Source: a virus. From it: a stretch of DNA of 46,086 bases. Position 1 is the stretch's first letter, and each line of letters opens with the position of its first letter. The notes under the pieces are model-generated. The model was not told where the DNA came from, made no database searches, and saw nothing but the letters and a program-made list of their open reading frames with translations. Position numbers and translations under genes: made by a program. The DNA lies in the IMG/VR virus record IMGVR_UViG_3300047377_000522, positions 1 through 46,086 of that record. The stretch is one strand, 5' to 3'. This document shows, piece after piece, positions 1 through 46,086 of the stretch.

Positions 1-14
1 ATGAGTTTGCCGCC
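1..14. repeat. 14-bp terminal direct repeat, left copy
   Basis: The first 14 bases, ATGAGTTTGCCGCC, are identical to the last 14 bases of the window. This fits a circular genome opened with a short overlap, or a linear genome with 14-nt 5' cohesive ends that were filled in. The reverse complement starts GGCGGC, and the lambda cos overhang also contains GGCGGC. Neither option can be proved from the sequence alone. Confidence 0.8.
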
Positions 15-96
15 TGATCACTTTTTTGGTACGAAACCCCTTAAAACTGGATTTTTTGACATTATTATTATGTTTTTTGTTGACATATTAAGATAG
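1..96 (+). CDS. possible 31-aa hydrophobic peptide across the junction
   Basis: An ATG at base 1 (the same ATG as at 46073) opens 31 codons ending in TAG at 94-96. The product is hydrophobic towards its C-terminus (GFFDIIIMFFVDIL), so it could be a membrane peptide. On a circular map its ATG overlaps the stop of the 49-aa reading frame at 45927-46076, in the same coupled style used elsewhere in this genome. Against it, it is very short, no ribosome binding site is convincing, and its end overlaps the promoter at 80-108. It may be chance. Confidence 0.2.
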   Translation: MSLPPDHFFGTKPLKTGFFDIIIMFFVDILR

Positions 97-108
97 ATTG
101 ATTATAAT
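80..108 (+). promoter_or_regulatory. consensus sigma70 promoter
   Basis: TTGACA at 80-85, a 17-base spacer and TATAAT at 103-108 match the bacterial housekeeping consensus perfectly. It lies just ahead of the first rightward gene. It is the last clear promoter before the long run of coupled structural genes, so it may feed that whole run unless phage-specific late promoters exist. Confidence 0.85.
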
Positions 109-155
109 GTTTATTATTAATTGAGATATTCGAAAATATCGAATAAGTGGGGATT

Positions 156-332
156 ATGAACAAATATCTAGTGTGTTGTGAAGTGAAAAGACAAGAGATT
201 GTCGCAGTTGAAGCGGCAAATACCGAAGAGGCAATAGAGGAAGCTAAATTTAGACTTGATGAGTTTGATGAGATTGTGATTGAACATGTAAGCGTTCCAA
301 TGGGTAACCGGTGGGTATGTGTTGATGACTGA
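156..332 (+). CDS. small DpnD/PcfM-like protein, 58 aa
   Basis: First gene after the promoter at 80-108. The ATG at 156 follows a GTGGGGA ribosome-binding stretch; a GTG nine bases earlier is possible but less well placed. The pattern, a beta strand (KYLVCCEV), an acidic segment rich in EAANTEEAIEEA, then a strand and a short tail, resembles the small DpnD/PcfM-type beta-alpha-beta domain common in phages and plasmids. That is a pattern resemblance, not a proven homology. The function is unknown. A similar short fold is suggested for the protein at 35003-35227. Its stop overlaps the start of the next gene, so translation is probably coupled. Confidence 0.7.
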   Translation: MNKYLVCCEVKRQEIVAVEAANTEEAIEEAKFRLDEFDEIVIEHVSVPMGNRWVCVDD

Positions 333-585
333 TACTAATAAAAATTGTACAGACCTAACCGGCTGTAATCATTGTATCGACTGCTCTGGTCTATTTTTTG
401 CGCTCGGCTGCATTGGTCTACATTCAACTATACATGGCGATTGTGCTCAGTATCAGTTTTATTGTTCTGATTGCGTTAATGATGGTGACCGTTGTATGTA
501 TTGCGAGGAGCGTATGGCTGCATATTACAGCCAAAATCGCTCGTATTTCGGTGGTCAATCTAATTGGGTGGGGGTGTCTGTATGA
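325..585 (+). CDS. cysteine-rich small protein, 86 aa (long paralogue)
   Basis: The ATG at 325 lies inside the end of the previous gene. The protein is unusually rich in cysteine, with clusters such as GCNHCIDC and CSDCVNDGDRCMYC, so it probably binds zinc. The second half (from AQYQFYCSDC to GGQSN) and the first eight residues match the 48-aa protein on the opposite strand at 35947-36093. The long copy carries about 32 extra residues after the shared MxDTNKNC start, and these contain another Cys cluster. The gene ends in the junction sequence GGGGGTGTCTGTATGA, which also starts the next gene. The function is not recognised. Confidence 0.75.
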   Translation: MTDTNKNCTDLTGCNHCIDCSGLFFALGCIGLHSTIHGDCAQYQFYCSDCVNDGDRCMYCEERMAAYYSQNRSYFGGQSNWVGVSV

Positions 586-797
586 ATAACTACAAAGAAT
601 TAGCGCTCCTCTGGAGACAAGCATATATATATCTTGAGAATTATCATGATGATAAAAGTTTATTAGATGATCAATCTTATGATTCACATTGCATAATAGA
701 TCTTGATAGTAAAGCTGCTGAGTCTAAAGATAAAATGGAACTATCTCTAAAACGTGCTGAAGAGATGCATAAAAAATTAATGGGGGTGTCTGTATGA
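582..797 (+). CDS. hypothetical helical protein, 71 aa
   Basis: The ATG at 582 overlaps the previous stop (ATGA) and has GGGGGTG upstream as ribosome binding site. The protein is charged and probably all alpha-helical (YKELALLWRQAYIYLENY, then a lysine/glutamate-rich C-terminal helix). It ends in the same GVSV peptide as its upstream neighbour because the same nucleotide junction element is reused. It belongs to the run of short coupled early-type genes ahead of the structural operon. No family was recognised. Confidence 0.6.
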   Translation: MNNYKELALLWRQAYIYLENYHDDKSLLDDQSYDSHCIIDLDSKAAESKDKMELSLKRAEEMHKKLMGVSV

Positions 798-964
798 ATA
801 ATGATATTGAACTATTAATTAATATTTATAAGCACGCTGCAATGCAAGGGTTTTTCCATCCTGACCTAGATTATGAAGATCAAACAAACAAAAAAATTGG
901 TTCTTTAATCAGGGCAGGAATGGAACTTGAAGAAAAAATTAAAAATAAAAGGGCAGAAGAATGA
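794..964 (+). CDS. hypothetical protein, 56 aa
   Basis: The ATG at 794 overlaps the stop of the previous gene (ATGA) behind a second copy of the GGGGGTGTCTGT junction. It runs 56 codons to TGA at 962-964. The translation starts MNNDIELLIN and ends KNKRAEE. It is mostly helical with a charged C-terminus, and MNN at the start resembles MNNY of the gene before it. The stop overlaps the next ATG (ATGA at 961-964). The back-to-back coupling and good ribosome binding site support it as real despite its size. No function can be assigned. Confidence 0.6.
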   Translation: MNNDIELLINIYKHAAMQGFFHPDLDYEDQTNKKIGSLIRAGMELEEKIKNKRAEE

Positions 965-1281
965 ATACTTTATATCCTGTTTATGAAGAAAGAAATGTTA
1001 TTGTTGCACATGATGAATCAATCCAAACAGCAAAAGAGTATGAAAAACTCGCATCTGATTGGCGTATCAATGCAGCAATGGGCGTTAATAAATTTAAATC
1101 ATTAACAAAAGCGAAAGCGGCAGCCTTAAAAGCGATGGATATTTATAGAAAATGTGGTGATGAAATTAACGCTGAATCCATTGAATGCAAAATTGATCTG
1201 TGGGAGCCTGACCTCAAAAAAGCTGAGCTTGAAGAAAATGAGGTTAAAAGTTTTTATAATGGAACAATGAAGCTTAATTAA
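961..1281 (+). CDS. hypothetical helical protein, 106 aa
   Basis: Coupled to the upstream 56-aa gene by an ATGA overlap. The sequence is predicted to be helical and rich in alanine, lysine and glutamate (for example AKAAALKAMDIYRKCGDEINAE), somewhat like a tetratricopeptide-type helical hairpin, though I would not call a TPR domain on this. There is no signal peptide and no membrane segment. It precedes the SPFH lipoprotein gene by 12 bases, so the two are probably co-transcribed. Function unknown. Confidence 0.65.
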   Translation: MNTLYPVYEERNVIVAHDESIQTAKEYEKLASDWRINAAMGVNKFKSLTKAKAAALKAMDIYRKCGDEINAESIECKIDLWEPDLKKAELEENEVKSFYNGTMKLN

Positions 1282-1293
1282 TGGAGAAAAAAA

Positions 1294-2148
1294 ATGAAAC
1301 TTAAAAAAACAGCGGCTATATTAGCTACTTTATTTCTTGCTAGTTGCTCAAAGGTTCCTGCGGGCTATGTTGGCGTGAAAGTTTATCTCCTAGGAGGGAG
1401 CAAAGGGGTAGATTCAGAAGTTCTTGGAGTTGGGCGATACTGGATCGGAGTCAATGAAAATCTTTTCTTATATCCGACTTTTCAACAAAATTATATTTGG
1501 ACGCAATCAGAAGATGAAGGATCACTTGGTGATGAATCTTTTACTTTTCAAACATCCGAAGGGATGCAAGTCGGAGCTGATATTGGAGTTTCTTATCATT
1601 TAGACCCTGACAAAATACCTCAAATTTTTCAAAAATATAGGAAAGGTATTGAGGAGATAACGAACGTTTATTTAAGGAATCATGTGCGCAATGCATTAAA
1701 TAAAGTTTCATCTGGCATGGGGATCCAAGATCTTTATGGAGCAAGAAAAAGCGAGTTGATCGATCTTGTATCAGCTGAAGTTAAAAATAAAGTATCTGAC
1801 ATTGGAATCATTATTGATCAAATATACCTGATAGGATCTTTCAGGTTACCGGATACTGTTGTTGAAGCATTGAACAGGAAGCTTGAAGCGACACAAAAAG
1901 CGCAGCAACGTCAAAATGAAATAGCTCAAGCTCGTGCAGAAGCTGAGAAAAAAATTGAAGAAGCTCGTGGGGATGCCCAGTCGATCTTAACTGTAGCGAA
2001 AGCACAAGCTCAAGCTAATCAGATATTATCTAAATCAATAACTCCAGAATTAGTACAGTATAAACAAACTGAAAAATGGAATGGTGTGTTGCCTAAATTT
2101 ACCGGGTCAAATGTTGTTCCGATGCTTGGTGTTGGAGTTGATAAATGA
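1294..2148 (+). CDS. SPFH/prohibitin-like lipoprotein, 284 aa
   Basis: The start has a good site (AATGGAGAAAAAAAATG). Residues 1-18 form a lipoprotein signal ending FLASC, with the lipidated Cys at 18 and Ser at +2, which in Gram-negative bacteria favours the outer membrane. Next comes an SPFH (band 7) domain at about 22-190: PAGYVGVKVYL, FTFQTSEGMQVGADIGVSY, VYLRNHVRNALN. A coiled coil follows at about 190-245 (EATQKAQQRQNEIAQARAEA). SPFH proteins form large oligomeric rings or scaffolds at membranes. Similar proteins are known in some large phages and are called prohibitins; their role is unsettled. A structural, lysis-timing or superinfection role are all possible. Its GATC density matches the structural genes, so it probably travels with them. 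Confidence 0.8.
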   Translation: MKLKKTAAILATLFLASCSKVPAGYVGVKVYLLGGSKGVDSEVLGVGRYWIGVNENLFLYPTFQQNYIWTQSEDEGSLGDESFTFQTSEGMQVGADIGVSYHLDPDKIPQIFQKYRKGIEEITNVYLRNHVRNALNKVSSGMGIQDLYGARKSELIDLVSAEVKNKVSDIGIIIDQIYLIGSFRLPDTVVEALNRKLEATQKAQQRQNEIAQARAEAEKKIEEARGDAQSILTVAKAQAQANQILSKSITPELVQYKQTEKWNGVLPKFTGSNVVPMLGVGVDK

Positions 2149-2324
2149 AAATAGACTTATATTGGATCTTCACTATCTTTCTTTTTGTATTTGCTTTGCC
2201 TTTTTTGATCAGTGCTGCAAGTTGGTTTTTAGTCTTTCTCGGTGTTTGCCTTTTCGTGCTGTGGATATATTTATTTAAGATGTTTTTTTTTAAAAAGGAT
2301 CAAAAAAATGATAAGTGGAAATGA
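2145..2324 (+). CDS. small two-segment membrane protein, 59 aa
   Basis: The ATG overlaps the stop of the SPFH gene (ATGA at 2145-2148). The product begins MKIDLYWIFTIFLFVFALPF and continues with a second hydrophobic stretch (WFLVFLGVCLFVLWIYLF), ending in a basic tail. It therefore has two transmembrane helices, as in SPFH-associated NfeD-like or holin-like proteins, but it is too short and featureless to place in a family. It overlaps the next gene by 17 bases in another frame. Direct coupling to the SPFH gene suggests the two act together at the membrane (inference). Confidence 0.6.
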   Translation: MKIDLYWIFTIFLFVFALPFLISAASWFLVFLGVCLFVLWIYLFKMFFFKKDQKNDKWK

Positions 2325-2457
2325 AGATCTTGATTCTTTAGTTGAAGCATTAAATACAGGGAACTTTATAGTTAAAAATGGAAATATTGAAGTATTTCTA
2401 CCAGCTGATCCACAAATGATCAATGTTAATGTTAAGTTTGAGGGTAACGATGAGTGA
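2308..2457 (+). CDS. hypothetical protein, 49 aa
   Basis: The ATG at 2308 follows AAAAAGGATCAAAAAA, a usable ribosome binding site, and lies inside the end of the upstream membrane-protein gene. The product (MISGNEDLDSLVEALN, then alternating hydrophobic residues FIVKNGNIEVFL and INVNVKF) is probably a helix plus three beta strands. It overlaps the next start in ATGAGTGA. Its position suggests a small accessory protein of the packaging operon. No family recognised. Confidence 0.55.
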   Translation: MISGNEDLDSLVEALNTGNFIVKNGNIEVFLPADPQMINVNVKFEGNDE

Positions 2458-2809
2458 TCAAAATAACCGCTATTTTCCATATTTCACAAAATTTGAAAGC
2501 AAGTTTTTTGATGATCTGACGTGGCAGGTTTTAGACTCTAATGTTGGAATCTTTGATCTGGGGCATGGGAACATATTGAATAATAATCTTAACCAAGATG
2601 ATTTTTCTAATGATGATCTTTTGTGTGAATACTCTAAAGCGATCCAACTTTCTGAAAAATCAAAAGAAGCGGAGCTTACTCACTATAAAAAATTAGCTGT
2701 AGATAGTTTAATTAAAATCAATAACTTAAATGCTCAGTTAGTGGAAAAAGAAGATCAAATCATGACTTTACGTTTGCATATTAAGCAGGCTAAAAAACAT
2801 TTAGAATGA
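2450..2809 (+). CDS. hypothetical coiled-coil protein, 119 aa
   Basis: ATG at 2450 (MSDQNNRYF); an upstream in-frame ATG at 2423 would lie deep inside the previous gene and has no site. The N-terminal half is aromatic and acidic; the C-terminal half (about residue 60 to the end) is a coiled coil with regular leucines (LNAQLVEKEDQIMTLRLHI). The gene overlaps the small-terminase gene by ATGA, which places it in the packaging operon. It could be a packaging accessory factor, but nothing shows that directly. Confidence 0.65.
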   Translation: MSDQNNRYFPYFTKFESKFFDDLTWQVLDSNVGIFDLGHGNILNNNLNQDDFSNDDLLCEYSKAIQLSEKSKEAELTHYKKLAVDSLIKINNLNAQLVEKEDQIMTLRLHIKQAKKHLE

Positions 2810-3333
2810 TATCAGTTAAAAAATTCTCAAAACAGATAGGCTTATCAGTAAAGGACGTCCGCCAACACCTGAAAACAGAAGCTTATACCCTAAAAAATGC
2901 GTACGATAAAACCACGGATGAAATAGATCAAAATTCGATCCATGTTGTGGAGTACCTAAAAGAATTGGGGGTTGAGCATACTTTCAAATCTGATACAGAC
3001 GATCTTTTGTCCAAGTTTGACAGGGATCAACTTGAAGCGATGCAGATAGCCGAAAAGATCCAAAAGTTACAATTAGATAGAGAGATCAAAAGAGGCGAGC
3101 TTGTATCTAAAGATAAAGTTAAAACATTGTTTCAAAAACAGATATCATTTTCTGAAAAATTACTCAGCGATAAAGCCGGGAATATTGCAGCTCAATTCTT
3201 TTCTATGCGTGATCTGGATGATCTTACTGAAGATGATTACCGCAAAAAAATTGATGAAATAATGACCAGCGCATTAAATGGATTCATCAAAGATCTAAAA
3301 CAAACTTATTCAATATTTAACGAGGACTTATGA
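2806..3333 (+). CDS. terminase small subunit, Nu1-like, 175 aa
   Basis: Recognises phage DNA and loads the large terminase subunit. The N-terminus (ISVKKFSKQIGLSVKDVRQHLKTEAYTL) looks like the winged helix-turn-helix of Nu1-type packaging proteins. It is followed by a charged helical linker (AMQIAEKIQKLQLDREIKRGEL, with SKDKV after it) and a C-terminal helical region that would bind the large subunit. Length and position directly before a GpA-type terminase, with an ATGA overlap at 3330-3333, agree. The DNA-binding assignment rests on pattern only, so exact recognition sites cannot be given. Confidence 0.75.
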   Translation: MISVKKFSKQIGLSVKDVRQHLKTEAYTLKNAYDKTTDEIDQNSIHVVEYLKELGVEHTFKSDTDDLLSKFDRDQLEAMQIAEKIQKLQLDREIKRGELVSKDKVKTLFQKQISFSEKLLSDKAGNIAAQFFSMRDLDDLTEDDYRKKIDEIMTSALNGFIKDLKQTYSIFNEDL

Positions 3334-5339
3334 AGTTAGCAAATTTCAAAGATAACGAATTTTTTTTAAAATTTATTGAGATGATCCCCACCAAATACCG
3401 CCATGTAAATATCTGCAAGTTCATTGAAAATAATAGATATTTACCGTCAAATGTCAGTCATTTAGCAGGTCACTATTCATTCTCGATCTTCCCCATGCAT
3501 GAAGAGATCCTAAACTGCATGGATCCTAATTCAAATGTTCGAGATGTTACAGTCATGAAGGGGGTTCAAACAGGATTCACAACGATTACTGAAAACGTGA
3601 TCTTGTATTATGCAGTTCAAGAGCGTGGGACTCCTATGATGTTCGTCTCAGCTTTGGCGGAGCTTGCTTCAGAGCGATTTAGAAACAATATCAGGCCAAT
3701 GATCGAACATTCAGGATTCGGGGATCAAATACAGCCATTCAACCCGAAAGACTTCAAAAGATCTGGGGCAACGGATCAACAAATTGAGTTTAACGGTGGA
3801 TCTTACATTGTGGCAAGGGGGGCGCAATCACCCAATAAAGCAAGGTCGGCTTCAATCAAAGTTATGATCCAAGATGAATCCAGCTCTTACCCGGTAGGAA
3901 AGAACAATTCACAAGGGGATATCATAGAACTTTATAATGCCCGTTGTACGGCATTCTGGGCACATAGAAAGATCATACGAGGATCAACGCCATTGGTACA
4001 AGAAACGGATCTTACGTGGCAGAAGTTTATTAATGGAGATCAACGTCATTATTATGTTAAATGTCTTGATTGTAGAATGCCGTTCCATCTTAAGTTCAGG
4101 CATCCGGTAAATGAAGAAACAGGCGTTATTGGTGGCCTTTTTTGGAAGCTTGACGAGAACAAAAACCTGATCAATGAATCTGTACGGTATCATTGCCCAC
4201 ACTGCGGACATCCGCATCAAGAGGCTGATAAATCAAGGTTATTTCAGAAAAATAATGCTGAATGGATCCCTCACAATCCGCTTCAATCAGATGAATTTAG
4301 ATCTTATCACTTATCATCTCTATATTCCCCGACCCACTTTCAGCCGTGGTACAAAGGGGTGGCGGATGCGATCAGGGCTAGAGATTGGGACAACAATGAA
4401 ACGTTAGATCATGAAAAGCTCCAATCATTCTATAATAATATTTTAGGGATGCCATTCGTTAAGTCCTCAATTGGAACAAGAATGACCCTTGAAAAGCTCT
4501 CAAGATTCAGAAGATCATTCTACTATTCAGGACAGATCCCGAACCACAAAACAAAGGATCTAAACAGATCAAATATAGCCTTGTTAACGTGTGCGGTAGA
4601 CGTTCAAAAATCCTTCCTTGCTGTAGCAGTCTTTGGTTGGGCCCGTGGCTGTTCACCTTATCTTATTGAATATAAAGATATAAAAGGCGATATCTTAGAC
4701 CTGAACGATCCGGCTTGGACAATCCTTGAAGAGATGATCTTAAATAAACGATATAAGGATCAAGAAGGGGTTGAATATAGAATCACAACAACAGCAATTG
4801 ATACCAACTTTGAGCCTAAAATCGTTCAAACAGCAGCCGCAAAGATCCTAAAAACTGGTGGAGGTGGGAATATAATTTGCGTGCGTGGCAGAGACAACAT
4901 CAAAAGCGAGGAGCCATTCAAAGCGTCTAAAACCTTTGAAATATATGGGGTTCCTGTTTACAATCTAAGAGTTTCTGACTATAAAGATCATTGGTATTCT
5001 CAGATGGAACTCAACAAGTGGATCGATGGAGAACAACAGCCTGACTACACGCTTAATTTTCCAGCTGATACACGAGATGATCAAATTAAAGAATTGACTT
5101 GTGAAACCAAGACTGCAGTTAAAGATCCAAAAACCAACCGTACGGTTAAGCATATCTGGAAGAGAAAAGGCAACGTGCGGAATGAATTATGGGATTTATT
5201 AGTATATAATACGGCTGTTTTAGATATCATTGCCCGGTGGCGGATGGTTGAAATTTTAGGCGATAAATCAGTTAATTACGACAAGTTTTTTGATGATTGC
5301 GAAGTGAATCAAACATTTGTTGGAAGGTGGAAAAAATGA
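3330..5339 (+). CDS. terminase large subunit, GpA family, 669 aa
   Basis: ATP-driven packaging motor and nuclease that cuts concatemers. The ATPase half shows a Walker A-like KGVQTGFTT at 77-85 and a Walker B VMIQDES at 178-184. Between the two halves is a pair of CxxC motifs (VKCLDC and HCPHCG), a zinc knuckle typical of the GpA family. The C-terminal RNase H-like nuclease has acidic residues in TCAVDVQ, TAIDTNFEP and RNELWDLLVYN. Length is normal for lambda gpA-type enzymes, which mostly cut at cos sites; this supports a cos reading of the 14-bp terminal repeat. Coupled by ATGA overlaps on both sides. Confidence 0.93.
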   Translation: MKLANFKDNEFFLKFIEMIPTKYRHVNICKFIENNRYLPSNVSHLAGHYSFSIFPMHEEILNCMDPNSNVRDVTVMKGVQTGFTTITENVILYYAVQERGTPMMFVSALAELASERFRNNIRPMIEHSGFGDQIQPFNPKDFKRSGATDQQIEFNGGSYIVARGAQSPNKARSASIKVMIQDESSSYPVGKNNSQGDIIELYNARCTAFWAHRKIIRGSTPLVQETDLTWQKFINGDQRHYYVKCLDCRMPFHLKFRHPVNEETGVIGGLFWKLDENKNLINESVRYHCPHCGHPHQEADKSRLFQKNNAEWIPHNPLQSDEFRSYHLSSLYSPTHFQPWYKGVADAIRARDWDNNETLDHEKLQSFYNNILGMPFVKSSIGTRMTLEKLSRFRRSFYYSGQIPNHKTKDLNRSNIALLTCAVDVQKSFLAVAVFGWARGCSPYLIEYKDIKGDILDLNDPAWTILEEMILNKRYKDQEGVEYRITTTAIDTNFEPKIVQTAAAKILKTGGGGNIICVRGRDNIKSEEPFKASKTFEIYGVPVYNLRVSDYKDHWYSQMELNKWIDGEQQPDYTLNFPADTRDDQIKELTCETKTAVKDPKTNRTVKHIWKRKGNVRNELWDLLVYNTAVLDIIARWRMVEILGDKSVNYDKFFDDCEVNQTFVGRWKK

Positions 5340-6004
5340 TCAGAATATCCTTTCAGCGTCAAGCATTAGCTCAATTTCTTGACGCTGTTCAGCCAGAACA
5401 AAAGATCAAAAAGGTGAATCGAACCCTAAACAGCATAGGTTTTGAGTTCAGGAGGGAATACAACGAAAAGATCAAACAATCTTTTAATCTCAGAAATAAC
5501 CATTTGATCAGTGGCACAGGAGTTAATAAAACATCTATTGATTCACCTCTATCAAGATCAAAAGTTGAAGTCGGAACCACACGAAAGATCAACCTTGCTC
5601 AAGAAATGGGAGGAGAAAGAACGCCAAAATCTGGAACTCACTATCCCATAGCTACGAAAAACGCTAGACGTGGAGCAAGCGAAAATTCAGATCTAAAAAT
5701 AAGAACTCGGATGGATAAACTCCAAAACGTCAAGAAATATCAAGGATCAGGTAAAAAAGCGATGGCTGCAGCAACTCAACAGGCAGGAAGAGCGAAACAA
5801 AAGTTTTTTGTTTTCGATCAATCCCTCTGGCAATATGCCAACGTGCGAAAAAGACAAGGATCCTACCAAGGCAAGCTGAAAAAGCTTTATGATCTATCTC
5901 ATGAGACAATAACAGATCCAGCCAAGCCGATCATGAATACCCTATCAGATCACTATATTGAACAAGTGATCCCAAGGAGGATCGACCCAATATTTGACCA
6001 ATAA
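5336..6004 (+). CDS. putative tail completion/minor tail protein, 222 aa
   Basis: The ATG overlaps the terminase stop. The product is basic and helical in its first third (FRREYNEKIKQSFNLRNN), then has a loop-rich middle with SKVEVGTTRKINLAQEMGGERTP and a C-terminal segment with QSLWQYANVRKR. This arrangement resembles the gpZ/gpG-like minor tail or virion morphogenesis proteins, which act at the head-tail neck, but I cannot point to diagnostic residues. It sits between the terminase and a gpW-like connector, a place where neck proteins occur. Followed by the convergent spike gene on the other strand. Treat the role as tentative. Confidence 0.45.
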   Translation: MIRISFQRQALAQFLDAVQPEQKIKKVNRTLNSIGFEFRREYNEKIKQSFNLRNNHLISGTGVNKTSIDSPLSRSKVEVGTTRKINLAQEMGGERTPKSGTHYPIATKNARRGASENSDLKIRTRMDKLQNVKKYQGSGKKAMAAATQQAGRAKQKFFVFDQSLWQYANVRKRQGSYQGKLKKLYDLSHETITDPAKPIMNTLSDHYIEQVIPRRIDPIFDQ

Positions 6005-6018
6005 TTTACAGTGTAAAT
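6004..6018. repeat. palindrome AATTTACAGTGTAAA
   Basis: A near-perfect inverted repeat (TTTACA/TGTAAA) sits in the 14-base gap between the convergent stops at 6004 and 6019. The same core, ATTTACAGTGTAAAT, occurs once more at about 24193-24208 inside the helicase gene. It is short for a terminator and has no long T run; it may be a protein-binding site or chance. Confidence 0.35.
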
Positions 6019-6513
6019 TTAAGGAATTGGAACAGTGGGTGGCGTTGTTGGACTCCCCGGGCTTGCTGAAGTATGAACGTGAGAATTAAACGCTGCTTTA
6101 ACTCCATCAAGAGAAGTTCCTGCTGCAGTTACAAAATCCCCTGATGCCGTAATTTTACCTCCATTGATCACAATATCAGAGCTTGATTCTAGCTTTATTT
6201 CACTATCTGATATTGTGATCTTTTGCCCTCCAACTGAAAAAATAATTTTTTTATCGGATTCTATGTTGATCCCATCTTCATTTAGTGTTATAGTGTCGGT
6301 ATCTGTATAAACTTTGATATTATCAGCAGGATGATCCTCATATCCTATCGCTTCAAATGTCCCGGATCGATCTCCTTTTATTAGATAAGTTAAAGTGTTA
6401 GTTTTTGGAGCTGAAGAAATGCCAGCTTGGAAAACTCGGTCGCAGTCTTGGGTGTAGCTATCTTTTGTGATCGTTACCTGATCATTCTTAAATTCAGTGG
6501 AAATTGAAAGCAT
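6019..6513 (-). CDS. baseplate spike protein, gp45/gpV-like, 164 aa
   Basis: Forms the membrane-piercing tip of the contractile tail. After a short N-terminal domain there is a run of alternating beta strands (NIKVYTDTDTITLNEDGINI, KIIFSVGGQKITISDSEIKL, SSDIVINGGKITASGDFV) typical of a trimeric beta-helix. The end is SHVHTSASPGSPTTPPTVP, where the HxH motif matches the metal-binding tip of P2 gpV-type spikes. In Mu-like phages this gene lies between gp44 and gp46; here it is missing from that place and lies inverted in the head module. Its start codon overlaps the ATG of the rightward gpW-like gene (CATG at 6511-6514). An AGGAGG lies 13 bases upstream. No consensus promoter was seen. Confidence 0.8.
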   Translation of the reverse strand: MLSISTEFKNDQVTITKDSYTQDCDRVFQAGISSAPKTNTLTYLIKGDRSGTFEAIGYEDHPADNIKVYTDTDTITLNEDGINIESDKKIIFSVGGQKITISDSEIKLESSSDIVINGGKITASGDFVTAAGTSLDGVKAAFNSHVHTSASPGSPTTPPTVPIP

Positions 6514-6805
6514 GTCTTGTTGTTGTCCTCCTATTAATAGTGCGTTACCTGTTGATTTTCTTAAGGATACGCTAACTAAGCTTGAAAATCTTTACGCTGA
6601 GTATTTGCAAGCTGAAACGGATCTTGTTTTTGATCGTATCGAAAGTTATACCTTGGATACTTCTCAGACTAAAACAAATGTAAAGAAAACAGATATTTCT
6701 GTTTTGACAGCTGCAAGAGCTCAAGTATTTGATCGCATTATTGCCATATATCGAGCACTAAGGATCAATGATGGAACAGTTAAAGTTTTTACCCGGGTAG
6801 CTTAA
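6512..6805 (+). CDS. gpW-like head-tail connector, 97 aa
   Basis: Small protein between the terminase and portal genes, the position of lambda gpW, which closes the portal after packaging. The helix, beta hairpin, helix pattern fits: ENLYAEYLQAETDLVF, then RIESYTLDTSQTK, then DISVLTAARAQVFDRIIAIYRA. The N-terminus MSCCCPP is odd; its codons include the complement of the ribosome binding site used by the divergent spike gene. ATG at 6512 is preferred over the one at 6497, which would lie deeper inside the opposite gene. Assignment rests on position and predicted fold. Confidence 0.55.
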   Translation: MSCCCPPINSALPVDFLKDTLTKLENLYAEYLQAETDLVFDRIESYTLDTSQTKTNVKKTDISVLTAARAQVFDRIIAIYRALRINDGTVKVFTRVA

Positions 6806-6820
6806 TCAGAGTAGCTTAAT

Positions 6821-8350
6821 TTGATCAAAAAAATTCTTAATAAGATCCTACCAAAAAAACGAGCTAATATCAAGGCTGATTGTGGCATAACCACCACAAA
6901 CGGCAGGCCATTCGTTTACAGCGGAACCAAGACTGTCGGGGGCTCGGGGGATAATTACATCCTAGATCTTGACCGTGAGGTCTTGATTGATCGTAGTGAA
7001 TTAATGTTTTTTTTGAATCCTTATGCACAGATCATCTTCAATCGTTTGACCGTGGCTGAGATAAACACGGGCTTGATCTTACAGCCAGCACCGAATCAAA
7101 CCTTGTTAGAGTTAGATCTAAAATCTTGGAATAGGTTAGTTAGTTCATATTTTAATCTTTACGCTGAGCAAACCGAAACAATTGACTTTAAAAAACAAAT
7201 GGATTTCGGGCAACTTCAGAAAAAGATTAGGCTTGAATCCTTGATTTATGGTGATTGCCTGGTGGTCAATATTCCTGATCAAAATGGATATACTCAGTTA
7301 AAGATCATAAATTCCCGGCAAATTAGAACGCCATACACAAGGCCCATTTCTGATAATATTATTGATGGGGTTGAGCTCGATTCTAAGGGAAGACATAGAG
7401 CCTTCTGGGTGATCGATGATAGAGGTAAATTTAAAAGGATCCGAGCTGTAAACGCCACTACTGGTAGGTTTCAAGCCAAGATGGTGTATTGTAATGAAAA
7501 GAGGATCGGAACGAGAGGATGCCCGATCTTGTCTCCAGTGTTGCAAGATTTACACCAATTAGATCGATTTAAGACGGCTACTATTAGTAAGAAAATGATC
7601 GAGGCTAAGATCGTGGCAGTGGTTGAAAGTGCAAGTGAATTGCAGTCATCAACCGCATTTGGACTTGAAAATCAAATAGATTTAACCACCGGTAAGACTC
7701 AAGATCTAAGCAAGCCATTTGCTGATTTTGGCGATTCAATGATTGTGGATAAGCTCAGTCCGGGCACTAAATTAAACGAGTTCGCAAGGAAAGAAGCTGA
7801 TCTAAGTTTTGCTCAGTTTGAAGAGGCGATCTTTAATGTGATCAGTGCAGCTCTCAACCTTCCACCGGAATCGGCTAGGATCTTATTTAGTTCTAATTAC
7901 TCAGCCTCTCAAGCGTCAAATGTTGAACTGGCTCATTATCTTGACGACTTCAAGTCTTCTTTTGCGTCTCAAGTGCTTGATCCAATTTATAAAGATTTTC
8001 TGAAAGTGCTTGCAGCTAAAGGTTTTATCCCATATTCAAGCATGATCCTTGATTCGCTTAATTCAGATCTTGGGTTTTATGCTTGGTCATCTTGTAAATG
8101 GAATCGCAGCAAAAAAGCGGTCGGAGCGTTTGAGAAACAGGTTAAAGCGTTAAGTATGGCTGTTGAAAATAGCTTGATGCCTTGGAGCATGGCGGCTGCA
8201 GAGCTTACCGGAATGAACCCGATTGATATCATAGATATGATTGAAAAAGATCAAGATCTATTATTATCATTAAGAGTTCCTCCCGAATATTTACAGAAAC
8301 CAGAAGATTTACAGAAAGATCCTAATGAGGTCATAGAGGTAATAGAATAA
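6821..8350 (+). CDS. portal protein, lambda family, 509 aa
   Basis: Forms the dodecameric portal through which DNA is packaged and ejected. Length and order (after terminase and gpW-like gene, before the protease) match the lambda gpB family. Typical segments are visible: RLESLIYGDCLVVNIPD (stem/clip strand), QIRTPYTRPISDNIIDGVEL, SPVLQDLHQLDRFKTATISK and the tunnel/crown-side LPPESARILFSSNYSASQASN. The reading frame opens with a TTG at 6821 sixteen bases after the previous stop; no ATG fits better because the N-terminal lysine-rich segment is typical. The stop is directly followed by the next ATG. Confidence 0.88.
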   Translation: MIKKILNKILPKKRANIKADCGITTTNGRPFVYSGTKTVGGSGDNYILDLDREVLIDRSELMFFLNPYAQIIFNRLTVAEINTGLILQPAPNQTLLELDLKSWNRLVSSYFNLYAEQTETIDFKKQMDFGQLQKKIRLESLIYGDCLVVNIPDQNGYTQLKIINSRQIRTPYTRPISDNIIDGVELDSKGRHRAFWVIDDRGKFKRIRAVNATTGRFQAKMVYCNEKRIGTRGCPILSPVLQDLHQLDRFKTATISKKMIEAKIVAVVESASELQSSTAFGLENQIDLTTGKTQDLSKPFADFGDSMIVDKLSPGTKLNEFARKEADLSFAQFEEAIFNVISAALNLPPESARILFSSNYSASQASNVELAHYLDDFKSSFASQVLDPIYKDFLKVLAAKGFIPYSSMILDSLNSDLGFYAWSSCKWNRSKKAVGAFEKQVKALSMAVENSLMPWSMAAAELTGMNPIDIIDMIEKDQDLLLSLRVPPEYLQKPEDLQKDPNEVIEVIE

Positions 8351-9280
8351 ATGTCTGTTATTTATCAGCAAGTTAAAAAAATAAATATGTCTGGTGGGGA
8401 TCCTGTTCAGATCGTAGGGGGAACTGGTATTCAGGTTCAGCAAGCGGGTTCAACCTACACGATTACTAATACTGCGCCACTGAATACGCCTCCAGTGGAA
8501 AGGATCAAGCAAAGTGAGGTGTTAACCCCAACCGCTAAAAATATCATTGTCTCAACAGCAGCGACAACTCCAATTAACATTATTCTGCCAGCGGCTAGTT
8601 TCTTCCCGGTGAATCCTGATATTTATTACAGATTTGTGATAGCAAATTTCAGTGATCAGGATGTTACGATTGAGATCAGTGATGGATCAAGCTTTATAAA
8701 TTCATCGCAAAAAGTTGTATTAAAAGCAAACCCTACAAGGCCCTATAAAGCGTTTTTAAATGCTTGTAACTTCCCATCATCCAACGGTTTCCCGGCTATT
8801 TCAGCGTGGGAAAAAGAAGCCGGGGTGTTATGCAAATTTAAAGCCAGATTTACCGGATCTGTTCCTATGAATACATTCAACACGCCAACCCCTATAGCGT
8901 TTAGGGAAGGGAATGAAACAGATAATAATACAGTTTTTGAGCTTGATCCTGCTGATGACACAAACATTTTGATCAATGCTTCATGCAACCTTCAAGCGGC
9001 TTTTGATTCAACTATTGATGCTACCGGATTCTCGCCAACCTATAACGTTGAATTATATGTACAAATCACTAGAGGTGGGGCGGTTCTTCCGATAGATCCT
9101 TACACGAGGATCAAAACGGGCAACTTTGGAGGTGAGGATGCGGCTATAACTAAAGTTGTTGATTTTGATGTGTTCGCAGGCGATCAGCTAAAGATCATTC
9201 AACACGTAACTAATAACGTTGGGCCAAGCACACAGGGCAATCATATTGCATCTAATTTATTCTTAAAGGCGTTTGTATGA
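8351..9280 (+). CDS. structural protein with C1q-like C-terminal domain, 309 aa
   Basis: Starts immediately after the portal stop. The N-terminal third has MSGGDPVQIVGGTGIQV, a small beta motif common at fibre or decoration-protein starts. The middle (about 50-160) is a beta-rich domain. From about 165 to the end the strand pattern (CKFKARFTG, NTPTPIAF, TVFELDP, YNVELYVQITRGG, FAGDQLKIIQHVT) resembles a C1q/TNF-like jelly roll, a trimeric binding fold. A head fibre or capsid-decorating adhesin is likely. In lambda-like heads the protease follows the portal, so this is an insertion in the head module. Family membership is inferred from the strand pattern. Confidence 0.55.
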   Translation: MSVIYQQVKKINMSGGDPVQIVGGTGIQVQQAGSTYTITNTAPLNTPPVERIKQSEVLTPTAKNIIVSTAATTPINIILPAASFFPVNPDIYYRFVIANFSDQDVTIEISDGSSFINSSQKVVLKANPTRPYKAFLNACNFPSSNGFPAISAWEKEAGVLCKFKARFTGSVPMNTFNTPTPIAFREGNETDNNTVFELDPADDTNILINASCNLQAAFDSTIDATGFSPTYNVELYVQITRGGAVLPIDPYTRIKTGNFGGEDAAITKVVDFDVFAGDQLKIIQHVTNNVGPSTQGNHIASNLFLKAFV

Positions 9281-9525
9281 GTTGGATTAAAGAACTTTTC
9301 ACTACTGATATTATAGACTTTTTTAAAACGATCACAAATAGATTTTTTAACAAAGAGACCTCAAAAGGAATGATGTTGATCGGGATTGTTGTTGGTGCTG
9401 ATTATGGCCTTGACATTGACACCATAGAAAGGATCTTTGATGGGGCTGAGCAAGATCCTATAAGTTTGATCCTTACGCTTATATTTTTAATTGCGTACAG
9501 TAAGTTGATAAAAAAAGGTGAATAA
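9277..9525 (+). CDS. small membrane-associated protein, 82 aa
   Basis: Overlaps the upstream stop by ATGA. The N-terminal 30 residues are amphipathic (SWIKELFTTDIIDFFKTITNRFF), followed by a short hydrophobic stretch (GMMLIGIVVGADYGL) and a C-terminal hydrophobic helix (ISLILTLIFLIAYSKL). One or two membrane passes are plausible. Such proteins in phage head modules are sometimes holins or pilot-type proteins, but no feature decides this. It ends four bases before the protease gene. Confidence 0.6.
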   Translation: MSWIKELFTTDIIDFFKTITNRFFNKETSKGMMLIGIVVGADYGLDIDTIERIFDGAEQDPISLILTLIFLIAYSKLIKKGE

Positions 9526-9528
9526 TAA

Positions 9529-10677
9529 ATGTGGTTTGTTAATGATGAGCTCAAAGCAAAGTTAGAAAAGATCGAAGCAAGATCAAATGAATTAGACGCT
9601 GAAACTTATCTTTCTGAACCAAAAGAAGATCGAATTTTTAAGGGTGTGGTAGGAACTTTAGTTGATGAGCCGCAGCCGTGGTTTGATCTTTTTGGCGTTG
9701 AATATACTGTATATTCTGATATAATACGCTATATTGATCAGGAAAATTTAGAAGATACTTCTGAACCCATTTATCTTGATTTTAATTCGGGCGGTGGAGT
9801 TGCTAGTAATAATTTTTTATTGGTAATGAATGCAATAAAAGAATCAAGACGTGAAATTGTTGCTGTTGTCCATGATTGCGCTGCCAGCGCTGCTTATATG
9901 TTAGCATCTCAAGCGAGCAAAATTTGTGCCATTGGTGAATTTAGCATGGTAGGATCTGTTGGCGTGGCGGTTGATCTGTATGTTCGAGATGAAGAAAGTT
10001 TATCTATAACTAACCGAGAATCAAAAGATAAACGACCTGATTATAGCACAAGTGAAGGTATAGAGGTTTTGCAGGATCAACTTGATTCAATGTTCGAAAT
10101 AGTGAAAAGTAAAATAATAGAATCAAGGCCTGCATTAAAGAATTCTGACTTTGGAAAAGGTCGGATGTTTATAGCTGAGGAAGCTTTAAATTTAAATTTG
10201 ATTGATCAAATTGGATTAAGCTTTGAAGCAAAAGAAGACCAACCAAAAAAAGGCAATATAACCATGAACTTAGATAAGATTAAAGCGGATCACCCAGATC
10301 TAGCTAATCAATTGATGGCAGAAGGAGCGAATCAAGCAAAGATCAACGCTACCCAAGCTATTGAAAATTTTAAAAATGAAATGATGTCCCATTTAAAAAT
10401 GGCGGAATCCTCTGGAAATTTTGAGTATGCCATACAATGTATTCAAGACGGGGTTTCATTCAGTGATGAAGTGGCTATTAAGCACATGAATTCTAAGAAA
10501 GAATTTGCAGAATCACAAGATAAAAGCCACAAGATCTTGACTGAAAAACTTTTAAACAGCAACCAAGAATCAAACGATATCGCAGCCATGGAAATGAGCG
10601 AAAAATCACCAGAGATCAAAGGTGATGCAGTTGATCAAGTGGCTAGAATGTACACTAAAAAAGAGGTGAAAAAATGA
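9529..10677 (+). CDS. prohead protease, S49/SppA-like, with C-terminal scaffold, 382 aa
   Basis: Matures the prohead by cleaving scaffold. The fold is that of S49 (lambda gpC-like) peptidases: FNSGGG at 85-90 as oxyanion region, catalytic Ser120 in HDCAASAAYM, and a likely catalytic Lys at 166 or 168 (RESKDKRP). After about residue 240 the character changes to charged helices, the scaffold part, as in lambda gpC/Nu3. An internal in-frame ATG at 10264 could give the scaffold alone. It couples to the decoration-protein gene by ATGA. Confidence 0.88.
   Translation: MWFVNDELKAKLEKIEARSNELDAETYLSEPKEDRIFKGVVGTLVDEPQPWFDLFGVEYTVYSDIIRYIDQENLEDTSEPIYLDFNSGGGVASNNFLLVMNAIKESRREIVAVVHDCAASAAYMLASQASKICAIGEFSMVGSVGVAVDLYVRDEESLSITNRESKDKRPDYSTSEGIEVLQDQLDSMFEIVKSKIIESRPALKNSDFGKGRMFIAEEALNLNLIDQIGLSFEAKEDQPKKGNITMNLDKIKADHPDLANQLMAEGANQAKINATQAIENFKNEMMSHLKMAESSGNFEYAIQCIQDGVSFSDEVAIKHMNSKKEFAESQDKSHKILTEKLLNSNQESNDIAAMEMSEKSPEIKGDAVDQVARMYTKKEVKK
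10264..10677 (+). CDS. nested in-frame scaffold, Nu3-like, 137 aa
   Basis: Proposed second product of the protease gene in the same frame, starting at Met246 (MNLDKIKADHPDL). An AAAAAAGGC stretch 8-12 bases upstream could bind ribosomes. The product is helical, charged and lacks the protease active site, as expected of a scaffold that is cleaved and lost. The precedent is lambda Nu3, translated from inside gene C. This is inference from architecture; only mapping of protein N-termini would settle it. Confidence 0.5.
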   Translation: MNLDKIKADHPDLANQLMAEGANQAKINATQAIENFKNEMMSHLKMAESSGNFEYAIQCIQDGVSFSDEVAIKHMNSKKEFAESQDKSHKILTEKLLNSNQESNDIAAMEMSEKSPEIKGDAVDQVARMYTKKEVKK

Positions 10678-11081
10678 GTTGTTGCCCATTAGATCCACTT
10701 TACCAATTAGATCACGGTAAGCCCCTTACACAAGGCCATTTCACAGCAATTACAAAGCCGATCGGACAAGCAGCCCCAGCTGCTGAGGACTGGACAAGAG
10801 GTTTGATCGTTAGCCTAGATCCTTTAGATGGCATCTTCAAACCTTGGGATGGTTCCACAGAAGATCAACAAATTGCAGTCTTGCAATGTTGCGCTTCATG
10901 GGATGGAGTAGCCACACAACAGCCTTCAACCCTGATTCTAAAGGGCAATGTATTCGATTCTTTGCTTTATTTTCCGGGCTTTACCGCACCATTAACACCT
11001 TTGCAGATCCAAGCGTTGCAAGTATGGGGTCTTACAGTGATCCCGCAGCGTGATCTATCTCGTACAACAGGAGATCTATAA
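10674..11081 (+). CDS. head decoration protein, gpD-like, 135 aa
   Basis: Trimeric protein that caps the capsid three-fold sites and stabilises the expanded head. The order protease, gpD, gpE is that of lambda. Sequence features fit the family: a loose N-terminal arm (KPLTQGHFTAITKPIGQAA), the central DWTRGLIVSLDPLDGIFKPWDG, and LILKGNVFDSLLYFP. The sequence begins MSCCPLDPLYQ, with paired cysteines like the gpW-like gene start. ATGA overlap with the protease; one base separates its stop from the next gene. Confidence 0.75.
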   Translation: MSCCPLDPLYQLDHGKPLTQGHFTAITKPIGQAAPAAEDWTRGLIVSLDPLDGIFKPWDGSTEDQQIAVLQCCASWDGVATQQPSTLILKGNVFDSLLYFPGFTAPLTPLQIQALQVWGLTVIPQRDLSRTTGDL

Positions 11082-11082
11082 T

Positions 11083-12192
11083 ATGTTATCAGTATGCCAA
11101 GAGGCGATCATTGAAAAATACGAGCAAGAGTCGAGACCGTACGGACTGCTTAAAAGCTTTTTTACATCTGGCTCACCAAGGATCAGGCAAGGTGAAAAGT
11201 TGCTTCTTCCTTTTAAACTAAAAGGGAACCCGATAGCTATTCCGGAAACTTATTGTAGCGGTCCCAATTTCAACGAGCGCAGAACAAGCGAAGTGATGGA
11301 AATAAACGTTGTACCATATAAAGAAGGCTTTGAGATCAACGCTTGTGATTTAGAAAAAGTGCCGTTCGGTAAAAACCAATTTGAAATGGCGGATCAATTA
11401 GCTACTGAAAATTTATTTGATTTGATCGTTGAAGGGATCCGAGACAATGAAGATTTGTTATCAAGATCTTGGGAACTTCAAGCGGCTCAAATCTGGCAAA
11501 CTGGATCTTTATCGTTAACAGATCGATCTGGCAAAGTCAGGTATGAATATCAATTTCCAACGCCAGCAAGCCATTTCCCCACCGTGGCAACGGCTTGGAG
11601 TGACTCAGCAAACGCCACCCCAATCGATGATCTTGCAGCTTTAGCAAGTTTAATCCAATCGAACGGTAAGGCACGACCTGATACCGTTATCATGAATGAA
11701 AAAACTTATTTAGATTTTATTAATACCGTTCAAGTCGAGCTCAAAGGTGATCTTTTGCGTATTGATACCATAGGGATCAACCGGGAAGGCTTGGAGCTAT
11801 TAGGTGGAATTCTTAAAGGATCCTTGTCTGCTGGTTCTCATAATCTTAAGATCTGGGTTTATAATGAAGAGTATGACGATCCTGAAACCGGAGATCCTAA
11901 AAAATACGTTGAAGATGATAACGTTATAATGATATGCAGTGCGGAATCTAATGGTAACCGTGTTCGGTATAATAAATATTTTATTCCAACTCCAAAGATC
12001 CCAATGACATCAAACATTAGCAATACAATCGGTCGTTTGATCCCTGAAAATATCTCAGAGGATGGAAGTGTTACTCAAGAATTACACGCTTACGGACAAA
12101 TTGACGGATCATCTATGACAGTTGAAACAAGATCCAGAATGATCTATATTCCTGTTTCATTTTTAACGTACGGTTGTTTAAAAACGGCTTAG
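11083..12192 (+). CDS. major capsid protein, gpE family, 369 aa
   Basis: Builds the head shell with the HK97 fold. Length and sequence match the lambda gpE family: an N-terminal arm, RPYGLLKSFFTSGSPRI, FEINACDLEKVPFGKNQFEMADQL (spine region), then EGIRDNEDLLSRSWELQAAQI, the P-domain helices and the IWVYNEEYDDPETG strand segment. The ATG at 11083 has CAGGAG nine bases upstream; an upstream start would run into the gpD gene. One of the most secure structural assignments in the window. Confidence 0.9.
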   Translation: MLSVCQEAIIEKYEQESRPYGLLKSFFTSGSPRIRQGEKLLLPFKLKGNPIAIPETYCSGPNFNERRTSEVMEINVVPYKEGFEINACDLEKVPFGKNQFEMADQLATENLFDLIVEGIRDNEDLLSRSWELQAAQIWQTGSLSLTDRSGKVRYEYQFPTPASHFPTVATAWSDSANATPIDDLAALASLIQSNGKARPDTVIMNEKTYLDFINTVQVELKGDLLRIDTIGINREGLELLGGILKGSLSAGSHNLKIWVYNEEYDDPETGDPKKYVEDDNVIMICSAESNGNRVRYNKYFIPTPKIPMTSNISNTIGRLIPENISEDGSVTQELHAYGQIDGSSMTVETRSRMIYIPVSFLTYGCLKTA

Positions 12193-12202
12193 GAGGCTAC
12201 AG

Positions 12203-12409
12203 ATGGCAACAAAAAGATACAAAGTAGCTGATAATTCAGCAATCACCATTGGCGGATTCGTTGTTAAACAAAATCAAATAATTAGAGATGGTTTAATGAC
12301 GGATCAAGTTACAGATCGACTGCTTAAGATGGGCAAGATCGTTTTAGTTGATGAGGCGGCTGTAAAGGCTGAAGCAAAAGAAGCTAAGAAGAAAGATCAA
12401 GCGAAATAA
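12203..12409 (+). CDS. small head-tail module protein, 68 aa
   Basis: A strong site (TTAGGAGGCTACAG) precedes the ATG. The first 45 residues are beta-rich (RYKVADNSAITIGGFVVKQNQII), and the tail is a lysine/alanine helix (VKAEAKEAKKKDQAK). It lies where lambda has FI, between capsid and connector genes, but FI is larger and this is not clearly the same. Ends in TAATGG, overlapping the next gene by one base. Confidence 0.65.
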   Translation: MATKRYKVADNSAITIGGFVVKQNQIIRDGLMTDQVTDRLLKMGKIVLVDEAAVKAEAKEAKKKDQAK

Positions 12410-12789
12410 TGGTTGATCTGCTTAGAGTTGCAGTGACTGATTTAAACAAGATCTTAAGTATTGATTTTGCTCAAGATATTGAATTCATCAGTCCTGCTGG
12501 CGTAAGCTTGCCGATCATTAGAGGGTATTGTAATCAGGTGGCCTTGTCGTTTGATCCCGAAACCGGGCAAAATTTTGCAGCGTCTAGGGCATCAATATCT
12601 ATACCTAAAGAATCAATAGTTAATCTCCAAATTGAGCTACCGAACAAAAGCGAAGTTAACGGGGATCAACCTTGGATCGTTAGTTTTACAGATAAGTTGA
12701 ATATAAAAAGAACTTACAGTATAATAGAATGTATGCCAGATGATACGCTGCAATGTATTGTTTATAAGTTAGGATTGATCAAAACATGA
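12409..12789 (+). CDS. head-tail connector, FII-like, 126 aa
   Basis: A small beta-barrel protein is expected here to join the filled head to the tail. The sequence has alternating strands around IEFISPAGVSLPIIRGYCNQV, ASRASISIPKESI and KRTYSIIECMPDDTLQCIV, similar in layout to lambda gpFII, where a GV/IRG strand and a DRVSPDD-like turn occur. Position after the capsid gene and before a terminator-like gene supports this. Coupled by TAATG upstream and ATGA downstream. Confidence 0.5.
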   Translation: MVDLLRVAVTDLNKILSIDFAQDIEFISPAGVSLPIIRGYCNQVALSFDPETGQNFAASRASISIPKESIVNLQIELPNKSEVNGDQPWIVSFTDKLNIKRTYSIIECMPDDTLQCIVYKLGLIKT

Positions 12790-13466
12790 CGCCACAGATT
12801 AACAGCTTAATTGACCCAATAGATCAAAGGTTGATCGTCTTAAATAGCATAGCTGAGTTGTTAAAAGTTGAATTTGATAATCAATTGATCCTTGCCCAAA
12901 ATGCAGGAGCAGACACTACACCATATGATGTTCGTGTGTTTGAATCAAGGTATGCGCCTATCGGTCAACTCATTGATCTTACAGATCAAAATAAAGATCT
13001 TAGAACTGTAATTAATATTCAATCAATCAATGGCAACAGGAACGCAGGAACAGCAAGCGCCCTTGTAGGTGCTAGTTTTAAGTGTTTGTATTATATAGAT
13101 ATTTTTGGCTTTGCCATTAATAAGATCCAAGGATCAGGGCAAGATCTGCCGGACAGGAGAGCCTTTCTTAACGCTGATCAAACCTTCTCAGTTGTGAGAA
13201 AAATTATTAGCTCAGTATATTATCAAACCTTAGCTTGTGATCCTAAGTTAGTTTCTAAAAGAAATCATATACTTAACTATGAGGTTCTAGGAACGAATCA
13301 AGACGAGAATCCAACCGTGGCGATCCATGCGATCAGATTGAATCTTGAAGTCGTTGTTGGAGAAAACCAAATTTTAAATGATGGCGTACCGTTACAAGGT
13401 GCGGATTATACTATAATTAGATCAGAAACTGGCGAAGTTCTGATCGATGGCACAGAGGATCTTTAA
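12786..13466 (+). CDS. probable tail terminator/neck protein, 226 aa
   Basis: Lies directly before the tail sheath gene, where contractile-tail phages encode the tail terminator. The N-terminal helix (DPIDQRLIVLNSIAELLKVEF) and later strands are compatible with a gpU/gp37-like fold, but the protein is longer than most terminators and no key residues can be named. It contains an Asn/Gly-rich loop (INGNRNAGTASALVG). ATGA overlap with the upstream gene. The role is given by position. Confidence 0.5.
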   Translation: MTPQINSLIDPIDQRLIVLNSIAELLKVEFDNQLILAQNAGADTTPYDVRVFESRYAPIGQLIDLTDQNKDLRTVINIQSINGNRNAGTASALVGASFKCLYYIDIFGFAINKIQGSGQDLPDRRAFLNADQTFSVVRKIISSVYYQTLACDPKLVSKRNHILNYEVLGTNQDENPTVAIHAIRLNLEVVVGENQILNDGVPLQGADYTIIRSETGEVLIDGTEDL

Positions 13467-13467
13467 T

Positions 13468-14937
13468 ATGTCTTCACCTTTGGGAACGACAAAAGCAGCT
13501 GCAACGGCTGTTCAAGTAGAGTTTGATTCTTCCCGGGCTGGTAGTGCTGTAACACTGCCACAAAGGATCGCAATATTCGGTCAGGGCAATGACTCAACAT
13601 TATATACTACTGATAAATTATTGATTACTAGCTCAAAACAGGCTGGTGATGCATACGGTTACGGGTCCCCGATCCATCTTGTGTCTAGGATCCTTTTTTC
13701 GGTTGGGGGTGATCGTGTTGCTGGGATCCCTGTTACTGTATACCCATGTGAAAACCCAGTCGGGGGAGCTCAAAACACCAGAACGATCACGATCACAGGC
13801 ACAGCGACTGAAGCCGGGACGCTGACCGTTCAGCGTGGTACTAATATTTTTACTGTTGGCGTAAAAAATGGGGCGGTAGCAGCTGATCTTAACCCTTTAC
13901 TTGTTGATCAAATCAACGGGGATCTAAATTATCCGTTTTTAGCTGCTGAGGCTGGCGGAGTGATCACTTTAACCACTAAAGCGTCTGGGGCTTGGGGGAA
14001 TGATATTGATTTCCAAATATTAAATATCCCTGCCGGGCTTGCTATCGTTAACACCAACAACGATGATGGGGCCGGATTCATTGACGTTGAAGATCCTTTG
14101 CTGCTAGTTGGCAACACTTGGGAGACGTTATTAATTAACTGTTCAACTGAGACAGACAGCACAACCTTTTCAGCGTTTGAATTTTGGGGTGAAGGTAGGT
14201 GGGATCCTTTGATCACATTACCGGCAATGGTATTCACGGGCTCAAATAGCGAAGATCTTACAGCTCTGAGAGCTATTACAGACGCAAGAAGATCCGATAG
14301 GGTAAATGTCTTAACTTTCAACGCTGGATCCCCTTCTTTAGGATTAGAAATTGCAGCAAATCAAGTGCTTGTTCATGCGAATATATCAGATCAAAACCCG
14401 GCAAGATCAATTACTAACCAATTCTTGATCAATGTCGCTGGGGGGCCTGAGCAAGTTCAGCCAGATTTTACCGCACGAAATGTGTGCGTGGTGGCTGGGT
14501 TATCTACTACAGTGATCACAGATGGAAAAGTTCAAGTTAAAGACTCGGTTACTATGTACCATCCGCTTGGGGAGGAAACCCCAGCTTATGCATATACAGC
14601 AAATATAATTAAGCTAATGAACGTGATCTTTGCGATCAATTCACGATTCAGACAAGGTTATTGGGACGGTGTACCATTAGTGCCAAATGATCAAAGCGTT
14701 TCGAGTGCCAGCGGAGCTAAAAAGCCGAGTGACGCAATAACAGAAGCTCAAGTTGTTGTGAATTCAATGGCTAGGCGTGCGGTATTGGTTAATCCTGAGG
14801 AAACGATCGACAATATACAAGCTCAAATATCAAGCTTGAATCCTGATAGGATCGAGCTAGAGATGCCGATCACGCTGAGCGGAAATAATACGCAAATATC
14901 AACCAATGTTAAATTTGCATTTTTGAGGGGTGAATGA
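13468..14937 (+). CDS. tail sheath protein, Mu gpL-like, 489 aa
   Basis: Forms the contractile outer tube. Length and order match Mu gpL. The N-terminus (SSPLGTTKAAATAVQVEFDSS) and the segment QRIAIFGQGNDST, with an inserted beta domain at about 100-180 (TRTITITGTATEAGTLTVQRG), are characteristic. The C-terminal domain (VVNSMARRAVLVNPEETIDNI, then IELEMPITLSGNNTQISTNV) is the conserved handshake part that links neighbouring subunits. ATG at 13468 starts one base after the previous stop. Ends in an overlap with the tube gene. Confidence 0.9.
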   Translation: MSSPLGTTKAAATAVQVEFDSSRAGSAVTLPQRIAIFGQGNDSTLYTTDKLLITSSKQAGDAYGYGSPIHLVSRILFSVGGDRVAGIPVTVYPCENPVGGAQNTRTITITGTATEAGTLTVQRGTNIFTVGVKNGAVAADLNPLLVDQINGDLNYPFLAAEAGGVITLTTKASGAWGNDIDFQILNIPAGLAIVNTNNDDGAGFIDVEDPLLLVGNTWETLLINCSTETDSTTFSAFEFWGEGRWDPLITLPAMVFTGSNSEDLTALRAITDARRSDRVNVLTFNAGSPSLGLEIAANQVLVHANISDQNPARSITNQFLINVAGGPEQVQPDFTARNVCVVAGLSTTVITDGKVQVKDSVTMYHPLGEETPAYAYTANIIKLMNVIFAINSRFRQGYWDGVPLVPNDQSVSSASGAKKPSDAITEAQVVVNSMARRAVLVNPEETIDNIQAQISSLNPDRIELEMPITLSGNNTQISTNVKFAFLRGE

Positions 14938-15326
14938 TCATGAGCGTAGGCGGAAATATAACCAATGTTTCAATCGATGGTACTAATTTTACAACCACGG
15001 ACGGATCAACCGTTGAGTTAAGTTTAGGCGGAGTTAAAAGAGAGACTAAAACTAATGCAAACGGAACGACTAGAGAAATAGTAACAACTCAATTACCTTT
15101 TGCGAAAGGTGTTGAAATTGCTGTTGAATCTGATGATACCTTGGCAGATCTAAATAGGATCAACAATGATGTTGGCACAGAAAAGGCGGTTTCGATCACT
15201 CTTAGTGATGGATCCGTTATCTCTGGATCTGGTAATATCAATGGTGAGATTGTGCTTGATTCTCAGGAAGCATCAATCAAGATCGACATTATGGGTGAAG
15301 GCAAATGGAAAAGACAAAATAAATGA
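14934..15326 (+). CDS. tail tube protein, Mu gpM-like, 130 aa
   Basis: Inner tube subunit stacked as hexamers inside the sheath. Directly follows the sheath gene as in Mu. The beta-rich sequence (GGNITNVSIDGTNFTTTDGS, KGVEIAVESDDTLADLNRI, AVSITLSDGSVISGSG) fits the gpM family in length and strand pattern. Two ATGs are possible, 14934 (overlapping the sheath stop) and 14940; GAGGGG upstream is better spaced for 14940. The stop overlaps the chaperone gene by ATGA. Confidence 0.87.
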   Translation: MIMSVGGNITNVSIDGTNFTTTDGSTVELSLGGVKRETKTNANGTTREIVTTQLPFAKGVEIAVESDDTLADLNRINNDVGTEKAVSITLSDGSVISGSGNINGEIVLDSQEASIKIDIMGEGKWKRQNK

Positions 15327-15739
15327 TTGAAATTAATGAAGAAATGTCGGTTGATGAGTTCAACCGTGCAGCTCGTTTTTATGGCCTTGAAGAGCTTGAT
15401 TCTTACCCTGAGAAAAGCGATACCGAGGATGATCAGGTTTTGATCTTCAAATTCTTAGAGCGCATAAGAAAAGGTGTGCTTGTTGTTGATGATAGCGGAG
15501 AGATCAAGCAAATTCTTATCAAACCTTTAGATATCAATGGTTCAAGTAAGAGTGAATTCATTTTTCAGATTCCCACAGCTGGTGATTTACGGGCAGGGCA
15601 GCGCAAAAACAACCATGTTGATATAGCCACAACTCTTGCAGCTAGGATCACGAAAACTAATGAAGTGGATCTTAATAAGCTGAGCATTAAAGATTATAGG
15701 ATTCTCAGTGAAACAACTATGATTTTTTTTATGGAATAG
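15323..15739 (+). CDS. tail assembly chaperone, gp41-like, 138 aa (unshifted product)
   Basis: Helps the tape measure protein fold while the tube polymerises. Sequence after a short helical region has LIKPLDINGSSKSEFIFQIPTAGDL, like the gp41-type chaperones, which share the L-P-x-P/R-x-x-T logic near the middle. The frame-0 product ends MIFFME at a TAG. Just before this the mRNA has eight T residues, T TTT TTT A, a classic -1 slippery site, and the -1 frame is open to 15927. Both the short and the extended forms are expected, as in Mu, lambda and many others. Confidence 0.85.
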   Translation: MIEINEEMSVDEFNRAARFYGLEELDSYPEKSDTEDDQVLIFKFLERIRKGVLVVDDSGEIKQILIKPLDINGSSKSEFIFQIPTAGDLRAGQRKNNHVDIATTLAARITKTNEVDLNKLSIKDYRILSETTMIFFME

Positions 15740-15927
15740 CTGACTATAAGCTAGTAAAAAGATCCCCAGCTGCATACGCTGAAACTGTTCAGAATATGCA
15801 AATATGGCTAATGCTTGAGTATAGAACCACGTGCGGTAAGTCTTGGGATGATATGAATATTCATGAGCTGTATTATTTTTATTGTGCTATCAGTGAGCTG
15901 ATAAAAGCTAAGATATCGAACAAGTGA
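15724..15927 (+). CDS. -1 frameshift extension of tail chaperone, gp41-gp42 type
   Basis: The heptamer T TTT TTT at 15724-15730 is in register with frame 0. After slipping one base back, translation continues YGIADYKLVKRSPAAYAETV, then QIWLMLEYRTTCGKSWDDMN, and on to TGA at 15925-15927, 65 residues. There is no start codon of its own. The position between tube and tape measure genes is exactly where programmed frameshifts occur in long-tailed phages. The tryptophan- and leucine-rich extension would bind the tape measure protein. Confidence 0.85.
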   Translation, partial: FFYGIADYKLVKRSPAAYAETVQNMQIWLMLEYRTTCGKSWDDMNIHELYYFYCAISELIKAKISNK

Positions 15928-15962
15928 CTTTTTAATTTCTACTGTTGTAGATAGAGGATCCA

Positions 15963-17546
15963 ATGGCTCGTACTTATGAATTATCAACTGTATTTTCAGC
16001 AGTTGATCGCATGACTAGACCTTTACAGAGGATGACTAGATCTATAACCGGGTTTAGTCAATCCGCTCGTGTGGCCTTAAATGGCGTGGTATCCTCTACT
16101 AAAAAAGTCGGTGATTCATTTGATAAACTGATGACAAGAGCAGGGATCGCAGCTGGTGGGGTTACTTTTGTTGGTTCAGAAATTGCTGAAAGCACCGTAA
16201 AAATGAATTCGATCACTGAGGCGGTAGGTCAAAATATTGACACTATTACAGCCTTGAGTAAGCCAATCAAAAGTTTGGGATTTGACTTTGAAAATGTCAC
16301 TGATTTAGCTGAAGAAATGACCAATAAATTGGGCGAATCTCGTGGCATGGGTGAGATGACAGAGTCAACCGCAGACGGCCTAAAGCTGATGGGCATAAGT
16401 TTTGCAGAAGTCAAAGATCTTGCACCGGATCAACAATTTGAAAAGATCATAAGTAGACTTTTGGAGATGGAAGACGCTTCAAAAGCTCAAGCTGCAGCTG
16501 ATGTACTGATGGGGTCTGAGGCCAACAGGGTGATCGGAGCTTTAAGAAATCAAGGTTTAACGCTAGATCAACTTAAGAAAAAAAGTGCTGAAAACAACTT
16601 TCTGACCAAAGAAGGAATAGAAGGATCTAAAACTTACGTTAATTCGATCAACCGATTAAAAAGTGTGACAGGCTCATTGACTCAACAATTCATTGGGCTT
16701 GTTGGAAATGCTTTGTCCCCTACAATCGAGAAATATAGTAATCTGATCACAGCTAATAAGGAATTGATCAACTCTAGAATTGATAAGTTTATTCAAGGGT
16801 TCACTGATAATATAGGCCCTATAACAGCGTTTGCCAAGGTGGTCGGTGGAACAGTAGCCGCTTTAGGATTCTTCAAAATGGCGGCTTTTGCAGCAACAAC
16901 AGCAGCCAATATATTCGGGGTCGGCTTGTCGATCCTTAAGATCCCAATTATTCTTACAACTGGTTTGATCAAGGGCTTGACTACGGTGATCAGGCTTTCC
17001 ACAATGGCATTCAGGGCCACGCCAGCCGGATTTATCATTGGAGCTTTCACAGCGATCATCGGGGTCGGTGTGGCTCTTTATAAAAACTGGGAAACGATCA
17101 AAGAAACCTTCTCAGCAGTAGGTGGCGTGTTAGCTGAGATAGGAAAAGCTATATTTCAATTAGTTACTGGCGATTTTGAATCATTAATGAAATTCCCTGA
17201 AAAAATCGCTGAAAAGTGGGGGGATCTAACCAAGATCTTTTCAGGTGTTGGCGATTCGATCAAAGGTTTGGGAAATGATATTCTTGATTTTGTGGGGCTT
17301 GGAGATGATGAAGTCACGCCACAAATAGGTTCCCCTGCCATTTCTCCGGTTGGCATAAATAATGCATTTGTCCCAAATATAGGACAAGGTCCGGTAATTG
17401 AAGCGCAGGATGCGGCAAACATGACCACCTCTACGACATCAACTAATATTCAGCGTAGTGAAGTTGTGATCAAAGATCAAACGGGCAAAGCTGAGATGCA
17501 AGATCCGATCCAAGGCGTTACCTTACAATATTCTGGGGGGTTGTAA
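15963..17546 (+). CDS. tape measure protein, 527 aa
   Basis: Sets tail length and is ejected ahead of DNA. GAGGATCCA upstream of the ATG serves as ribosome site. The N-terminal 60 residues have the VFSAVDRMTRPLQRMTRSI motif typical of Mu-type tape measures. Long helices follow, then a hydrophobic block at about 290-375 (KVVGGTVAALGFFKMAAFAA, GFIIGAFTAIIGVGVALY) which probably forms membrane-spanning segments during infection. At 527 residues it is short, so the tail should be short for a myovirus (inference from the usual residue-to-length proportion). The C-terminus is Thr/Ser-rich. Confidence 0.88.
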   Translation: MARTYELSTVFSAVDRMTRPLQRMTRSITGFSQSARVALNGVVSSTKKVGDSFDKLMTRAGIAAGGVTFVGSEIAESTVKMNSITEAVGQNIDTITALSKPIKSLGFDFENVTDLAEEMTNKLGESRGMGEMTESTADGLKLMGISFAEVKDLAPDQQFEKIISRLLEMEDASKAQAAADVLMGSEANRVIGALRNQGLTLDQLKKKSAENNFLTKEGIEGSKTYVNSINRLKSVTGSLTQQFIGLVGNALSPTIEKYSNLITANKELINSRIDKFIQGFTDNIGPITAFAKVVGGTVAALGFFKMAAFAATTAANIFGVGLSILKIPIILTTGLIKGLTTVIRLSTMAFRATPAGFIIGAFTAIIGVGVALYKNWETIKETFSAVGGVLAEIGKAIFQLVTGDFESLMKFPEKIAEKWGDLTKIFSGVGDSIKGLGNDILDFVGLGDDEVTPQIGSPAISPVGINNAFVPNIGQGPVIEAQDAANMTTSTTSTNIQRSEVVIKDQTGKAEMQDPIQGVTLQYSGGL

Positions 17547-18791
17547 ATGTGGAAAGATAAGATCAAAGAAGGATCTTTTACTAGTTCCACTGGACAGCGT
17601 GTTGAATTTGAATATGAAGAAGTTGATCGTGACATTACCAAAAAAGGGACACGCTTTGAATTCAGAAATGTCAACAATTCTTACGCTCAAGATTCAGGGA
17701 TCACTTCAAGATCTTTCCCGTTGACCATTTATATATCAGGCCCTGATTATGATCTAAAGTGTGATGTGTTTGATTCTGTTATTCTCACAAAGGGAGTCGG
17801 GCGGTTAGAAATTGGGTTTTACTCAGTTGATGCGGTGGTCCTTGGCAAAGTATCAAGAAAGGATCGCTTTGTTGATGGCGCTGGTCAAGCCGTTTATACT
17901 CTTGAATTTATTGAATCTATTAAGTCTTTGTATCCTACTGAAAACGTTGATATTTTGGAAGATGTTAAGGCAAAAGGGGCAGAGTCTGAGCAAAAGATCA
18001 AGGAACAATTCGAGCAGAATATAAAAGTTGATACTACAGTTGAAGAGGAGACTTTATATTTAAGATATAAAGAATATTTGAATCAAGTTAATGATTTCTT
18101 CAGGTCATTATCAAATGGCATGAGTGAAACCCGTGCTTTGTTTGATCAATATTATGAGCTTGCAAATGTGAGTATTAATACTTTCCTTGGCAACCCTGCA
18201 AAATTCTTTTTTAATCTCAATCTTTTAATTAAAACTCCCTCACAGATGGGCAACGATCTAGGGAATAAAATCGATGGGTATCTAAACTTTTTTAGATCCA
18301 CCTCAAACGATGTGGATCAAAACGTGAATGATCCCACTCTCCCGGCTGATGCACAAAATAACCTCGCTTTGGGTGATGGCATGCTTGGCACTGTTATTGC
18401 TAGCCTTGCCAATTTATCAACAACAGCAACTTTTGAATCAAGATCTAACGCTAAAGAGTTGAGCGATGCGATAGCTCAAGTTTCTGAAAGTTATGTTGAA
18501 ATTCGGGATCAATGGTATAAAAAGGCTGAAGTTTTAGACACTGGAGAGAGCCAGCAGATCATAAGCTCAGTTAGCTCGGGCGCTCAAAAACTACTAAATA
18601 ACTCGCTTTTTGATCTGCCTGTTGAGCGGAATATAACTTTAACATCATCAAGGACGATCCTTGATCTTGCGTATCAATATTATAGAAACGTTTCACAAGA
18701 AACAGTACAATATATTATAGACACAAATCGACTTCAAGGAGATGAAATCTTATTGTTGCCCATCGGAAAAACGGTAACTTTTTATATATGA
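17547..18791 (+). CDS. gpN-like baseplate/DNA circularisation N-domain protein, 414 aa
   Basis: Starts at the base after the tape measure stop. The N-terminal domain (WKDKIKEGSFTSSTGQRVEF, then EVDRDITKKGTRFEFRNVNN and FPLTIYISGPDYD) matches the family named DNA circularisation protein N-terminus, to which Mu gpN belongs; in Mu-type tails it is a baseplate hub component. The middle is helical. The last 50 residues (LTSSRTILDLAYQYYRNVSQ, DEILLLPIGKTV) look like a LysM-type domain. It overlaps the next gene by ATGA. Confidence 0.82.
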   Translation: MWKDKIKEGSFTSSTGQRVEFEYEEVDRDITKKGTRFEFRNVNNSYAQDSGITSRSFPLTIYISGPDYDLKCDVFDSVILTKGVGRLEIGFYSVDAVVLGKVSRKDRFVDGAGQAVYTLEFIESIKSLYPTENVDILEDVKAKGAESEQKIKEQFEQNIKVDTTVEEETLYLRYKEYLNQVNDFFRSLSNGMSETRALFDQYYELANVSINTFLGNPAKFFFNLNLLIKTPSQMGNDLGNKIDGYLNFFRSTSNDVDQNVNDPTLPADAQNNLALGDGMLGTVIASLANLSTTATFESRSNAKELSDAIAQVSESYVEIRDQWYKKAEVLDTGESQQIISSVSSGAQKLLNNSLFDLPVERNITLTSSRTILDLAYQYYRNVSQETVQYIIDTNRLQGDEILLLPIGKTVTFYI

Positions 18792-19822
18792 GCGATAAAA
18801 TTGTTATTAAAGTTAAAGGTGTAGAGCTGCAAACCTGGCTAAGTGTTCGGCTGCAGCGTAATTTTGATTCAGTTGATACTTTATCTATCAGCTATCCTTT
18901 TGATCCAAATAATGAAACGCTAAAAGAAGTCTTCAGGCCTTGCTCATTTAATGAATGCCGTGTTTTTTACGATGGTAAGTTGTTGTTTGTAGGCGTTTTA
19001 TTAGATGTTAGAACTCGATTCGATCCGGATCAAGTTGTTGAAGAAGCTTCTTTTTATGCGCTCAGTGGCAACTTGATTGATTGTAATTTTCCGGCCTCGT
19101 CAACTAAATTACAATTTGATAATCAAACAATTAAAACTATATTCACTCAGATAGCAGATCAATTTAATCTAAATTTAACCTTTGCGGCTGAGGCTGGCGG
19201 ATCTTTTGATAAAGTGGCTTGCAGGCCAGATCAAAAAATCTTTGATTTTATGATTGATCTTGCAAAACAAAGAGGATTGATCTTGTCAAGCCTTGCTAAT
19301 GGCGGTATACTGGTCCGTAAAGGTAAAGAAAACGGAACGCTAGTCGCTAAGCTTGAAGAAGGGTTGCCTCCTTTGATTAGTGTAACCAATAATCCAAACG
19401 CTCGGAATTACTTCTCAGAGGTTACAGCGTGCACGACAGGAAGATCAAAAGACAATATTAACGCAAAGTATACTAGTAATAATAGTAAGTTAGATTTTTT
19501 AAGGCCGATGATCAAAGTTGCCAAGGATACCGACACGGGAAGCATAAAAAATGCCTCTGAAGGTTTACTTGGGCGCATGTTTGCGAGCTCAATAAATTAT
19601 ACAATAGTTGTGCCAAGTTGGGAAAATTCATTGAATAAAGTTTATGAAACAAATACTTTCATTCAGATCAAGGCCCCAAGTGTTAGGATCTATCAACCTT
19701 ACACGCTAATGATCAAACAAGCTGAATTAATAGCTGATAACAATCAAGAGCTTACTTCTTTAACTTGCGTTTTACCGTCTTCATACAGTAATAAAATTCC
19801 TGAAACCTTGCCATGGGATTAA
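18788..19822 (+). CDS. baseplate hub protein, gp44/gpP-like, 344 aa
   Basis: Equivalent of the T4 gp27-type hub that carries the spike. Sequence begins IVIKVKGVELQTWLSVRLQR and has the two tube-like beta domains expected (SISYPFDPNNETLKEVF, DGKLLFVGVLLDVRTRF), with AITGTG-like swaps replaced by FYALSGNLIDCNFP. The gene order gpN, gpP, gp46, gp47, gp48 is that of Mu, but the gp45 spike that normally follows here is absent. Only six bases separate its stop from the gp46-like gene. Confidence 0.83.
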   Translation: MSDKIVIKVKGVELQTWLSVRLQRNFDSVDTLSISYPFDPNNETLKEVFRPCSFNECRVFYDGKLLFVGVLLDVRTRFDPDQVVEEASFYALSGNLIDCNFPASSTKLQFDNQTIKTIFTQIADQFNLNLTFAAEAGGSFDKVACRPDQKIFDFMIDLAKQRGLILSSLANGGILVRKGKENGTLVAKLEEGLPPLISVTNNPNARNYFSEVTACTTGRSKDNINAKYTSNNSKLDFLRPMIKVAKDTDTGSIKNASEGLLGRMFASSINYTIVVPSWENSLNKVYETNTFIQIKAPSVRIYQPYTLMIKQAELIADNNQELTSLTCVLPSSYSNKIPETLPWD

Positions 19823-19828
19823 TGATAA

Positions 19829-20269
19829 ATGTCTGATTTAAAATTGGTTTTAAATGGTGATGGGGGCGATCTTGTATTTGCAGACAACGATCTAGTTATG
19901 GCATCCGGTATTGTTGAAAGCTTTACAGTATCCTTGTTTGGTGGTAATATACAGGATGACGGTTTAGAAAATTCAGAACGTGAATGGTGGGGGAATGTCC
20001 TTGATGCTGAGCCAGCAAAGAAAATCCGATCATTAACTCAGCATTTGATCAACAATCTTGATCAATCTCGCAACTCACTATTAAGAATACAAGATGCGGT
20101 TAAGTCTGATCTTGCTTGGATGATTGAACAAGGCTTGATCACCTCGTTGAATGTGGATCTTTTTGTTGAGTCATCAAATAGGCTTAATATAACCATTCAA
20201 GCGACAGCAAACAGCCAAGAAATAGAACAGCGTTATGTAATCAACTGGGAACGTTTGATTCAAGAATAG
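19829..20269 (+). CDS. baseplate gp46-like protein, 146 aa
   Basis: Mu gp46-family baseplate protein, the counterpart of T4 gp25, which links hub and wedges. The sequence has the family's order: a short strand GGDLVFADNDLVMASGIVES, the loop FGGNIQDDGLENSEREWWGN, a helix (AKKIRSLTQHLINNLDQSRN) and strands (INVDLFVESSNRLNITIQA-like). Immediately follows the hub gene, with the spike missing between them. Confidence 0.82.
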   Translation: MSDLKLVLNGDGGDLVFADNDLVMASGIVESFTVSLFGGNIQDDGLENSEREWWGNVLDAEPAKKIRSLTQHLINNLDQSRNSLLRIQDAVKSDLAWMIEQGLITSLNVDLFVESSNRLNITIQATANSQEIEQRYVINWERLIQE

Positions 20270-20278
20270 GCATAAAAA

Positions 20279-21502
20279 TTGCAGAATATACCCTCAACGA
20301 AAGACATTTCAGATCAAATTATTGCAGACTTTGAATCAAGGTTCGGTTCTGTAACGCCTATTTTACCGAAAAGCGTTCTAGGCGTTATTGCTAAGATCAT
20401 TGCTGGAATGGTCGCACTTTTATACAAGCTTACTGGCTGGGGGATCTTGCAGCAGTTTGTTTCTACTGCCTCATTTCAGCCAGTGCAGATAAATGGTCAG
20501 ACAGTGAGGCCACTTGTTGAATTAGGATCTTTAGTTCTACAAAACTATGAACCCAAACCCTCACAGAACGCCATACTGGAAATAAACATTGAACTTTTCA
20601 CTTCATCAGCTGATGTAATCCCAAGTGGATCCCAGTTGATCGGGCAGGCTAATCAGTGGGTATACTCTTTAATTGATGATGTAGATCTAAATCAAGCCTC
20701 GCCTATTTCAGCTCAAATCAAAGCAGTGAAAGATCCAAGCGCTTCGCCAGATTCGGATCAATCTTTTGGAGGCGGATCGGGTGGAAATCTAGAAAATGGT
20801 AGCTTGTTAACTTTTGTCAATCCTTTAATAAACGTTCAACCAGTTGCAAGCGTGCAAAGTTCGGTCCAACTTGGGGTCGACTCAGAAGATGAGCTTTCTT
20901 ACCGTACGAGAGTCAGGGAAGGATTCCGTACGGTCCCCCAAGGGGGTGCGATTGTTGATTATCGATTATGGGGCATTGAAGTTACAGGAGTTTTTCAGAT
21001 TTATCCGTACACTGGACTTTTTATAGTCAGTGGTGCGGTAGATAAAACGTGGGGCGCATCTGTTGATGTATACGTTCAAACAACGCCAGATATAGATCCT
21101 GATGGGATCCCTCCTCAATCATTGCTAGACGATGTTAAAGAGTATATAGACCAGTTAAAACCTGCCGGAACGTATGTCAACCCGTTACCCATTATAAGAA
21201 CAGTATACGATATTGAGATCATAGGGTTTCAATCAAACGATCCTGTTTCAACAAAGCAAGACATTGAAAACGCTATTAATGATTATCTAGCAAGTATTAA
21301 GCCATTCATCCAAGGCGTGGATACAATTCAACAAGATACTGTTTCTGTTGCTGCAATATCTCAGCAAGTTTTTGTAATCACGCAAGCTAACAATTCAAGC
21401 TTTGACACCTTGACGGTAAAAACAAATGGCTCAGACATTGGCGGGCAGGTTCAGATGCAAGCTGGGGAATTGTGCAAGCTGGGTGCTATAACGTATATAT
21501 GA
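20279..21502 (+). CDS. baseplate J/gp47-like wedge protein, 407 aa
   Basis: Wedge component of the baseplate J family (P2 gpJ, Mu gp47, T4 gp6). Conserved segments include IPSTKDISDQIIADFESRFG, GSLVLQNYEPKPSQNAILEI, DSEDELSYRTRVREGF (the DxExdxxyR region typical of the family) and GASVDVYVQTTPDIDPDGIP. It opens with TTG at 20279, nine bases after the previous stop and behind ATAGG. ATGA overlap with the next gene. Confidence 0.88.
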   Translation: MQNIPSTKDISDQIIADFESRFGSVTPILPKSVLGVIAKIIAGMVALLYKLTGWGILQQFVSTASFQPVQINGQTVRPLVELGSLVLQNYEPKPSQNAILEINIELFTSSADVIPSGSQLIGQANQWVYSLIDDVDLNQASPISAQIKAVKDPSASPDSDQSFGGGSGGNLENGSLLTFVNPLINVQPVASVQSSVQLGVDSEDELSYRTRVREGFRTVPQGGAIVDYRLWGIEVTGVFQIYPYTGLFIVSGAVDKTWGASVDVYVQTTPDIDPDGIPPQSLLDDVKEYIDQLKPAGTYVNPLPIIRTVYDIEIIGFQSNDPVSTKQDIENAINDYLASIKPFIQGVDTIQQDTVSVAAISQQVFVITQANNSSFDTLTVKTNGSDIGGQVQMQAGELCKLGAITYI

Positions 21503-22293
21503 TTGATTATATTAAAGCAGTTAGAAGCCTTTTACCGTCTGGTCAAGCCTTTGACACTTATGGCGACAAAGTCAACTCAAAATTTTTCAAGGGTTTGTTC
21601 AGCTGGATCCCGGCTCAATTGGATTTTGTTCGTCAAGGTGTATTGAATTTCTTTCCTCAAACGACCCAAGATCTTGATAAGTTTGAAGATCAATTCGGGC
21701 TAATTGCTGGAGATAAAACAGATCAAGAAAGAAGGGATCAACTAGCTGCCGCTTGGCGTGGCGTTGTCGGTGGACAAGATATTGCATATTTGAATGGCGT
21801 TCTGAATCAAGCAGGCTTTGATCTATTTGTTCATGAATGGTTCGATCCTTTAGATACCGCATACCCACCAGAGGTCAGAAATCCGTTTGATTATATAGGG
21901 ATAGATGGAGATCTTATTTCGTGTGGTATGGAACAAGCTCAGTGTGGAGCTGAAGAAGCGCAATGCGGCTACCTGCTCACGAAAGACGGCTATTTGCTAG
22001 TGAATAATATCTTCTTCACATCGCAAGATTTTCTTGCAATATGTGGTGACCCTAACACACAATGCGGTAATGAAGAATCCGCTTGTGGCACCTATTCAGG
22101 ATTTTCTAATATTAGGGTTCCTTATACGATAAATCCAAACAGGGCAACATTCCCTTTTTACCTTTACGTGTGCGGTGAAAACTTTCCCGATGTTGTGGAA
22201 ATCCCGCTTAATCAAAGAGATCGACTTGAAACACTCCTATTAAAGCATATGCCAGCTAAATATTGGATTGGCGTATTAGTTAAATATATTTAA
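21499..22293 (+). CDS. gp48-like tail/baseplate protein with Cys-Gly insert, 264 aa
   Basis: Family DUF2313, Mu gp48-like, which follows baseplate J. The first 120 residues are typical: YIKAVRSLLPSGQAF, then LDKFEDQFGLIAG, then RRDQLAAAWRGVVGGQDIAY and the last-domain start LNQAGFDLFVHEW. After this is an unusual region with CG-x repeats (SCGMEQAQCGAEEAQCG and ICGDPNTQCGNEESACG). The end (RLETLLLKHMPAKYWIGVLV) is again family-like. It starts inside the J stop (ATGA). Confidence 0.82.
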   Translation: MIDYIKAVRSLLPSGQAFDTYGDKVNSKFFKGLFSWIPAQLDFVRQGVLNFFPQTTQDLDKFEDQFGLIAGDKTDQERRDQLAAAWRGVVGGQDIAYLNGVLNQAGFDLFVHEWFDPLDTAYPPEVRNPFDYIGIDGDLISCGMEQAQCGAEEAQCGYLLTKDGYLLVNNIFFTSQDFLAICGDPNTQCGNEESACGTYSGFSNIRVPYTINPNRATFPFYLYVCGENFPDVVEIPLNQRDRLETLLLKHMPAKYWIGVLVKYI

Positions 22294-22308
22294 AAAAAGG
22301 CTTGACAA

Positions 22309-22770
22309 ATGTCTAAAACTTTAGTTGAAATAATGCCTCCAACAAGGGTTGATACAACCGACCCAGATTTTGCAGGCGGCAAATATCAGAATCAATCAGT
22401 GGTAGGAGCGCAAGACGGGACGCCACTTCTAGCGTCTGAAAAAAATCAAACCCTTGCGTTTTTTGATGGTATCATGTTAGAAGGTAACGTACCCTATAAT
22501 AACCTCACTGATACGCCACAAAATAGTCAATACGTACAAGCAATTGTAAATATTGCCAGCTCAAAAGCAAATGATCAGATTGGCACAAATATTGCTACAA
22601 CAGCAGAAGCAGAAGCTGGGACTGATGACACTAAAATCATGACGCCACTGAAAACCAAGCAAGCGATTGATGAAAATGAATATGTTCTACCAGCAGCCAC
22701 GCAAACCGTATTAGGTGGCGTTAAAATGTGGGTTACAGGCGGAACAACTTTAAATATAGAAACAATTTAA
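22309..22770 (+). CDS. short tail fibre protein, 153 aa
   Basis: Contains the common fibre motif TAEAEAGTDDTKIMTPLKTK at about 107-126 and a C-terminal LPAATQTVLGGVKMWVTGG, both typical of tail fibre C-terminal parts. At 153 residues it is short and may be only an adaptor. Tail fibres decide host range. The gene has few GATC sites compared with all genes upstream of it, which suggests it was exchanged recently. A 15-base gap with TAAAAAAAGG gives its ribosome site. Confidence 0.72.
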   Translation: MSKTLVEIMPPTRVDTTDPDFAGGKYQNQSVVGAQDGTPLLASEKNQTLAFFDGIMLEGNVPYNNLTDTPQNSQYVQAIVNIASSKANDQIGTNIATTAEAEAGTDDTKIMTPLKTKQAIDENEYVLPAATQTVLGGVKMWVTGGTTLNIETI

Positions 22771-22779
22771 GGGTTATTT

Positions 22780-23244
22780 ATGACAATAAGTTTCAATGGT
22801 GGCGTGGATCCTGAGGAAGTAAAATTTAACGGTCAAGATATGGAAGCGGTTATTCTCTATAATGATGAATTTCCGAATGGGGTTACCGTATGGGAGAAGG
22901 TTGTTGGGGTTGAGTATACGGTGACTTCTGCGATTGCTTTATTTATTATTGGGTGGGCCATTCTCCCTCCACCTTTTGGTAGTATCTCCCCTCTTCCATC
23001 TGATAGCTTAGCGACTATTTTTGCAGCCGGGGATACGGTAGAGATTGCATTCACCAATAATCAAACATTTCCAACAAGCATAAAATACAATGGTTCAATT
23101 TTCAATTTAAACTCTTTTCTTCCTTCTTCTCTTGGCGGATATTTCGCTTACGTCTCGTTAAATCCAGCAGCAAACCTTCTTCCATTTTTTAATAGTCTAA
23201 ATATAGAAGGCAATAACACAACATTCGAATTAATCTATCCCTAA
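22780..23244 (+). CDS. putative tail tip/adhesin protein, 154 aa
   Basis: Last gene of the rightward structural run. It begins TISFNGGVDPEEVKFNGQDM, followed by VILYNDEFPNGVTVWEK, a pattern seen at the ends of many phage fibre proteins. A hydrophobic stretch at about 48-62 (AIALFIIGWAILPPP) and a Phe/Asn-rich beta region follow. A receptor-binding role is inferred from its place after the fibre gene and its low GATC density, shared with that gene. It converges with, and overlaps by 15 bases, the leftward 43-aa gene. Confidence 0.55.
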   Translation: MTISFNGGVDPEEVKFNGQDMEAVILYNDEFPNGVTVWEKVVGVEYTVTSAIALFIIGWAILPPPFGSISPLPSDSLATIFAAGDTVEIAFTNNQTFPTSIKYNGSIFNLNSFLPSSLGGYFAYVSLNPAANLLPFFNSLNIEGNNTTFELIYP

Positions 23245-23361
23245 CTCTTCTTCTTCTTCCTCTTTTACTTCAGGCTCAAAAAAATAATTTTCGTACATCT
23301 CCATTTTTTGAGCTTCCCACGCTTCAAACGCTTCAAACGGGAATTGTTCAGCATATTTCAT
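23230..23361 (-). CDS. small acidic protein, 43 aa
   Basis: Reads MKYAEQFPFEAFEAWEAQKM and ends in a strongly acidic tail with six glutamates in a row before LGID. It lies two bases downstream of the next leftward gene and so is probably the last gene of the leftward arm. Its 3' end overlaps the rightward structural operon. Ribosome site is weak (GGTGAAAAATATTAAT). Short, but the compact arrangement and clear compositional character argue that it is translated. No function. Confidence 0.45.
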   Translation of the reverse strand: MKYAEQFPFEAFEAWEAQKMEMYENYFFEPEVKEEEEEELGID

Positions 23362-23362
23362 A

Positions 23363-23563
23363 TTAATATTTTTCACCCACCAACGGTCGAAAAGGCTTTA
23401 TCCCTTTGTATTCCCAATAAGTAAAACCAAATCGATCATAAAAGCCACCCAACCAAGCGCAGTGATCGAGCAATGAAAGCCCAAGCGGCATATCCGTTGG
23501 ATATTCGGACCAATATGCTTTGTCATAAAATTCTTTATATTCTTCTTGTTCTTCCTGTTCCAC
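23363..23563 (-). CDS. hypothetical acidic/aromatic protein, 66 aa
   Basis: The chosen start is GTG at 23563, eight bases from an AAAAGG site; an earlier GTG at 23572 would add FHV-type residues but has the site on top of it. The protein is rich in Tyr, Trp and Glu (EEYKEFYDKAYWSEYPTDMP, WLGGFYDRFGFTYWEYKG). The start region is overlaid by a perfect bacterial parS-type palindrome (23556-23571), which explains why an FHVEQ peptide appears there. Product unknown. Confidence 0.5.
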   Translation of the reverse strand: MEQEEQEEYKEFYDKAYWSEYPTDMPLGLSLLDHCAWLGGFYDRFGFTYWEYKGIKPFRPLVGEKY

Positions 23564-23571
23564 GTGAAACA
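23556..23571. promoter_or_regulatory. parS-like site TGTTCCACGTGAAACA
   Basis: All 16 bases agree with the bacterial chromosomal parS consensus TGTTNCACGTGAAACA, the loading site for ParB-CTP clamps. Only one copy was seen and no parB or parA gene is present in the window. It overlaps the start region of a small leftward gene. Confidence 0.7.
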
Positions 23572-23575
23572 CCTT

Positions 23576-23992
23576 TTATTGATATGAAACAAAATCAATC
23601 GGGGAAATGCCACAATCAATATTCAATTCTATTTTTTCAAACTCAGCTTTATAATGCCTAGCGATTTCAAGCTCTTCTTTTTTTAAAATGCTATTCGGTA
23701 ATTTAAGTTTATCTTGCAAGATCTCAATAGCTGCATGGCCTAAATAATCAATAGCCCAGACTCCCGACTCAACAGGCTCTCCAGAATACCAATTATGGCA
23801 ACTATAGCACATAGCAACAGCATTTAATTTGTCGTACCTGATTTGTTTATGTCGCCTGCTGAATATGTGCGAACAGTGCAAACCCTTTGAAGATTTATCG
23901 TACTGTTTGCCACACTTGCAGCACTTATACCCATAAGAAGCACGAACACACTTTGAAAACCAGTGGTCCGCTTGATTGCGTTTGATAGCCAT
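23576..23992 (-). CDS. HNH/NinG-like endonuclease, 138 aa
   Basis: Likely DNA-structure or nicking nuclease. It has paired cysteines at 24/27 and 62/65 that would hold zinc, and an HNH-type core: GLHCSHIFSRRHKQIRYDK at about 37-55, then LNAVAMCYSCHNWYSGEP. The layout resembles the lambda NinG/Rap recombination endonucleases found near phage replication genes. The ATG at 23992 has AAGGTG seven bases upstream and a consensus promoter at 24020-24048. NinG versus generic HNH nuclease cannot be decided by eye. Confidence 0.7.
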   Translation of the reverse strand: MAIKRNQADHWFSKCVRASYGYKCCKCGKQYDKSSKGLHCSHIFSRRHKQIRYDKLNAVAMCYSCHNWYSGEPVESGVWAIDYLGHAAIEILQDKLKLPNSILKKEELEIARHYKAEFEKIELNIDCGISPIDFVSYQ

Positions 23993-24019
23993 AATTCACC
24001 TTATTTCTAATATAATTTA

Positions 24020-24048
24020 ATTATATGTTTAAAAGGCTACCTTGTCAA
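24020..24048 (-). promoter_or_regulatory. leftward sigma70 promoter
   Basis: On the minus strand TTGACA (24043-24048), a 17-base spacer and TATAAT (24020-24025). It lies in the 64-base gap between the helicase and HNH genes and would drive the HNH gene and the two small genes after it. Confidence 0.8.
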
Positions 24049-24056
24049 GTATTATT

Positions 24057-25748
24057 TTAGAATTGTTTACCGTCTACTTTCAGGTATTTATCCCCTTTGG
24101 GCCTGCTTACAAAGATATGGCTTGGAGATTGCATCAAATGAAAACCTTCACCCAGTATATAAGATATATGTTCAATTTTTGACTGTTCCATAAATTTACA
24201 GTGTAAATCCAGAAATTTTGATTTAGTGTGAAAATTGGGTGGAAAGATAAAAAACTCGCTTACGTTTCTTTCAGAATTTCCAGCGATAAAAATATAATCA
24301 ATTCTTATGAATGTTTTATTTTGTTTTTTATGCATTCTATAGAAGAGTTGTTTGACTTTAAATTTTTCTGGTATGTCTTTAATTCGGACCGATGCTTTTA
24401 AATTGAGTTTTTCATTCGGGTCAATCAGCTCACAACCGCATTCTATACAATGGCGTGCGGTAATGTCGTTCTGGGCTTGGCATGACCAGCAATCTTTAAA
24501 TTGAAACAGGTAATCGCATCTTGAACCGTTTATTATACCGTTGCAGCGTCTAACCGTTGAAGGGTTCATCTCATGGCATACCGGGCATTCAAAGATAAGT
24601 GGCATATCTTTTGCTTGCTGGCGTTTAAGGTCGGCTATTAGTGGATCTTCCATTTCTCCAAGTCGGTCAAGATTTCCGGCATAGTCTGAAACAAGGCAGT
24701 CTGTTTTACCGTCTAGTAGTCTAACGCCTCGACCAATGGCTTGAACCCACAGCACAGGGCTACTTGTTGGTCTTAAGAATACAACGTGGTCAATAATTGG
24801 TGCGTTAAAACCAGTAGTTAAAACGTTCATATTAACGGTATACTTTATTTTACCGGCTTTTATTTTGTCTATTAACTTCATCCGTTCTATATCTGGAGTT
24901 TTCCCGGTGATTAAGCACGCCTCCCCTTTTGGCAAGCTTTGGAGAACTTCTTCGCAGTGTTTAATTGTGCTAGCAAATATAAGCACGCCTCCCCGATTTT
25001 TGGAAACCTCAACCACTTCTTTAATTATATCGGCTGTTATCCGCTTACCTTCAGAAGCTGCTGCAAGCTCAGATGCTTTATAGTCTCCGTTGGCCTGAAT
25101 TTTGCAGTGGCTGTAGTCATAGTCTATTGATTCGTGCGTTCCGTAAACTGGCGGAACTGCATATCTATTTTTTATTAAAAAATCTATTGATATGTTGGCG
25201 GTTTTATGTTTGAATAGAAATTCTTCTCCATTCCCTAAAATGGATTGCCCTTTCCCACGAAAGGGAGTCCCAGTCAGCCCGATTATCCTCATTTTCGGGT
25301 TGACTTTTTTTAGATGTTCAATAATCTTCATGTAAACAGTATTCTTTTTTGTATAATTTACATTATGACATTCGTCTATTAACAGAACGCTAAACTTTTT
25401 ATTTTTAACCGGATGGTCGGCTTTAAGTGCTTCATGGAAGGTTTGTGGACTTGCGAATACTCCACGCTTGCGCCATTCTTTAGTTCCAAGTTTTGCGCAA
25501 AAAATGGAACAAAGGCCGATATAATCTTGATAATCTGTAGCGTTCTGTTTAACAAGATCGGATGTCATTGTTAAGCATAAGCAATTTTTATTGAGATTAT
25601 TGTAATATTCCATGATTTTTATTATCATGAAGCTTTTCCCAGCTGAAACGGATGCATCAATTAAAATCGGTTCAGCTGAGCTGTTAGCCTGATTTATAGT
25701 TTTTTCAATCGCTTCGCTCTGGTATGGTCTTAGTTCCATTTTTTTCAT
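24057..25748 (-). CDS. SF2 DEAD/DEAH-box helicase with zinc ribbons, 563 aa
   Basis: ATP-dependent DNA helicase or translocase, of the broad UvsW/RecG-like or type III restriction-like SF2 group. Motif I is SVSAGKS (33-39), motif II DECH (125-128), motif III GLTGTPF (157-163) and motif VI QAIGRGVRLLDG. After about residue 390 there are several CxxC pairs (FECPVCHEMN, CWSCQ, CIECGCE), zinc ribbons that may bind DNA or RNA, and then a C-terminal beta-rich domain. It probably acts in replication, recombination-dependent replication or fork remodelling. The start follows directly on the stop of the upstream small membrane-protein gene. Confidence 0.88.
   Translation of the reverse strand: MKKMELRPYQSEAIEKTINQANSSAEPILIDASVSAGKSFMIIKIMEYYNNLNKNCLCLTMTSDLVKQNATDYQDYIGLCSIFCAKLGTKEWRKRGVFASPQTFHEALKADHPVKNKKFSVLLIDECHNVNYTKKNTVYMKIIEHLKKVNPKMRIIGLTGTPFRGKGQSILGNGEEFLFKHKTANISIDFLIKNRYAVPPVYGTHESIDYDYSHCKIQANGDYKASELAAASEGKRITADIIKEVVEVSKNRGGVLIFASTIKHCEEVLQSLPKGEACLITGKTPDIERMKLIDKIKAGKIKYTVNMNVLTTGFNAPIIDHVVFLRPTSSPVLWVQAIGRGVRLLDGKTDCLVSDYAGNLDRLGEMEDPLIADLKRQQAKDMPLIFECPVCHEMNPSTVRRCNGIINGSRCDYLFQFKDCWSCQAQNDITARHCIECGCELIDPNEKLNLKASVRIKDIPEKFKVKQLFYRMHKKQNKTFIRIDYIFIAGNSERNVSEFFIFPPNFHTKSKFLDLHCKFMEQSKIEHISYILGEGFHLMQSPSHIFVSRPKGDKYLKVDGKQF
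24193..24208. repeat. second copy of palindrome ATTTACAGTGTAAAT
   Basis: Same inverted repeat as at 6004-6018, here inside the helicase coding sequence. Sharing a 15-base palindrome between distant places is unlikely by chance, but its role is unknown. Confidence 0.35.
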
Positions 25749-26033
25749 TTATTTATCTTCTTTTTTAATCCACATGAAAACGGGCGTTTTATGGCATGTT
25801 TTTTGCTCTGTTTCACATAAGCTTTTAGTGAAATATAGTGGGTCGCCTAGATCTGTGATGTCGGAGATATTAAGAAAATTGAAAAGGCATGTTAAGCCGC
25901 CAGCCAGAAAAAAGCCTCCTCCAAAAACTACAAATTTAACTACCTTCTTAAAGTTTGAAATATCGCCTTTAATTGTTTCATCGTCTAATGCTAGTTTAGC
26001 TCTGAGATCATCTTTAAATTGTTCGTTTTTCAT
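25749..26033 (-). CDS. membrane protein, 94 aa
   Basis: Residues 1-28 are charged and probably cytoplasmic. They are followed by a glycine-rich hydrophobic segment (VVKFVVFGGGFFLAGGLTCL) that would make one long or two short membrane passes, then an extracytoplasmic tail with two cysteines (SLCETEQKTCHKTP). AGGAG precedes the ATG. It is the first gene behind a weak promoter and is directly followed by the helicase gene. Its function is not recognised. Confidence 0.6.
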   Translation of the reverse strand: MKNEQFKDDLRAKLALDDETIKGDISNFKKVVKFVVFGGGFFLAGGLTCLFNFLNISDITDLGDPLYFTKSLCETEQKTCHKTPVFMWIKKEDK

Positions 26034-26058
26034 TTCATTTCTCCTGTTAATAAATATT

Positions 26059-26087
26059 AGTTTAATTTAATTTGCTTTGCTTGTCAA
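26059..26087 (-). promoter_or_regulatory. possible leftward promoter, weak -10
   Basis: A perfect TTGACA (26082-26087) is followed on the minus strand by TAAACT at a 17-base spacing (26059-26064), four of six matches. It lies in the short gap before the membrane-protein and helicase genes. Confidence 0.5.
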
Positions 26088-26107
26088 GTAATGTTTATAT
26101 AGCCTCC

Positions 26108-26536
26108 TTATTTATGCCAATGTCGCCACACAAACTTATATTCAAAATCCAGCATATTAGCCACTTCTTTTCGACTAAATCCTTTTCTTTTAAGCTCTAA
26201 TATTTTATCTATTTTTTGTTGCCTTATATCTTTTTCAGAAATTGTTTTTAAGTTGCTACTAAGTCGACTTACGGTCCCCGGATGAAGATTCATTATTTCA
26301 CCAATCTGAACATTTGAAAGCCCTTCATTCCTCAGAGTGTCAATTCTTTGAACTCTGTTTGTCTTTTCGACTTGGTTTTTCCTTAACGGCTTCAGGCCTT
26401 CATTCTTTAGTGCATTGTATACAGTCATGTAGCTTGTATTTAACTGTTCAATGATTTGGTGATTTGTATAGCCGAGCCTTCTTAACTCGACTATTTTTTC
26501 AGCTAAAGCTATTCTTTTAATCGTGTTTTTGTTCAT
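26108..26536 (-). CDS. triple helix-turn-helix DNA-binding protein, 142 aa
   Basis: Three similar HTH units stand in tandem at about residues 14-44 (LRRLGYTNHQIIEQLNTSYM), 64-94 (LRNEGLSNVQIGEIMNLHPG) and 110-140 (LKRKGFSRKEVANMLDFEYK), each of the resolvase/MarR-like type with x-x-G-x-S-x-x-x-I/V-A/G. The roughly 48-residue period suggests internal triplication. Such a protein could contact DNA at three adjacent sites. It is a candidate for the regulator that reads the repeated palindromes in this genome (inference). AAGGAGATAAAC precedes the ATG, and it overlaps the upstream gene by 20 bases. Confidence 0.72.
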   Translation of the reverse strand: MNKNTIKRIALAEKIVELRRLGYTNHQIIEQLNTSYMTVYNALKNEGLKPLRKNQVEKTNRVQRIDTLRNEGLSNVQIGEIMNLHPGTVSRLSSNLKTISEKDIRQQKIDKILELKRKGFSRKEVANMLDFEYKFVWRHWHK

Positions 26537-26795
26537 TGTTTATCTCCTTTGCCTTCATTTTGATTTTTTGCCTAAGTTCTAAATCACCTCTCAAAACTCT
26601 CTGGATTTCTTTTATTCGGGATTCTGGTAATTTCTCCTCCAGTCCGTCGAAAAGAAAACACTTTAAAATACCCCGAGCGAACTTCTCATAACCGACATTT
26701 TTATTTTTAAAGTGTGACTTAACCCAACTATCAGCATACTCAATAGCTAAGATCTGCGTTTGAATGATGCGATTTTCTTCATTTAGTTTGTTCAT
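26517..26795 (-). CDS. hypothetical helical protein, 92 aa
   Basis: Behind an AAAGGAGATGAG ribosome site. Charged and helical throughout (NRIIQTQILAIEYADSW, then a C-terminal KIKMKAKEINNEQKHD helix). It precedes the triple-HTH gene and overlaps it, so the two are probably co-translated; it might be a partner or antagonist of that protein, but this is only context. No family recognised. Confidence 0.6.
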   Translation of the reverse strand: MNKLNEENRIIQTQILAIEYADSWVKSHFKNKNVGYEKFARGILKCFLFDGLEEKLPESRIKEIQRVLRGDLELRQKIKMKAKEINNEQKHD

Positions 26796-26810
26796 CTCTC
26801 ATCTCCTTTG

Positions 26811-26837
26811 ATACCCCCCCTTGGGGGAGGTTTTTAT
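26811..26837 (+). terminator. GC-rich hairpin with T run
   Basis: CCCCCCC-TT-GGGGGAGG followed by TTTTT on the plus strand forms a short strong hairpin with a T tail. It points rightward although the genes around it are leftward, so it may instead be a leader hairpin between the genes at 26834 and 26795, or stop antisense transcription. Confidence 0.4.
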
Positions 26838-27148
26838 ATTGTGGCCCCATGCGCTTTCAGTTTTGCTTGTTTTTTTAGTGCTGTTATGTGCTCATCAATG
26901 AACTGTTCAACCAATAATCTGGCGTCCCCATCATGAATAGATGAGTTAAAATTTTCAATGAATTGCTCGCTGTATTCTCCACAATCTAAGCTTCCCCAAT
27001 CCATCCATTCAATAAAAGTTTCTTTATCTGATAAATCAAAAAAAGAGGCGTGGGAGTATTCAGTATAATCCGGATTAAACGCAATAATCATATATTCGTT
27101 TGACTCGGTTGCGTGGGGGTTTTGTTCAATTCTGTATTCAATTTTCAT
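26834..27148 (-). CDS. hypothetical acidic protein, 104 aa
   Basis: Starts MKIEYRIEQNPHATESNEYM, with a small beta start and a mostly helical, acidic body, then a basic C-terminus (LKKQAKLKAHGATI). The low pI and small size are typical of phage early inhibitory proteins or DNA mimics, but there is no diagnostic feature. It has its own promoter with the class A palindrome at 27183-27222, so it is probably expressed as a single early gene. Confidence 0.6.
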   Translation of the reverse strand: MKIEYRIEQNPHATESNEYMIIAFNPDYTEYSHASFFDLSDKETFIEWMDWGSLDCGEYSEQFIENFNSSIHDGDARLLVEQFIDEHITALKKQAKLKAHGATI

Positions 27149-27182
27149 TTTTAAATCCTTTGTTTGTTTAGTTAATTGTTTA

Positions 27183-27222
27183 GCCTATATTTATATTATA
27201 GGCTAATATTTTATTATGTCAA
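27183..27222 (-). promoter_or_regulatory. class A promoter with palindromic operator (one mismatch)
   Basis: Minus-strand TTGACA (27217-27222), 16-base spacer, TATAAT (27195-27200). The -10 is inside GCCTATATT-TAT-ATTATAGGC (27183-27203), an inverted repeat that differs by one base from the sites at 29023, 30274, 42087 and 42433. Confidence 0.8.
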
Positions 27223-27229
27223 GTAATAA

Positions 27230-27430
27230 TTAAGAATTAAGCATTTCTTCAATGCTTCTTATTTCGTTAGCTATCCCGTTTAATTCATCTTGTAACTCTT
27301 CAATTTTACGATCTTTTTGTTGAGGGCTTTCAAAGTTGTCATAGCTAGACCAGATTAATTGCTGTTTTTGAAATTCAATTGCGTTTGCTTTGAAAGTTAG
27401 TGCAATGATTTGGTCGTGTAAGTTAGTCAT
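27230..27430 (-). CDS. coiled-coil protein, 66 aa
   Basis: The product (MTNLHDQIIALTFKANAIEF and a long charged helix with QQKDRKIEELQDELNGIANE) is a simple helical hairpin or coiled coil. The protein at 30321-30569 has a similar layout (EADKIECQKLDII, then LQNELDHINGQIKILEK) and stands behind a closely related promoter, so the two may be paralogues. Function unknown. Confidence 0.6.
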   Translation of the reverse strand: MTNLHDQIIALTFKANAIEFQKQQLIWSSYDNFESPQQKDRKIEELQDELNGIANEIRSIEEMLNS

Positions 27431-27469
27431 GTTATATTTCTTTAAGTTGATTAATTAGTTTATGTATAT

Positions 27470-27498
27470 ATTATATTATCTATATCTCAGCATGTCAA
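27470..27498 (-). promoter_or_regulatory. class B leftward promoter
   Basis: Minus-strand TTGACA (27493-27498), 17-base spacer and TATAAT (27470-27475), followed by ATATACATAAACT. It is a diverged copy of the 85-bp regulatory repeat at 29366 and 30581. It drives the coiled-coil gene at 27230. Confidence 0.8.
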
Positions 27499-27531
27499 CT
27501 AATTATTTTAAGTTTTCCAGAATATTTTTTT

Positions 27532-27554
27532 AAAGCCTTGTCTATCAAGGCTTT
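27532..27554 (-). terminator. hairpin after the Cas4-like nuclease gene
   Basis: AAAGCCTTG and CAAGGCTTT arms with a five-base loop lie just downstream of the leftward nuclease gene and before the next promoter. The following bases are A-rich rather than T-rich in the leftward transcript, so it is a weak terminator or an RNA-end stabiliser. A near-identical hairpin is at 30678-30700. Confidence 0.45.
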
Positions 27555-27558
27555 AGCC

Positions 27559-28563
27559 TTAAAAATCTAATTCAGAATTCAATTGATTAGCTTCTAATTT
27601 CAGATTTACCGCACAAACATCATTAAAGTGGGCTTCTCCTTCTTTAGAGAGTTCATAGATTTGTTCACTTGTCAACGTTAATTTATTATTTTCTTTTATA
27701 TTGTTTTCTGAGGCATTAATAAAAGTGTCGTACTCCATGTGGTTATTCTCGTATTTAATCGGGATTTGATTCTCTAAAAAATCTGGGTTGTAGATGTGAT
27801 GTGTGCAGTTTTTACCATGCAGCGCAAAATCCTGGACTTTATTCAGCGTGCATTTTTTCAGTGCTCTATTCACGTTTAAGCAGGATCCGCACCCGGGCGT
27901 GGGAAGTTTTTCTTCATGGCATAGGGTTTTATATTCGCACATACGGCAAATATAATATTTAGAATCTTCTGACAATCGCATTGGTATATCATCCGATAAA
28001 GATATGTTTTTTACCGTATCTATGGCCTCTATAGCAAATTGCTCATCGTACGGTATATCTTCCTCGTATAATTCGAACGTATCACGGTTTAATGCAATTA
28101 ATGTGCCGTTCGCTTCGCCTCTCTGGTTGAATAACTCATTTAGATAGATCTGGATTTGGGTGTAGTATTTGACTGAATACTCCTTTAACCCTTTTTTTTT
28201 CAACTGGTTGAATGAGTTACGGGACATTGTTTTAATTTCGATTATGGTATTCTCAACATCTAGAAAATAATCAGCTTGGCCTGGTGACAGGTATTTATAG
28301 GGTGGCGTTCTGAATTCAGATTGTGCTTCGTGAATTTGTTCAATATCTTGAATGATTTCTCTCTCTAACCGCACACCATCCTTAATCATAAGCGCTCGTG
28401 AGGGGTCTATTTTGCCTTGCTCATAGAAACATCCATTGAAGATAAAAAACAGCTTACGCTTGCATTCATGGCCTGCATTAGATGGTTTTAGATTTTTTAG
28501 CGGCACATCGTTGTATTTTGGTTGATGCGAATGTTTATCTAATATTTTTTCTGATATTTTCAT
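27559..28563 (-). CDS. Cas4/RecB-like PD-(D/E)XK nuclease with probable Fe-S cluster, 334 aa
   Basis: Probable single-strand exonuclease for phage recombination or replication. The nuclease core is visible: Asp98 in GQADYF, EIK at 109-111 (the E-x-K of the motif) and QIQIYL at 136-141. Four cysteines, Cys34 near the start and Cys206, 209 and 215 (CRMCEYKTLC), are arranged as in Cas4/AddB enzymes, where they bind a 4Fe-4S cluster. More cysteines follow (PGCGSC). The last 100 residues form an extra domain. Neighbouring SSB- and Sak4-like genes support a recombination role. This is not part of a CRISPR locus. Confidence 0.85.
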   Translation of the reverse strand: MKISEKILDKHSHQPKYNDVPLKNLKPSNAGHECKRKLFFIFNGCFYEQGKIDPSRALMIKDGVRLEREIIQDIEQIHEAQSEFRTPPYKYLSPGQADYFLDVENTIIEIKTMSRNSFNQLKKKGLKEYSVKYYTQIQIYLNELFNQRGEANGTLIALNRDTFELYEEDIPYDEQFAIEAIDTVKNISLSDDIPMRLSEDSKYYICRMCEYKTLCHEEKLPTPGCGSCLNVNRALKKCTLNKVQDFALHGKNCTHHIYNPDFLENQIPIKYENNHMEYDTFINASENNIKENNKLTLTSEQIYELSKEGEAHFNDVCAVNLKLEANQLNSELDF

Positions 28564-28585
28564 TTTCTTTTTCCATGTGGAAAGA

Positions 28586-28603
28586 AAGCCCCTCTGGGGG
28601 CTT
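28586..28603 (-). terminator. intrinsic terminator
   Basis: AAGCCCCC-AGA-GGGGCTT on the minus strand is followed by TCTTTCC and overlaps the stop codon of the gene at 28602. It separates that gene from the Cas4-like nuclease gene. Confidence 0.6.
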
Positions 28604-29003
28604 ATAATAGTATAATTCTGTGTGTTTTGATTGTATTTTTAAGCGCTTTCGCCACAAATTCAAAGCACTTTTCTTGTGCTTCTTCGCCTTCAAATAAAGA
28701 ATCTATATCTAATATGCCGCAAATTTCCCATTTTTCATTCAAATGACCGCAATTTTTAATATTATTTTTGCATTCTGTCCAAGATGGGATCTCGATTATT
28801 GGTCTCCTGCATTCTCTGAGTTTGAGGAGCCAAAAATTGAAATTAGAGGTTATGAGTATTAACATGGCTTTAATTTGTTGTTCAATTTTGTATTTTTCAT
28901 AAACGTTTAAATCATCAAAATTACCGGGAAATTGATCTGCAAATTCTTCGAAAATCTCTTCCTGCTTTGATAAAATTAACTCAGCTATTTCTTTCTCGTT
29001 CAT
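28602..29003 (-). CDS. hypothetical protein, paralogue pair member, 133 aa
   Basis: Helical, acidic N-terminus, then a conserved second half: EIPSWTECKNN, CGILDIDSLFEGEEAQEKC and FEFVAKALKNTIKTHRIIL. The protein at 29605-30006 has the same length and the same landmarks (FPTWEMCKRN, STLDDFFECE, CFEFVLNALKDMIK), so the two are diverged paralogues. A C-terminal remnant of a third copy lies at 29481-29592. It has its own class A promoter and terminator. Function unknown. Confidence 0.68.
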   Translation of the reverse strand: MNEKEIAELILSKQEEIFEEFADQFPGNFDDLNVYEKYKIEQQIKAMLILITSNFNFWLLKLRECRRPIIEIPSWTECKNNIKNCGHLNEKWEICGILDIDSLFEGEEAQEKCFEFVAKALKNTIKTHRIILL

Positions 29004-29022
29004 TTTTTATCTCCTTAATTCA

Positions 29023-29062
29023 GCCTATAATCATATTATAGGCCCTTATTTGTTTATGTCAA
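29023..29062 (-). promoter_or_regulatory. class A promoter with perfect palindrome
   Basis: Minus-strand TTGACA (29057-29062), 16-base spacer, TATAAT (29035-29040). The -10 sits in GCCTATAAT-CAT-ATTATAGGC (29023-29043), a perfect 9-base inverted repeat. It drives the gene at 28602-29003. Confidence 0.85.
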
Positions 29063-29070
29063 GTAATTAT

Positions 29071-29352
29071 TTAACGCTGTATTAGAGTGAATCCAGATTC
29101 GTTAAAGTTGCCGATAAAATATTGCTTGTGCTTGTTAGCTCTTTTTGTACATTTGCGATAAAGGCCGCCATCTTCAAAATAAAATTTATTGTGGATTGGA
29201 TTAAGATACCAACCTAAACCTGTAATAGAATTAAGAACATCTAAAGATAAATAAACTCTTCTCATGCTTCCCTTTTCCCAAGGCTTGCCGCCCATTTCGA
29301 TCAATTGCTGTTCTGCTGATTTAGTGACTAAGTTAGTTGTTTCAGTTGTCAT
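29071..29352 (-). CDS. hypothetical small protein, 93 aa
   Basis: The N-terminus is a threonine-rich linker, followed by QQLIEMGGKPWEKGSMRRVY, LNSITGLGWYLNP and FYFEDGGLYRKCTKRANKHK. The GGKxWEKxxxxRVY pattern is one I associate with small phage and plasmid proteins, but I cannot name a function. The second half is basic. It stands alone behind the class B promoter of the 85-bp repeat at 29366-29450. Confidence 0.6.
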   Translation of the reverse strand: MTTETTNLVTKSAEQQLIEMGGKPWEKGSMRRVYLSLDVLNSITGLGWYLNPIHNKFYFEDGGLYRKCTKRANKHKQYFIGNFNESGFTLIQR

Positions 29353-29365
29353 AGTGTATTCCTTT

Positions 29366-29450
29366 TTAATTTGGTTGAGCTGATTAATTAGTTTATGTAT
29401 ACATTATAATCAATACATTTCAACATGTCAACTAATTATTATAAGTTTTT
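29366..29450 (-). repeat. 85-bp regulatory repeat with class B promoter, copy 1
   Basis: Identical over 85 bases to 30581-30665. On the minus strand it holds TTGACA (29426-29431), a 17-base spacer and TATAAT (29403-29408) followed by GTATACATAAACT. The repeat includes sequences on both sides of the promoter, including TAATTAATCAGCTC near the mRNA start. Confidence 0.85.
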
Positions 29451-29465
29451 GTGAATATTTTTTTA

Positions 29466-29482
29466 AAGCCCCAGAGGGGCTT
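29466..29482 (-). terminator. hairpin after gene remnant
   Basis: AAGCCCC-TCT-GGGGCTT on the minus strand, the same type as at 28586-28603 and in the same position relative to the homologous coding end. It is followed by TTAAAAAAA, a poor T tail. Confidence 0.45.
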
Positions 29483-29592
29483 ATCCTGGTACGATTTTAA
29501 ATTCTTTAATTATAGCTTTAAGTTCTCTCGTCACAAATTCAAAGCACTTTTCTTGCGCTTCATCGCTATCAAACTTGCATTTTTTGGTTCCT
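29481..29592 (-). pseudogene. C-terminal remnant of the 133-aa paralogue family
   Basis: In one minus-strand frame the codons read CKFDSDEAQEKCFEFV, then TRELKAIIKEFKIVPG and a stop, close to the end of the protein at 28602-29003 (GEEAQEKCFEFVAKALKNTI). Upstream is AGGAACCAAAAAATGCAAG, the exact ribosome site and start of the gene at 29605-30006, but the ATG is out of frame and meets TGA after three codons. The copy has thus lost its N-terminal two thirds. Confidence 0.6.
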
Positions 29593-29604
29593 CTTTCAGG
29601 TGTA

Positions 29605-30006
29605 TTATTTCAATATGACTTCATAACCTTTAATCATATCTTTAAGCGCATTTAATACAAATTCAAAACAATTTCTTGCTGAGCGTTCACATTCAAAAAA
29701 ATCATCTAGAGTCGATTCACCGCAAAAATTTTCATCTAGGCAAACATGATTATTTATTTCATTTCTTTTGCACATTTCCCAGGTGGGAAAAATTAATATA
29801 TCATTTCTCCCAGTTCGTGGATGACCCTGCATGCGTAAAGTTGTACTTTCAGCTGTCATGCGAAGCATTATGCCTATTCTTATTCTGTTTTTATCTTCTT
29901 GATTATCATCAATTATTATATCCATCTGAGATAATAATTTATTATGAACTTTCAGGATTTCCTCTTTTTTTGAGTAAAAAAGCTCAAATATTCCACCTTC
30001 TTGCAT
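29605..30006 (-). CDS. hypothetical protein, paralogue pair member, 133 aa
   Basis: Same length and C-terminal layout as the protein at 28602-29003: IFPTWEMCKRNEINN, DENFCGESTLDDFFECE, and NCFEFVLNALKDMIKGYEVI. The N-terminal half differs (ELFYSKKEEILKVHNKLLSQ). The ribosome site AAGGAACC is six bases from the ATG. It lies 22 bases after the gene at 30029 and probably shares its promoter. Function unknown; cysteines near the centre might bind metal. Confidence 0.65.
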   Translation of the reverse strand: MQEGGIFELFYSKKEEILKVHNKLLSQMDIIIDDNQEDKNRIRIGIMLRMTAESTTLRMQGHPRTGRNDILIFPTWEMCKRNEINNHVCLDENFCGESTLDDFFECERSARNCFEFVLNALKDMIKGYEVILK

Positions 30007-30028
30007 TTTTTGGTTCCTTTTAGTTTGA

Positions 30029-30253
30029 TCATTCGTAATCTTCCCATTTTGAAGCTCTTTCGATAGGGCCTTTCCTAGACATAGGAATCAGAGTGTTATA
30101 TTCTCCGTACTCCATTTCAATTAATAAATCTGTGTTAATGTAACCTTGGGATCTAGTGGCTTGCCTTTTGGCTGATGTTAGATCTTTAGCTTCAAGTTGC
30201 CAAGTTGTAGAAAAGCCGCATGGTTCAATTTCCGTAATATGATATATGTTCAT
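30029..30253 (-). CDS. hypothetical protein, 74 aa
   Basis: Short beta-alpha-beta type protein: MNIYHITEIEPCG, TTWQLEAKDLTSAKRQATRS, then LLIEMEYGEYNT. The AKDLTSAKRQA helix after a strand resembles the layout of the small proteins at 156-332 and 35003-35227, all of which may share one simple fold. It is the first gene after the class A promoter at 30274-30313. Confidence 0.6.
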   Translation of the reverse strand: MNIYHITEIEPCGFSTTWQLEAKDLTSAKRQATRSQGYINTDLLIEMEYGEYNTLIPMSRKGPIERASKWEDYE

Positions 30254-30273
30254 TTTTTTATCTCCTTAATTAA

Positions 30274-30313
30274 GCCTATAATTATATTATAGGCCCTTAT
30301 CTGTTTATGTCAA
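30274..30313 (-). promoter_or_regulatory. class A promoter with perfect palindrome
   Basis: Minus-strand TTGACA (30308-30313), 16-base spacer, TATAAT (30286-30291) within GCCTATAAT-ATA-ATTATAGGC (30274-30294, minus-strand reading), a perfect inverted repeat of 9-base arms. It drives the genes at 30029 and 29605. Confidence 0.85.
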
Positions 30314-30320
30314 GTAATTA

Positions 30321-30569
30321 TTAAGCTGCAATTGCTTTTTTTAAAATATTTTGGGCCCTTGCTTTTTCTAATATTTTTATTTGACCATTGATATGGTCAA
30401 GTTCATTTTGAAGGCTTTTAAGTTGGCTCTTCGCTAAAGCTTTTTCTGCTCGACCATCTTCTGGACAACTATCGAAAATTATATCTAATTTTTGGCATTC
30501 AATTTTATCTGCTTCTTCTTTTAATTCTGCAATGTAATTATCGAATTTATTTTTTGATTTAGTTAGCAT
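30321..30569 (-). CDS. coiled-coil protein, 82 aa
   Basis: Lysine-rich start, then a coiled coil (NYIAELKEEADKIECQKLDI and SQLKSLQNELDHINGQIKIL) and an alanine/lysine tail (ILKKAIAA). Similar in design to the 66-aa protein at 27230-27430. It stands behind the class B promoter of the second 85-bp repeat. Function unknown. Confidence 0.6.
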   Translation of the reverse strand: MLTKSKNKFDNYIAELKEEADKIECQKLDIIFDSCPEDGRAEKALAKSQLKSLQNELDHINGQIKILEKARAQNILKKAIAA

Positions 30570-30580
30570 AACATATTCCT

Positions 30581-30665
30581 TTAATTTGGTTGAGCTGATT
30601 AATTAGTTTATGTATACATTATAATCAATACATTTCAACATGTCAACTAATTATTATAAGTTTTT
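30581..30665 (-). repeat. 85-bp regulatory repeat with class B promoter, copy 2
   Basis: Identical to 29366-29450. TTGACA is at 30641-30646 and TATAAT at 30618-30623 on the minus strand with 17 bases between. It drives the coiled-coil gene at 30321. Confidence 0.85.
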
Positions 30666-30677
30666 ATAAAAAAATTA

Positions 30678-30700
30678 AAAGCCTTGTTTATCAAGGCTTT
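30678..30700 (-). terminator. intrinsic terminator after SSB-like gene
   Basis: AAAGCCTTG-ATAAA-CAAGGCTTT on the minus strand is followed by TAATTTTTTTATAAAA, a good T-rich tail. It ends the Sak4-like/SSB-like transcript. Confidence 0.65.
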
Positions 30701-30738
30701 AGCACTAAAAATATATTTAGAAATCATCATGACCATAT

Positions 30739-31308
30739 TTAAAAATCATCATGACCAGATGCTTGAGCATACCCTTGACGCCCTTGACGCGCTGGTGGCG
30801 TGGCTCTCTCGCCACTAGGGATAGGCTCCGCGTCAAAAATCGCAGGAGCCTTCTCATCATCTGTAGCATATGACATACCCAAACTATTCCCCTTAATGAT
30901 TGCCCCAGTACGCTCATCTGTAAATTGGTAATAACTAATCTTTGCAATTATTCGCTGATTAAGCAATCGAGACAAAATAGCATTATCAAGCGTGGTGACT
31001 TCAGTAGCTGAGCTAATAGATTTGGTTACCGGACACATAAGCCTAAAAAGTTTATTTTTCGCTTTAACTCTAGTTTTCTCGTTTGCATCATTGACTCTCA
31101 TATTGGAGGTAACCACACGCCCGGTATATTTACCGGACAATATTCTAACACCAATCTTAACCATACTTGGGTCGGTTTGCTCATAACCTTGGACCAGCTC
31201 AGCTTGTGATATGATGCAGTTTGCTACCGTACCATTGCCGATATAATCTTGGTAATCAACTCCACAATCTTCTTCTTTACCTGTTATTGTACTGTCAAAA
31301 AAACTCAT
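30739..31308 (-). CDS. single-stranded DNA-binding protein-like, 189 aa
   Basis: Binds ssDNA in replication or recombination. Predicted OB-fold region at about 20-145 (NGTVANCIISQAELVQGYEQ, VKIGVRILSGKYTGRVVTSN, NQRIIAKISYYQF), then a disordered Pro/Gly/Arg-rich linker and the acidic tip GHDDF at the very C-terminus, the hallmark by which SSBs recruit partners. The codons for this tip are repeated just after the stop. It overlaps the Sak4-like gene by four bases, a pairing often seen in phages because SSB stimulates the recombinase. Confidence 0.78.
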   Translation of the reverse strand: MSFFDSTITGKEEDCGVDYQDYIGNGTVANCIISQAELVQGYEQTDPSMVKIGVRILSGKYTGRVVTSNMRVNDANEKTRVKAKNKLFRLMCPVTKSISSATEVTTLDNAILSRLLNQRIIAKISYYQFTDERTGAIIKGNSLGMSYATDDEKAPAIFDAEPIPSGERATPPARQGRQGYAQASGHDDF

Positions 31309-32090
31309 TTTGTCACCTCTGCTTCTAATTGTTCATGCTGTTTTTTAAGGTATGGGATAAGGTTAATAAGTGGATTTTCTCCAATGTTGAATTGGATACG
31401 GTCTTTTATTCCGTATCTGTTTTTGGATACATGAGCTAAATCTGGTTTTACATGCAGCCAATGCAACCCATCCGAATTAACACGTTTGTTTTCTACAAAT
31501 GCCCCATAATTAATGAATATACATGCATCAACTTTATTTGTATAAACTTTAGACGTGTCTACATTGTTTGTTTTTGTTAGCTGAGGCGTATATCTCATAT
31601 ATTCTTCAGAATCTGGGGGTGAACACCGTTCTGTTTCTACGTGACCGATTAATACAATAGTCATTTTTCGCTTGTCTCTGAGCTCTAAAAGAGAGCTAAC
31701 AAACTGTTCATGTAATTCTCTTAATGCGCCATAGCCTGCACCATATCCCCCAGCACATTGAGAAAGGCTAGCTTTCTTTTCTTTGTTTATAATCTCCTGC
31801 GTGAAAAGCTTGTCCGCCTCAGTTATTGAGTCAATAACCAATGTTCTGAAGTCGTGCTCCTCTTCAAGTAACATTCTAACCACTTCTCGCAAGCTTTCCG
31901 CTTTAGTTGCGACCGGAGTTTGCAGAATATAATCTCTACCAGTTAGAGACTGGGTCCCGTCTTCTGTACGTAAAAAAATAGGCTTATAGAAGTAGCTTGC
32001 TAGCGTTGTTTTTCCTGTTCCCTGTTCACCTATGATCATCAAGAAGGGTGGCGCTTCTTCTGGTTTCTTTGCTATATCATCTAGTTTCAT
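31305..32090 (-). CDS. Sak4-like RecA-fold ATPase, 261 aa
   Basis: Phage single-strand annealing recombinase of the Sak4 (AAA_24) type. Walker A is GEQGTGKT at 21-28; Walker B is in FRTLVIDSITEAD at about 88-100. A further strand with VLIGHVET fits the RecA core. It couples to an SSB-like gene downstream, the usual Sak4 partner. The ATG overlaps a TATAAT hexamer (TATAATG) with TTGACA 17 bases upstream; a transcript from that promoter would begin after the start codon, so translation probably uses a message from further upstream. Confidence 0.85.
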   Translation of the reverse strand: MKLDDIAKKPEEAPPFLMIIGEQGTGKTTLASYFYKPIFLRTEDGTQSLTGRDYILQTPVATKAESLREVVRMLLEEEHDFRTLVIDSITEADKLFTQEIINKEKKASLSQCAGGYGAGYGALRELHEQFVSSLLELRDKRKMTIVLIGHVETERCSPPDSEEYMRYTPQLTKTNNVDTSKVYTNKVDACIFINYGAFVENKRVNSDGLHWLHVKPDLAHVSKNRYGIKDRIQFNIGENPLINLIPYLKKQHEQLEAEVTK

Positions 32091-32117
32091 TATATATCAT
32101 CTCTTTTATGTTGTCAA
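32089..32117 (-). promoter_or_regulatory. promoter-like sequence fused to a start codon
   Basis: Minus-strand TTGACA (32112-32117), 17-base spacer, TATAAT (32089-32094), whose last bases are the AT of the Sak4 gene ATG (32088-32090). The same arrangement is found at 32411-32438. Confidence 0.5.
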
Positions 32118-32135
32118 GTTAATTTAAAATAAGAA

Positions 32136-32157
32136 CCCCAAGTTTAGCGCCTTGGGG
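32136..32157 (-). terminator. intrinsic terminator
   Basis: CCCCAAG and CTTGGGG arms on the minus strand, loop of eight bases, followed by TTCTTATTTT. It lies between the small membrane-protein gene at 32209 and the Sak4-like gene, so the Sak4/SSB pair should need its own promoter. Confidence 0.65.
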
Positions 32158-32208
32158 CAATACTACGGAGGTAATCAATTAATCAATCAAGAGACTATCA
32201 AGTATAAC

Positions 32209-32412
32209 CTATCGCTTAAAGATGTCAACCAATTTATTATAAATATTTTTGGCTATTAAAAAAGGCATTTCAAACAAAACTTTATCAATAAATGCTATGA
32301 TTAAAATCCATATTATACATGGCATAAGCACTATGAACCATCTAAAATAGCCCAAATCGTCAAACAAATTTTCTAATAAATCTATTAACTTCTCTTTCTT
32401 TTCATCTTTCAT
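32209..32412 (-). CDS. small membrane protein, 67 aa
   Basis: The chosen ATG at 32412 has AAGGA ten bases upstream; an in-frame earlier ATG at 32463 would start inside the preceding terminator. Charged N-terminus (MKDEKKEKLIDLLENLF), then a strong membrane helix (WFIVLMPCIIWILIIAFI) and a second moderately hydrophobic segment (MPFLIAKNIYNKLV). A holin-like or membrane-stress function is possible but not shown. The start is fused to a TATAAT hexamer as in the Sak4-like gene. Confidence 0.55.
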   Translation of the reverse strand: MKDEKKEKLIDLLENLFDDLGYFRWFIVLMPCIIWILIIAFIDKVLFEMPFLIAKNIYNKLVDIFKR

Positions 32413-32438
32413 TATATAATATCCTTTCTTATTGTCAA
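32411..32438 (-). promoter_or_regulatory. promoter-like sequence fused to a start codon
   Basis: Minus-strand TTGACA (32433-32438), 16-base spacer and TATAAT (32411-32416); the ATG of the membrane-protein gene begins within it (TATAATG). It follows the terminator at 32456-32487. Confidence 0.5.
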
Positions 32439-32455
32439 GTAATAATTGAATAAAA

Positions 32456-32487
32456 GGCCGCAAAGAAATAGGTCAAACTTTACGGCC
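32456..32487 (-). terminator. intrinsic terminator after NAD+ cassette
   Basis: GGCCGTAAAG and CTTTGCGGCC arms on the minus strand with one mismatch and a 12-base loop, then TTTTATT. It lies about 85 bases after the PRPP-synthetase-like gene; the stretch between holds no gene I can see. Confidence 0.65.
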
Positions 32488-32570
32488 AGTACCACACCAC
32501 AAGGAGTAAATCTTAAATCATAAGTCAGCTTTTTAAGTATAAGCTATTTGCTGAGATTGTCAATGAATAT

Positions 32571-33449
32571 TTAAAAATAATTACCAACTTTATTTATATA
32601 ATAAACATTCTCAAAGATAGCAAGGGCTTGTAACCCTTTACTTGCGATCATATGAGTGACAAATAAAGAAACGCTTTCCGCACCCTGTTCTTTTAGCTTA
32701 GAAGCTAATTGAACAAATGTTGCACCGCCATCGCAAATATCATCAACAATTAAGATGGCTTTATATTCATAATTAACATCTTCTAGCTCTGTTTCAAGGA
32801 TTGCTCCGGTTTCAGTACATCGTTTCTTTTTGCAAAATGCAATGGGAATATTTTTATACCCCATGGTATTTTCAATAGCTTGGATAAAATCATTGCACCG
32901 ATCTGATGCTCCCTGATCAGGTGCGCATACCATAAAATTATCTGAATCAATTAATTCTATTAATTCTGTTAATGTTTTTTTATTGTATGGTGATTCTTTA
33001 AATAAATTTTTAGGCAATCTTACAGAGATTTGATTTAAAGTCGGGAATTCATAAAGATTATCAAGCCATGCCGCAGCCTTTTCGCTGTGGATATCTTCAG
33101 TAGATATCTGTTTAAAATCCTGCATAAACCCTGCAAAAATCTTTAAACCGTACGATTGATTTTCATGGAACCTTCTATCTGCTCTTGCATACGGTAAATA
33201 TGGAATATGCAAAGAAATATTTTTCATTCCAATTTTATATTTACTTTTCAATACTTCGACAATATGCACTAGCTCGATAATTTCTTGGTTTGCGTTTACA
33301 ACATCCCATTTTATGGTTAATTCGTCATCAAGAATAGATTCGTGAAAGCTTAAATCTATTAAGCAAGTCCCATCTGAAAAGTCTATTTTTTTTAGGTCGT
33401 GTTTAATGGCTGTAAAATCGTATTTTTCTGATCGATAAAAACTAAACAT
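32571..33449 (-). CDS. PRPP synthetase-like enzyme (Adps candidate of NARP1), 292 aa
   Basis: Ribose-phosphate pyrophosphokinase fold. LPYARADRR at 85-93 matches the ATP-binding loop of PRPP synthetases, and ILIVDDICDGGATF at 232-245 is the PRPP/ribose-5-phosphate loop. Slightly shorter than bacterial Prs (about 315). In phages this gene next to a NAMPT-like gene forms the NARP1 pathway, in which the Prs-like enzyme (Adps) pyrophosphorylates ADP-ribose. It overlaps the NAMPT-like gene by eight bases, so the two are coupled. Substrate preference (ADP-ribose versus ribose-5-phosphate) cannot be read from the sequence by eye. Confidence 0.85.
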   Translation of the reverse strand: MFSFYRSEKYDFTAIKHDLKKIDFSDGTCLIDLSFHESILDDELTIKWDVVNANQEIIELVHIVEVLKSKYKIGMKNISLHIPYLPYARADRRFHENQSYGLKIFAGFMQDFKQISTEDIHSEKAAAWLDNLYEFPTLNQISVRLPKNLFKESPYNKKTLTELIELIDSDNFMVCAPDQGASDRCNDFIQAIENTMGYKNIPIAFCKKKRCTETGAILETELEDVNYEYKAILIVDDICDGGATFVQLASKLKEQGAESVSLFVTHMIASKGLQALAIFENVYYINKVGNYF

Positions 33450-34929
33450 TGATTAATTCCTCGATTTGTTGATTGATGCGGTCGGTTATTTTGTGAAAAT
33501 TGTTATCCATGTTCCCGAATTCTCTGACATATCGGTCGCAAAGGCTATCTCCACAATGAATTGTTATTAATTCTCCACTGCACATTTCTTCACGGCTTAC
33601 ATTATCTTGTACTATATAATTGCCTTTGTACTTCTCAACGTGGAGATAACCTTTAGCTGATTTTTTGCTTTTGCCGGTTTTTGGGTCCTTAAAAATTGGC
33701 GTATCAACTCCATTTTTTACAATATGAGTGGCCTTAATTGCGCTGCTGTGGGTATCTCTAGTTACGTATTGATAAGAATAAGAGCCAATGCCTAAAACAA
33801 CGTCCGGAATAAAGCCTTTTTGAACTAACCTTGTAATGATTTGATCTTGTCTTTCAAGCGTTATGCTGTCACCGTATATTGCCCCGATTGCCGGGTTCAG
33901 CTGAATAAGCCCGTTTTTCTCTTCGCCTCCAAATATATCGTATAACATTTCAATTAACCCTTTGCGCTCGTGTTTGGTATGCGCTTTAGGGTCCCCGGTG
34001 AGTATCTTGACTGGGTCTCCTGAGTCGGGTCTAATAACCACTTTTCCGCCATGTTCTGTATGGTTATGAAAGATTTTATCCTTCAATTTTGGTAGGTATT
34101 CGGTAACCACACGCCAAAAATCCCACGTATCCGATACGATAGAAACTATTGTCTCACGATGATTATCAATAATTCTTCCAAATGCTTCAAACTCATTTTC
34201 TTTACCGTACGCACACATAACAGAATGTTCAGTCGCTGCAACTGATGAAAATCTAAAACCTCCATAATATTCATTAGCCAATACTGCAGCCGGGATATTA
34301 TCTGAACCACTGAAGCAACACAGATGCCCAAATCCGCTCATGGCTGCAGCTTCGCCTCCGAACATGCCACGGTAAGAAAAGTCGTGGCATAAATACGGTA
34401 TAATTTCTTTATCAATAGATGTTTCTTTTTCTAATCGCAATCTATAAGCGAAAGCAGTTGATGCGCTGGTTGACATAGCCCAAATTACCGCACTTAAGCT
34501 CGTTTCTATGTAATTGGTTAGCCATGCAAATTCGGGATGAGTGTTTTCTATTGTTATGCATGGCACGCCATACGGGACTAAAGAGCCTTCTGGCAAAGCT
34601 TTAATCTTTAAGGGTAAATAACCGAGTTTATGCAAAGCCTCAAAATGTTTTAAGTCTGTTTTTCTTCCAAGTGCGCCATCAACAAATTCCCGGTAAGTAT
34701 CTTCTACCTCTTCCCAATTTTGATCAAAGAAATCTTCTCGCCATTGGCCCAGATATTTTTTTATATAGTATGTAATCCCAACAAAAACGACTTTATCTAA
34801 ATGAGTATTGGATAAATCCCCGTTTCTAAAAGTAAAGTTAGAATAAATATATCCCACACCTTCAGGATATAAGGACTGGTGTCCGGTTTTATACATGTCA
34901 GTTTGTAGATAAATTGGTATATTGTTCAT
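33442..34929 (-). CDS. nicotinamide phosphoribosyltransferase-like (Namat candidate of NARP1), 495 aa
   Basis: NAMPT fold and length (family about 470-500). The catalytic His is His235 in ATEHSVM. RPDSGDPVK at 300-308 matches the ribose-phosphate-binding RPDSG region, and YGDSITLERQDQI and GIGSYSYQYVTRDTH are the expected substrate loops. In phages the pair with a Prs-like enzyme makes NAD+ from ADP-ribose and nicotinamide (Namat), reversing NAD+ depletion by host defences such as Thoeris or DSR systems. Alone it would be a NAD+ salvage enzyme. Driven by a consensus promoter at 34962-34990, first gene of its transcript. Confidence 0.88.
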   Translation of the reverse strand: MNNIPIYLQTDMYKTGHQSLYPEGVGYIYSNFTFRNGDLSNTHLDKVVFVGITYYIKKYLGQWREDFFDQNWEEVEDTYREFVDGALGRKTDLKHFEALHKLGYLPLKIKALPEGSLVPYGVPCITIENTHPEFAWLTNYIETSLSAVIWAMSTSASTAFAYRLRLEKETSIDKEIIPYLCHDFSYRGMFGGEAAAMSGFGHLCCFSGSDNIPAAVLANEYYGGFRFSSVAATEHSVMCAYGKENEFEAFGRIIDNHRETIVSIVSDTWDFWRVVTEYLPKLKDKIFHNHTEHGGKVVIRPDSGDPVKILTGDPKAHTKHERKGLIEMLYDIFGGEEKNGLIQLNPAIGAIYGDSITLERQDQIITRLVQKGFIPDVVLGIGSYSYQYVTRDTHSSAIKATHIVKNGVDTPIFKDPKTGKSKKSAKGYLHVEKYKGNYIVQDNVSREEMCSGELITIHCGDSLCDRYVREFGNMDNNFHKITDRINQQIEELINV

Positions 34930-34961
34930 TTTGTTTCTCCATTTCGCTATTTAACAATTTA

Positions 34962-34990
34962 ATTATAATTAAGGTTGTTTATGATGTCAA
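34962..34990 (-). promoter_or_regulatory. sigma70 promoter for the NAD+ cassette
   Basis: Minus-strand TTGACA (34985-34990), 17-base spacer and TATAAT (34962-34967), all consensus. The class A and class B palindromes are absent, so this cassette may be regulated differently from the small early genes. Confidence 0.82.
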
Positions 34991-35002
34991 GGAAATAAGC
35001 GC

Positions 35003-35227
35003 TTATTTCCCATTTTGCGCCTCAACCCTTATAGCGTCATGGTTACTATAAAAATCGTCATCTTGCTGATCTCGGCCTATCAGCCATTTTTGCTCGTACT
35101 CTAAACCCTCGTCTGCTGCATTTCTGAACTTTTCAAGCGCTTGTTGTTCAGTTTCGGCTTCAATTTCGAATATTTCTTGACCGTACATCGTTCCGGAAAA
35201 TGGAACTTCTAATCTAAATTTTTTCAT
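35003..35227 (-). CDS. hypothetical beta-alpha protein, 74 aa
   Basis: MKKFRLEVPFSG, then GQEIFEIEAETEQQALEKFR, a strand-helix arrangement like small DpnD/PcfM-type proteins and the protein at 156-332. The C-terminus is acidic with repeated Asp (GRDQQDDDFYSNHD). AGGAAATTAAAAA gives the ribosome site. Function unknown. Confidence 0.6.
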   Translation of the reverse strand: MKKFRLEVPFSGTMYGQEIFEIEAETEQQALEKFRNAADEGLEYEQKWLIGRDQQDDDFYSNHDAIRVEAQNGK

Positions 35228-35239
35228 TTTTTAATTTCC

Positions 35240-35334
35240 TCAATATTCTTCAATAATTTTATCAATTAGTTTGTCGTCATAATCGCGACTTTCTTCATCA
35301 ATTAAGCAAAACTTATATAATCAGCATCACTCAT
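35240..35334 (-). pseudogene. short reading frame with an apparent frameshift
   Basis: From the ATG at 35334 the frame reads MSDADYIS, then stops. In the neighbouring frame it would continue KFCLIDEESRDYDDKLIDKI to a stop at 35240, giving a plausible 31-aa acidic peptide. The start shares the GGGGGTG junction seen at other gene pairs. This could be a decayed gene, a real frameshift, or a sequencing error. Confidence 0.3.
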
Positions 35335-35932
35335 ACAAGCACCCCCACTGGCTAGCCATCGCATCGGCTAACCCCTGAAATGTTTTACTCCTGAGCTTTG
35401 CCCTCTCAGGACCTGGCGGTAAATAATGTAATCGTTGTATGTCTCTTTGATGCATATTCTTTAATTTCCCTTTAACGTTGTTTGTTGGTTGCAGGCAAGG
35501 CAGCCCTTTCAGCCACAGACAAGTCGCTTTTTTCTCTGTGTGTCCGAACATCCAAGGTTGCACAACTTGGTTTTGATTGACCCCCCCAATGAGATCTTTG
35601 CCGTATTTGTGCATTATAGGGTTTTCAATAGCAACACGAGGGCCATCAATATCTAAAAACAATTTAAAAAATTTAGCGGCATCCTCCAATTTTGCCCACC
35701 GAGTCGGATCTTTATGAAGGTGACAGACCCCACTATTGCACAGGTAGGTACATGGAGGATGGGCAATAATAAGATCCCAACGGTCGTATAACATATCTCT
35801 AACGTCCCCCTGATAGTGAGGACCTGGTTTTTCTGTCGGCAAAATATCGCAGCTAATAGCGTCATGACCTGCGCTTATAAAAGCATCTCTAACAGTACCC
35901 GAGTATTCGCAAGCGACTAACACGCGCATCAT
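35327..35932 (-). CDS. C5-cytosine methyltransferase-like protein, 201 aa
   Basis: Resembles phage DNA cytosine methyltransferases of a short type. The start (MRVLVACEYSGTVRDAF) is a variant of the SAM-binding motif I, AHPPC at 57-61 carries the PPC catalytic loop of C5 enzymes, and VAIENPIMHKY is a variant of the ENV motif. The C-terminal region (QPWMFGHTEKKATCLWLKG) is typical of this phage group. At about 200 residues there is little room for a large target-recognition domain, so sequence specificity is unknown. It starts in the GGGGGTG junction and ends in another copy of it. An anti-restriction role is likely. Confidence 0.72.
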   Translation of the reverse strand: MMRVLVACEYSGTVRDAFISAGHDAISCDILPTEKPGPHYQGDVRDMLYDRWDLIIAHPPCTYLCNSGVCHLHKDPTRWAKLEDAAKFFKLFLDIDGPRVAIENPIMHKYGKDLIGGVNQNQVVQPWMFGHTEKKATCLWLKGLPCLQPTNNVKGKLKNMHQRDIQRLHYLPPGPERAKLRSKTFQGLADAMASQWGCLYE

Positions 35933-35946
35933 ACAAGCACCCCCAT

Positions 35947-36093
35947 TCAATTAGATTGACCGCTGAAATATCTACGTGACTGACTGTAATATGCTGCCAT
36001 CCGCTCTTCGCATCGCATGCAGCGGTCACCGTCGTTAACGCAATCGGAACAGTAAAACTGATACTGTGCACAATTTTTATTAGTGTCTTTCAT
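35947..36093 (-). CDS. cysteine-rich protein, 48 aa (short paralogue)
   Basis: Translation: MKDTNKNCAQYQFYCSDCVN, then DGDRCMRCEERMAAYYSQSR and RYFSGQSN. Nearly identical to the second half of the 86-aa protein at 325-585 on the other strand. It lacks the Cys-containing insert after residue 8. Both copies are followed by the same kind of GGGGGTG junction. Four cysteines (CSDC, CMRC) could bind one zinc. It lies 10 bases ahead of the primase-polymerase gene end. Function unknown. Confidence 0.65.
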   Translation of the reverse strand: MKDTNKNCAQYQFYCSDCVNDGDRCMRCEERMAAYYSQSRRYFSGQSN

Positions 36094-36103
36094 TCTTATA
36101 TTC

Positions 36104-38461
36104 TTACTTAATCAATGATTGTTTAAGTTTAAATCTTTCAAACGTCCTGCCGTTGACGTTTTTTGTTATACTTATAATATAACCCGCTTCAATCAGGTTG
36201 TCAAGTAATTGAGTAATATTTTTATCATCAATTTTGTATTTTTTAACCGTACGCCTGATCTTACTCAGAACCTCCCCTTCCGTCTTATCGCACGCTTGCA
36301 GGATTGAGGCTTTAACCGCTTTCTGTCTGTCCTCCTCGTTTACCGTATCCGGTCCGCCTTTACTGATTACACTCATTAATATTTTAGTCTGAATATCATT
36401 CTGTATTAATGCAAAAGCGTATATAATATCCTGCTCTGTAATCTCTCCACGCAGCGCAGACATTAGACTAGCCACTGTTACCGTATGCTCGAAAGCTCGC
36501 ATATAAAGCGGCTGGATGTCTTCATCTGCATTTTCCGCGCATTGTTCAAAAAATTTATGAATTTGCACCGACCGAGCTTTGGCATGTTCATTGCATGTTA
36601 TTTGGTATGGCTCCCCCCAAAACTCTAAACCGTACTCCGGGTTATAACCTGAATCAGAATCTCTAGCTCTCTGAGTAATCAAATCAAGTTTATTTATGAT
36701 CTCGTTCGGTATCTGCTCCCGTGCGTTGTTATTGTCACCCACCCCATAAAATAAAGGGGGTGGCGTGTTGTCAGTCTCTTTAAATATTAAAAACCTTCCT
36801 ATTAAACCGGTGGCTATACTCTTAATGTTTATTGTCTTATCTAGCCCGATTGGCGTAGATGTTGCATATATATTTAATATAGGGTTTATAATACCCTGTT
36901 CTAAATAAGTTTTCTTTTTACTCTCTCTCTGTTTGTAACAATGCCAGAATTTTTCTTGATCCGGCTCGCATTCCTTAAGCTGCTTCTCTATCCTGTCTAA
37001 TGTGCGGTTTAAATTTTCTTTGAATGAATCTTGATCTTTATGCCGTATAGTGTGCACTTTATCAGTTTTTAAATTCAGCATAGCAGGGGCAATTTTCTGT
37101 ATGTATGTATTTGCTTTAGCGTCATCTATATGATTAAAAATTTTATGAGCCTCATCAATCGCATAGAATACGATTTGGTTACGGTATAGTGACTTGTGCA
37201 TGTCTACGTCACTCGCCATCTCTGAGTTTAGCGCCTTAGCGTATCCCATCCTGATTAATATTTCCTTGGAGACTGAATAAGGGTGGTCCTTCCCCGATCC
37301 GGATGCAGCAATCCCCATACAGTATAATGACAATTTACCGCCTAGTGGGGCTATATATAATCTATTCATGACGCAACTCATAGTCCAGAGTGCGGAAGCC
37401 ACTGCCAACAAAGGCCGCTGTTTAAACGCTGTTCTGTTTATATACTCTACAATATCCCCTATTAAACCGTGTGGCTGTCTAATATCCACTTTATCAGCTA
37501 ATTCTAGTAGTTCATTTTTATTAAATACGGCATCTTGTTTACTAGATTCAAAATACTGATCTATATCAGCAGTTGTATTGTTAAGAGGATGTACATACCC
37601 GTTTTCGTACGCCATCTTGATTAACGTGCCAATGGTTACTGGGGATCCTGAGTTGTTACCAAATGATAGCCACTTTTTATGATTATAATCTGAGCTAGTA
37701 TATTTATCAGATGTTTTACTCCAATTGTCCCAGATAGCGAACGCTGTATTGTCAGTATGATGAATTGCCATGCCTACGTTTAACCATTCATCATACTCTA
37801 AATTTTTATTCGGTACATAATCTAGTAAATCGTTTATATCGCCATCATAATCATTTAATTGGTGAATAGGTGGTGGTTTACGTTCGATTAATTGTATTAA
37901 TGCCGCTGGGGCGTCCTCAATCGAATCTAGAGACGTTGAAAAGCCGTGATCAAGGGTATAGTAGCCCCCTGACTTGTGGAGACTGCCAGAGGCCACGACA
38001 AAGGCCCCTTTACTCAAAAAGTCAATACCCTTGAAATCTTTAAGTGATTTCATGGTTTTTATGGTATCGGGCTTGGTATAGTAAAGGTGAAAACCTCCCC
38101 CGCCGCTTTTAACGCCAACATTGCAATTTTCCAGATCCGGGATGATACCGCATAATTTCTTATAAGACTCTAGACCTCCATTTTTCGGATCCACGTCAAC
38201 GATCAGGTGGTGGTCCTCCAGCAAGAAACCGAATCCTGTCGGGTTTCCACCATTCACAATATCCAATTTCAAATTATCGTATGGCGTTTTATTTCCTATG
38301 TAATTCTGCCAGCCACGATATTTAGGATGCTTGCCAGCAAGACGGCATTCAGTATTACCACATCCGCACACCTGCCCGTTTTTGATTGAATGAAGTTCGA
38401 CTATAGATAGTCCTGCATGCTGATGAGCGAGCAGGCTATCACTAATAAGATTATTCTGCAT
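36104..38461 (-). CDS. primase-polymerase with helicase-like ATPase domain, 785 aa
   Basis: Central replication enzyme. The N-terminal Prim-Pol domain shows DVD at 89-91 (IVDVDPKNGG), SGGGGFHLYY near 117-126 and an FLSKGAFVVASGS segment, as in archaeo-eukaryotic-type primases of phages and plasmids. At about 210-290 a PriCT-like domain (LEYDEWLNVGMAIHHT) follows. Then comes a DUF3987-like ATPase with Walker A in AASGSGKDHPYSV at about 385-395 and YAIDEAHKIF as Walker B. The last 70 residues form a winged-helix-like domain (SKIRRTVKKYKIDDKNITQL). The gene next to the iteron region suggests this enzyme acts at that origin. Confidence 0.87.
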   Translation of the reverse strand: MQNNLISDSLLAHQHAGLSIVELHSIKNGQVCGCGNTECRLAGKHPKYRGWQNYIGNKTPYDNLKLDIVNGGNPTGFGFLLEDHHLIVDVDPKNGGLESYKKLCGIIPDLENCNVGVKSGGGGFHLYYTKPDTIKTMKSLKDFKGIDFLSKGAFVVASGSLHKSGGYYTLDHGFSTSLDSIEDAPAALIQLIERKPPPIHQLNDYDGDINDLLDYVPNKNLEYDEWLNVGMAIHHTDNTAFAIWDNWSKTSDKYTSSDYNHKKWLSFGNNSGSPVTIGTLIKMAYENGYVHPLNNTTADIDQYFESSKQDAVFNKNELLELADKVDIRQPHGLIGDIVEYINRTAFKQRPLLAVASALWTMSCVMNRLYIAPLGGKLSLYCMGIAASGSGKDHPYSVSKEILIRMGYAKALNSEMASDVDMHKSLYRNQIVFYAIDEAHKIFNHIDDAKANTYIQKIAPAMLNLKTDKVHTIRHKDQDSFKENLNRTLDRIEKQLKECEPDQEKFWHCYKQRESKKKTYLEQGIINPILNIYATSTPIGLDKTINIKSIATGLIGRFLIFKETDNTPPPLFYGVGDNNNAREQIPNEIINKLDLITQRARDSDSGYNPEYGLEFWGEPYQITCNEHAKARSVQIHKFFEQCAENADEDIQPLYMRAFEHTVTVASLMSALRGEITEQDIIYAFALIQNDIQTKILMSVISKGGPDTVNEEDRQKAVKASILQACDKTEGEVLSKIRRTVKKYKIDDKNITQLLDNLIEAGYIISITKNVNGRTFERFKLKQSLIK

Positions 38462-38642
38462 GATTGTCCACTATCAATATGGCGTTCTGTTGTCTGATGT
38501 CTGAGAAAATACGTTTAAAGTTATCTAGTGTTTCATCTCTCTTAACTTTTGATTTTTTAGCTCTCTCAATATCATCTATTAACTCGTCTATTTCATCAAC
38601 AGTCCAGATTGTAGTTCTATTGTAGTCTATGTCTAAATGCAT
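38451..38642 (-). CDS. hypothetical acidic protein, 63 aa
   Basis: First leftward gene after the proposed origin. MHLDIDYNRTTIWTVDEIDE, a helical acidic region and NAILIVDNHAE at the end. It overlaps the primase-polymerase gene by eleven bases, so the two are translated together. It could assist initiation of replication, as origin-proximal small proteins often do, but this is context only. GGAGC lies eight bases before the ATG. Confidence 0.58.
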   Translation of the reverse strand: MHLDIDYNRTTIWTVDEIDELIDDIERAKKSKVKRDETLDNFKRIFSDIRQQNAILIVDNHAE

Positions 38643-38673
38643 TTTTATTGCTCCATTTTGTTAGTGTTTGAAT

Positions 38674-38702
38674 AGTATATGTCAACTAAATGAATATAGC
38701 AA
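38674..38702 (-). promoter_or_regulatory. probable leftward promoter beside the origin
   Basis: Minus-strand TTGCTA (38697-38702), 17-base spacer and TATACT (38674-38679). A TTGACA directly upstream of the -10 does not have a proper partner. It would drive the 63-aa and primase-polymerase genes. Confidence 0.45.
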
Positions 38703-38703
38703 G

Positions 38704-39080
38704 TGAAAAAAAGCATTTTGACCATTTTGCATGCATTTTGAGCATTTTGCATAGCATTTTGCAACACGAGCAAAATGCTCAAGGCCCGTGATACGGGGGC
38801 TGAAGAGCATTTTGTCATTTTGTACACTATAGCGATAGATATATATATATATATATATATATTTTATATATATATATTATGTGTTTGTTTTGTGTTTTTA
38901 TCTCTATTTATGTGTTTTAAGAAATTTTGTGCAAAATGACAAAATGCTCTGAAAAATGGCCGCAAACCCACGCCAGACGTGGCCTGAGCATTTTGTAAAA
39001 CACGAGCAAAATGCTTGCAAAATGCTATGCAAAATGCTCGAGCATGTTGTTTCATGCTGTGCAAAATGGTCATTTTTTAA
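38704..39080. other. putative replication origin: inverted iterons and TA-rich core
   Basis: The stretch of about 540 bases between divergent genes has no credible gene. Left arm (about 38706-38825): seven CATTTTG and one CAAAATG. Right arm (about 38929-39078): six CAAAATG and one CATTTTG. The arms are imperfect inverted copies of one another, including GAGCATTTTGTCATTTTG at the inner ends. Between them is an AT-rich region with a (TA)n tract at 38836-38880. Each arm also has a small GC hairpin (38783-38800, CCCGTGATACGGGG type, and 38969-38983, CCACGCCAGACGTGG). This is the classical layout of iteron origins with an unwinding element. Confidence 0.75.
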
Positions 39081-39125
39081 CCAATTTATATTTAACGGTG
39101 TGCGGTATAAAGAGTTGATTATTTC

Positions 39126-39153
39126 TTGACATGAGTAATAATAGATATATAAT
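39126..39153 (+). promoter_or_regulatory. rightward promoter beside the origin
   Basis: TTGACA at 39126-39131, 16-base spacer and TATAAT at 39148-39153, 28 bases ahead of the first glycine-rich gene. Confidence 0.8.
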
Positions 39154-39180
39154 TGAAATATCAAATGCGGAGATATAAGA

Positions 39181-39369
39181 ATGATTATTCAATTATGTAG
39201 CGATGAAGTTTTAGAATATGCGGTTCGAATTACTGAAGGTGGCGCTTGTGCGTGGGGGATGGGCTGGGGCCAAGGTGACGGGTGGGCGGGCTGTGAAGGT
39301 GAAGGTGACGGATGCGGTATGGGTCGTCCGGAGCAGAGAGGAAACGGAAACGGGGGCGGCTTCGGATAA
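39181..39369 (+). CDS. IQLC/glycine-rich family protein 1, 62 aa
   Basis: First member of a family seen only in this cluster of the window. The head is IIQLCSDEVLEYAVRITE; the tail is mostly glycine with Asp, Trp, Cys and Glu (AWGMGWGQGDGWAGCEGEGD). GGAGATATAAGA is the ribosome site. Its stop overlaps the start of member 2 (TAATG). The head is probably a short helix and the tail is unstructured or forms a repetitive sheet or helix. No known function. Confidence 0.65.
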   Translation: MIIQLCSDEVLEYAVRITEGGACAWGMGWGQGDGWAGCEGEGDGCGMGRPEQRGNGNGGGFG

Positions 39370-39530
39370 TGAATAAAATTCAACTTTGTAGTGATGATGT
39401 TTTAAAGAATACTGTACGGATTATGGATATATATTATTATCTTCGTTTTTGGGCTGAAATAGAATACGGAACGATTGACGATTACGGGTGGGGGCATCGG
39501 TATGGTGATGTGAAAAATAATTTTAGATAA
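39369..39530 (+). CDS. IQLC family protein 2, 53 aa
   Basis: Starts MNKIQLCSDDVLKNTVRIMD, then IYYYLRFWAEIEYGTIDDYG and a short glycine/His tail. The YLRFWAEIEYGTI segment is shared with member 3 (QRFWAEIYYGTIADYG). Here the glycine-rich part is nearly absent, so members differ mainly in tail length. Coupled by TAATG to member 1. Function unknown. Confidence 0.6.
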   Translation: MNKIQLCSDDVLKNTVRIMDIYYYLRFWAEIEYGTIDDYGWGHRYGDVKNNFR

Positions 39531-39534
39531 TTAG

Positions 39535-39563
39535 TTGACATAGTAAAATAACATGATTATAAT
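39535..39563 (+). promoter_or_regulatory. class B promoter, unit 1
   Basis: TTGACA (39535-39540), 17-base spacer, TATAAT (39558-39563), then ATATACATAACTTAAC. The leader repeats AACAAACACTTA and ends in CGAGGAAACAAAA before the ATG. The leader is nearly the same as that at 40482, marking the start of a duplicated unit. Confidence 0.85.
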
Positions 39564-39612
39564 ATATACATAACTTAACAAACACTTAACAAACACTTAC
39601 GAGGAAACAAAA

Positions 39613-40017
39613 ATGAAAGAACAAGAATTAATCAGCACAATTGAAGATCTAGCTGCTACAGTTAAAGATTTAAAATCAGAACTTCATAGAAATTCGGATG
39701 ATACTATCCCTGATTTGGTCGGGAAATATGTTATTGTTCGTTGCCACGATGCAGGCGTGCATTTTGGGAGATATGTTTCTCACAAAGGCCGACAAGTGAT
39801 CCTTGCCGACAGCCGCAGAATGTGGCGGTGGTGGGCTAAAATACAAATGACATTAAGTGCGGTTGCCGAATTTGGTTTAAATGAAGAACGGGAAGAACTT
39901 AGAATTCAATGCACTATTAGCGATAATATAACATTGCTGGAAGCTTGCGAGATCTTACCTTGTACACAAGCTTGCGTTGAATCATTCGCAAGGGTTGAAC
40001 CCCACAATGAACAGTAA
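39613..40017 (+). CDS. DUF6948-like protein, 134 aa
   Basis: N-terminal coiled helix (ELISTIEDLAATVKDLKSEL), then GKYVIVRCHDAGVHFGRYVS and SRRMWRWWAKI, a pattern I associate with the phage domain DUF6948. The C-terminal 45 residues (REELRIQCTISDNITLLEAC onward) contain three cysteines and occur again in the copy at 40561-40698. Good ribosome site (GAGGAAAC). Its stop overlaps the next IQLC gene. Function unknown. Confidence 0.65.
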   Translation: MKEQELISTIEDLAATVKDLKSELHRNSDDTIPDLVGKYVIVRCHDAGVHFGRYVSHKGRQVILADSRRMWRWWAKIQMTLSAVAEFGLNEEREELRIQCTISDNITLLEACEILPCTQACVESFARVEPHNEQ

Positions 40018-40243
40018 ATTGAATGAGCAGGGTCCGGACCGGATCCTGCTTTGTAGTGATGATGTTTTAGCGGCTGCTGTTCGGATTACGGATATTTATA
40101 ATTATCAACGCTTTTGGGCTGAAATTTACTACGGAACGATTGCCGATTACGGGGTTGGGTACGGTTACGGGTTTGGTTCAGGTATCGGGTTTGGTTCAGG
40201 TAGTTGCGGCAATGGTAGAGGATCCGATTCTGGGCGCGGATAA
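40007..40243 (+). CDS. IQLC/glycine-rich family protein 3, 78 aa
   Basis: Starts inside the end of the DUF6948-like gene (MNSKLNEQGPDRILLCSDDV, then LAAAVRITDIYNYQRFWAEI), followed by YYGTIADYGVGYGYGFGSGI and a (G-x) tail with Gly at alternate positions, Tyr, Phe, Ser and a final Arg/Asp mix. Alternating Gly-aromatic sequence is typical of assembly-prone or phase-separating proteins (inference). Coupled to member 4 by TAATG. Confidence 0.65.
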   Translation: MNSKLNEQGPDRILLCSDDVLAAAVRITDIYNYQRFWAEIYYGTIADYGVGYGYGFGSGIGFGSGSCGNGRGSDSGRG

Positions 40244-40473
40244 TGAAAAAAATGAAAAAAATTCAATTATGCAGTAAAATAATTTTATATAATGCCATTC
40301 GAATTGAGGATCTTTTGAGTTACGCAGACGGAGATGGTTACGAAAATGGCAGCGGTTACGGGGAAGGATACGGTGTAGGGTGCGGTAACGATTGGGGTGA
40401 TGGATACGGTAACGGACGGTTACGTTGTTGGCCAAATGGAGATGGGTACGGTAAAGGAGGTAAAATAATTTAA
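40243..40473 (+). CDS. IQLC/glycine-rich family protein 4, 76 aa
   Basis: MKKMKKIQLCSKIILYNAIR, then IEDLLSYADGDGYENGSGYG and a long GYG/GDG-type tail ending GKGGKII. It is the last gene of duplicated unit 1, just before the promoter at 40482. The head motif is looser than in the other members (SKIILYNAIRI). The stop is followed within ten bases by the next promoter. Function unknown. Confidence 0.62.
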   Translation: MKKMKKIQLCSKIILYNAIRIEDLLSYADGDGYENGSGYGEGYGVGCGNDWGDGYGNGRLRCWPNGDGYGKGGKII

Positions 40474-40481
40474 ATAATTTC

Positions 40482-40510
40482 TTGACATAATTAAATGTGC
40501 TTATTATAAT
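40482..40510 (+). promoter_or_regulatory. class B promoter, unit 2
   Basis: TTGACA (40482-40487), 17-base spacer, TATAAT (40505-40510), then GTATACATAACTTAAC. The downstream leader repeats that of unit 1. Confidence 0.85.
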
Positions 40511-40560
40511 GTATACATAACTTAACAAACACTTATCAAACACTCACGAGGAAACAAAAA

Positions 40561-40698
40561 TGAAAGAACGGGAAGAACTTAGAATTCAATGCACGATGAG
40601 CGATAATATAACATTGCTTAAAGCTTGCGAGATATTGCCCTGCACGCAAGCTTGCGTTGAATCGTTCGCAAGGGTTGAGCCGTATAATGAGCAGTAAA
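40561..40698 (+). CDS. internally deleted copy of the DUF6948-like gene, 45 aa
   Basis: ATGAAAGAAC is shared with the start of the full gene at 39613, and then the reading frame jumps straight to the homologue of residue 90 (REELRIQCTMSDNITLLKAC). About 260 bases are missing, with short AGAAC homology at the join, and the frame is intact. The three cysteines are kept, which suggests the C-terminal part has its own value, or that the gene is kept only to start the next one by overlap. Nearly the same leader and stop context as the full copy. Confidence 0.6.
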
Positions 40699-40881
40699 TA
40701 CAATGGCTGGGGTCCAGATCGGATCCTGCTTTGCAACGATGAAATTTTAGAGAGCGCCGTGAAAATCACTGACGTTCGGGGCATCGGGGGCGGTATCGGA
40801 GACGGCGACGGGGACGTCAATGGAAATGGTTTTGGTTTTGGATACGTCACTGGGTACGGTTCGAAAAATGGTGATAGCTAA
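40687..40881 (+). CDS. IQLC/glycine-rich family protein 5, 64 aa
   Basis: Counterpart of member 3 in unit 2: MSSKYNGWGPDRILLCNDEI, then LESAVKITDVRG and the tail GGGIGDGDGDVNGNGFGFGY. The GDGDGD stretch recalls calcium-binding repeats but is too short and irregular for an RTX motif. It begins inside the end of the deleted DUF6948 copy and overlaps member 6 by TAATG. Function unknown. Confidence 0.65.
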   Translation: MSSKYNGWGPDRILLCNDEILESAVKITDVRGIGGGIGDGDGDVNGNGFGFGYVTGYGSKNGDS

Positions 40882-41156
40882 TGAACAAAATACAATTATG
40901 CAAAGATGAGATTTTAGATTATGCCATTCGAATTACTGATCTTTATGGTTTTGGTGACGGTTTAAATATGAGTGAGTGGCTGTTCGGATATGGTGAAGGT
41001 GGCGGCTGTGGCGGCTGTGGACGATTTTCAAATGGATCCGGTGACGGGTCAGGACTGAACCATTGGGAATGTGGCGATGGAGATGGTTTCGGGAAAGGGT
41101 GGGCGGATAGCTGGGGCGATGCAAACGGAAAAGGTGACGACTATTCAACTATGTAG
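40881..41156 (+). CDS. IQLC/glycine-rich family protein 6, 91 aa
   Basis: MNKIQLCKDEILDYAIRITD, then LYGFGDGLNMSEWLFGYGEG and a Gly/Cys-rich GGGCGGCGRF, then GDG and GKG repeats. It is the counterpart of member 4 in unit 2 but keeps a better head motif. Cysteines in the glycine-rich part (CGGCG) could bind metal or form disulfides. The stop lies inside member 7. Function unknown. Confidence 0.65.
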   Translation: MNKIQLCKDEILDYAIRITDLYGFGDGLNMSEWLFGYGEGGGCGGCGRFSNGSGDGSGLNHWECGDGDGFGKGWADSWGDANGKGDDYSTM

Positions 41157-41412
41157 TGATGAGGTTTTAGAAGATGCTTTAGAAGGTGAGTTTCGGCCCA
41201 CTTATGCTAGTGCCCACGGATGTATTGACGGTAACGGGTGCGGTGGAGGGTGTTCACGAGGAAGCGGTCACGAAAACGGCCACGGCTGGGGAGATGGTGA
41301 GGTTCTCGGTTGGCGTTGCCTTGATGGGGAGGGGTACGATAACATTTTACGGTACACCTGCGGAGCAGGATATGAAAGTGGAAATGGGGGTTGTAATTCT
41401 CATGTTAAATAG
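41134..41412 (+). CDS. IQLC/glycine-rich family protein 7, 92 aa
   Basis: The GTG at 41134 gives MTTIQLCSDEVLED, in line with the MNKIQLC starts of the others; an ATG at 41119 is the alternative. The head is shortened (ALEGEFRPTY follows), and the tail is Gly-rich with His, Asn and six cysteines (NGCGGGCSRG, CAGYE-type end). It overlaps member 6 by 23 bases in another frame. Last gene of the duplicated cluster. Function unknown. Confidence 0.58.
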   Translation: MTTIQLCSDEVLEDALEGEFRPTYASAHGCIDGNGCGGGCSRGSGHENGHGWGDGEVLGWRCLDGEGYDNILRYTCGAGYESGNGGCNSHVK

Positions 41413-41433
41413 AAAAATAATTTAAATAATTAG

Positions 41434-41462
41434 TTGACATAGTGAAATAGTATGATTATAAT
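41434..41462 (+). promoter_or_regulatory. class B promoter for the DnaJ-domain gene
   Basis: TTGACA (41434-41439), 17-base spacer, TATAAT (41457-41462), then ATATACATAACTTAAC, very like the promoters at 39535 and 40482. The leader then diverges. Confidence 0.85.
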
Positions 41463-41511
41463 ATATACATAACTTAACGAAACAACCAAATTTAATCACA
41501 AAGGACTAATT

Positions 41512-42060
41512 ATGAAAATTCAAGACGCTTTCAATCTCTTAAAAATCGAAACTGAGCAAGCAACTCACAAAGAAATTAAAAAAGCATTCAAAAAAAGAGC
41601 TTTAGAATTTCATCCCGACCGTGGCGTGGCTGATGATTCAATGATGAAGTCATTATGCGAGGCTAGAGATTTTCTTATTTCTCAACAAGAGCCGGTTTGC
41701 AATACGTATGAATATAAAGGCGAGACAAAACAAGCTAAGTTTGACCCTGAGTTTTCCGACAAAATCTATGCAGCAATATCGGAAATTCAAGACCTTGAAG
41801 GCCTTATTATTGAGATCAGAGGCTCGTGGGTTTGGGTTTCTGGCGAGACAAAGCAACACAAAGAAGAGTTGAAAAAAGCAGGCTTTAAATTTTCATCTAA
41901 TAAGTGTGAGTGGTATTTTAACCCTACACCATTCAAAGCTAAAACAAGACGAGGAGGGAAAACTTTTTCAAGCGATGAAATCCGAGACATGCACGGATCA
42001 ACATTTGTTAAAAAATGTACTAAAATCAATGGTTACCATAGAAAAATGGTAGCGGCATAA
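41512..42060 (+). CDS. J-domain (DnaJ-like) protein, 182 aa
   Basis: Residues 1-55 are a J domain (FNLLKIETEQATHKEIKKAF) with the essential HPD at 34-36, so it should stimulate the host Hsp70 (DnaK). The rest has no zinc-finger region; a C-terminal domain (LEGLIIEIRGSWVWVSGETK, KKAGFKFSSNKCEWYFNP) similar to those in other phage and plasmid J-domain proteins probably binds a client. It may redirect DnaK to phage replication or assembly. It has its own class B promoter and an AAAGGAC ribosome site. Confidence 0.8.
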   Translation: MKIQDAFNLLKIETEQATHKEIKKAFKKRALEFHPDRGVADDSMMKSLCEARDFLISQQEPVCNTYEYKGETKQAKFDPEFSDKIYAAISEIQDLEGLIIEIRGSWVWVSGETKQHKEELKKAGFKFSSNKCEWYFNPTPFKAKTRRGGKTFSSDEIRDMHGSTFVKKCTKINGYHRKMVAA

Positions 42061-42067
42061 ATAATAC

Positions 42068-42107
42068 TTGACATTTTAAATATAAAGCCTATAATATAAT
42101 TATAGGC
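42068..42107 (+). promoter_or_regulatory. class A promoter with perfect palindrome
   Basis: TTGACA (42068-42073), 16-base spacer, TATAAT (42090-42095) inside GCCTATAAT-ATA-ATTATAGGC (42087-42107). Confidence 0.87.
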
Positions 42108-42134
42108 TAAACAATCAACCAAAAGGAATATAAC

Positions 42135-42410
42135 ATGAACTTAAACAAATCAATCAGAATGCAAAAAATCGGATCTTATGACAAAGTGTGCGCATGTCCC
42201 GATGATAATTATTTTATAATCAAAGATTTTGATTATTATTTATCAATAGATTATAAAGAACAGCTGATGAATATCTGTTCAGATCTCGATATTGACTTCA
42301 CTCAAGCAAGTAAAAGTAACTTTACTAGATGCGCTAACAAACTAGCTAAGTTTTGCAGTGACCCTGAAAGGGTTCGAGGCTCTGTAGCAGTTTGGTTTGA
42401 TTTTGGATAA
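42135..42410 (+). CDS. hypothetical protein, 91 aa
   Basis: MNLNKSIRMQKIGSYDKVCA, an aromatic/acidic middle (DNYFIIKDFDYYLSIDYKEQ) and a helical C-terminus with two cysteines (FTRCANKLAKFCSDPERVRG). AAAGGAATATAAC precedes the ATG. A single gene under a class A promoter. Not recognised. Confidence 0.6.
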   Translation: MNLNKSIRMQKIGSYDKVCACPDDNYFIIKDFDYYLSIDYKEQLMNICSDLDIDFTQASKSNFTRCANKLAKFCSDPERVRGSVAVWFDFG

Positions 42411-42413
42411 TAC

Positions 42414-42453
42414 TTGACATTATAAATAAACAGCCTATAATCTAATTATAGGC
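42414..42453 (+). promoter_or_regulatory. class A promoter with perfect palindrome
   Basis: TTGACA (42414-42419), 16-base spacer, TATAAT (42436-42441) inside GCCTATAAT-CTA-ATTATAGGC (42433-42453). Confidence 0.87.
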
Positions 42454-42472
42454 TAACTTAAAGGAGATGAAA

Positions 42473-42940
42473 ATGAATGAATATTTGAATGAATCAATAT
42501 TGCCGATAAACCACGAATACAATTGGCTGAGCAATAAAGACTTTAGGACTTATAAAGAATTAGATAAACTTGGCGCTTTAAGCTTGGAGCTTAACTTTCC
42601 GCAGGTGATTTATTTTTTTAAGGGAAATTATTCTAATCCTTATCGATTGACGCTTAAAAAAAATAGCTGTTCAATTAATTTGAAAATTGAAAATGAACAT
42701 TTATACACTATCAACAAATGTTATAAGTTAAACAGTTTTGATAAATTTGGAGAATTTGATCTCATCAATATTGATGGTTTAGGTAGTATCCTAATTAAAT
42801 TTCATTTGACTTTTAAAAACAAGTTTAGATTGATCACTAAAGCTCACCGAGATATCCATATTTTACGGAATGACGTAGTTAAAAATCATAATCAAGTGTT
42901 AGTGCTTGAGAATAATTTTAGAAATTATCGTGAAGTTTAA
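42473..42940 (+). CDS. hypothetical protein, 155 aa
   Basis: The start at 42473 is six bases from AAGGAG; the in-frame ATG at 42467 is too close. Beta-rich middle (PQVIYFFKGNYSNPYRLTLK, SINLKIENEHLYTINK) and basic overall, with a helical C-terminus. No membrane segment, no known motif. It is followed 15 bases later by the gene at 42956 with its own AGAGGAG site, so the two form an operon under the class A promoter. Confidence 0.6.
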   Translation: MNEYLNESILPINHEYNWLSNKDFRTYKELDKLGALSLELNFPQVIYFFKGNYSNPYRLTLKKNSCSINLKIENEHLYTINKCYKLNSFDKFGEFDLINIDGLGSILIKFHLTFKNKFRLITKAHRDIHILRNDVVKNHNQVLVLENNFRNYREV

Positions 42941-42955
42941 AGAGGAGATTTAAAA

Positions 42956-43282
42956 ATGAATGAAGAAAACTTGTATAGAATTGAAGCAGCTAAGACAATA
43001 TTATTTTTATTTTGTTCTATGAGCCAGCCAGCTCGTCAAGGGCTAATTAAAATAATATTGGATGAGCAAGCAAAAAATAAAGATGTTGTGCGGTTGGTGA
43101 GGTCTTACTTAGAACTTATTCATATTAAAATATCATTAGACGATGGCGACTACTCCAAACGTAAAGAAAAAATCTCTGAAACATCGAATCAATTTATCAA
43201 TGAATATTGCCAGATTGAAGATGATGAAGAAATTATTTTAGGGTATTTGCTCCGGTATTGTGTTAGAGGTGGGAAGAAATGA
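42956..43282 (+). CDS. hypothetical helical protein, 108 aa
   Basis: Strongly helical: MNEENLYRIEAAKTILFLFC, ARQGLIKIILDEQAKNKD, VVRLVRSYLELIHIKISLDD and an acidic C-terminus (QIEDDEEIILGYLLRY). AGAGGAGATT lies upstream. The stop overlaps the start of a 33-aa membrane peptide (ATGA). No family recognised. Confidence 0.6.
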   Translation: MNEENLYRIEAAKTILFLFCSMSQPARQGLIKIILDEQAKNKDVVRLVRSYLELIHIKISLDDGDYSKRKEKISETSNQFINEYCQIEDDEEIILGYLLRYCVRGGKK

Positions 43283-43380
43283 TTAATTATTCTTATCAAT
43301 CTTTCAAATATGCAATAAATGTGCTTTCATTTGGTATATGCTTGCCGTTAACCGTTGGGTTACTTTACATTGTACTATAA
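43279..43380 (+). CDS. small single-pass membrane peptide, 33 aa
   Basis: Overlaps the upstream stop (ATGA). The peptide MINYSYQSFKYAINVLSFGI, then CLPLTVGLLYIVL, has one hydrophobic helix. It directly precedes the M15 peptidase gene (nine bases), so a pinholin-like or lysis-accessory role is possible. It is very short and the assignment rests on coupling and position. Confidence 0.4.
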   Translation: MINYSYQSFKYAINVLSFGICLPLTVGLLYIVL

Positions 43381-43389
43381 GGGGGGTTT

Positions 43390-43794
43390 ATGAAATATGG
43401 AACGGTTAAGAAAATAGAATATACAACTAAAAACTATTTTCAGGCTCATGAATTAGAATGCCCATGCTGCGGGCAATTAATACTTGATGTGAGGCTTCTA
43501 TATATACTGAATGTCATACGGCAATTTACAGGGGGCCCGGTTATTGTCTCTAGTGGTTACCGTTGCCCTAATCATAACAAAGCAGAAGGAGGAGAGCCAC
43601 AATCCTACCATCTTTACGGGCAGGCAGCCGATATATATTCTTCATTTATGCCAGTTGAAGAATTTTATGAAAAAATAAAATTAATGAACCATTTTAATTC
43701 TTCTGAGTATGGTTTTATTTATTACCCGGATCGTAAAATCGTTCATGTGGACTGTAGAGGCCAAGCATTCAGAAACGTTGTTTATGACAAATAA
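43390..43794 (+). CDS. M15-family peptidase, probable endolysin, 134 aa
   Basis: Zinc D-alanyl-D-alanine carboxypeptidase-like or L-Ala-D-Glu peptidase-like enzyme that cuts peptidoglycan cross-bridges. Zinc ligands are visible: His74 (QSYHLYGQAAD), Asp81 and His119 (KIVHVDCRG). SSGYRCPNHN at 54-63 is the typical loop before them. An ECPCCG at 23-28 is an extra metal or structural site. There is no signal peptide, so release needs a holin; small membrane proteins lie on both sides. GGGGGGTTT gives the ribosome site. Confidence 0.85.
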   Translation: MKYGTVKKIEYTTKNYFQAHELECPCCGQLILDVRLLYILNVIRQFTGGPVIVSSGYRCPNHNKAEGGEPQSYHLYGQAADIYSSFMPVEEFYEKIKLMNHFNSSEYGFIYYPDRKIVHVDCRGQAFRNVVYDK

Positions 43795-43798
43795 AGTC

Positions 43799-43827
43799 TT
43801 GACATTATCAAATAAACCCTTTATACT
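43799..43827 (+). promoter_or_regulatory. rightward promoter
   Basis: TTGACA (43799-43804), 17-base spacer and TATACT (43822-43827). It drives the gene at 43863. The class A palindrome is missing although the spacer region is similar. Confidence 0.75.
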
Positions 43828-43862
43828 ATAATTATATTAACGTTAAGAGGGTTTAATAAAAT

Positions 43863-44273
43863 TTGTTTAACTTAAGTAATTCAGGGGTTTATCGCAATTC
43901 AAACCCCTTTCAGTCAGGCAAAAGTTATGCCAAGGCTGAGAATAGAGGAAGGCCAGAAGGGCGACATATGAAAGATGAGCTGAAAGAAATTAAGCGCAAA
44001 CTTTTTGATGTGTCTATTAATTCAAAAGGTCATGTAAATGATGGCGCTTTATGGAATGAGGTCGGGCAGTATATTGACCCAAGCATTCCTATTCAATCGT
44101 TAAGAAAGTATGCATCAATTAGCCATGAAGCCGGTAAAGTTGGCGCTAGAAGGGTTGACCTTTTTGAACGTAAACTTTCCGAGCTTTCAGAGATGCCATT
44201 AAAAGGTTATGTATACGATATAAGCAAAGGCTATTGGACTCCAAAGGGGAATCAATTTGATTCTATCAAATAG
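43863..44273 (+). CDS. hypothetical basic protein, 136 aa
   Basis: The longest form uses TTG at 43863 with AAGAGGG 12 bases upstream; an ATG at 43968 with GAAGGG is the alternative and would drop the disordered N-terminus. The C-terminal two thirds are helical (MKDELKEIKRKLFD, IQSLRKYASISHEAGKVGAR). The overall basic charge would suit nucleic-acid binding. It converges with, and overlaps by eight bases, the opposite membrane-protein gene. Not recognised. Confidence 0.55.
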   Translation: MFNLSNSGVYRNSNPFQSGKSYAKAENRGRPEGRHMKDELKEIKRKLFDVSINSKGHVNDGALWNEVGQYIDPSIPIQSLRKYASISHEAGKVGARRVDLFERKLSELSEMPLKGYVYDISKGYWTPKGNQFDSIK

Positions 44274-44757
44274 GATTTTTGAGCTCTTCATTCATTCTAT
44301 TTAAAATTTCTATTTGGGATTTAGTAGACTTGTTTTTGGCATATGAAATGCCGAATCTCGGGCAATGGTGTTCGACTGCTTTTTGGCTGATAAATTGAGC
44401 TAGTATTTTTCGGTCGCATGATTTGCAAGTCAAGTCTAAATCTTTTAGCTGCGCTCCATGTCCTGCTTCAAACATTTCTTCAATGGCCTGATCTCGCTTA
44501 TCCATTGGGATGAAATGCGGATAAATCAAAGACATGTTAAGCAAAGTTAATGCATCTTTACAGCGCGCTTTCTCAAAATGATCAGCCAGGCTTGGGCCAA
44601 GTTGGTCAAGTTTTAATGTGGTCTCTTTCTGAGCGATCTTTAAATCTGTTATGTCGTGGTCCATATTGTAAAATATTTTAAACGCTGCAAAAAGCGAGGC
44701 GATAACTGCGATCAGGGCGACTAGTCTGTTCAGATTATCACGGATATAGTTAGTCAT
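44266..44757 (-). CDS. membrane-anchored protein, 163 aa, possibly spanin-like
   Basis: The only leftward gene in this end of the map. Short cytoplasmic N-terminus, one membrane helix at about 11-30 (RLVALIAVIASLFAAFKIFY), then a long helical periplasmic part with heptads (DHDITDLKIAQKETTLKLDQ) and four cysteines (RCKD, LTCKSCDRK, HHCP). One anchor plus a coiled periplasmic domain is the layout of inner-membrane spanins, and the endolysin is 470 bases away, but no partner lipoprotein gene was found embedded in it. Role tentative. Confidence 0.55.
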   Translation of the reverse strand: MTNYIRDNLNRLVALIAVIASLFAAFKIFYNMDHDITDLKIAQKETTLKLDQLGPSLADHFEKARCKDALTLLNMSLIYPHFIPMDKRDQAIEEMFEAGHGAQLKDLDLTCKSCDRKILAQFISQKAVEHHCPRFGISYAKNKSTKSQIEILNRMNEELKNPI

Positions 44758-44780
44758 ACGGTAACCTTAAAAGGTGAATA

Positions 44781-45146
44781 ATGGAAAATTTAAATGAAAG
44801 AATCTACAAAAGTGAATACCATAAAATTTCAGAAAATGCAAGCGGAGGATTGAAAGTTATCATTGCGTTTATATCTTTAGTTATCATTTTTCTGAGCCTT
44901 GGAGTTGATAAATTTCAAGGGTTGTTCTTTCTTTGTTTTATGTTCGAATGGGCTTTATCTGCTGCAATACTTTATATCACCATGGTTAAGGTCATTTTAC
45001 CGGATGGTTATAGAATATTAGCAACAAACAGAACGATATTCAAGACAGAAGGCCATCATGAGCTTAGCGGGCAACGTATTGAAAATATCAACTTAGCTGC
45101 AAAGATAGCTCTATATTTAGAAAAGGTTGGATTTCAATTTGATTGA
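44781..45146 (+). CDS. membrane protein, 121 aa, holin candidate
   Basis: Two membrane helices at about 24-40 (LKVIIAFISLVIIFLSLGV) and 48-72 (GLFFLCFMFEWALSAAILYI), then a cytoplasmic or periplasmic domain (LATNRTIFKTEGHHELSGQR). Length and two helices close to the endolysin gene fit a class II-like holin, but the long soluble C-terminal domain is unusual for one. AAAGGTGAATA precedes the ATG. It overlaps the methyltransferase gene. Confidence 0.5.
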   Translation: MENLNERIYKSEYHKISENASGGLKVIIAFISLVIIFLSLGVDKFQGLFFLCFMFEWALSAAILYITMVKVILPDGYRILATNRTIFKTEGHHELSGQRIENINLAAKIALYLEKVGFQFD

Positions 45147-45927
45147 TCTAAGATGTGGCGATTGTTTTGAACTTTTGAGGGAAATTGATGATAAAAGCAT
45201 CGATCTTGTGTTGTGCGATCCACCATACGGGATAACAGACTGTAAATGGGATTGCAAGCTTGATTTAGATAAAATGTGGAAAGAAGTCAAGCGAGTGACT
45301 AAAAAAAATGGGTGTGTAGTGTTCACCGCTATTCAGCCATTTACTAGCGAGCTGATTTTATCTAACAAGTGGTGGTATAAATATAATTGGGTGTGGAACA
45401 AAGGACGATGCGGTAATCCTTTGATCGCTAAATATCAGCCGCTTAGGTATCATGAAGACATTCTAATTTTTTACCGAGGGGCGTGTCCTTACAGGCCACA
45501 AGGCTTGGTTGATATTGAGCCAATTGAGAGAGCTCAAAAAAGGGCGCCATCCATTTCAACTTTGAGAGGGACTAAACGAGATATACAGACACAGACAAAC
45601 TACCCCAGATCGATTCTAAACATTCCCCAAATTGGTTGTTCAAAAGCGATTCATCCAACACAGAAGCCGGTATCCTTGATGGAATATCTTATCATGACGT
45701 ATAGTGATGAAGGCCATACGGTATTAGATTTCTGCATGGGATCTGGGACTGCTGCAGTAGCTGCAAAGAAAACTAAACGGAACTTCATAGGGTTTGAATT
45801 GACCTCTGAATATTATGAAATAGCTTGCTTGCGTGTCGAAGATCCGGTCGAGCTCAGCGAGCCGATCTATCAGCCAGATCGACATAAGACGAGAACTAAA
45901 GAGATTGTCAAGTCAAGTTCTGGATAA
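45139..45927 (+). CDS. DNA methyltransferase, DPPY type (beta class), 262 aa
   Basis: SAM-dependent N6-adenine or N4-cytosine methyltransferase. The catalytic motif IV comes first (LCDPPYG at 25-31) and the SAM-binding motif I (DFCMGSGTAAVAAK) comes late, near residue 205-218, the order of beta-class enzymes such as CcrM/HinfI. The region between is the target-recognition part (NKGRCGNPLIAKYQPLRYHE). The start is TTG at 45139 (MIDLRCGDCFELL) with AGG about ten bases upstream; TTG at 45127 is the alternative. No restriction enzyme is next to it, so it is an orphan, probably protecting phage DNA or marking it. Its target is unknown. Confidence 0.87.
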   Translation: MIDLRCGDCFELLREIDDKSIDLVLCDPPYGITDCKWDCKLDLDKMWKEVKRVTKKNGCVVFTAIQPFTSELILSNKWWYKYNWVWNKGRCGNPLIAKYQPLRYHEDILIFYRGACPYRPQGLVDIEPIERAQKRAPSISTLRGTKRDIQTQTNYPRSILNIPQIGCSKAIHPTQKPVSLMEYLIMTYSDEGHTVLDFCMGSGTAAVAAKKTKRNFIGFELTSEYYEIACLRVEDPVELSEPIYQPDRHKTRTKEIVKSSSG

Positions 45928-46076
45928 TGCGCATTAAATATATTATGTTAAATAGACGGTTTACCGTATTGTGTGTTGCTTATCTTTATTATGTTAAATT
46001 GTGCCGATTATGCGGCTATCTCCTTCTATTTTCGGTGAAAAGGTACTGTATGTCCAAAAAAAAACGCTCGAGATGA
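45927..46076 (+). CDS. small basic protein, 49 aa
   Basis: The ATG overlaps the stop of the methyltransferase gene (TAATG at 45925-45929). The product is MRIKYIMLNRRFTVLCVAYL, then a Tyr/Leu/Cys-rich hydrophobic part and a basic end MSKKKRSR. It would have one membrane segment and a positive tail. On a circular map the stop overlaps the ATG of the 31-aa peptide at 1-96. Coupling supports it; size limits confidence. Confidence 0.4.
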   Translation: MRIKYIMLNRRFTVLCVAYLYYVKLCRLCGYLLLFSVKRYCMSKKKRSR

Positions 46077-46086
46077 GTTTGCCGCC
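46073..46086. repeat. 14-bp terminal direct repeat, right copy
   Basis: Identical to bases 1-14. See the left copy for the two explanations. Confidence 0.8.

Follow-up and report, generated by a model that had tools for sequence, protein, structure and literature searches.

The IMG/VR virus record IMGVR_UViG_3300047377_000522, which stems from an uncultured phage and was analysed over its entire 46,086 bases (hereafter the window), carries a two-gene cassette that, judged from its sequence, very probably (at about 85%) encodes a NARP1-type NAD+ reconstitution pathway. NARP1 would thereby be known from an uncultured sheath-tailed phage of 46 kb as well, for the right half of which (positions 24001-46086) no related phage was detected in INPHARED by megablast. 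Since NAMPT-fold relatives of the query occur in 1,915 and Adps-like matches in 1,440 of 50,697 phage records, the finding alone leaves the present understanding unchanged. The points of interest are an unusual aspartate (Asp38) in the adenine clamp of the first enzyme, the reversed gene order and a palindrome that may be private to the cassette promoter.

Both open reading frames are full length and free of stop codons (Table 1), and they show the features named in the first-pass annotation: VDDICDGGATF in the Adps-like protein as well as ATEH235 and RPDSGDP (residues 300-306) in the Namat-like protein. The gene overlap noted there is also real. The ATG of adps lies within the 3' end of namat, and translation of the two genes is probably coupled via this overlap. 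Purine-rich Shine-Dalgarno-like stretches are located a few bases 5' of both starts (GGAG for namat, GAGG for adps). The genes form a one-operon layout, in which the consensus promoter previously ascribed to the cassette was recovered with a match at 12 of 12 positions. The predicted terminator corresponds to a terminator-like hairpin with a 10-pair stem, a 12-nt loop and a T run, at least 84 nt beyond the adps stop codon, which the stock terminator scan, limited to loops of up to 8 nt, did not report. Its position fits the 3' end of the cassette mRNA, though a promoter-like site (32563-32536) intervenes between the adps stop codon and the hairpin. An Rfam search near the cassette gave no credible match.

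Table 1. Coordinates of the cassette, its predicted expression signals and neighbouring genes in the window.
Feature	Position	Strand	Description and basis
Gene for single-strand binding protein	30739-31308		Leftward block; weak match
Gene for Sak4-like annealing protein	31305-32090		Leftward block
Terminator-like hairpin	32450-32487	-	GGCCGTAAAG-12 nt-CTTTGCGGCC, then TTTTAT; about -16 kcal/mol
adps-like gene	32571-33449	-	Putative ADP-ribose pyrophosphate synthetase, 292 aa; second in cassette; phrog_619, motifs, tree
namat/adps overlap	33442-33449	-	8 nt, ATGTTTAG; direct reading
namat-like gene	33442-34929	-	Putative nicotinamide ADP-ribose transferase, 495 aa; first in cassette; phrog_448, NF006629, residues, tree
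namat ribosome-binding site region	34930-34945	-	ATGGAGAAACAAA, upstream of ATG; direct reading
Sigma-70-type promoter	34962-34990	-	TTGACA-17-TATAAT, 12/12; promoter scan
Perfect 20-bp palindrome	34991-35010	.	GGAAATAAGCGCTTATTTCC; abuts -35 box of cassette promoter; only copy in window; palindrome scan
DNA methyltransferase-like gene	35327-35950		Leftward block
Prim-pol/helicase gene	36104-38461		Leftward block

The 495-aa protein matches phrog_448, which comprises phage nicotinamide phosphoribosyltransferases (E 4e-164), and exceeds the cut-off of NF006629 (425 versus 405 bits), while the 292-aa protein matches phrog_619, the phage ribose-phosphate pyrophosphokinases (E 4e-58). All three matches are far above chance level. 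PADLOC matches to PsyrT and ShosT were dismissed as reflecting the common phosphoribosyltransferase fold only.

The residues of the SPbetaL1 Namat that contact nicotinamide and NAD+ have been listed (PMC12774641), and this list was compared with an alignment of the window protein and 25 other proteins. The equivalents of D13, Y15, F189, R192, D215, A242, H245, R306, D308, G360, D361, G390 and S391 are identical in the window Namat. The contacts to nicotinamide, ribose and phosphate are all kept, the sole change being Ser in place of Ala362, which is the norm of the family (nearly all members). Furthermore, GSX-phi-X-phi-X-phi-TRD with aromatic residues at the third and seventh positions has been described as the signature separating Namat from NAMPT (PMC12774641). 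The window protein has this clamp helix as GSYSYQYVTRD (residues 382-392), its Tyr384 and Tyr388 occupying the two positions that stack on adenine; according to the alignment it does not have the NAMPT-type helix devoid of an aromatic clamp. The corresponding segment reads GGxLLQ in the phage NAMPTs of KP15, RB43, ValKK3 and phiM7 and a GGGLA variant in Karma, and none of these NAMPTs has an Adps nearby.

With regard to the active-site residues selecting ADP-ribose, which had been proposed for inspection, the clamp-helix signature is present but the clamp-loop residue D38 is atypical. Asp38 is the third residue of the clamp loop and aligns to Arg40 of SPbetaL1. This position is held by Arg, Lys or Tyr, a typical though non-defining Namat trait, in 166 of 183 Namat-type sequences and by other residues in the remaining 17, which include the window protein as the only one with Asp; the Arg three residues before is invariant (183/183). 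In SPbetaL1, Arg40 stacks on the adenine and forms a salt bridge with Asp400', and the clamp loop was described as variable (PMC12774641). On paper, D38 facing D392' in the window Namat would be unfavourable. Single clamp mutants of the SPbetaL1 Namat lose only 1.3-1.7-fold, double mutants up to 16.6-fold (R40A/F392G) (PMC12774641). Since single clamp mutations are mild and the helix is intact, the window Namat is expected to be active, perhaps with a lower selectivity owing to Asp38. The AlphaFold five-row models of the two proteins were of low confidence (mean pLDDT 59 and 64), and because the clamp-helix segment 382-392 remained below a pLDDT of 50 no conclusion on D38 was drawn from the model.

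The pair might alternatively be derived from NARP1 while its adenine clamp has been weakened by Asp38, with a Namat that prefers PRPP or uses both donors, as in a relaxed or decaying NARP1. Such a state would be in line with the uniqueness of Asp38 among the 183 relatives, the loss seen in R40A/F392G, the long branches of both window proteins in the trees described below and the Y29* stop in nrsB of Vibrio cholerae phage ICP1, which was found in 60 of 75 isolates in the absence of Nezha (PMC11559045). However, both reading frames are intact, the clamp-helix aromatics and all core residues are retained, single clamp changes are mild and 17 of the 183 sequences do without Arg, Lys or Tyr at this position; a weakened clamp is thus considered highly improbable. 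The natural Asp38 variant could help to determine to what extent the two-part adenine clamp, as published, is required.

The Adps-like protein scored 100 bits against the Prs model TIGR01251 (96.8 in a second scan), below the curated cut-off of 113; Prs exceeded this cut-off in 14 of 14 control genomes. It has in common with canonical Prs (E. coli b1207, B. subtilis 1dkr) the two-domain PRPP-synthetase fold and most catalytic residues, but differs in the loop (DICDGGATF versus DMIDTGGTL); its motifs VDDICDGGATF and TH.I.SKG are of the Adps type, the Prs equivalents being VDDMIDTGGTL and THPIFSG. A Foldseek search with the Adps model retrieved PRPP synthetases in all of the 50 best matches (E 1e-12 to 1e-9), but with TM values of only 0.30-0.39. 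The protein is divergent, sharing 24-34% identity with the named references, and carries Cys211 at a position occupied by Asp in most others. A single-sequence scan with it for close relatives found none. Since the window Adps is divergent and no published residue set defining Adps specificity was found, its substrate, presumably ADP-ribose, was assigned by company and placement.

In the Namat tree (73 sequences, five NAMPT references) the window protein falls within a 16-member clade (100/100) together with ICP1 NrsB, JSF10, Akh-2 and K406, and a split with 100/99 support divides every Namat-type protein from the five NAMPT references (phage NAMPT/NadV). The Adps tree (70 sequences, three Prs sequences) places the window protein in a 95/95 clade with ICP1 NrsA, JSF10, K406, Barba19A and Ab_121, apart from the three Prs sequences, which form their own group (100/98). 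Both window proteins are located on long branches. The resemblance to NARP1 claimed in the first-pass annotation is supported by these trees and by the clamp-helix signature of Namat: the two proteins group with NARP1 members (support 100/99 and 95/95) and not with ordinary Prs or salvage-type NAMPT.

Grouping of the window Namat with K406/L042/L080 was rejected (p-AU 0.004). The window Adps leans to the K406/L042/L080 group plus Barba19A (93/88), and its placement with the ICP1 group is compatible with the data (p-AU 0.09). As the latter was not rejected, the data do not establish separate origins of namat and adps, as in a recombinant pair. In another virus record (IMGVR_UViG_3300046740_000245; L004:32-2081, + strand) overlapping Adps-like and NAMPT-like genes were observed, the latter with the NAMPT-type helix GGLLLQQHNRD, and the encoded NAMPT-like protein is sister to all Namats (100/99). 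This protein possibly stands between NAMPT and Namat; alternatively, an Adps may there be paired with a PRPP-type enzyme.

The trees also bear on an ordinary salvage route, in which a phage Prs would make PRPP, NAMPT/NadV would make NMN and the host NMNAT would finish the synthesis, raising NAD+ for phage metabolism. Both window proteins belong to the same superfamilies as Prs and NAMPT, the NF006629 model that was passed is that of PRK09198 ('nicotinate phosphoribosyltransferase'), and the SPbetaL1 Namat itself retains NMN formation from PRPP (PMC12774641). Taking into account, however, that the Prs cut-off was missed, that Prs and phage NAMPT are excluded in both trees, that the clamp-helix aromatics are present and that no NMNAT (NMN adenylyltransferase) domain was detected in six genes scanned around the cassette, salvage appears very unlikely. 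The phage NARP2-like pairs of NAMPT and NMNAT (e.g. in Sinorhizobium phage phiM7 and Caulobacter phage Karma) likewise employ a NAMPT-fold enzyme for NAD+ precursors but have a nucleotidyltransferase as partner, no Adps and a GG.LL or similar helix in place of GSYSYQY.

Among experimentally tested pairs the best match to the NARP1-like cassette is NrsAB (ORF228/ORF229) of ICP1, a much larger lytic phage (126 kb), in which nrsAB is required against the NADase Nezha and NAD+ is higher during infection (PMC11559045). NrsB is the closest Namat (55-57% identity; 55% over 98% of the length), and its clamp helix GSYTYQYVTRD deviates by one S/T change. The clamp loops differ (RHGKY in ICP1, RNGDL in the window), NrsA shares approximately 34% identity with the window Adps, and the order in ICP1 is nrsA-nrsB with a 33-nt gap, in contrast to namat-adps with an 8-nt overlap. 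The NARP1 of SPbetaL1 (Adps WIT26982, Namat WIT26983; crystal structures matched as 9w5x/9w5w) is also a two-gene module and restores NAD+ from ADP-ribose and nicotinamide (PMC12774641). Its Namat shares 46% identity as well as the core and the clamp helix with the window protein, whereas its Adps is encoded upstream and shares only 26% identity, and Arg40 stands in place of Asp38.

Based on the homology to ICP1 NrsAB and SPbetaL1 NARP1, the pair most likely turns the products of NADase defences back into NAD+. A single bicistronic mRNA from the promoter at 34990 would yield Namat and then, through coupling at the overlap, Adps. By analogy with the characterised relatives, a host NADase defence of the TIR, SIR2 or SEFIR type would split NAD+ into ADP-ribose and nicotinamide. 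Adps would transfer pyrophosphate from ATP onto ADP-ribose to form ADPR-PP, which Namat, presumably a head-to-tail dimer employing phospho-His235 chemistry, would join with nicotinamide to NAD+. NAD+ would thus be restored in two steps, allowing infection to proceed.

Adps and Namat genes are adjacent in most related loci. After removal of near-copies, adps lies upstream in 53 of 57 adjacent viral pairs and downstream in four (the window, L048, L085 and L096); the respective numbers for adjacent bacterial pairs are 38 and 7. The order namat-adps is therefore a minority arrangement, but not unique. It also occurs in L048, with a 4-nt overlap and within a recombination gene block. A group of bacterial Namats with the helix GS[YF]TYEYVTRD was observed in Bacteroidota loci such as L137, L141, L148, L158 and L189, in which Adps is often several genes away, downstream or outside the fetched flank. 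This suggests a NARP1 branch of bacteria in which the two genes have become less tightly linked. Furthermore, macro-domain (ADP-ribose-binding), Appr-1-p-processing or phosphatase genes (L012:1169-1672, L016:4377-4856, L023:5441-5914, L018:2011-2457) were found in or beside the phage NARP1 or NAMPT loci of Barba19A, PaYy-2, phiM7 and K406, where they possibly provide accessory steps feeding or protecting ADP-ribose. No such gene was detected among the scanned neighbours of the window cassette.

The cassette is located inside a leftward early replication/recombination block (Table 1). Genes for an exonuclease of the Cas4 type and for a DNA helicase follow further along the window. The opposite arm holds the virion module of a contractile, sheath-tailed phage, comprising genes for terminase, portal, sheath and baseplate. 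Promoters matching at least 11 of 12 positions number 21 in the window, compared with 1.55 expected from first-order Markov simulations; strong promoters are therefore common and not special to the cassette. Promoters of both arms bear two operator-like families. The class A palindrome GCCTATAAT...ATTATAGGC (GCCTATAATNTAATTATAGGC) lies over the -10 box of the promoters at 27222, 29062, 30313, 42068 and 42414 (spacer 16), and the class B type TAATTAGTTGACA...AACTAATTA occurs at those at 27498, 29431, 30646, 39535 and 41434 (spacer 17), with a partial copy at 40482.

As claimed in the first-pass annotation, the cassette promoter carries neither of these palindromes, a lack that was there taken as a sign of a mobile accessory unit. 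A newly arrived unit outside the phage's own operators would be compatible with NARP1 function, and the low GC content of adps (0.322 versus 0.378 in the window) points in this direction, although namat is not low (0.388). However, both operators are also missing from about nine other strong promoters (24048, 32117, 32228, 32438, 32563, 36204 and others), including those of neighbouring replication genes, so that their absence is no mark of a mobile unit. Moreover, a separate 20-bp palindrome adjoins the promoter of the cassette, no integrase adjoins the cassette, and no empty-site relative was found, neither by the INPHARED megablast nor in viral_contigs, where the primase and Sak4-like proteins of the window matched no relatives. 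The inference of mobility is not supported on these grounds, and recent arrival seems unlikely.

The palindrome at 34991-35010 is the only perfect palindrome of at least 16 bp in the window other than (AT)n, with 0.13 of at least 20 bp expected, and its half-site was not found elsewhere in the window. It is plausibly a private operator of the cassette promoter. Together with the reversed order and Asp38 it could be read as a NARP1 variant in which the adenine contact is lost or replaced, donor selectivity is altered (dual PRPP/ADPR-PP or another ADP-ribose derivative) and a palindrome-bound regulator of its own takes the place of the two general operator classes, a combination that we regard as quite unlikely. 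The pair rather appears to be a divergent but otherwise ordinary new member of NARP1 and not a new kind.

Several minor features were observed in the surroundings. At 32563-32450 and 32228-32130 (- strand) a near-consensus promoter (TTGACA-16-TATACT) in each case precedes a strong hairpin of terminator type by no more than about 40-80 nt, and no gene is obvious in the interval. These sites are candidates for small RNAs of approximately 67-80 nt, for which Rfam gave no credible match. The perfect promoters at 32117-32089 and 32438-32411 (- strand) end in TATAATG, the ATG of which is the predicted start of the next reading frame, namely that of the Sak4-like protein and a small membrane-like one ending at 32209. 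Since a transcript from such a promoter could not contain that ATG, the true starts are probably located downstream (for the Sak4-like protein e.g. at Met18, MIIGEQGTGKTT), unless the promoters have another role. The region 39183-41526 is rich in repeats, with several copies of a short reading frame and glycine-rich repeats (families D1, D3, D5, D6, D8, D13 and D16) as well as repeated class B promoters, which suggests a tandemly amplified array of small genes. A 24-bp (AT)n run at 38839-38862 lies between the early gene block that points leftward and the rightward one.

Follow-up and report, generated by a model that had tools for sequence, protein, structure and literature searches.

A mirrored iteron array beside a PrimPol-helicase gene as a probable replication origin in tailed phages

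We find that a mirrored, two-armed array of CATTTTG iterons in a 46,086-nucleotide viral genome (IMG/VR record IMGVR_UViG_3300047377_000522; this whole stretch is called the window) is probably the replication origin of a phage, with the PrimPol-helicase encoded beside it as the initiator. Comparison of related and recombinant phages supports the view that iteron specificity sits in the C-terminal winged helix of this protein, a reading drawn from sequence comparison. A first-pass annotation of the same DNA had proposed an origin here, and that proposal is strengthened by the recurrence of the layout next to the same kind of initiator-type gene in many phages, by a melting-prone core and by a nearby skew minimum. 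The window encodes terminase, portal, capsid and tail sheath proteins and thus comes from a myovirus-like phage. The same 14 bases (ATGAGTTTGCCGCC) stand at both of its ends (1-14 and 46073-46086), which suggests a circular or terminally redundant genome, although the record contains no longer end repeat.

The array, its core and its neighbours in the window

The array contains 15 exact copies of CATTTTG/CAAAATG within 355 bp (38714-39068), whereas dinucleotide shuffles of the same stretch (n = 5000) average 0.4 copies and never exceed 4. A 16th copy is located beyond the array at 38654. Our recount reproduces the copy number and the 7+1 and 6+1 split between the arms given in the first-pass annotation, and iteron orientation is unequal between the arms (Fisher one-sided p = 0.009). 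The mirrored arms described there correspond to a perfect 25-bp inverted repeat, the halves of which are 250 bp apart, and to a second mirrored pair of 52 nt (73%, 38804-38855 / 38899-38950); folded as a single strand, the array lies 12.6 sd below shuffles. Read towards the centre, each arm begins with several inward-pointing iterons, followed by a single flipped one and by a spacer that contains a GC hairpin, and closes with an inner tandem pair (Table 1). The GC hairpins in both arms and the (TA)n core were also found as annotated. Positions 38840-38899 in this core represent the least stable 60 bp of the whole 46-kb genome, and the TA-rich core is likely the duplex-unwinding element. Neither Megablast of the array region against a phage collection nor an Rfam search of 38400-39400 returned a match.

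Table 1. Coordinates of the array, its parts and selected genes in the window.
Feature	Position	Strand	Remarks
Large terminase	3330-5339		
PrimPol-PriCT_2-AAA+ (DUF3987-like)-winged helix replication protein	36104-38461	-	785 aa, phrog_3022; proposed initiator
C-terminal winged helix, about residues 709-779	36125-36337	-	Proposed iteron reader; AF2, PDB wHTH matches
63-aa ORF	38451-38642	-	Overlaps PrimPol start; position kept in relatives, sequence not
Left arm	38714-38822	+	7 CATTTTG on + (38714, 38723, 38734, 38743, 38755, 38808, 38816), 1 inverted (38771)
Perfect 25-bp inverted repeat, left half	38740-38764	+	Partner 39015-39039
GC hairpin CCCGT-gat-ACGGG	38785-38797		Left-arm spacer, read directly from sequence
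Inner tandem pair CATTTTGTCATTTTG, left arm	38808-38822	+	8-bp step
TA-rich core	38836-38899		(TA)n tract between arms; putative duplex-unwinding element
Inner tandem pair, right arm	38932-38946	-	8-bp step, mirrors left pair
GC hairpin CCACG-ccaga-CGTGG	38968-38982		Right-arm spacer, read directly from sequence
Right arm	38932-39068	-	6 CATTTTG on - (38932, 38940, 39007, 39018, 39030, 39062), 1 inverted (38989)
Perfect 25-bp inverted repeat, right half	39015-39039	-	Partner 38740-38764
Sigma-70-type promoter TTGACA-16-TATAAT	39126-39153	+	Perfect; for right arm of genes; outside array

To the left of the array lie the 63-aa ORF and then the gene for the PrimPol-helicase. This protein matches the phrog_3022 profile over its full length (residues 21-779, E 4.2e-87) and scores above the cut-offs for PF09250 (Prim-Pol, 1.1e-11) and PF08707 (PriCT_2, 4.8e-21). 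DUF3987 reaches 23.5 bits against a cut-off of 27, with a Walker-like GSGK visible, and is above the cut-off in the relatives from pYD21-A, phiHSIC and Sa179lw. The AF2 model of the C-terminus has the order helix-helix-helix-strand-strand (pLDDT 80-90) and resembles winged-helix proteins such as PadR (TM 0.6-0.65; no match at E 0.001), and a weak match to the MCM_C wHTH profile was found in the same region; a PDB sequence search gave no match. On this model, the phrog_3022 protein of the window is one with a C-terminal winged helix. The helicase half was otherwise predicted with low confidence, and we therefore do not argue a ring structure from AF2. No plasmid-type Rep (RepA/TrfA type, initiator wHTH without primase) was found among the window proteins scanned, a subset of the ORFs.

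The cumulative GC skew, named in the first-pass annotation as a check, reaches its detrended minimum at 38659, a distance of 231 bp from the centre of the array. This would fit an origin, but the signal is confounded by a switch of gene direction at that very place. Detrended minima are found 54-231 bp from the array in four of five genomes. Phage H103 is the exception: its minimum coincides with the gene-direction switch, 2.5 kb away from the array; because the minimum follows the switch in this genome, we take the skew as weak support.

Several other genes of the window were recorded. A nicotinamide phosphoribosyltransferase gene adjoins a ribose-phosphate pyrophosphokinase gene (32571-34929, minus strand), possibly an NAD+ salvage pair directed against NAD-depleting defences. 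Two neighbouring tiny ORFs (39181-39530, plus strand) share the start (I)IQLCSD(E/D)VL and then diverge, the first ending in a Gly-rich tail; a family search with both gave no match. The early right arm also encodes a protein with an N-terminal DnaJ domain (41512-42060, plus strand).

Array and PrimPol-helicase in related phages

We compared about 20 relatives of the phrog_3022 PrimPol-helicase. In most of those examined, from Vibrio, Pseudoalteromonas and enterobacterial phages, a similar two-armed array is located beside the phrog_3022 gene, with repeat letters other than those of the window, among them CATTTTTCC, CAAATCA, GCTTCCCG, CTATTTCCCG and CTAWWTGCC. The PrimPols nearest to that of the window (42-45% identity) are found in Vibrio phages, the arrays of which lie directly upstream of the PrimPol gene and are two-armed around AT-rich DNA. 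Their iterons are CATTTTTCC in 13VT501A, MAG7, 1.164.O and 1.124.O, and CAAATCA in 1.174.O. An alignment search of IMG/VR added three further loci of the CATTTTTCC and CAAATCA kinds; a scan of viral_contigs with a single protein had returned no match, a search of genome_contigs found none, and a plasmid search gave partial, weak matches only. The arrays of two Nahant Vibrio phages (L009 1755-1796, L010 1699-1740) are annotated as 'CRISPR spacer', which looks like a mis-annotation of origin iterons.

Among more distant members of the family, the iterons are GCTTCCCG in Sf11 and ECO95, CTATTTCCCG in gmqsjt-1 and ECO111, CTATTTGCC in Sa179lw and CTAAATGCC in YX3973, and repeats of GATAGTA, GACTTTA and a TGATCA type are present in H103, some Klebsiella phages and pYD21-A, respectively. 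The array stands behind the PrimPol gene, not ahead of it, in H103, in the IMG/VR contig L064 and in Klebsiella phages, where the downstream arrays are also sparser. No array could be defined in RSU-F4K5, P400 and RS51pmB. In Sf11 (L090 1534-1640), VLCpiS13c (L019 5376-5430) and gmqsjt-1 (L092 860-915), the middle of the array consists of runs of 8-9 C or G with no long TA tract; since these runs replace the TA tract, the centre may open or fold differently there.

We also approached the association from the DNA side, scanning IMG/VR for three spaced CATTTTG copies without protein information. This returned 66 stretches, two of them with 11 copies within 500 bp (contigs L064 and L070). The 11 copies of L064 are of mixed orientation and lie directly behind a helicase gene of phrog_3022 (E 2e-84), starting about 40 bp past its stop codon; this distant contig contains the same 15-letter inner pair CATTTTGTCATTTTG as the window. 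Across the 66 stretches, only L064 matched the family HMM strongly (1e-155), and L028 gave a weak primase-domain match (8e-11). L070 was discarded, having ten copies in one direction, one in the other and no PrimPol match, as were the other CATTTTG-rich contigs, in which repeats run in one direction and no strong PrimPol match was found. As it depends on a single contig, the DNA-side search is supportive and not conclusive.

Which part of the protein follows the repeat letters

Natural recombinants allow the parts of the module to be compared separately. Vibrio phages 1.124.O and 1.174.O are 92% identical in the flanking DNA and 90% in the PrimPol half, but only 40% in the array, 48% in the small ORF and 53% in the helicase-winged-helix half. 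Loci L013 and L014 repeat this pattern on a different background, with 90% identity in the upstream gene, 88% in the PrimPol half, 35% in the array and 52% in the C-terminal half, whereas within an iteron class (L010/L013 and L011/L014) every segment of the module is at least 83% identical. Array, small ORF and C-terminal half are exchanged together in these mosaics while the PrimPol half is unchanged. Phage 13VT501A has an unrelated small ORF, yet its iterons and C-terminal half are of the CATTTTTCC class, and it shares 72-75% identity with 1.164.O, which has the same iterons, over the last ~85 residues.

A finer contrast is provided by six enterobacterial genomes, which encode PrimPols of exactly 777 residues and belong to three iteron classes, with few iterons in class B (two exact copies each). 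In residues 701-777, pairs with the same iterons differ at 0, 0 and 1 positions and pairs with different iterons at 12-16. Residues 1-300 do not track the iterons: gmqsjt-1 and YX3973, with different iterons, have 3 differences, and YX3973 and Sa179lw, of the same class, have 23. Nor do residues 301-700, with 1 difference between Sf11 and gmqsjt-1 (iterons differ) and 17 between YX3973 and Sa179lw. Across the whole protein, gmqsjt-1 and YX3973 differ at 3 positions in residues 1-300, 3 in 301-700 and 16 in 701-777. Aligned with the predicted secondary structure, the changed winged-helix positions fall mainly in the third helix and the wing. The winged helices of Sa179lw (L020) and YX3973 (L093) are one residue apart (E/D737), and their iterons (CTATTTGCC / CTAAATGCC) differ at two central positions. 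These comparisons indicate that only the C-terminal winged helix of the PrimPol-helicase (the last ~75 residues) follows the repeat letters in recombinant phages; neither the PrimPol domain nor the small ORF does so, and nor does the helicase core in the enterobacterial set. As no close mosaic partner of the window was found, the role of its winged helix is assigned by homology.

The co-variation bears on whether the array could instead be an operator, that is, a repressor- or activator-bound control region of two divergent early transcripts, with the origin elsewhere. The array does lie between divergent gene blocks with an excellent promoter just to its right, and in phages of Klebsiella, Yersinia and Proteus, small ORFs upstream of PrimPol carry annotations as Cro-like or transcriptional regulators. 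However, the array does not include that promoter, and an operator has no need for a weak-duplex core with mirrored arms. The repeat letters track the PrimPol winged helix and not the small ORF, and the arrays of L064 and H103, behind the PrimPol gene, are not in a divergent promoter region; for these reasons we set a pure operator aside as unlikely. Autoregulation by the initiator on the same sites would fit the origin reading as well.

We consider it highly improbable that the array is an origin for which the small upstream protein serves as the specific binder or loader, the PrimPol-helicase being recruited secondarily. A small ORF precedes the PrimPol gene in most relatives and is exchanged along with the array in the Vibrio mosaics. 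The first-pass annotation had suggested a possibly new binder, the 63-aa protein being one candidate, but small ORF and iterons are uncoupled among relatives: the small ORFs of Sf11 and Sa179lw (85% identical) and of ECO95 and gmqsjt-1 (83%) go with different iterons, and those of Sf11 and ECO95 (only 45%) and of YX3973 and Sa179lw (25%) with the same iteron, as in 13VT501A. Profile searches with the 63-aa protein of the window returned no recognisable DNA-binding family, and we set it aside as the binder in favour of the winged helix. Least credible of all is a packaging (pac/cos), recombination or partition site. Large inverted repeats can mark recombination or partition sites, and terminase genes adjoin the array in 13VT501A, but the constant neighbour across relatives is PrimPol and not terminase (about 3 kb from the array in Sa179lw; for the window, see Table 1), and the repeat letters co-vary with a domain of the replication protein.

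Proposed initiation, known systems and implications

For the array as an origin, we propose that copies of the PrimPol-helicase would bind the inward-pointing iterons of both arms by their winged helices, bringing together two ring-shaped helicase assemblies, one on either side of the TA tract. The tract would then melt, each ring would load onto one strand, and the PrimPol domain of the same polypeptide would prime synthesis. With a ring on each strand and priming by the same polypeptide, two forks could move off in opposite directions. Two symmetric assemblies with bidirectional firing, as suggested in the first-pass annotation, are plausible. The core binding sites may be the inner tandem pairs, with their step of 7-9 bp; assembly may be helped or regulated by the outer iterons together with the single inverted iteron and the hairpin spacer.

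The first-pass annotation had set a mirrored, two-armed iteron array apart from known iteron origins. Two-armed origins are not new, because in PICI/SaPI origins (pri-rep-ori) an AT-rich region is always flanked by two sets of iterons, a layout that a 2018 report described as unique among known bacterial replicons (PMC6092414). As there, two sets of short iterons in the window surround an AT-rich, likely melting site beside an initiator-helicase gene (PMC6092414), and the iterons of SaPI Rep and Cch2 are read by C-terminal domains (PMC7581432). The replicon of the window differs in being a whole tailed phage with an AEP PrimPol fused to a DUF3987-like ATPase as the proposed initiator; the phage arms are clearly inverted, one iteron in each being flipped, and in most cases the gene lies downstream of the array. 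An origin 3' of rep, a satellite island and the PICI gene order are not found here. The window array would therefore work like a PICI origin and is not one, since it stands on the 5' side of the gene, in a phage that encodes terminase, portal, capsid and tail sheath proteins of its own.

In phage P4, ori and crr are separate sites. P4 alpha is summarised as one polypeptide that binds origin repeats by a winged helix, unwinds and primes, as proposed here, but with a primase of the Toprim type (PMC4234260). The PrimQH family has the order PrimPol-PriCT-ATPase-WH with DUF3987 and a C-terminal WH, and we liken the window protein, with its DUF3987-like region, to it by domain order; in the text available, its authors suggest the WH domain as a possible origin recogniser, a prediction that names no cognate origin or repeat (PMC5862659). 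ORF904 of pRN1 and phage BIP-1 likewise combine an AEP primase, a helicase and a C-terminal winged helix with an origin beside the gene, but that origin is described as a stem-loop without iterons, and a 2014 proposal extends stem-loop origins without iterons to AEP-helicase-WH proteins generally (PMC4234260). The phrog_3022 phage group, which has iterons, does not fit this proposal. In PLE RepA, changes in the DNA-binding domain go with changes in the origin, and the two are exchanged as one module (PMC8263062); RepA, however, has an N-terminal RepA_N domain and neither primase nor helicase, and belongs to satellites, not phages. The NrS-1 PrimPol (NrSPol) is a phage PrimPol-helicase that also starts at a specific sequence (PMC8718748), but there a helix-bundle domain reads the TTTGGTTA motif as a primase template site, in contrast to an iteron array read by a winged helix. 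The open-licence papers searched contained no identified origin for phrog_3022 phages and no test of the predicted role of the winged helix as origin reader; a description in a subscription journal is possible.

For phrog_3022 phages, the comparison sets out a probable origin, its putative reader and six types of repeat, each with the sequence of its reader. They include pairs of proteins with a handful of residue differences outside the winged helix and 12-16 inside it, and such near-identical pairs make protein-DNA recognition directly testable. Tentatively, tailed phages with PrimPol-helicases may carry exchangeable specificity types, in which a winged helix of ~75 residues and an iteron set move as a cassette of two parts, even without exchange of the intervening genes, and so form incompatibility groups; their diversity might be kept by selection from satellites, rival phages or origin-targeting defences, as in PLE/Odn. 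The analysis suggests how phages change replication specificity.
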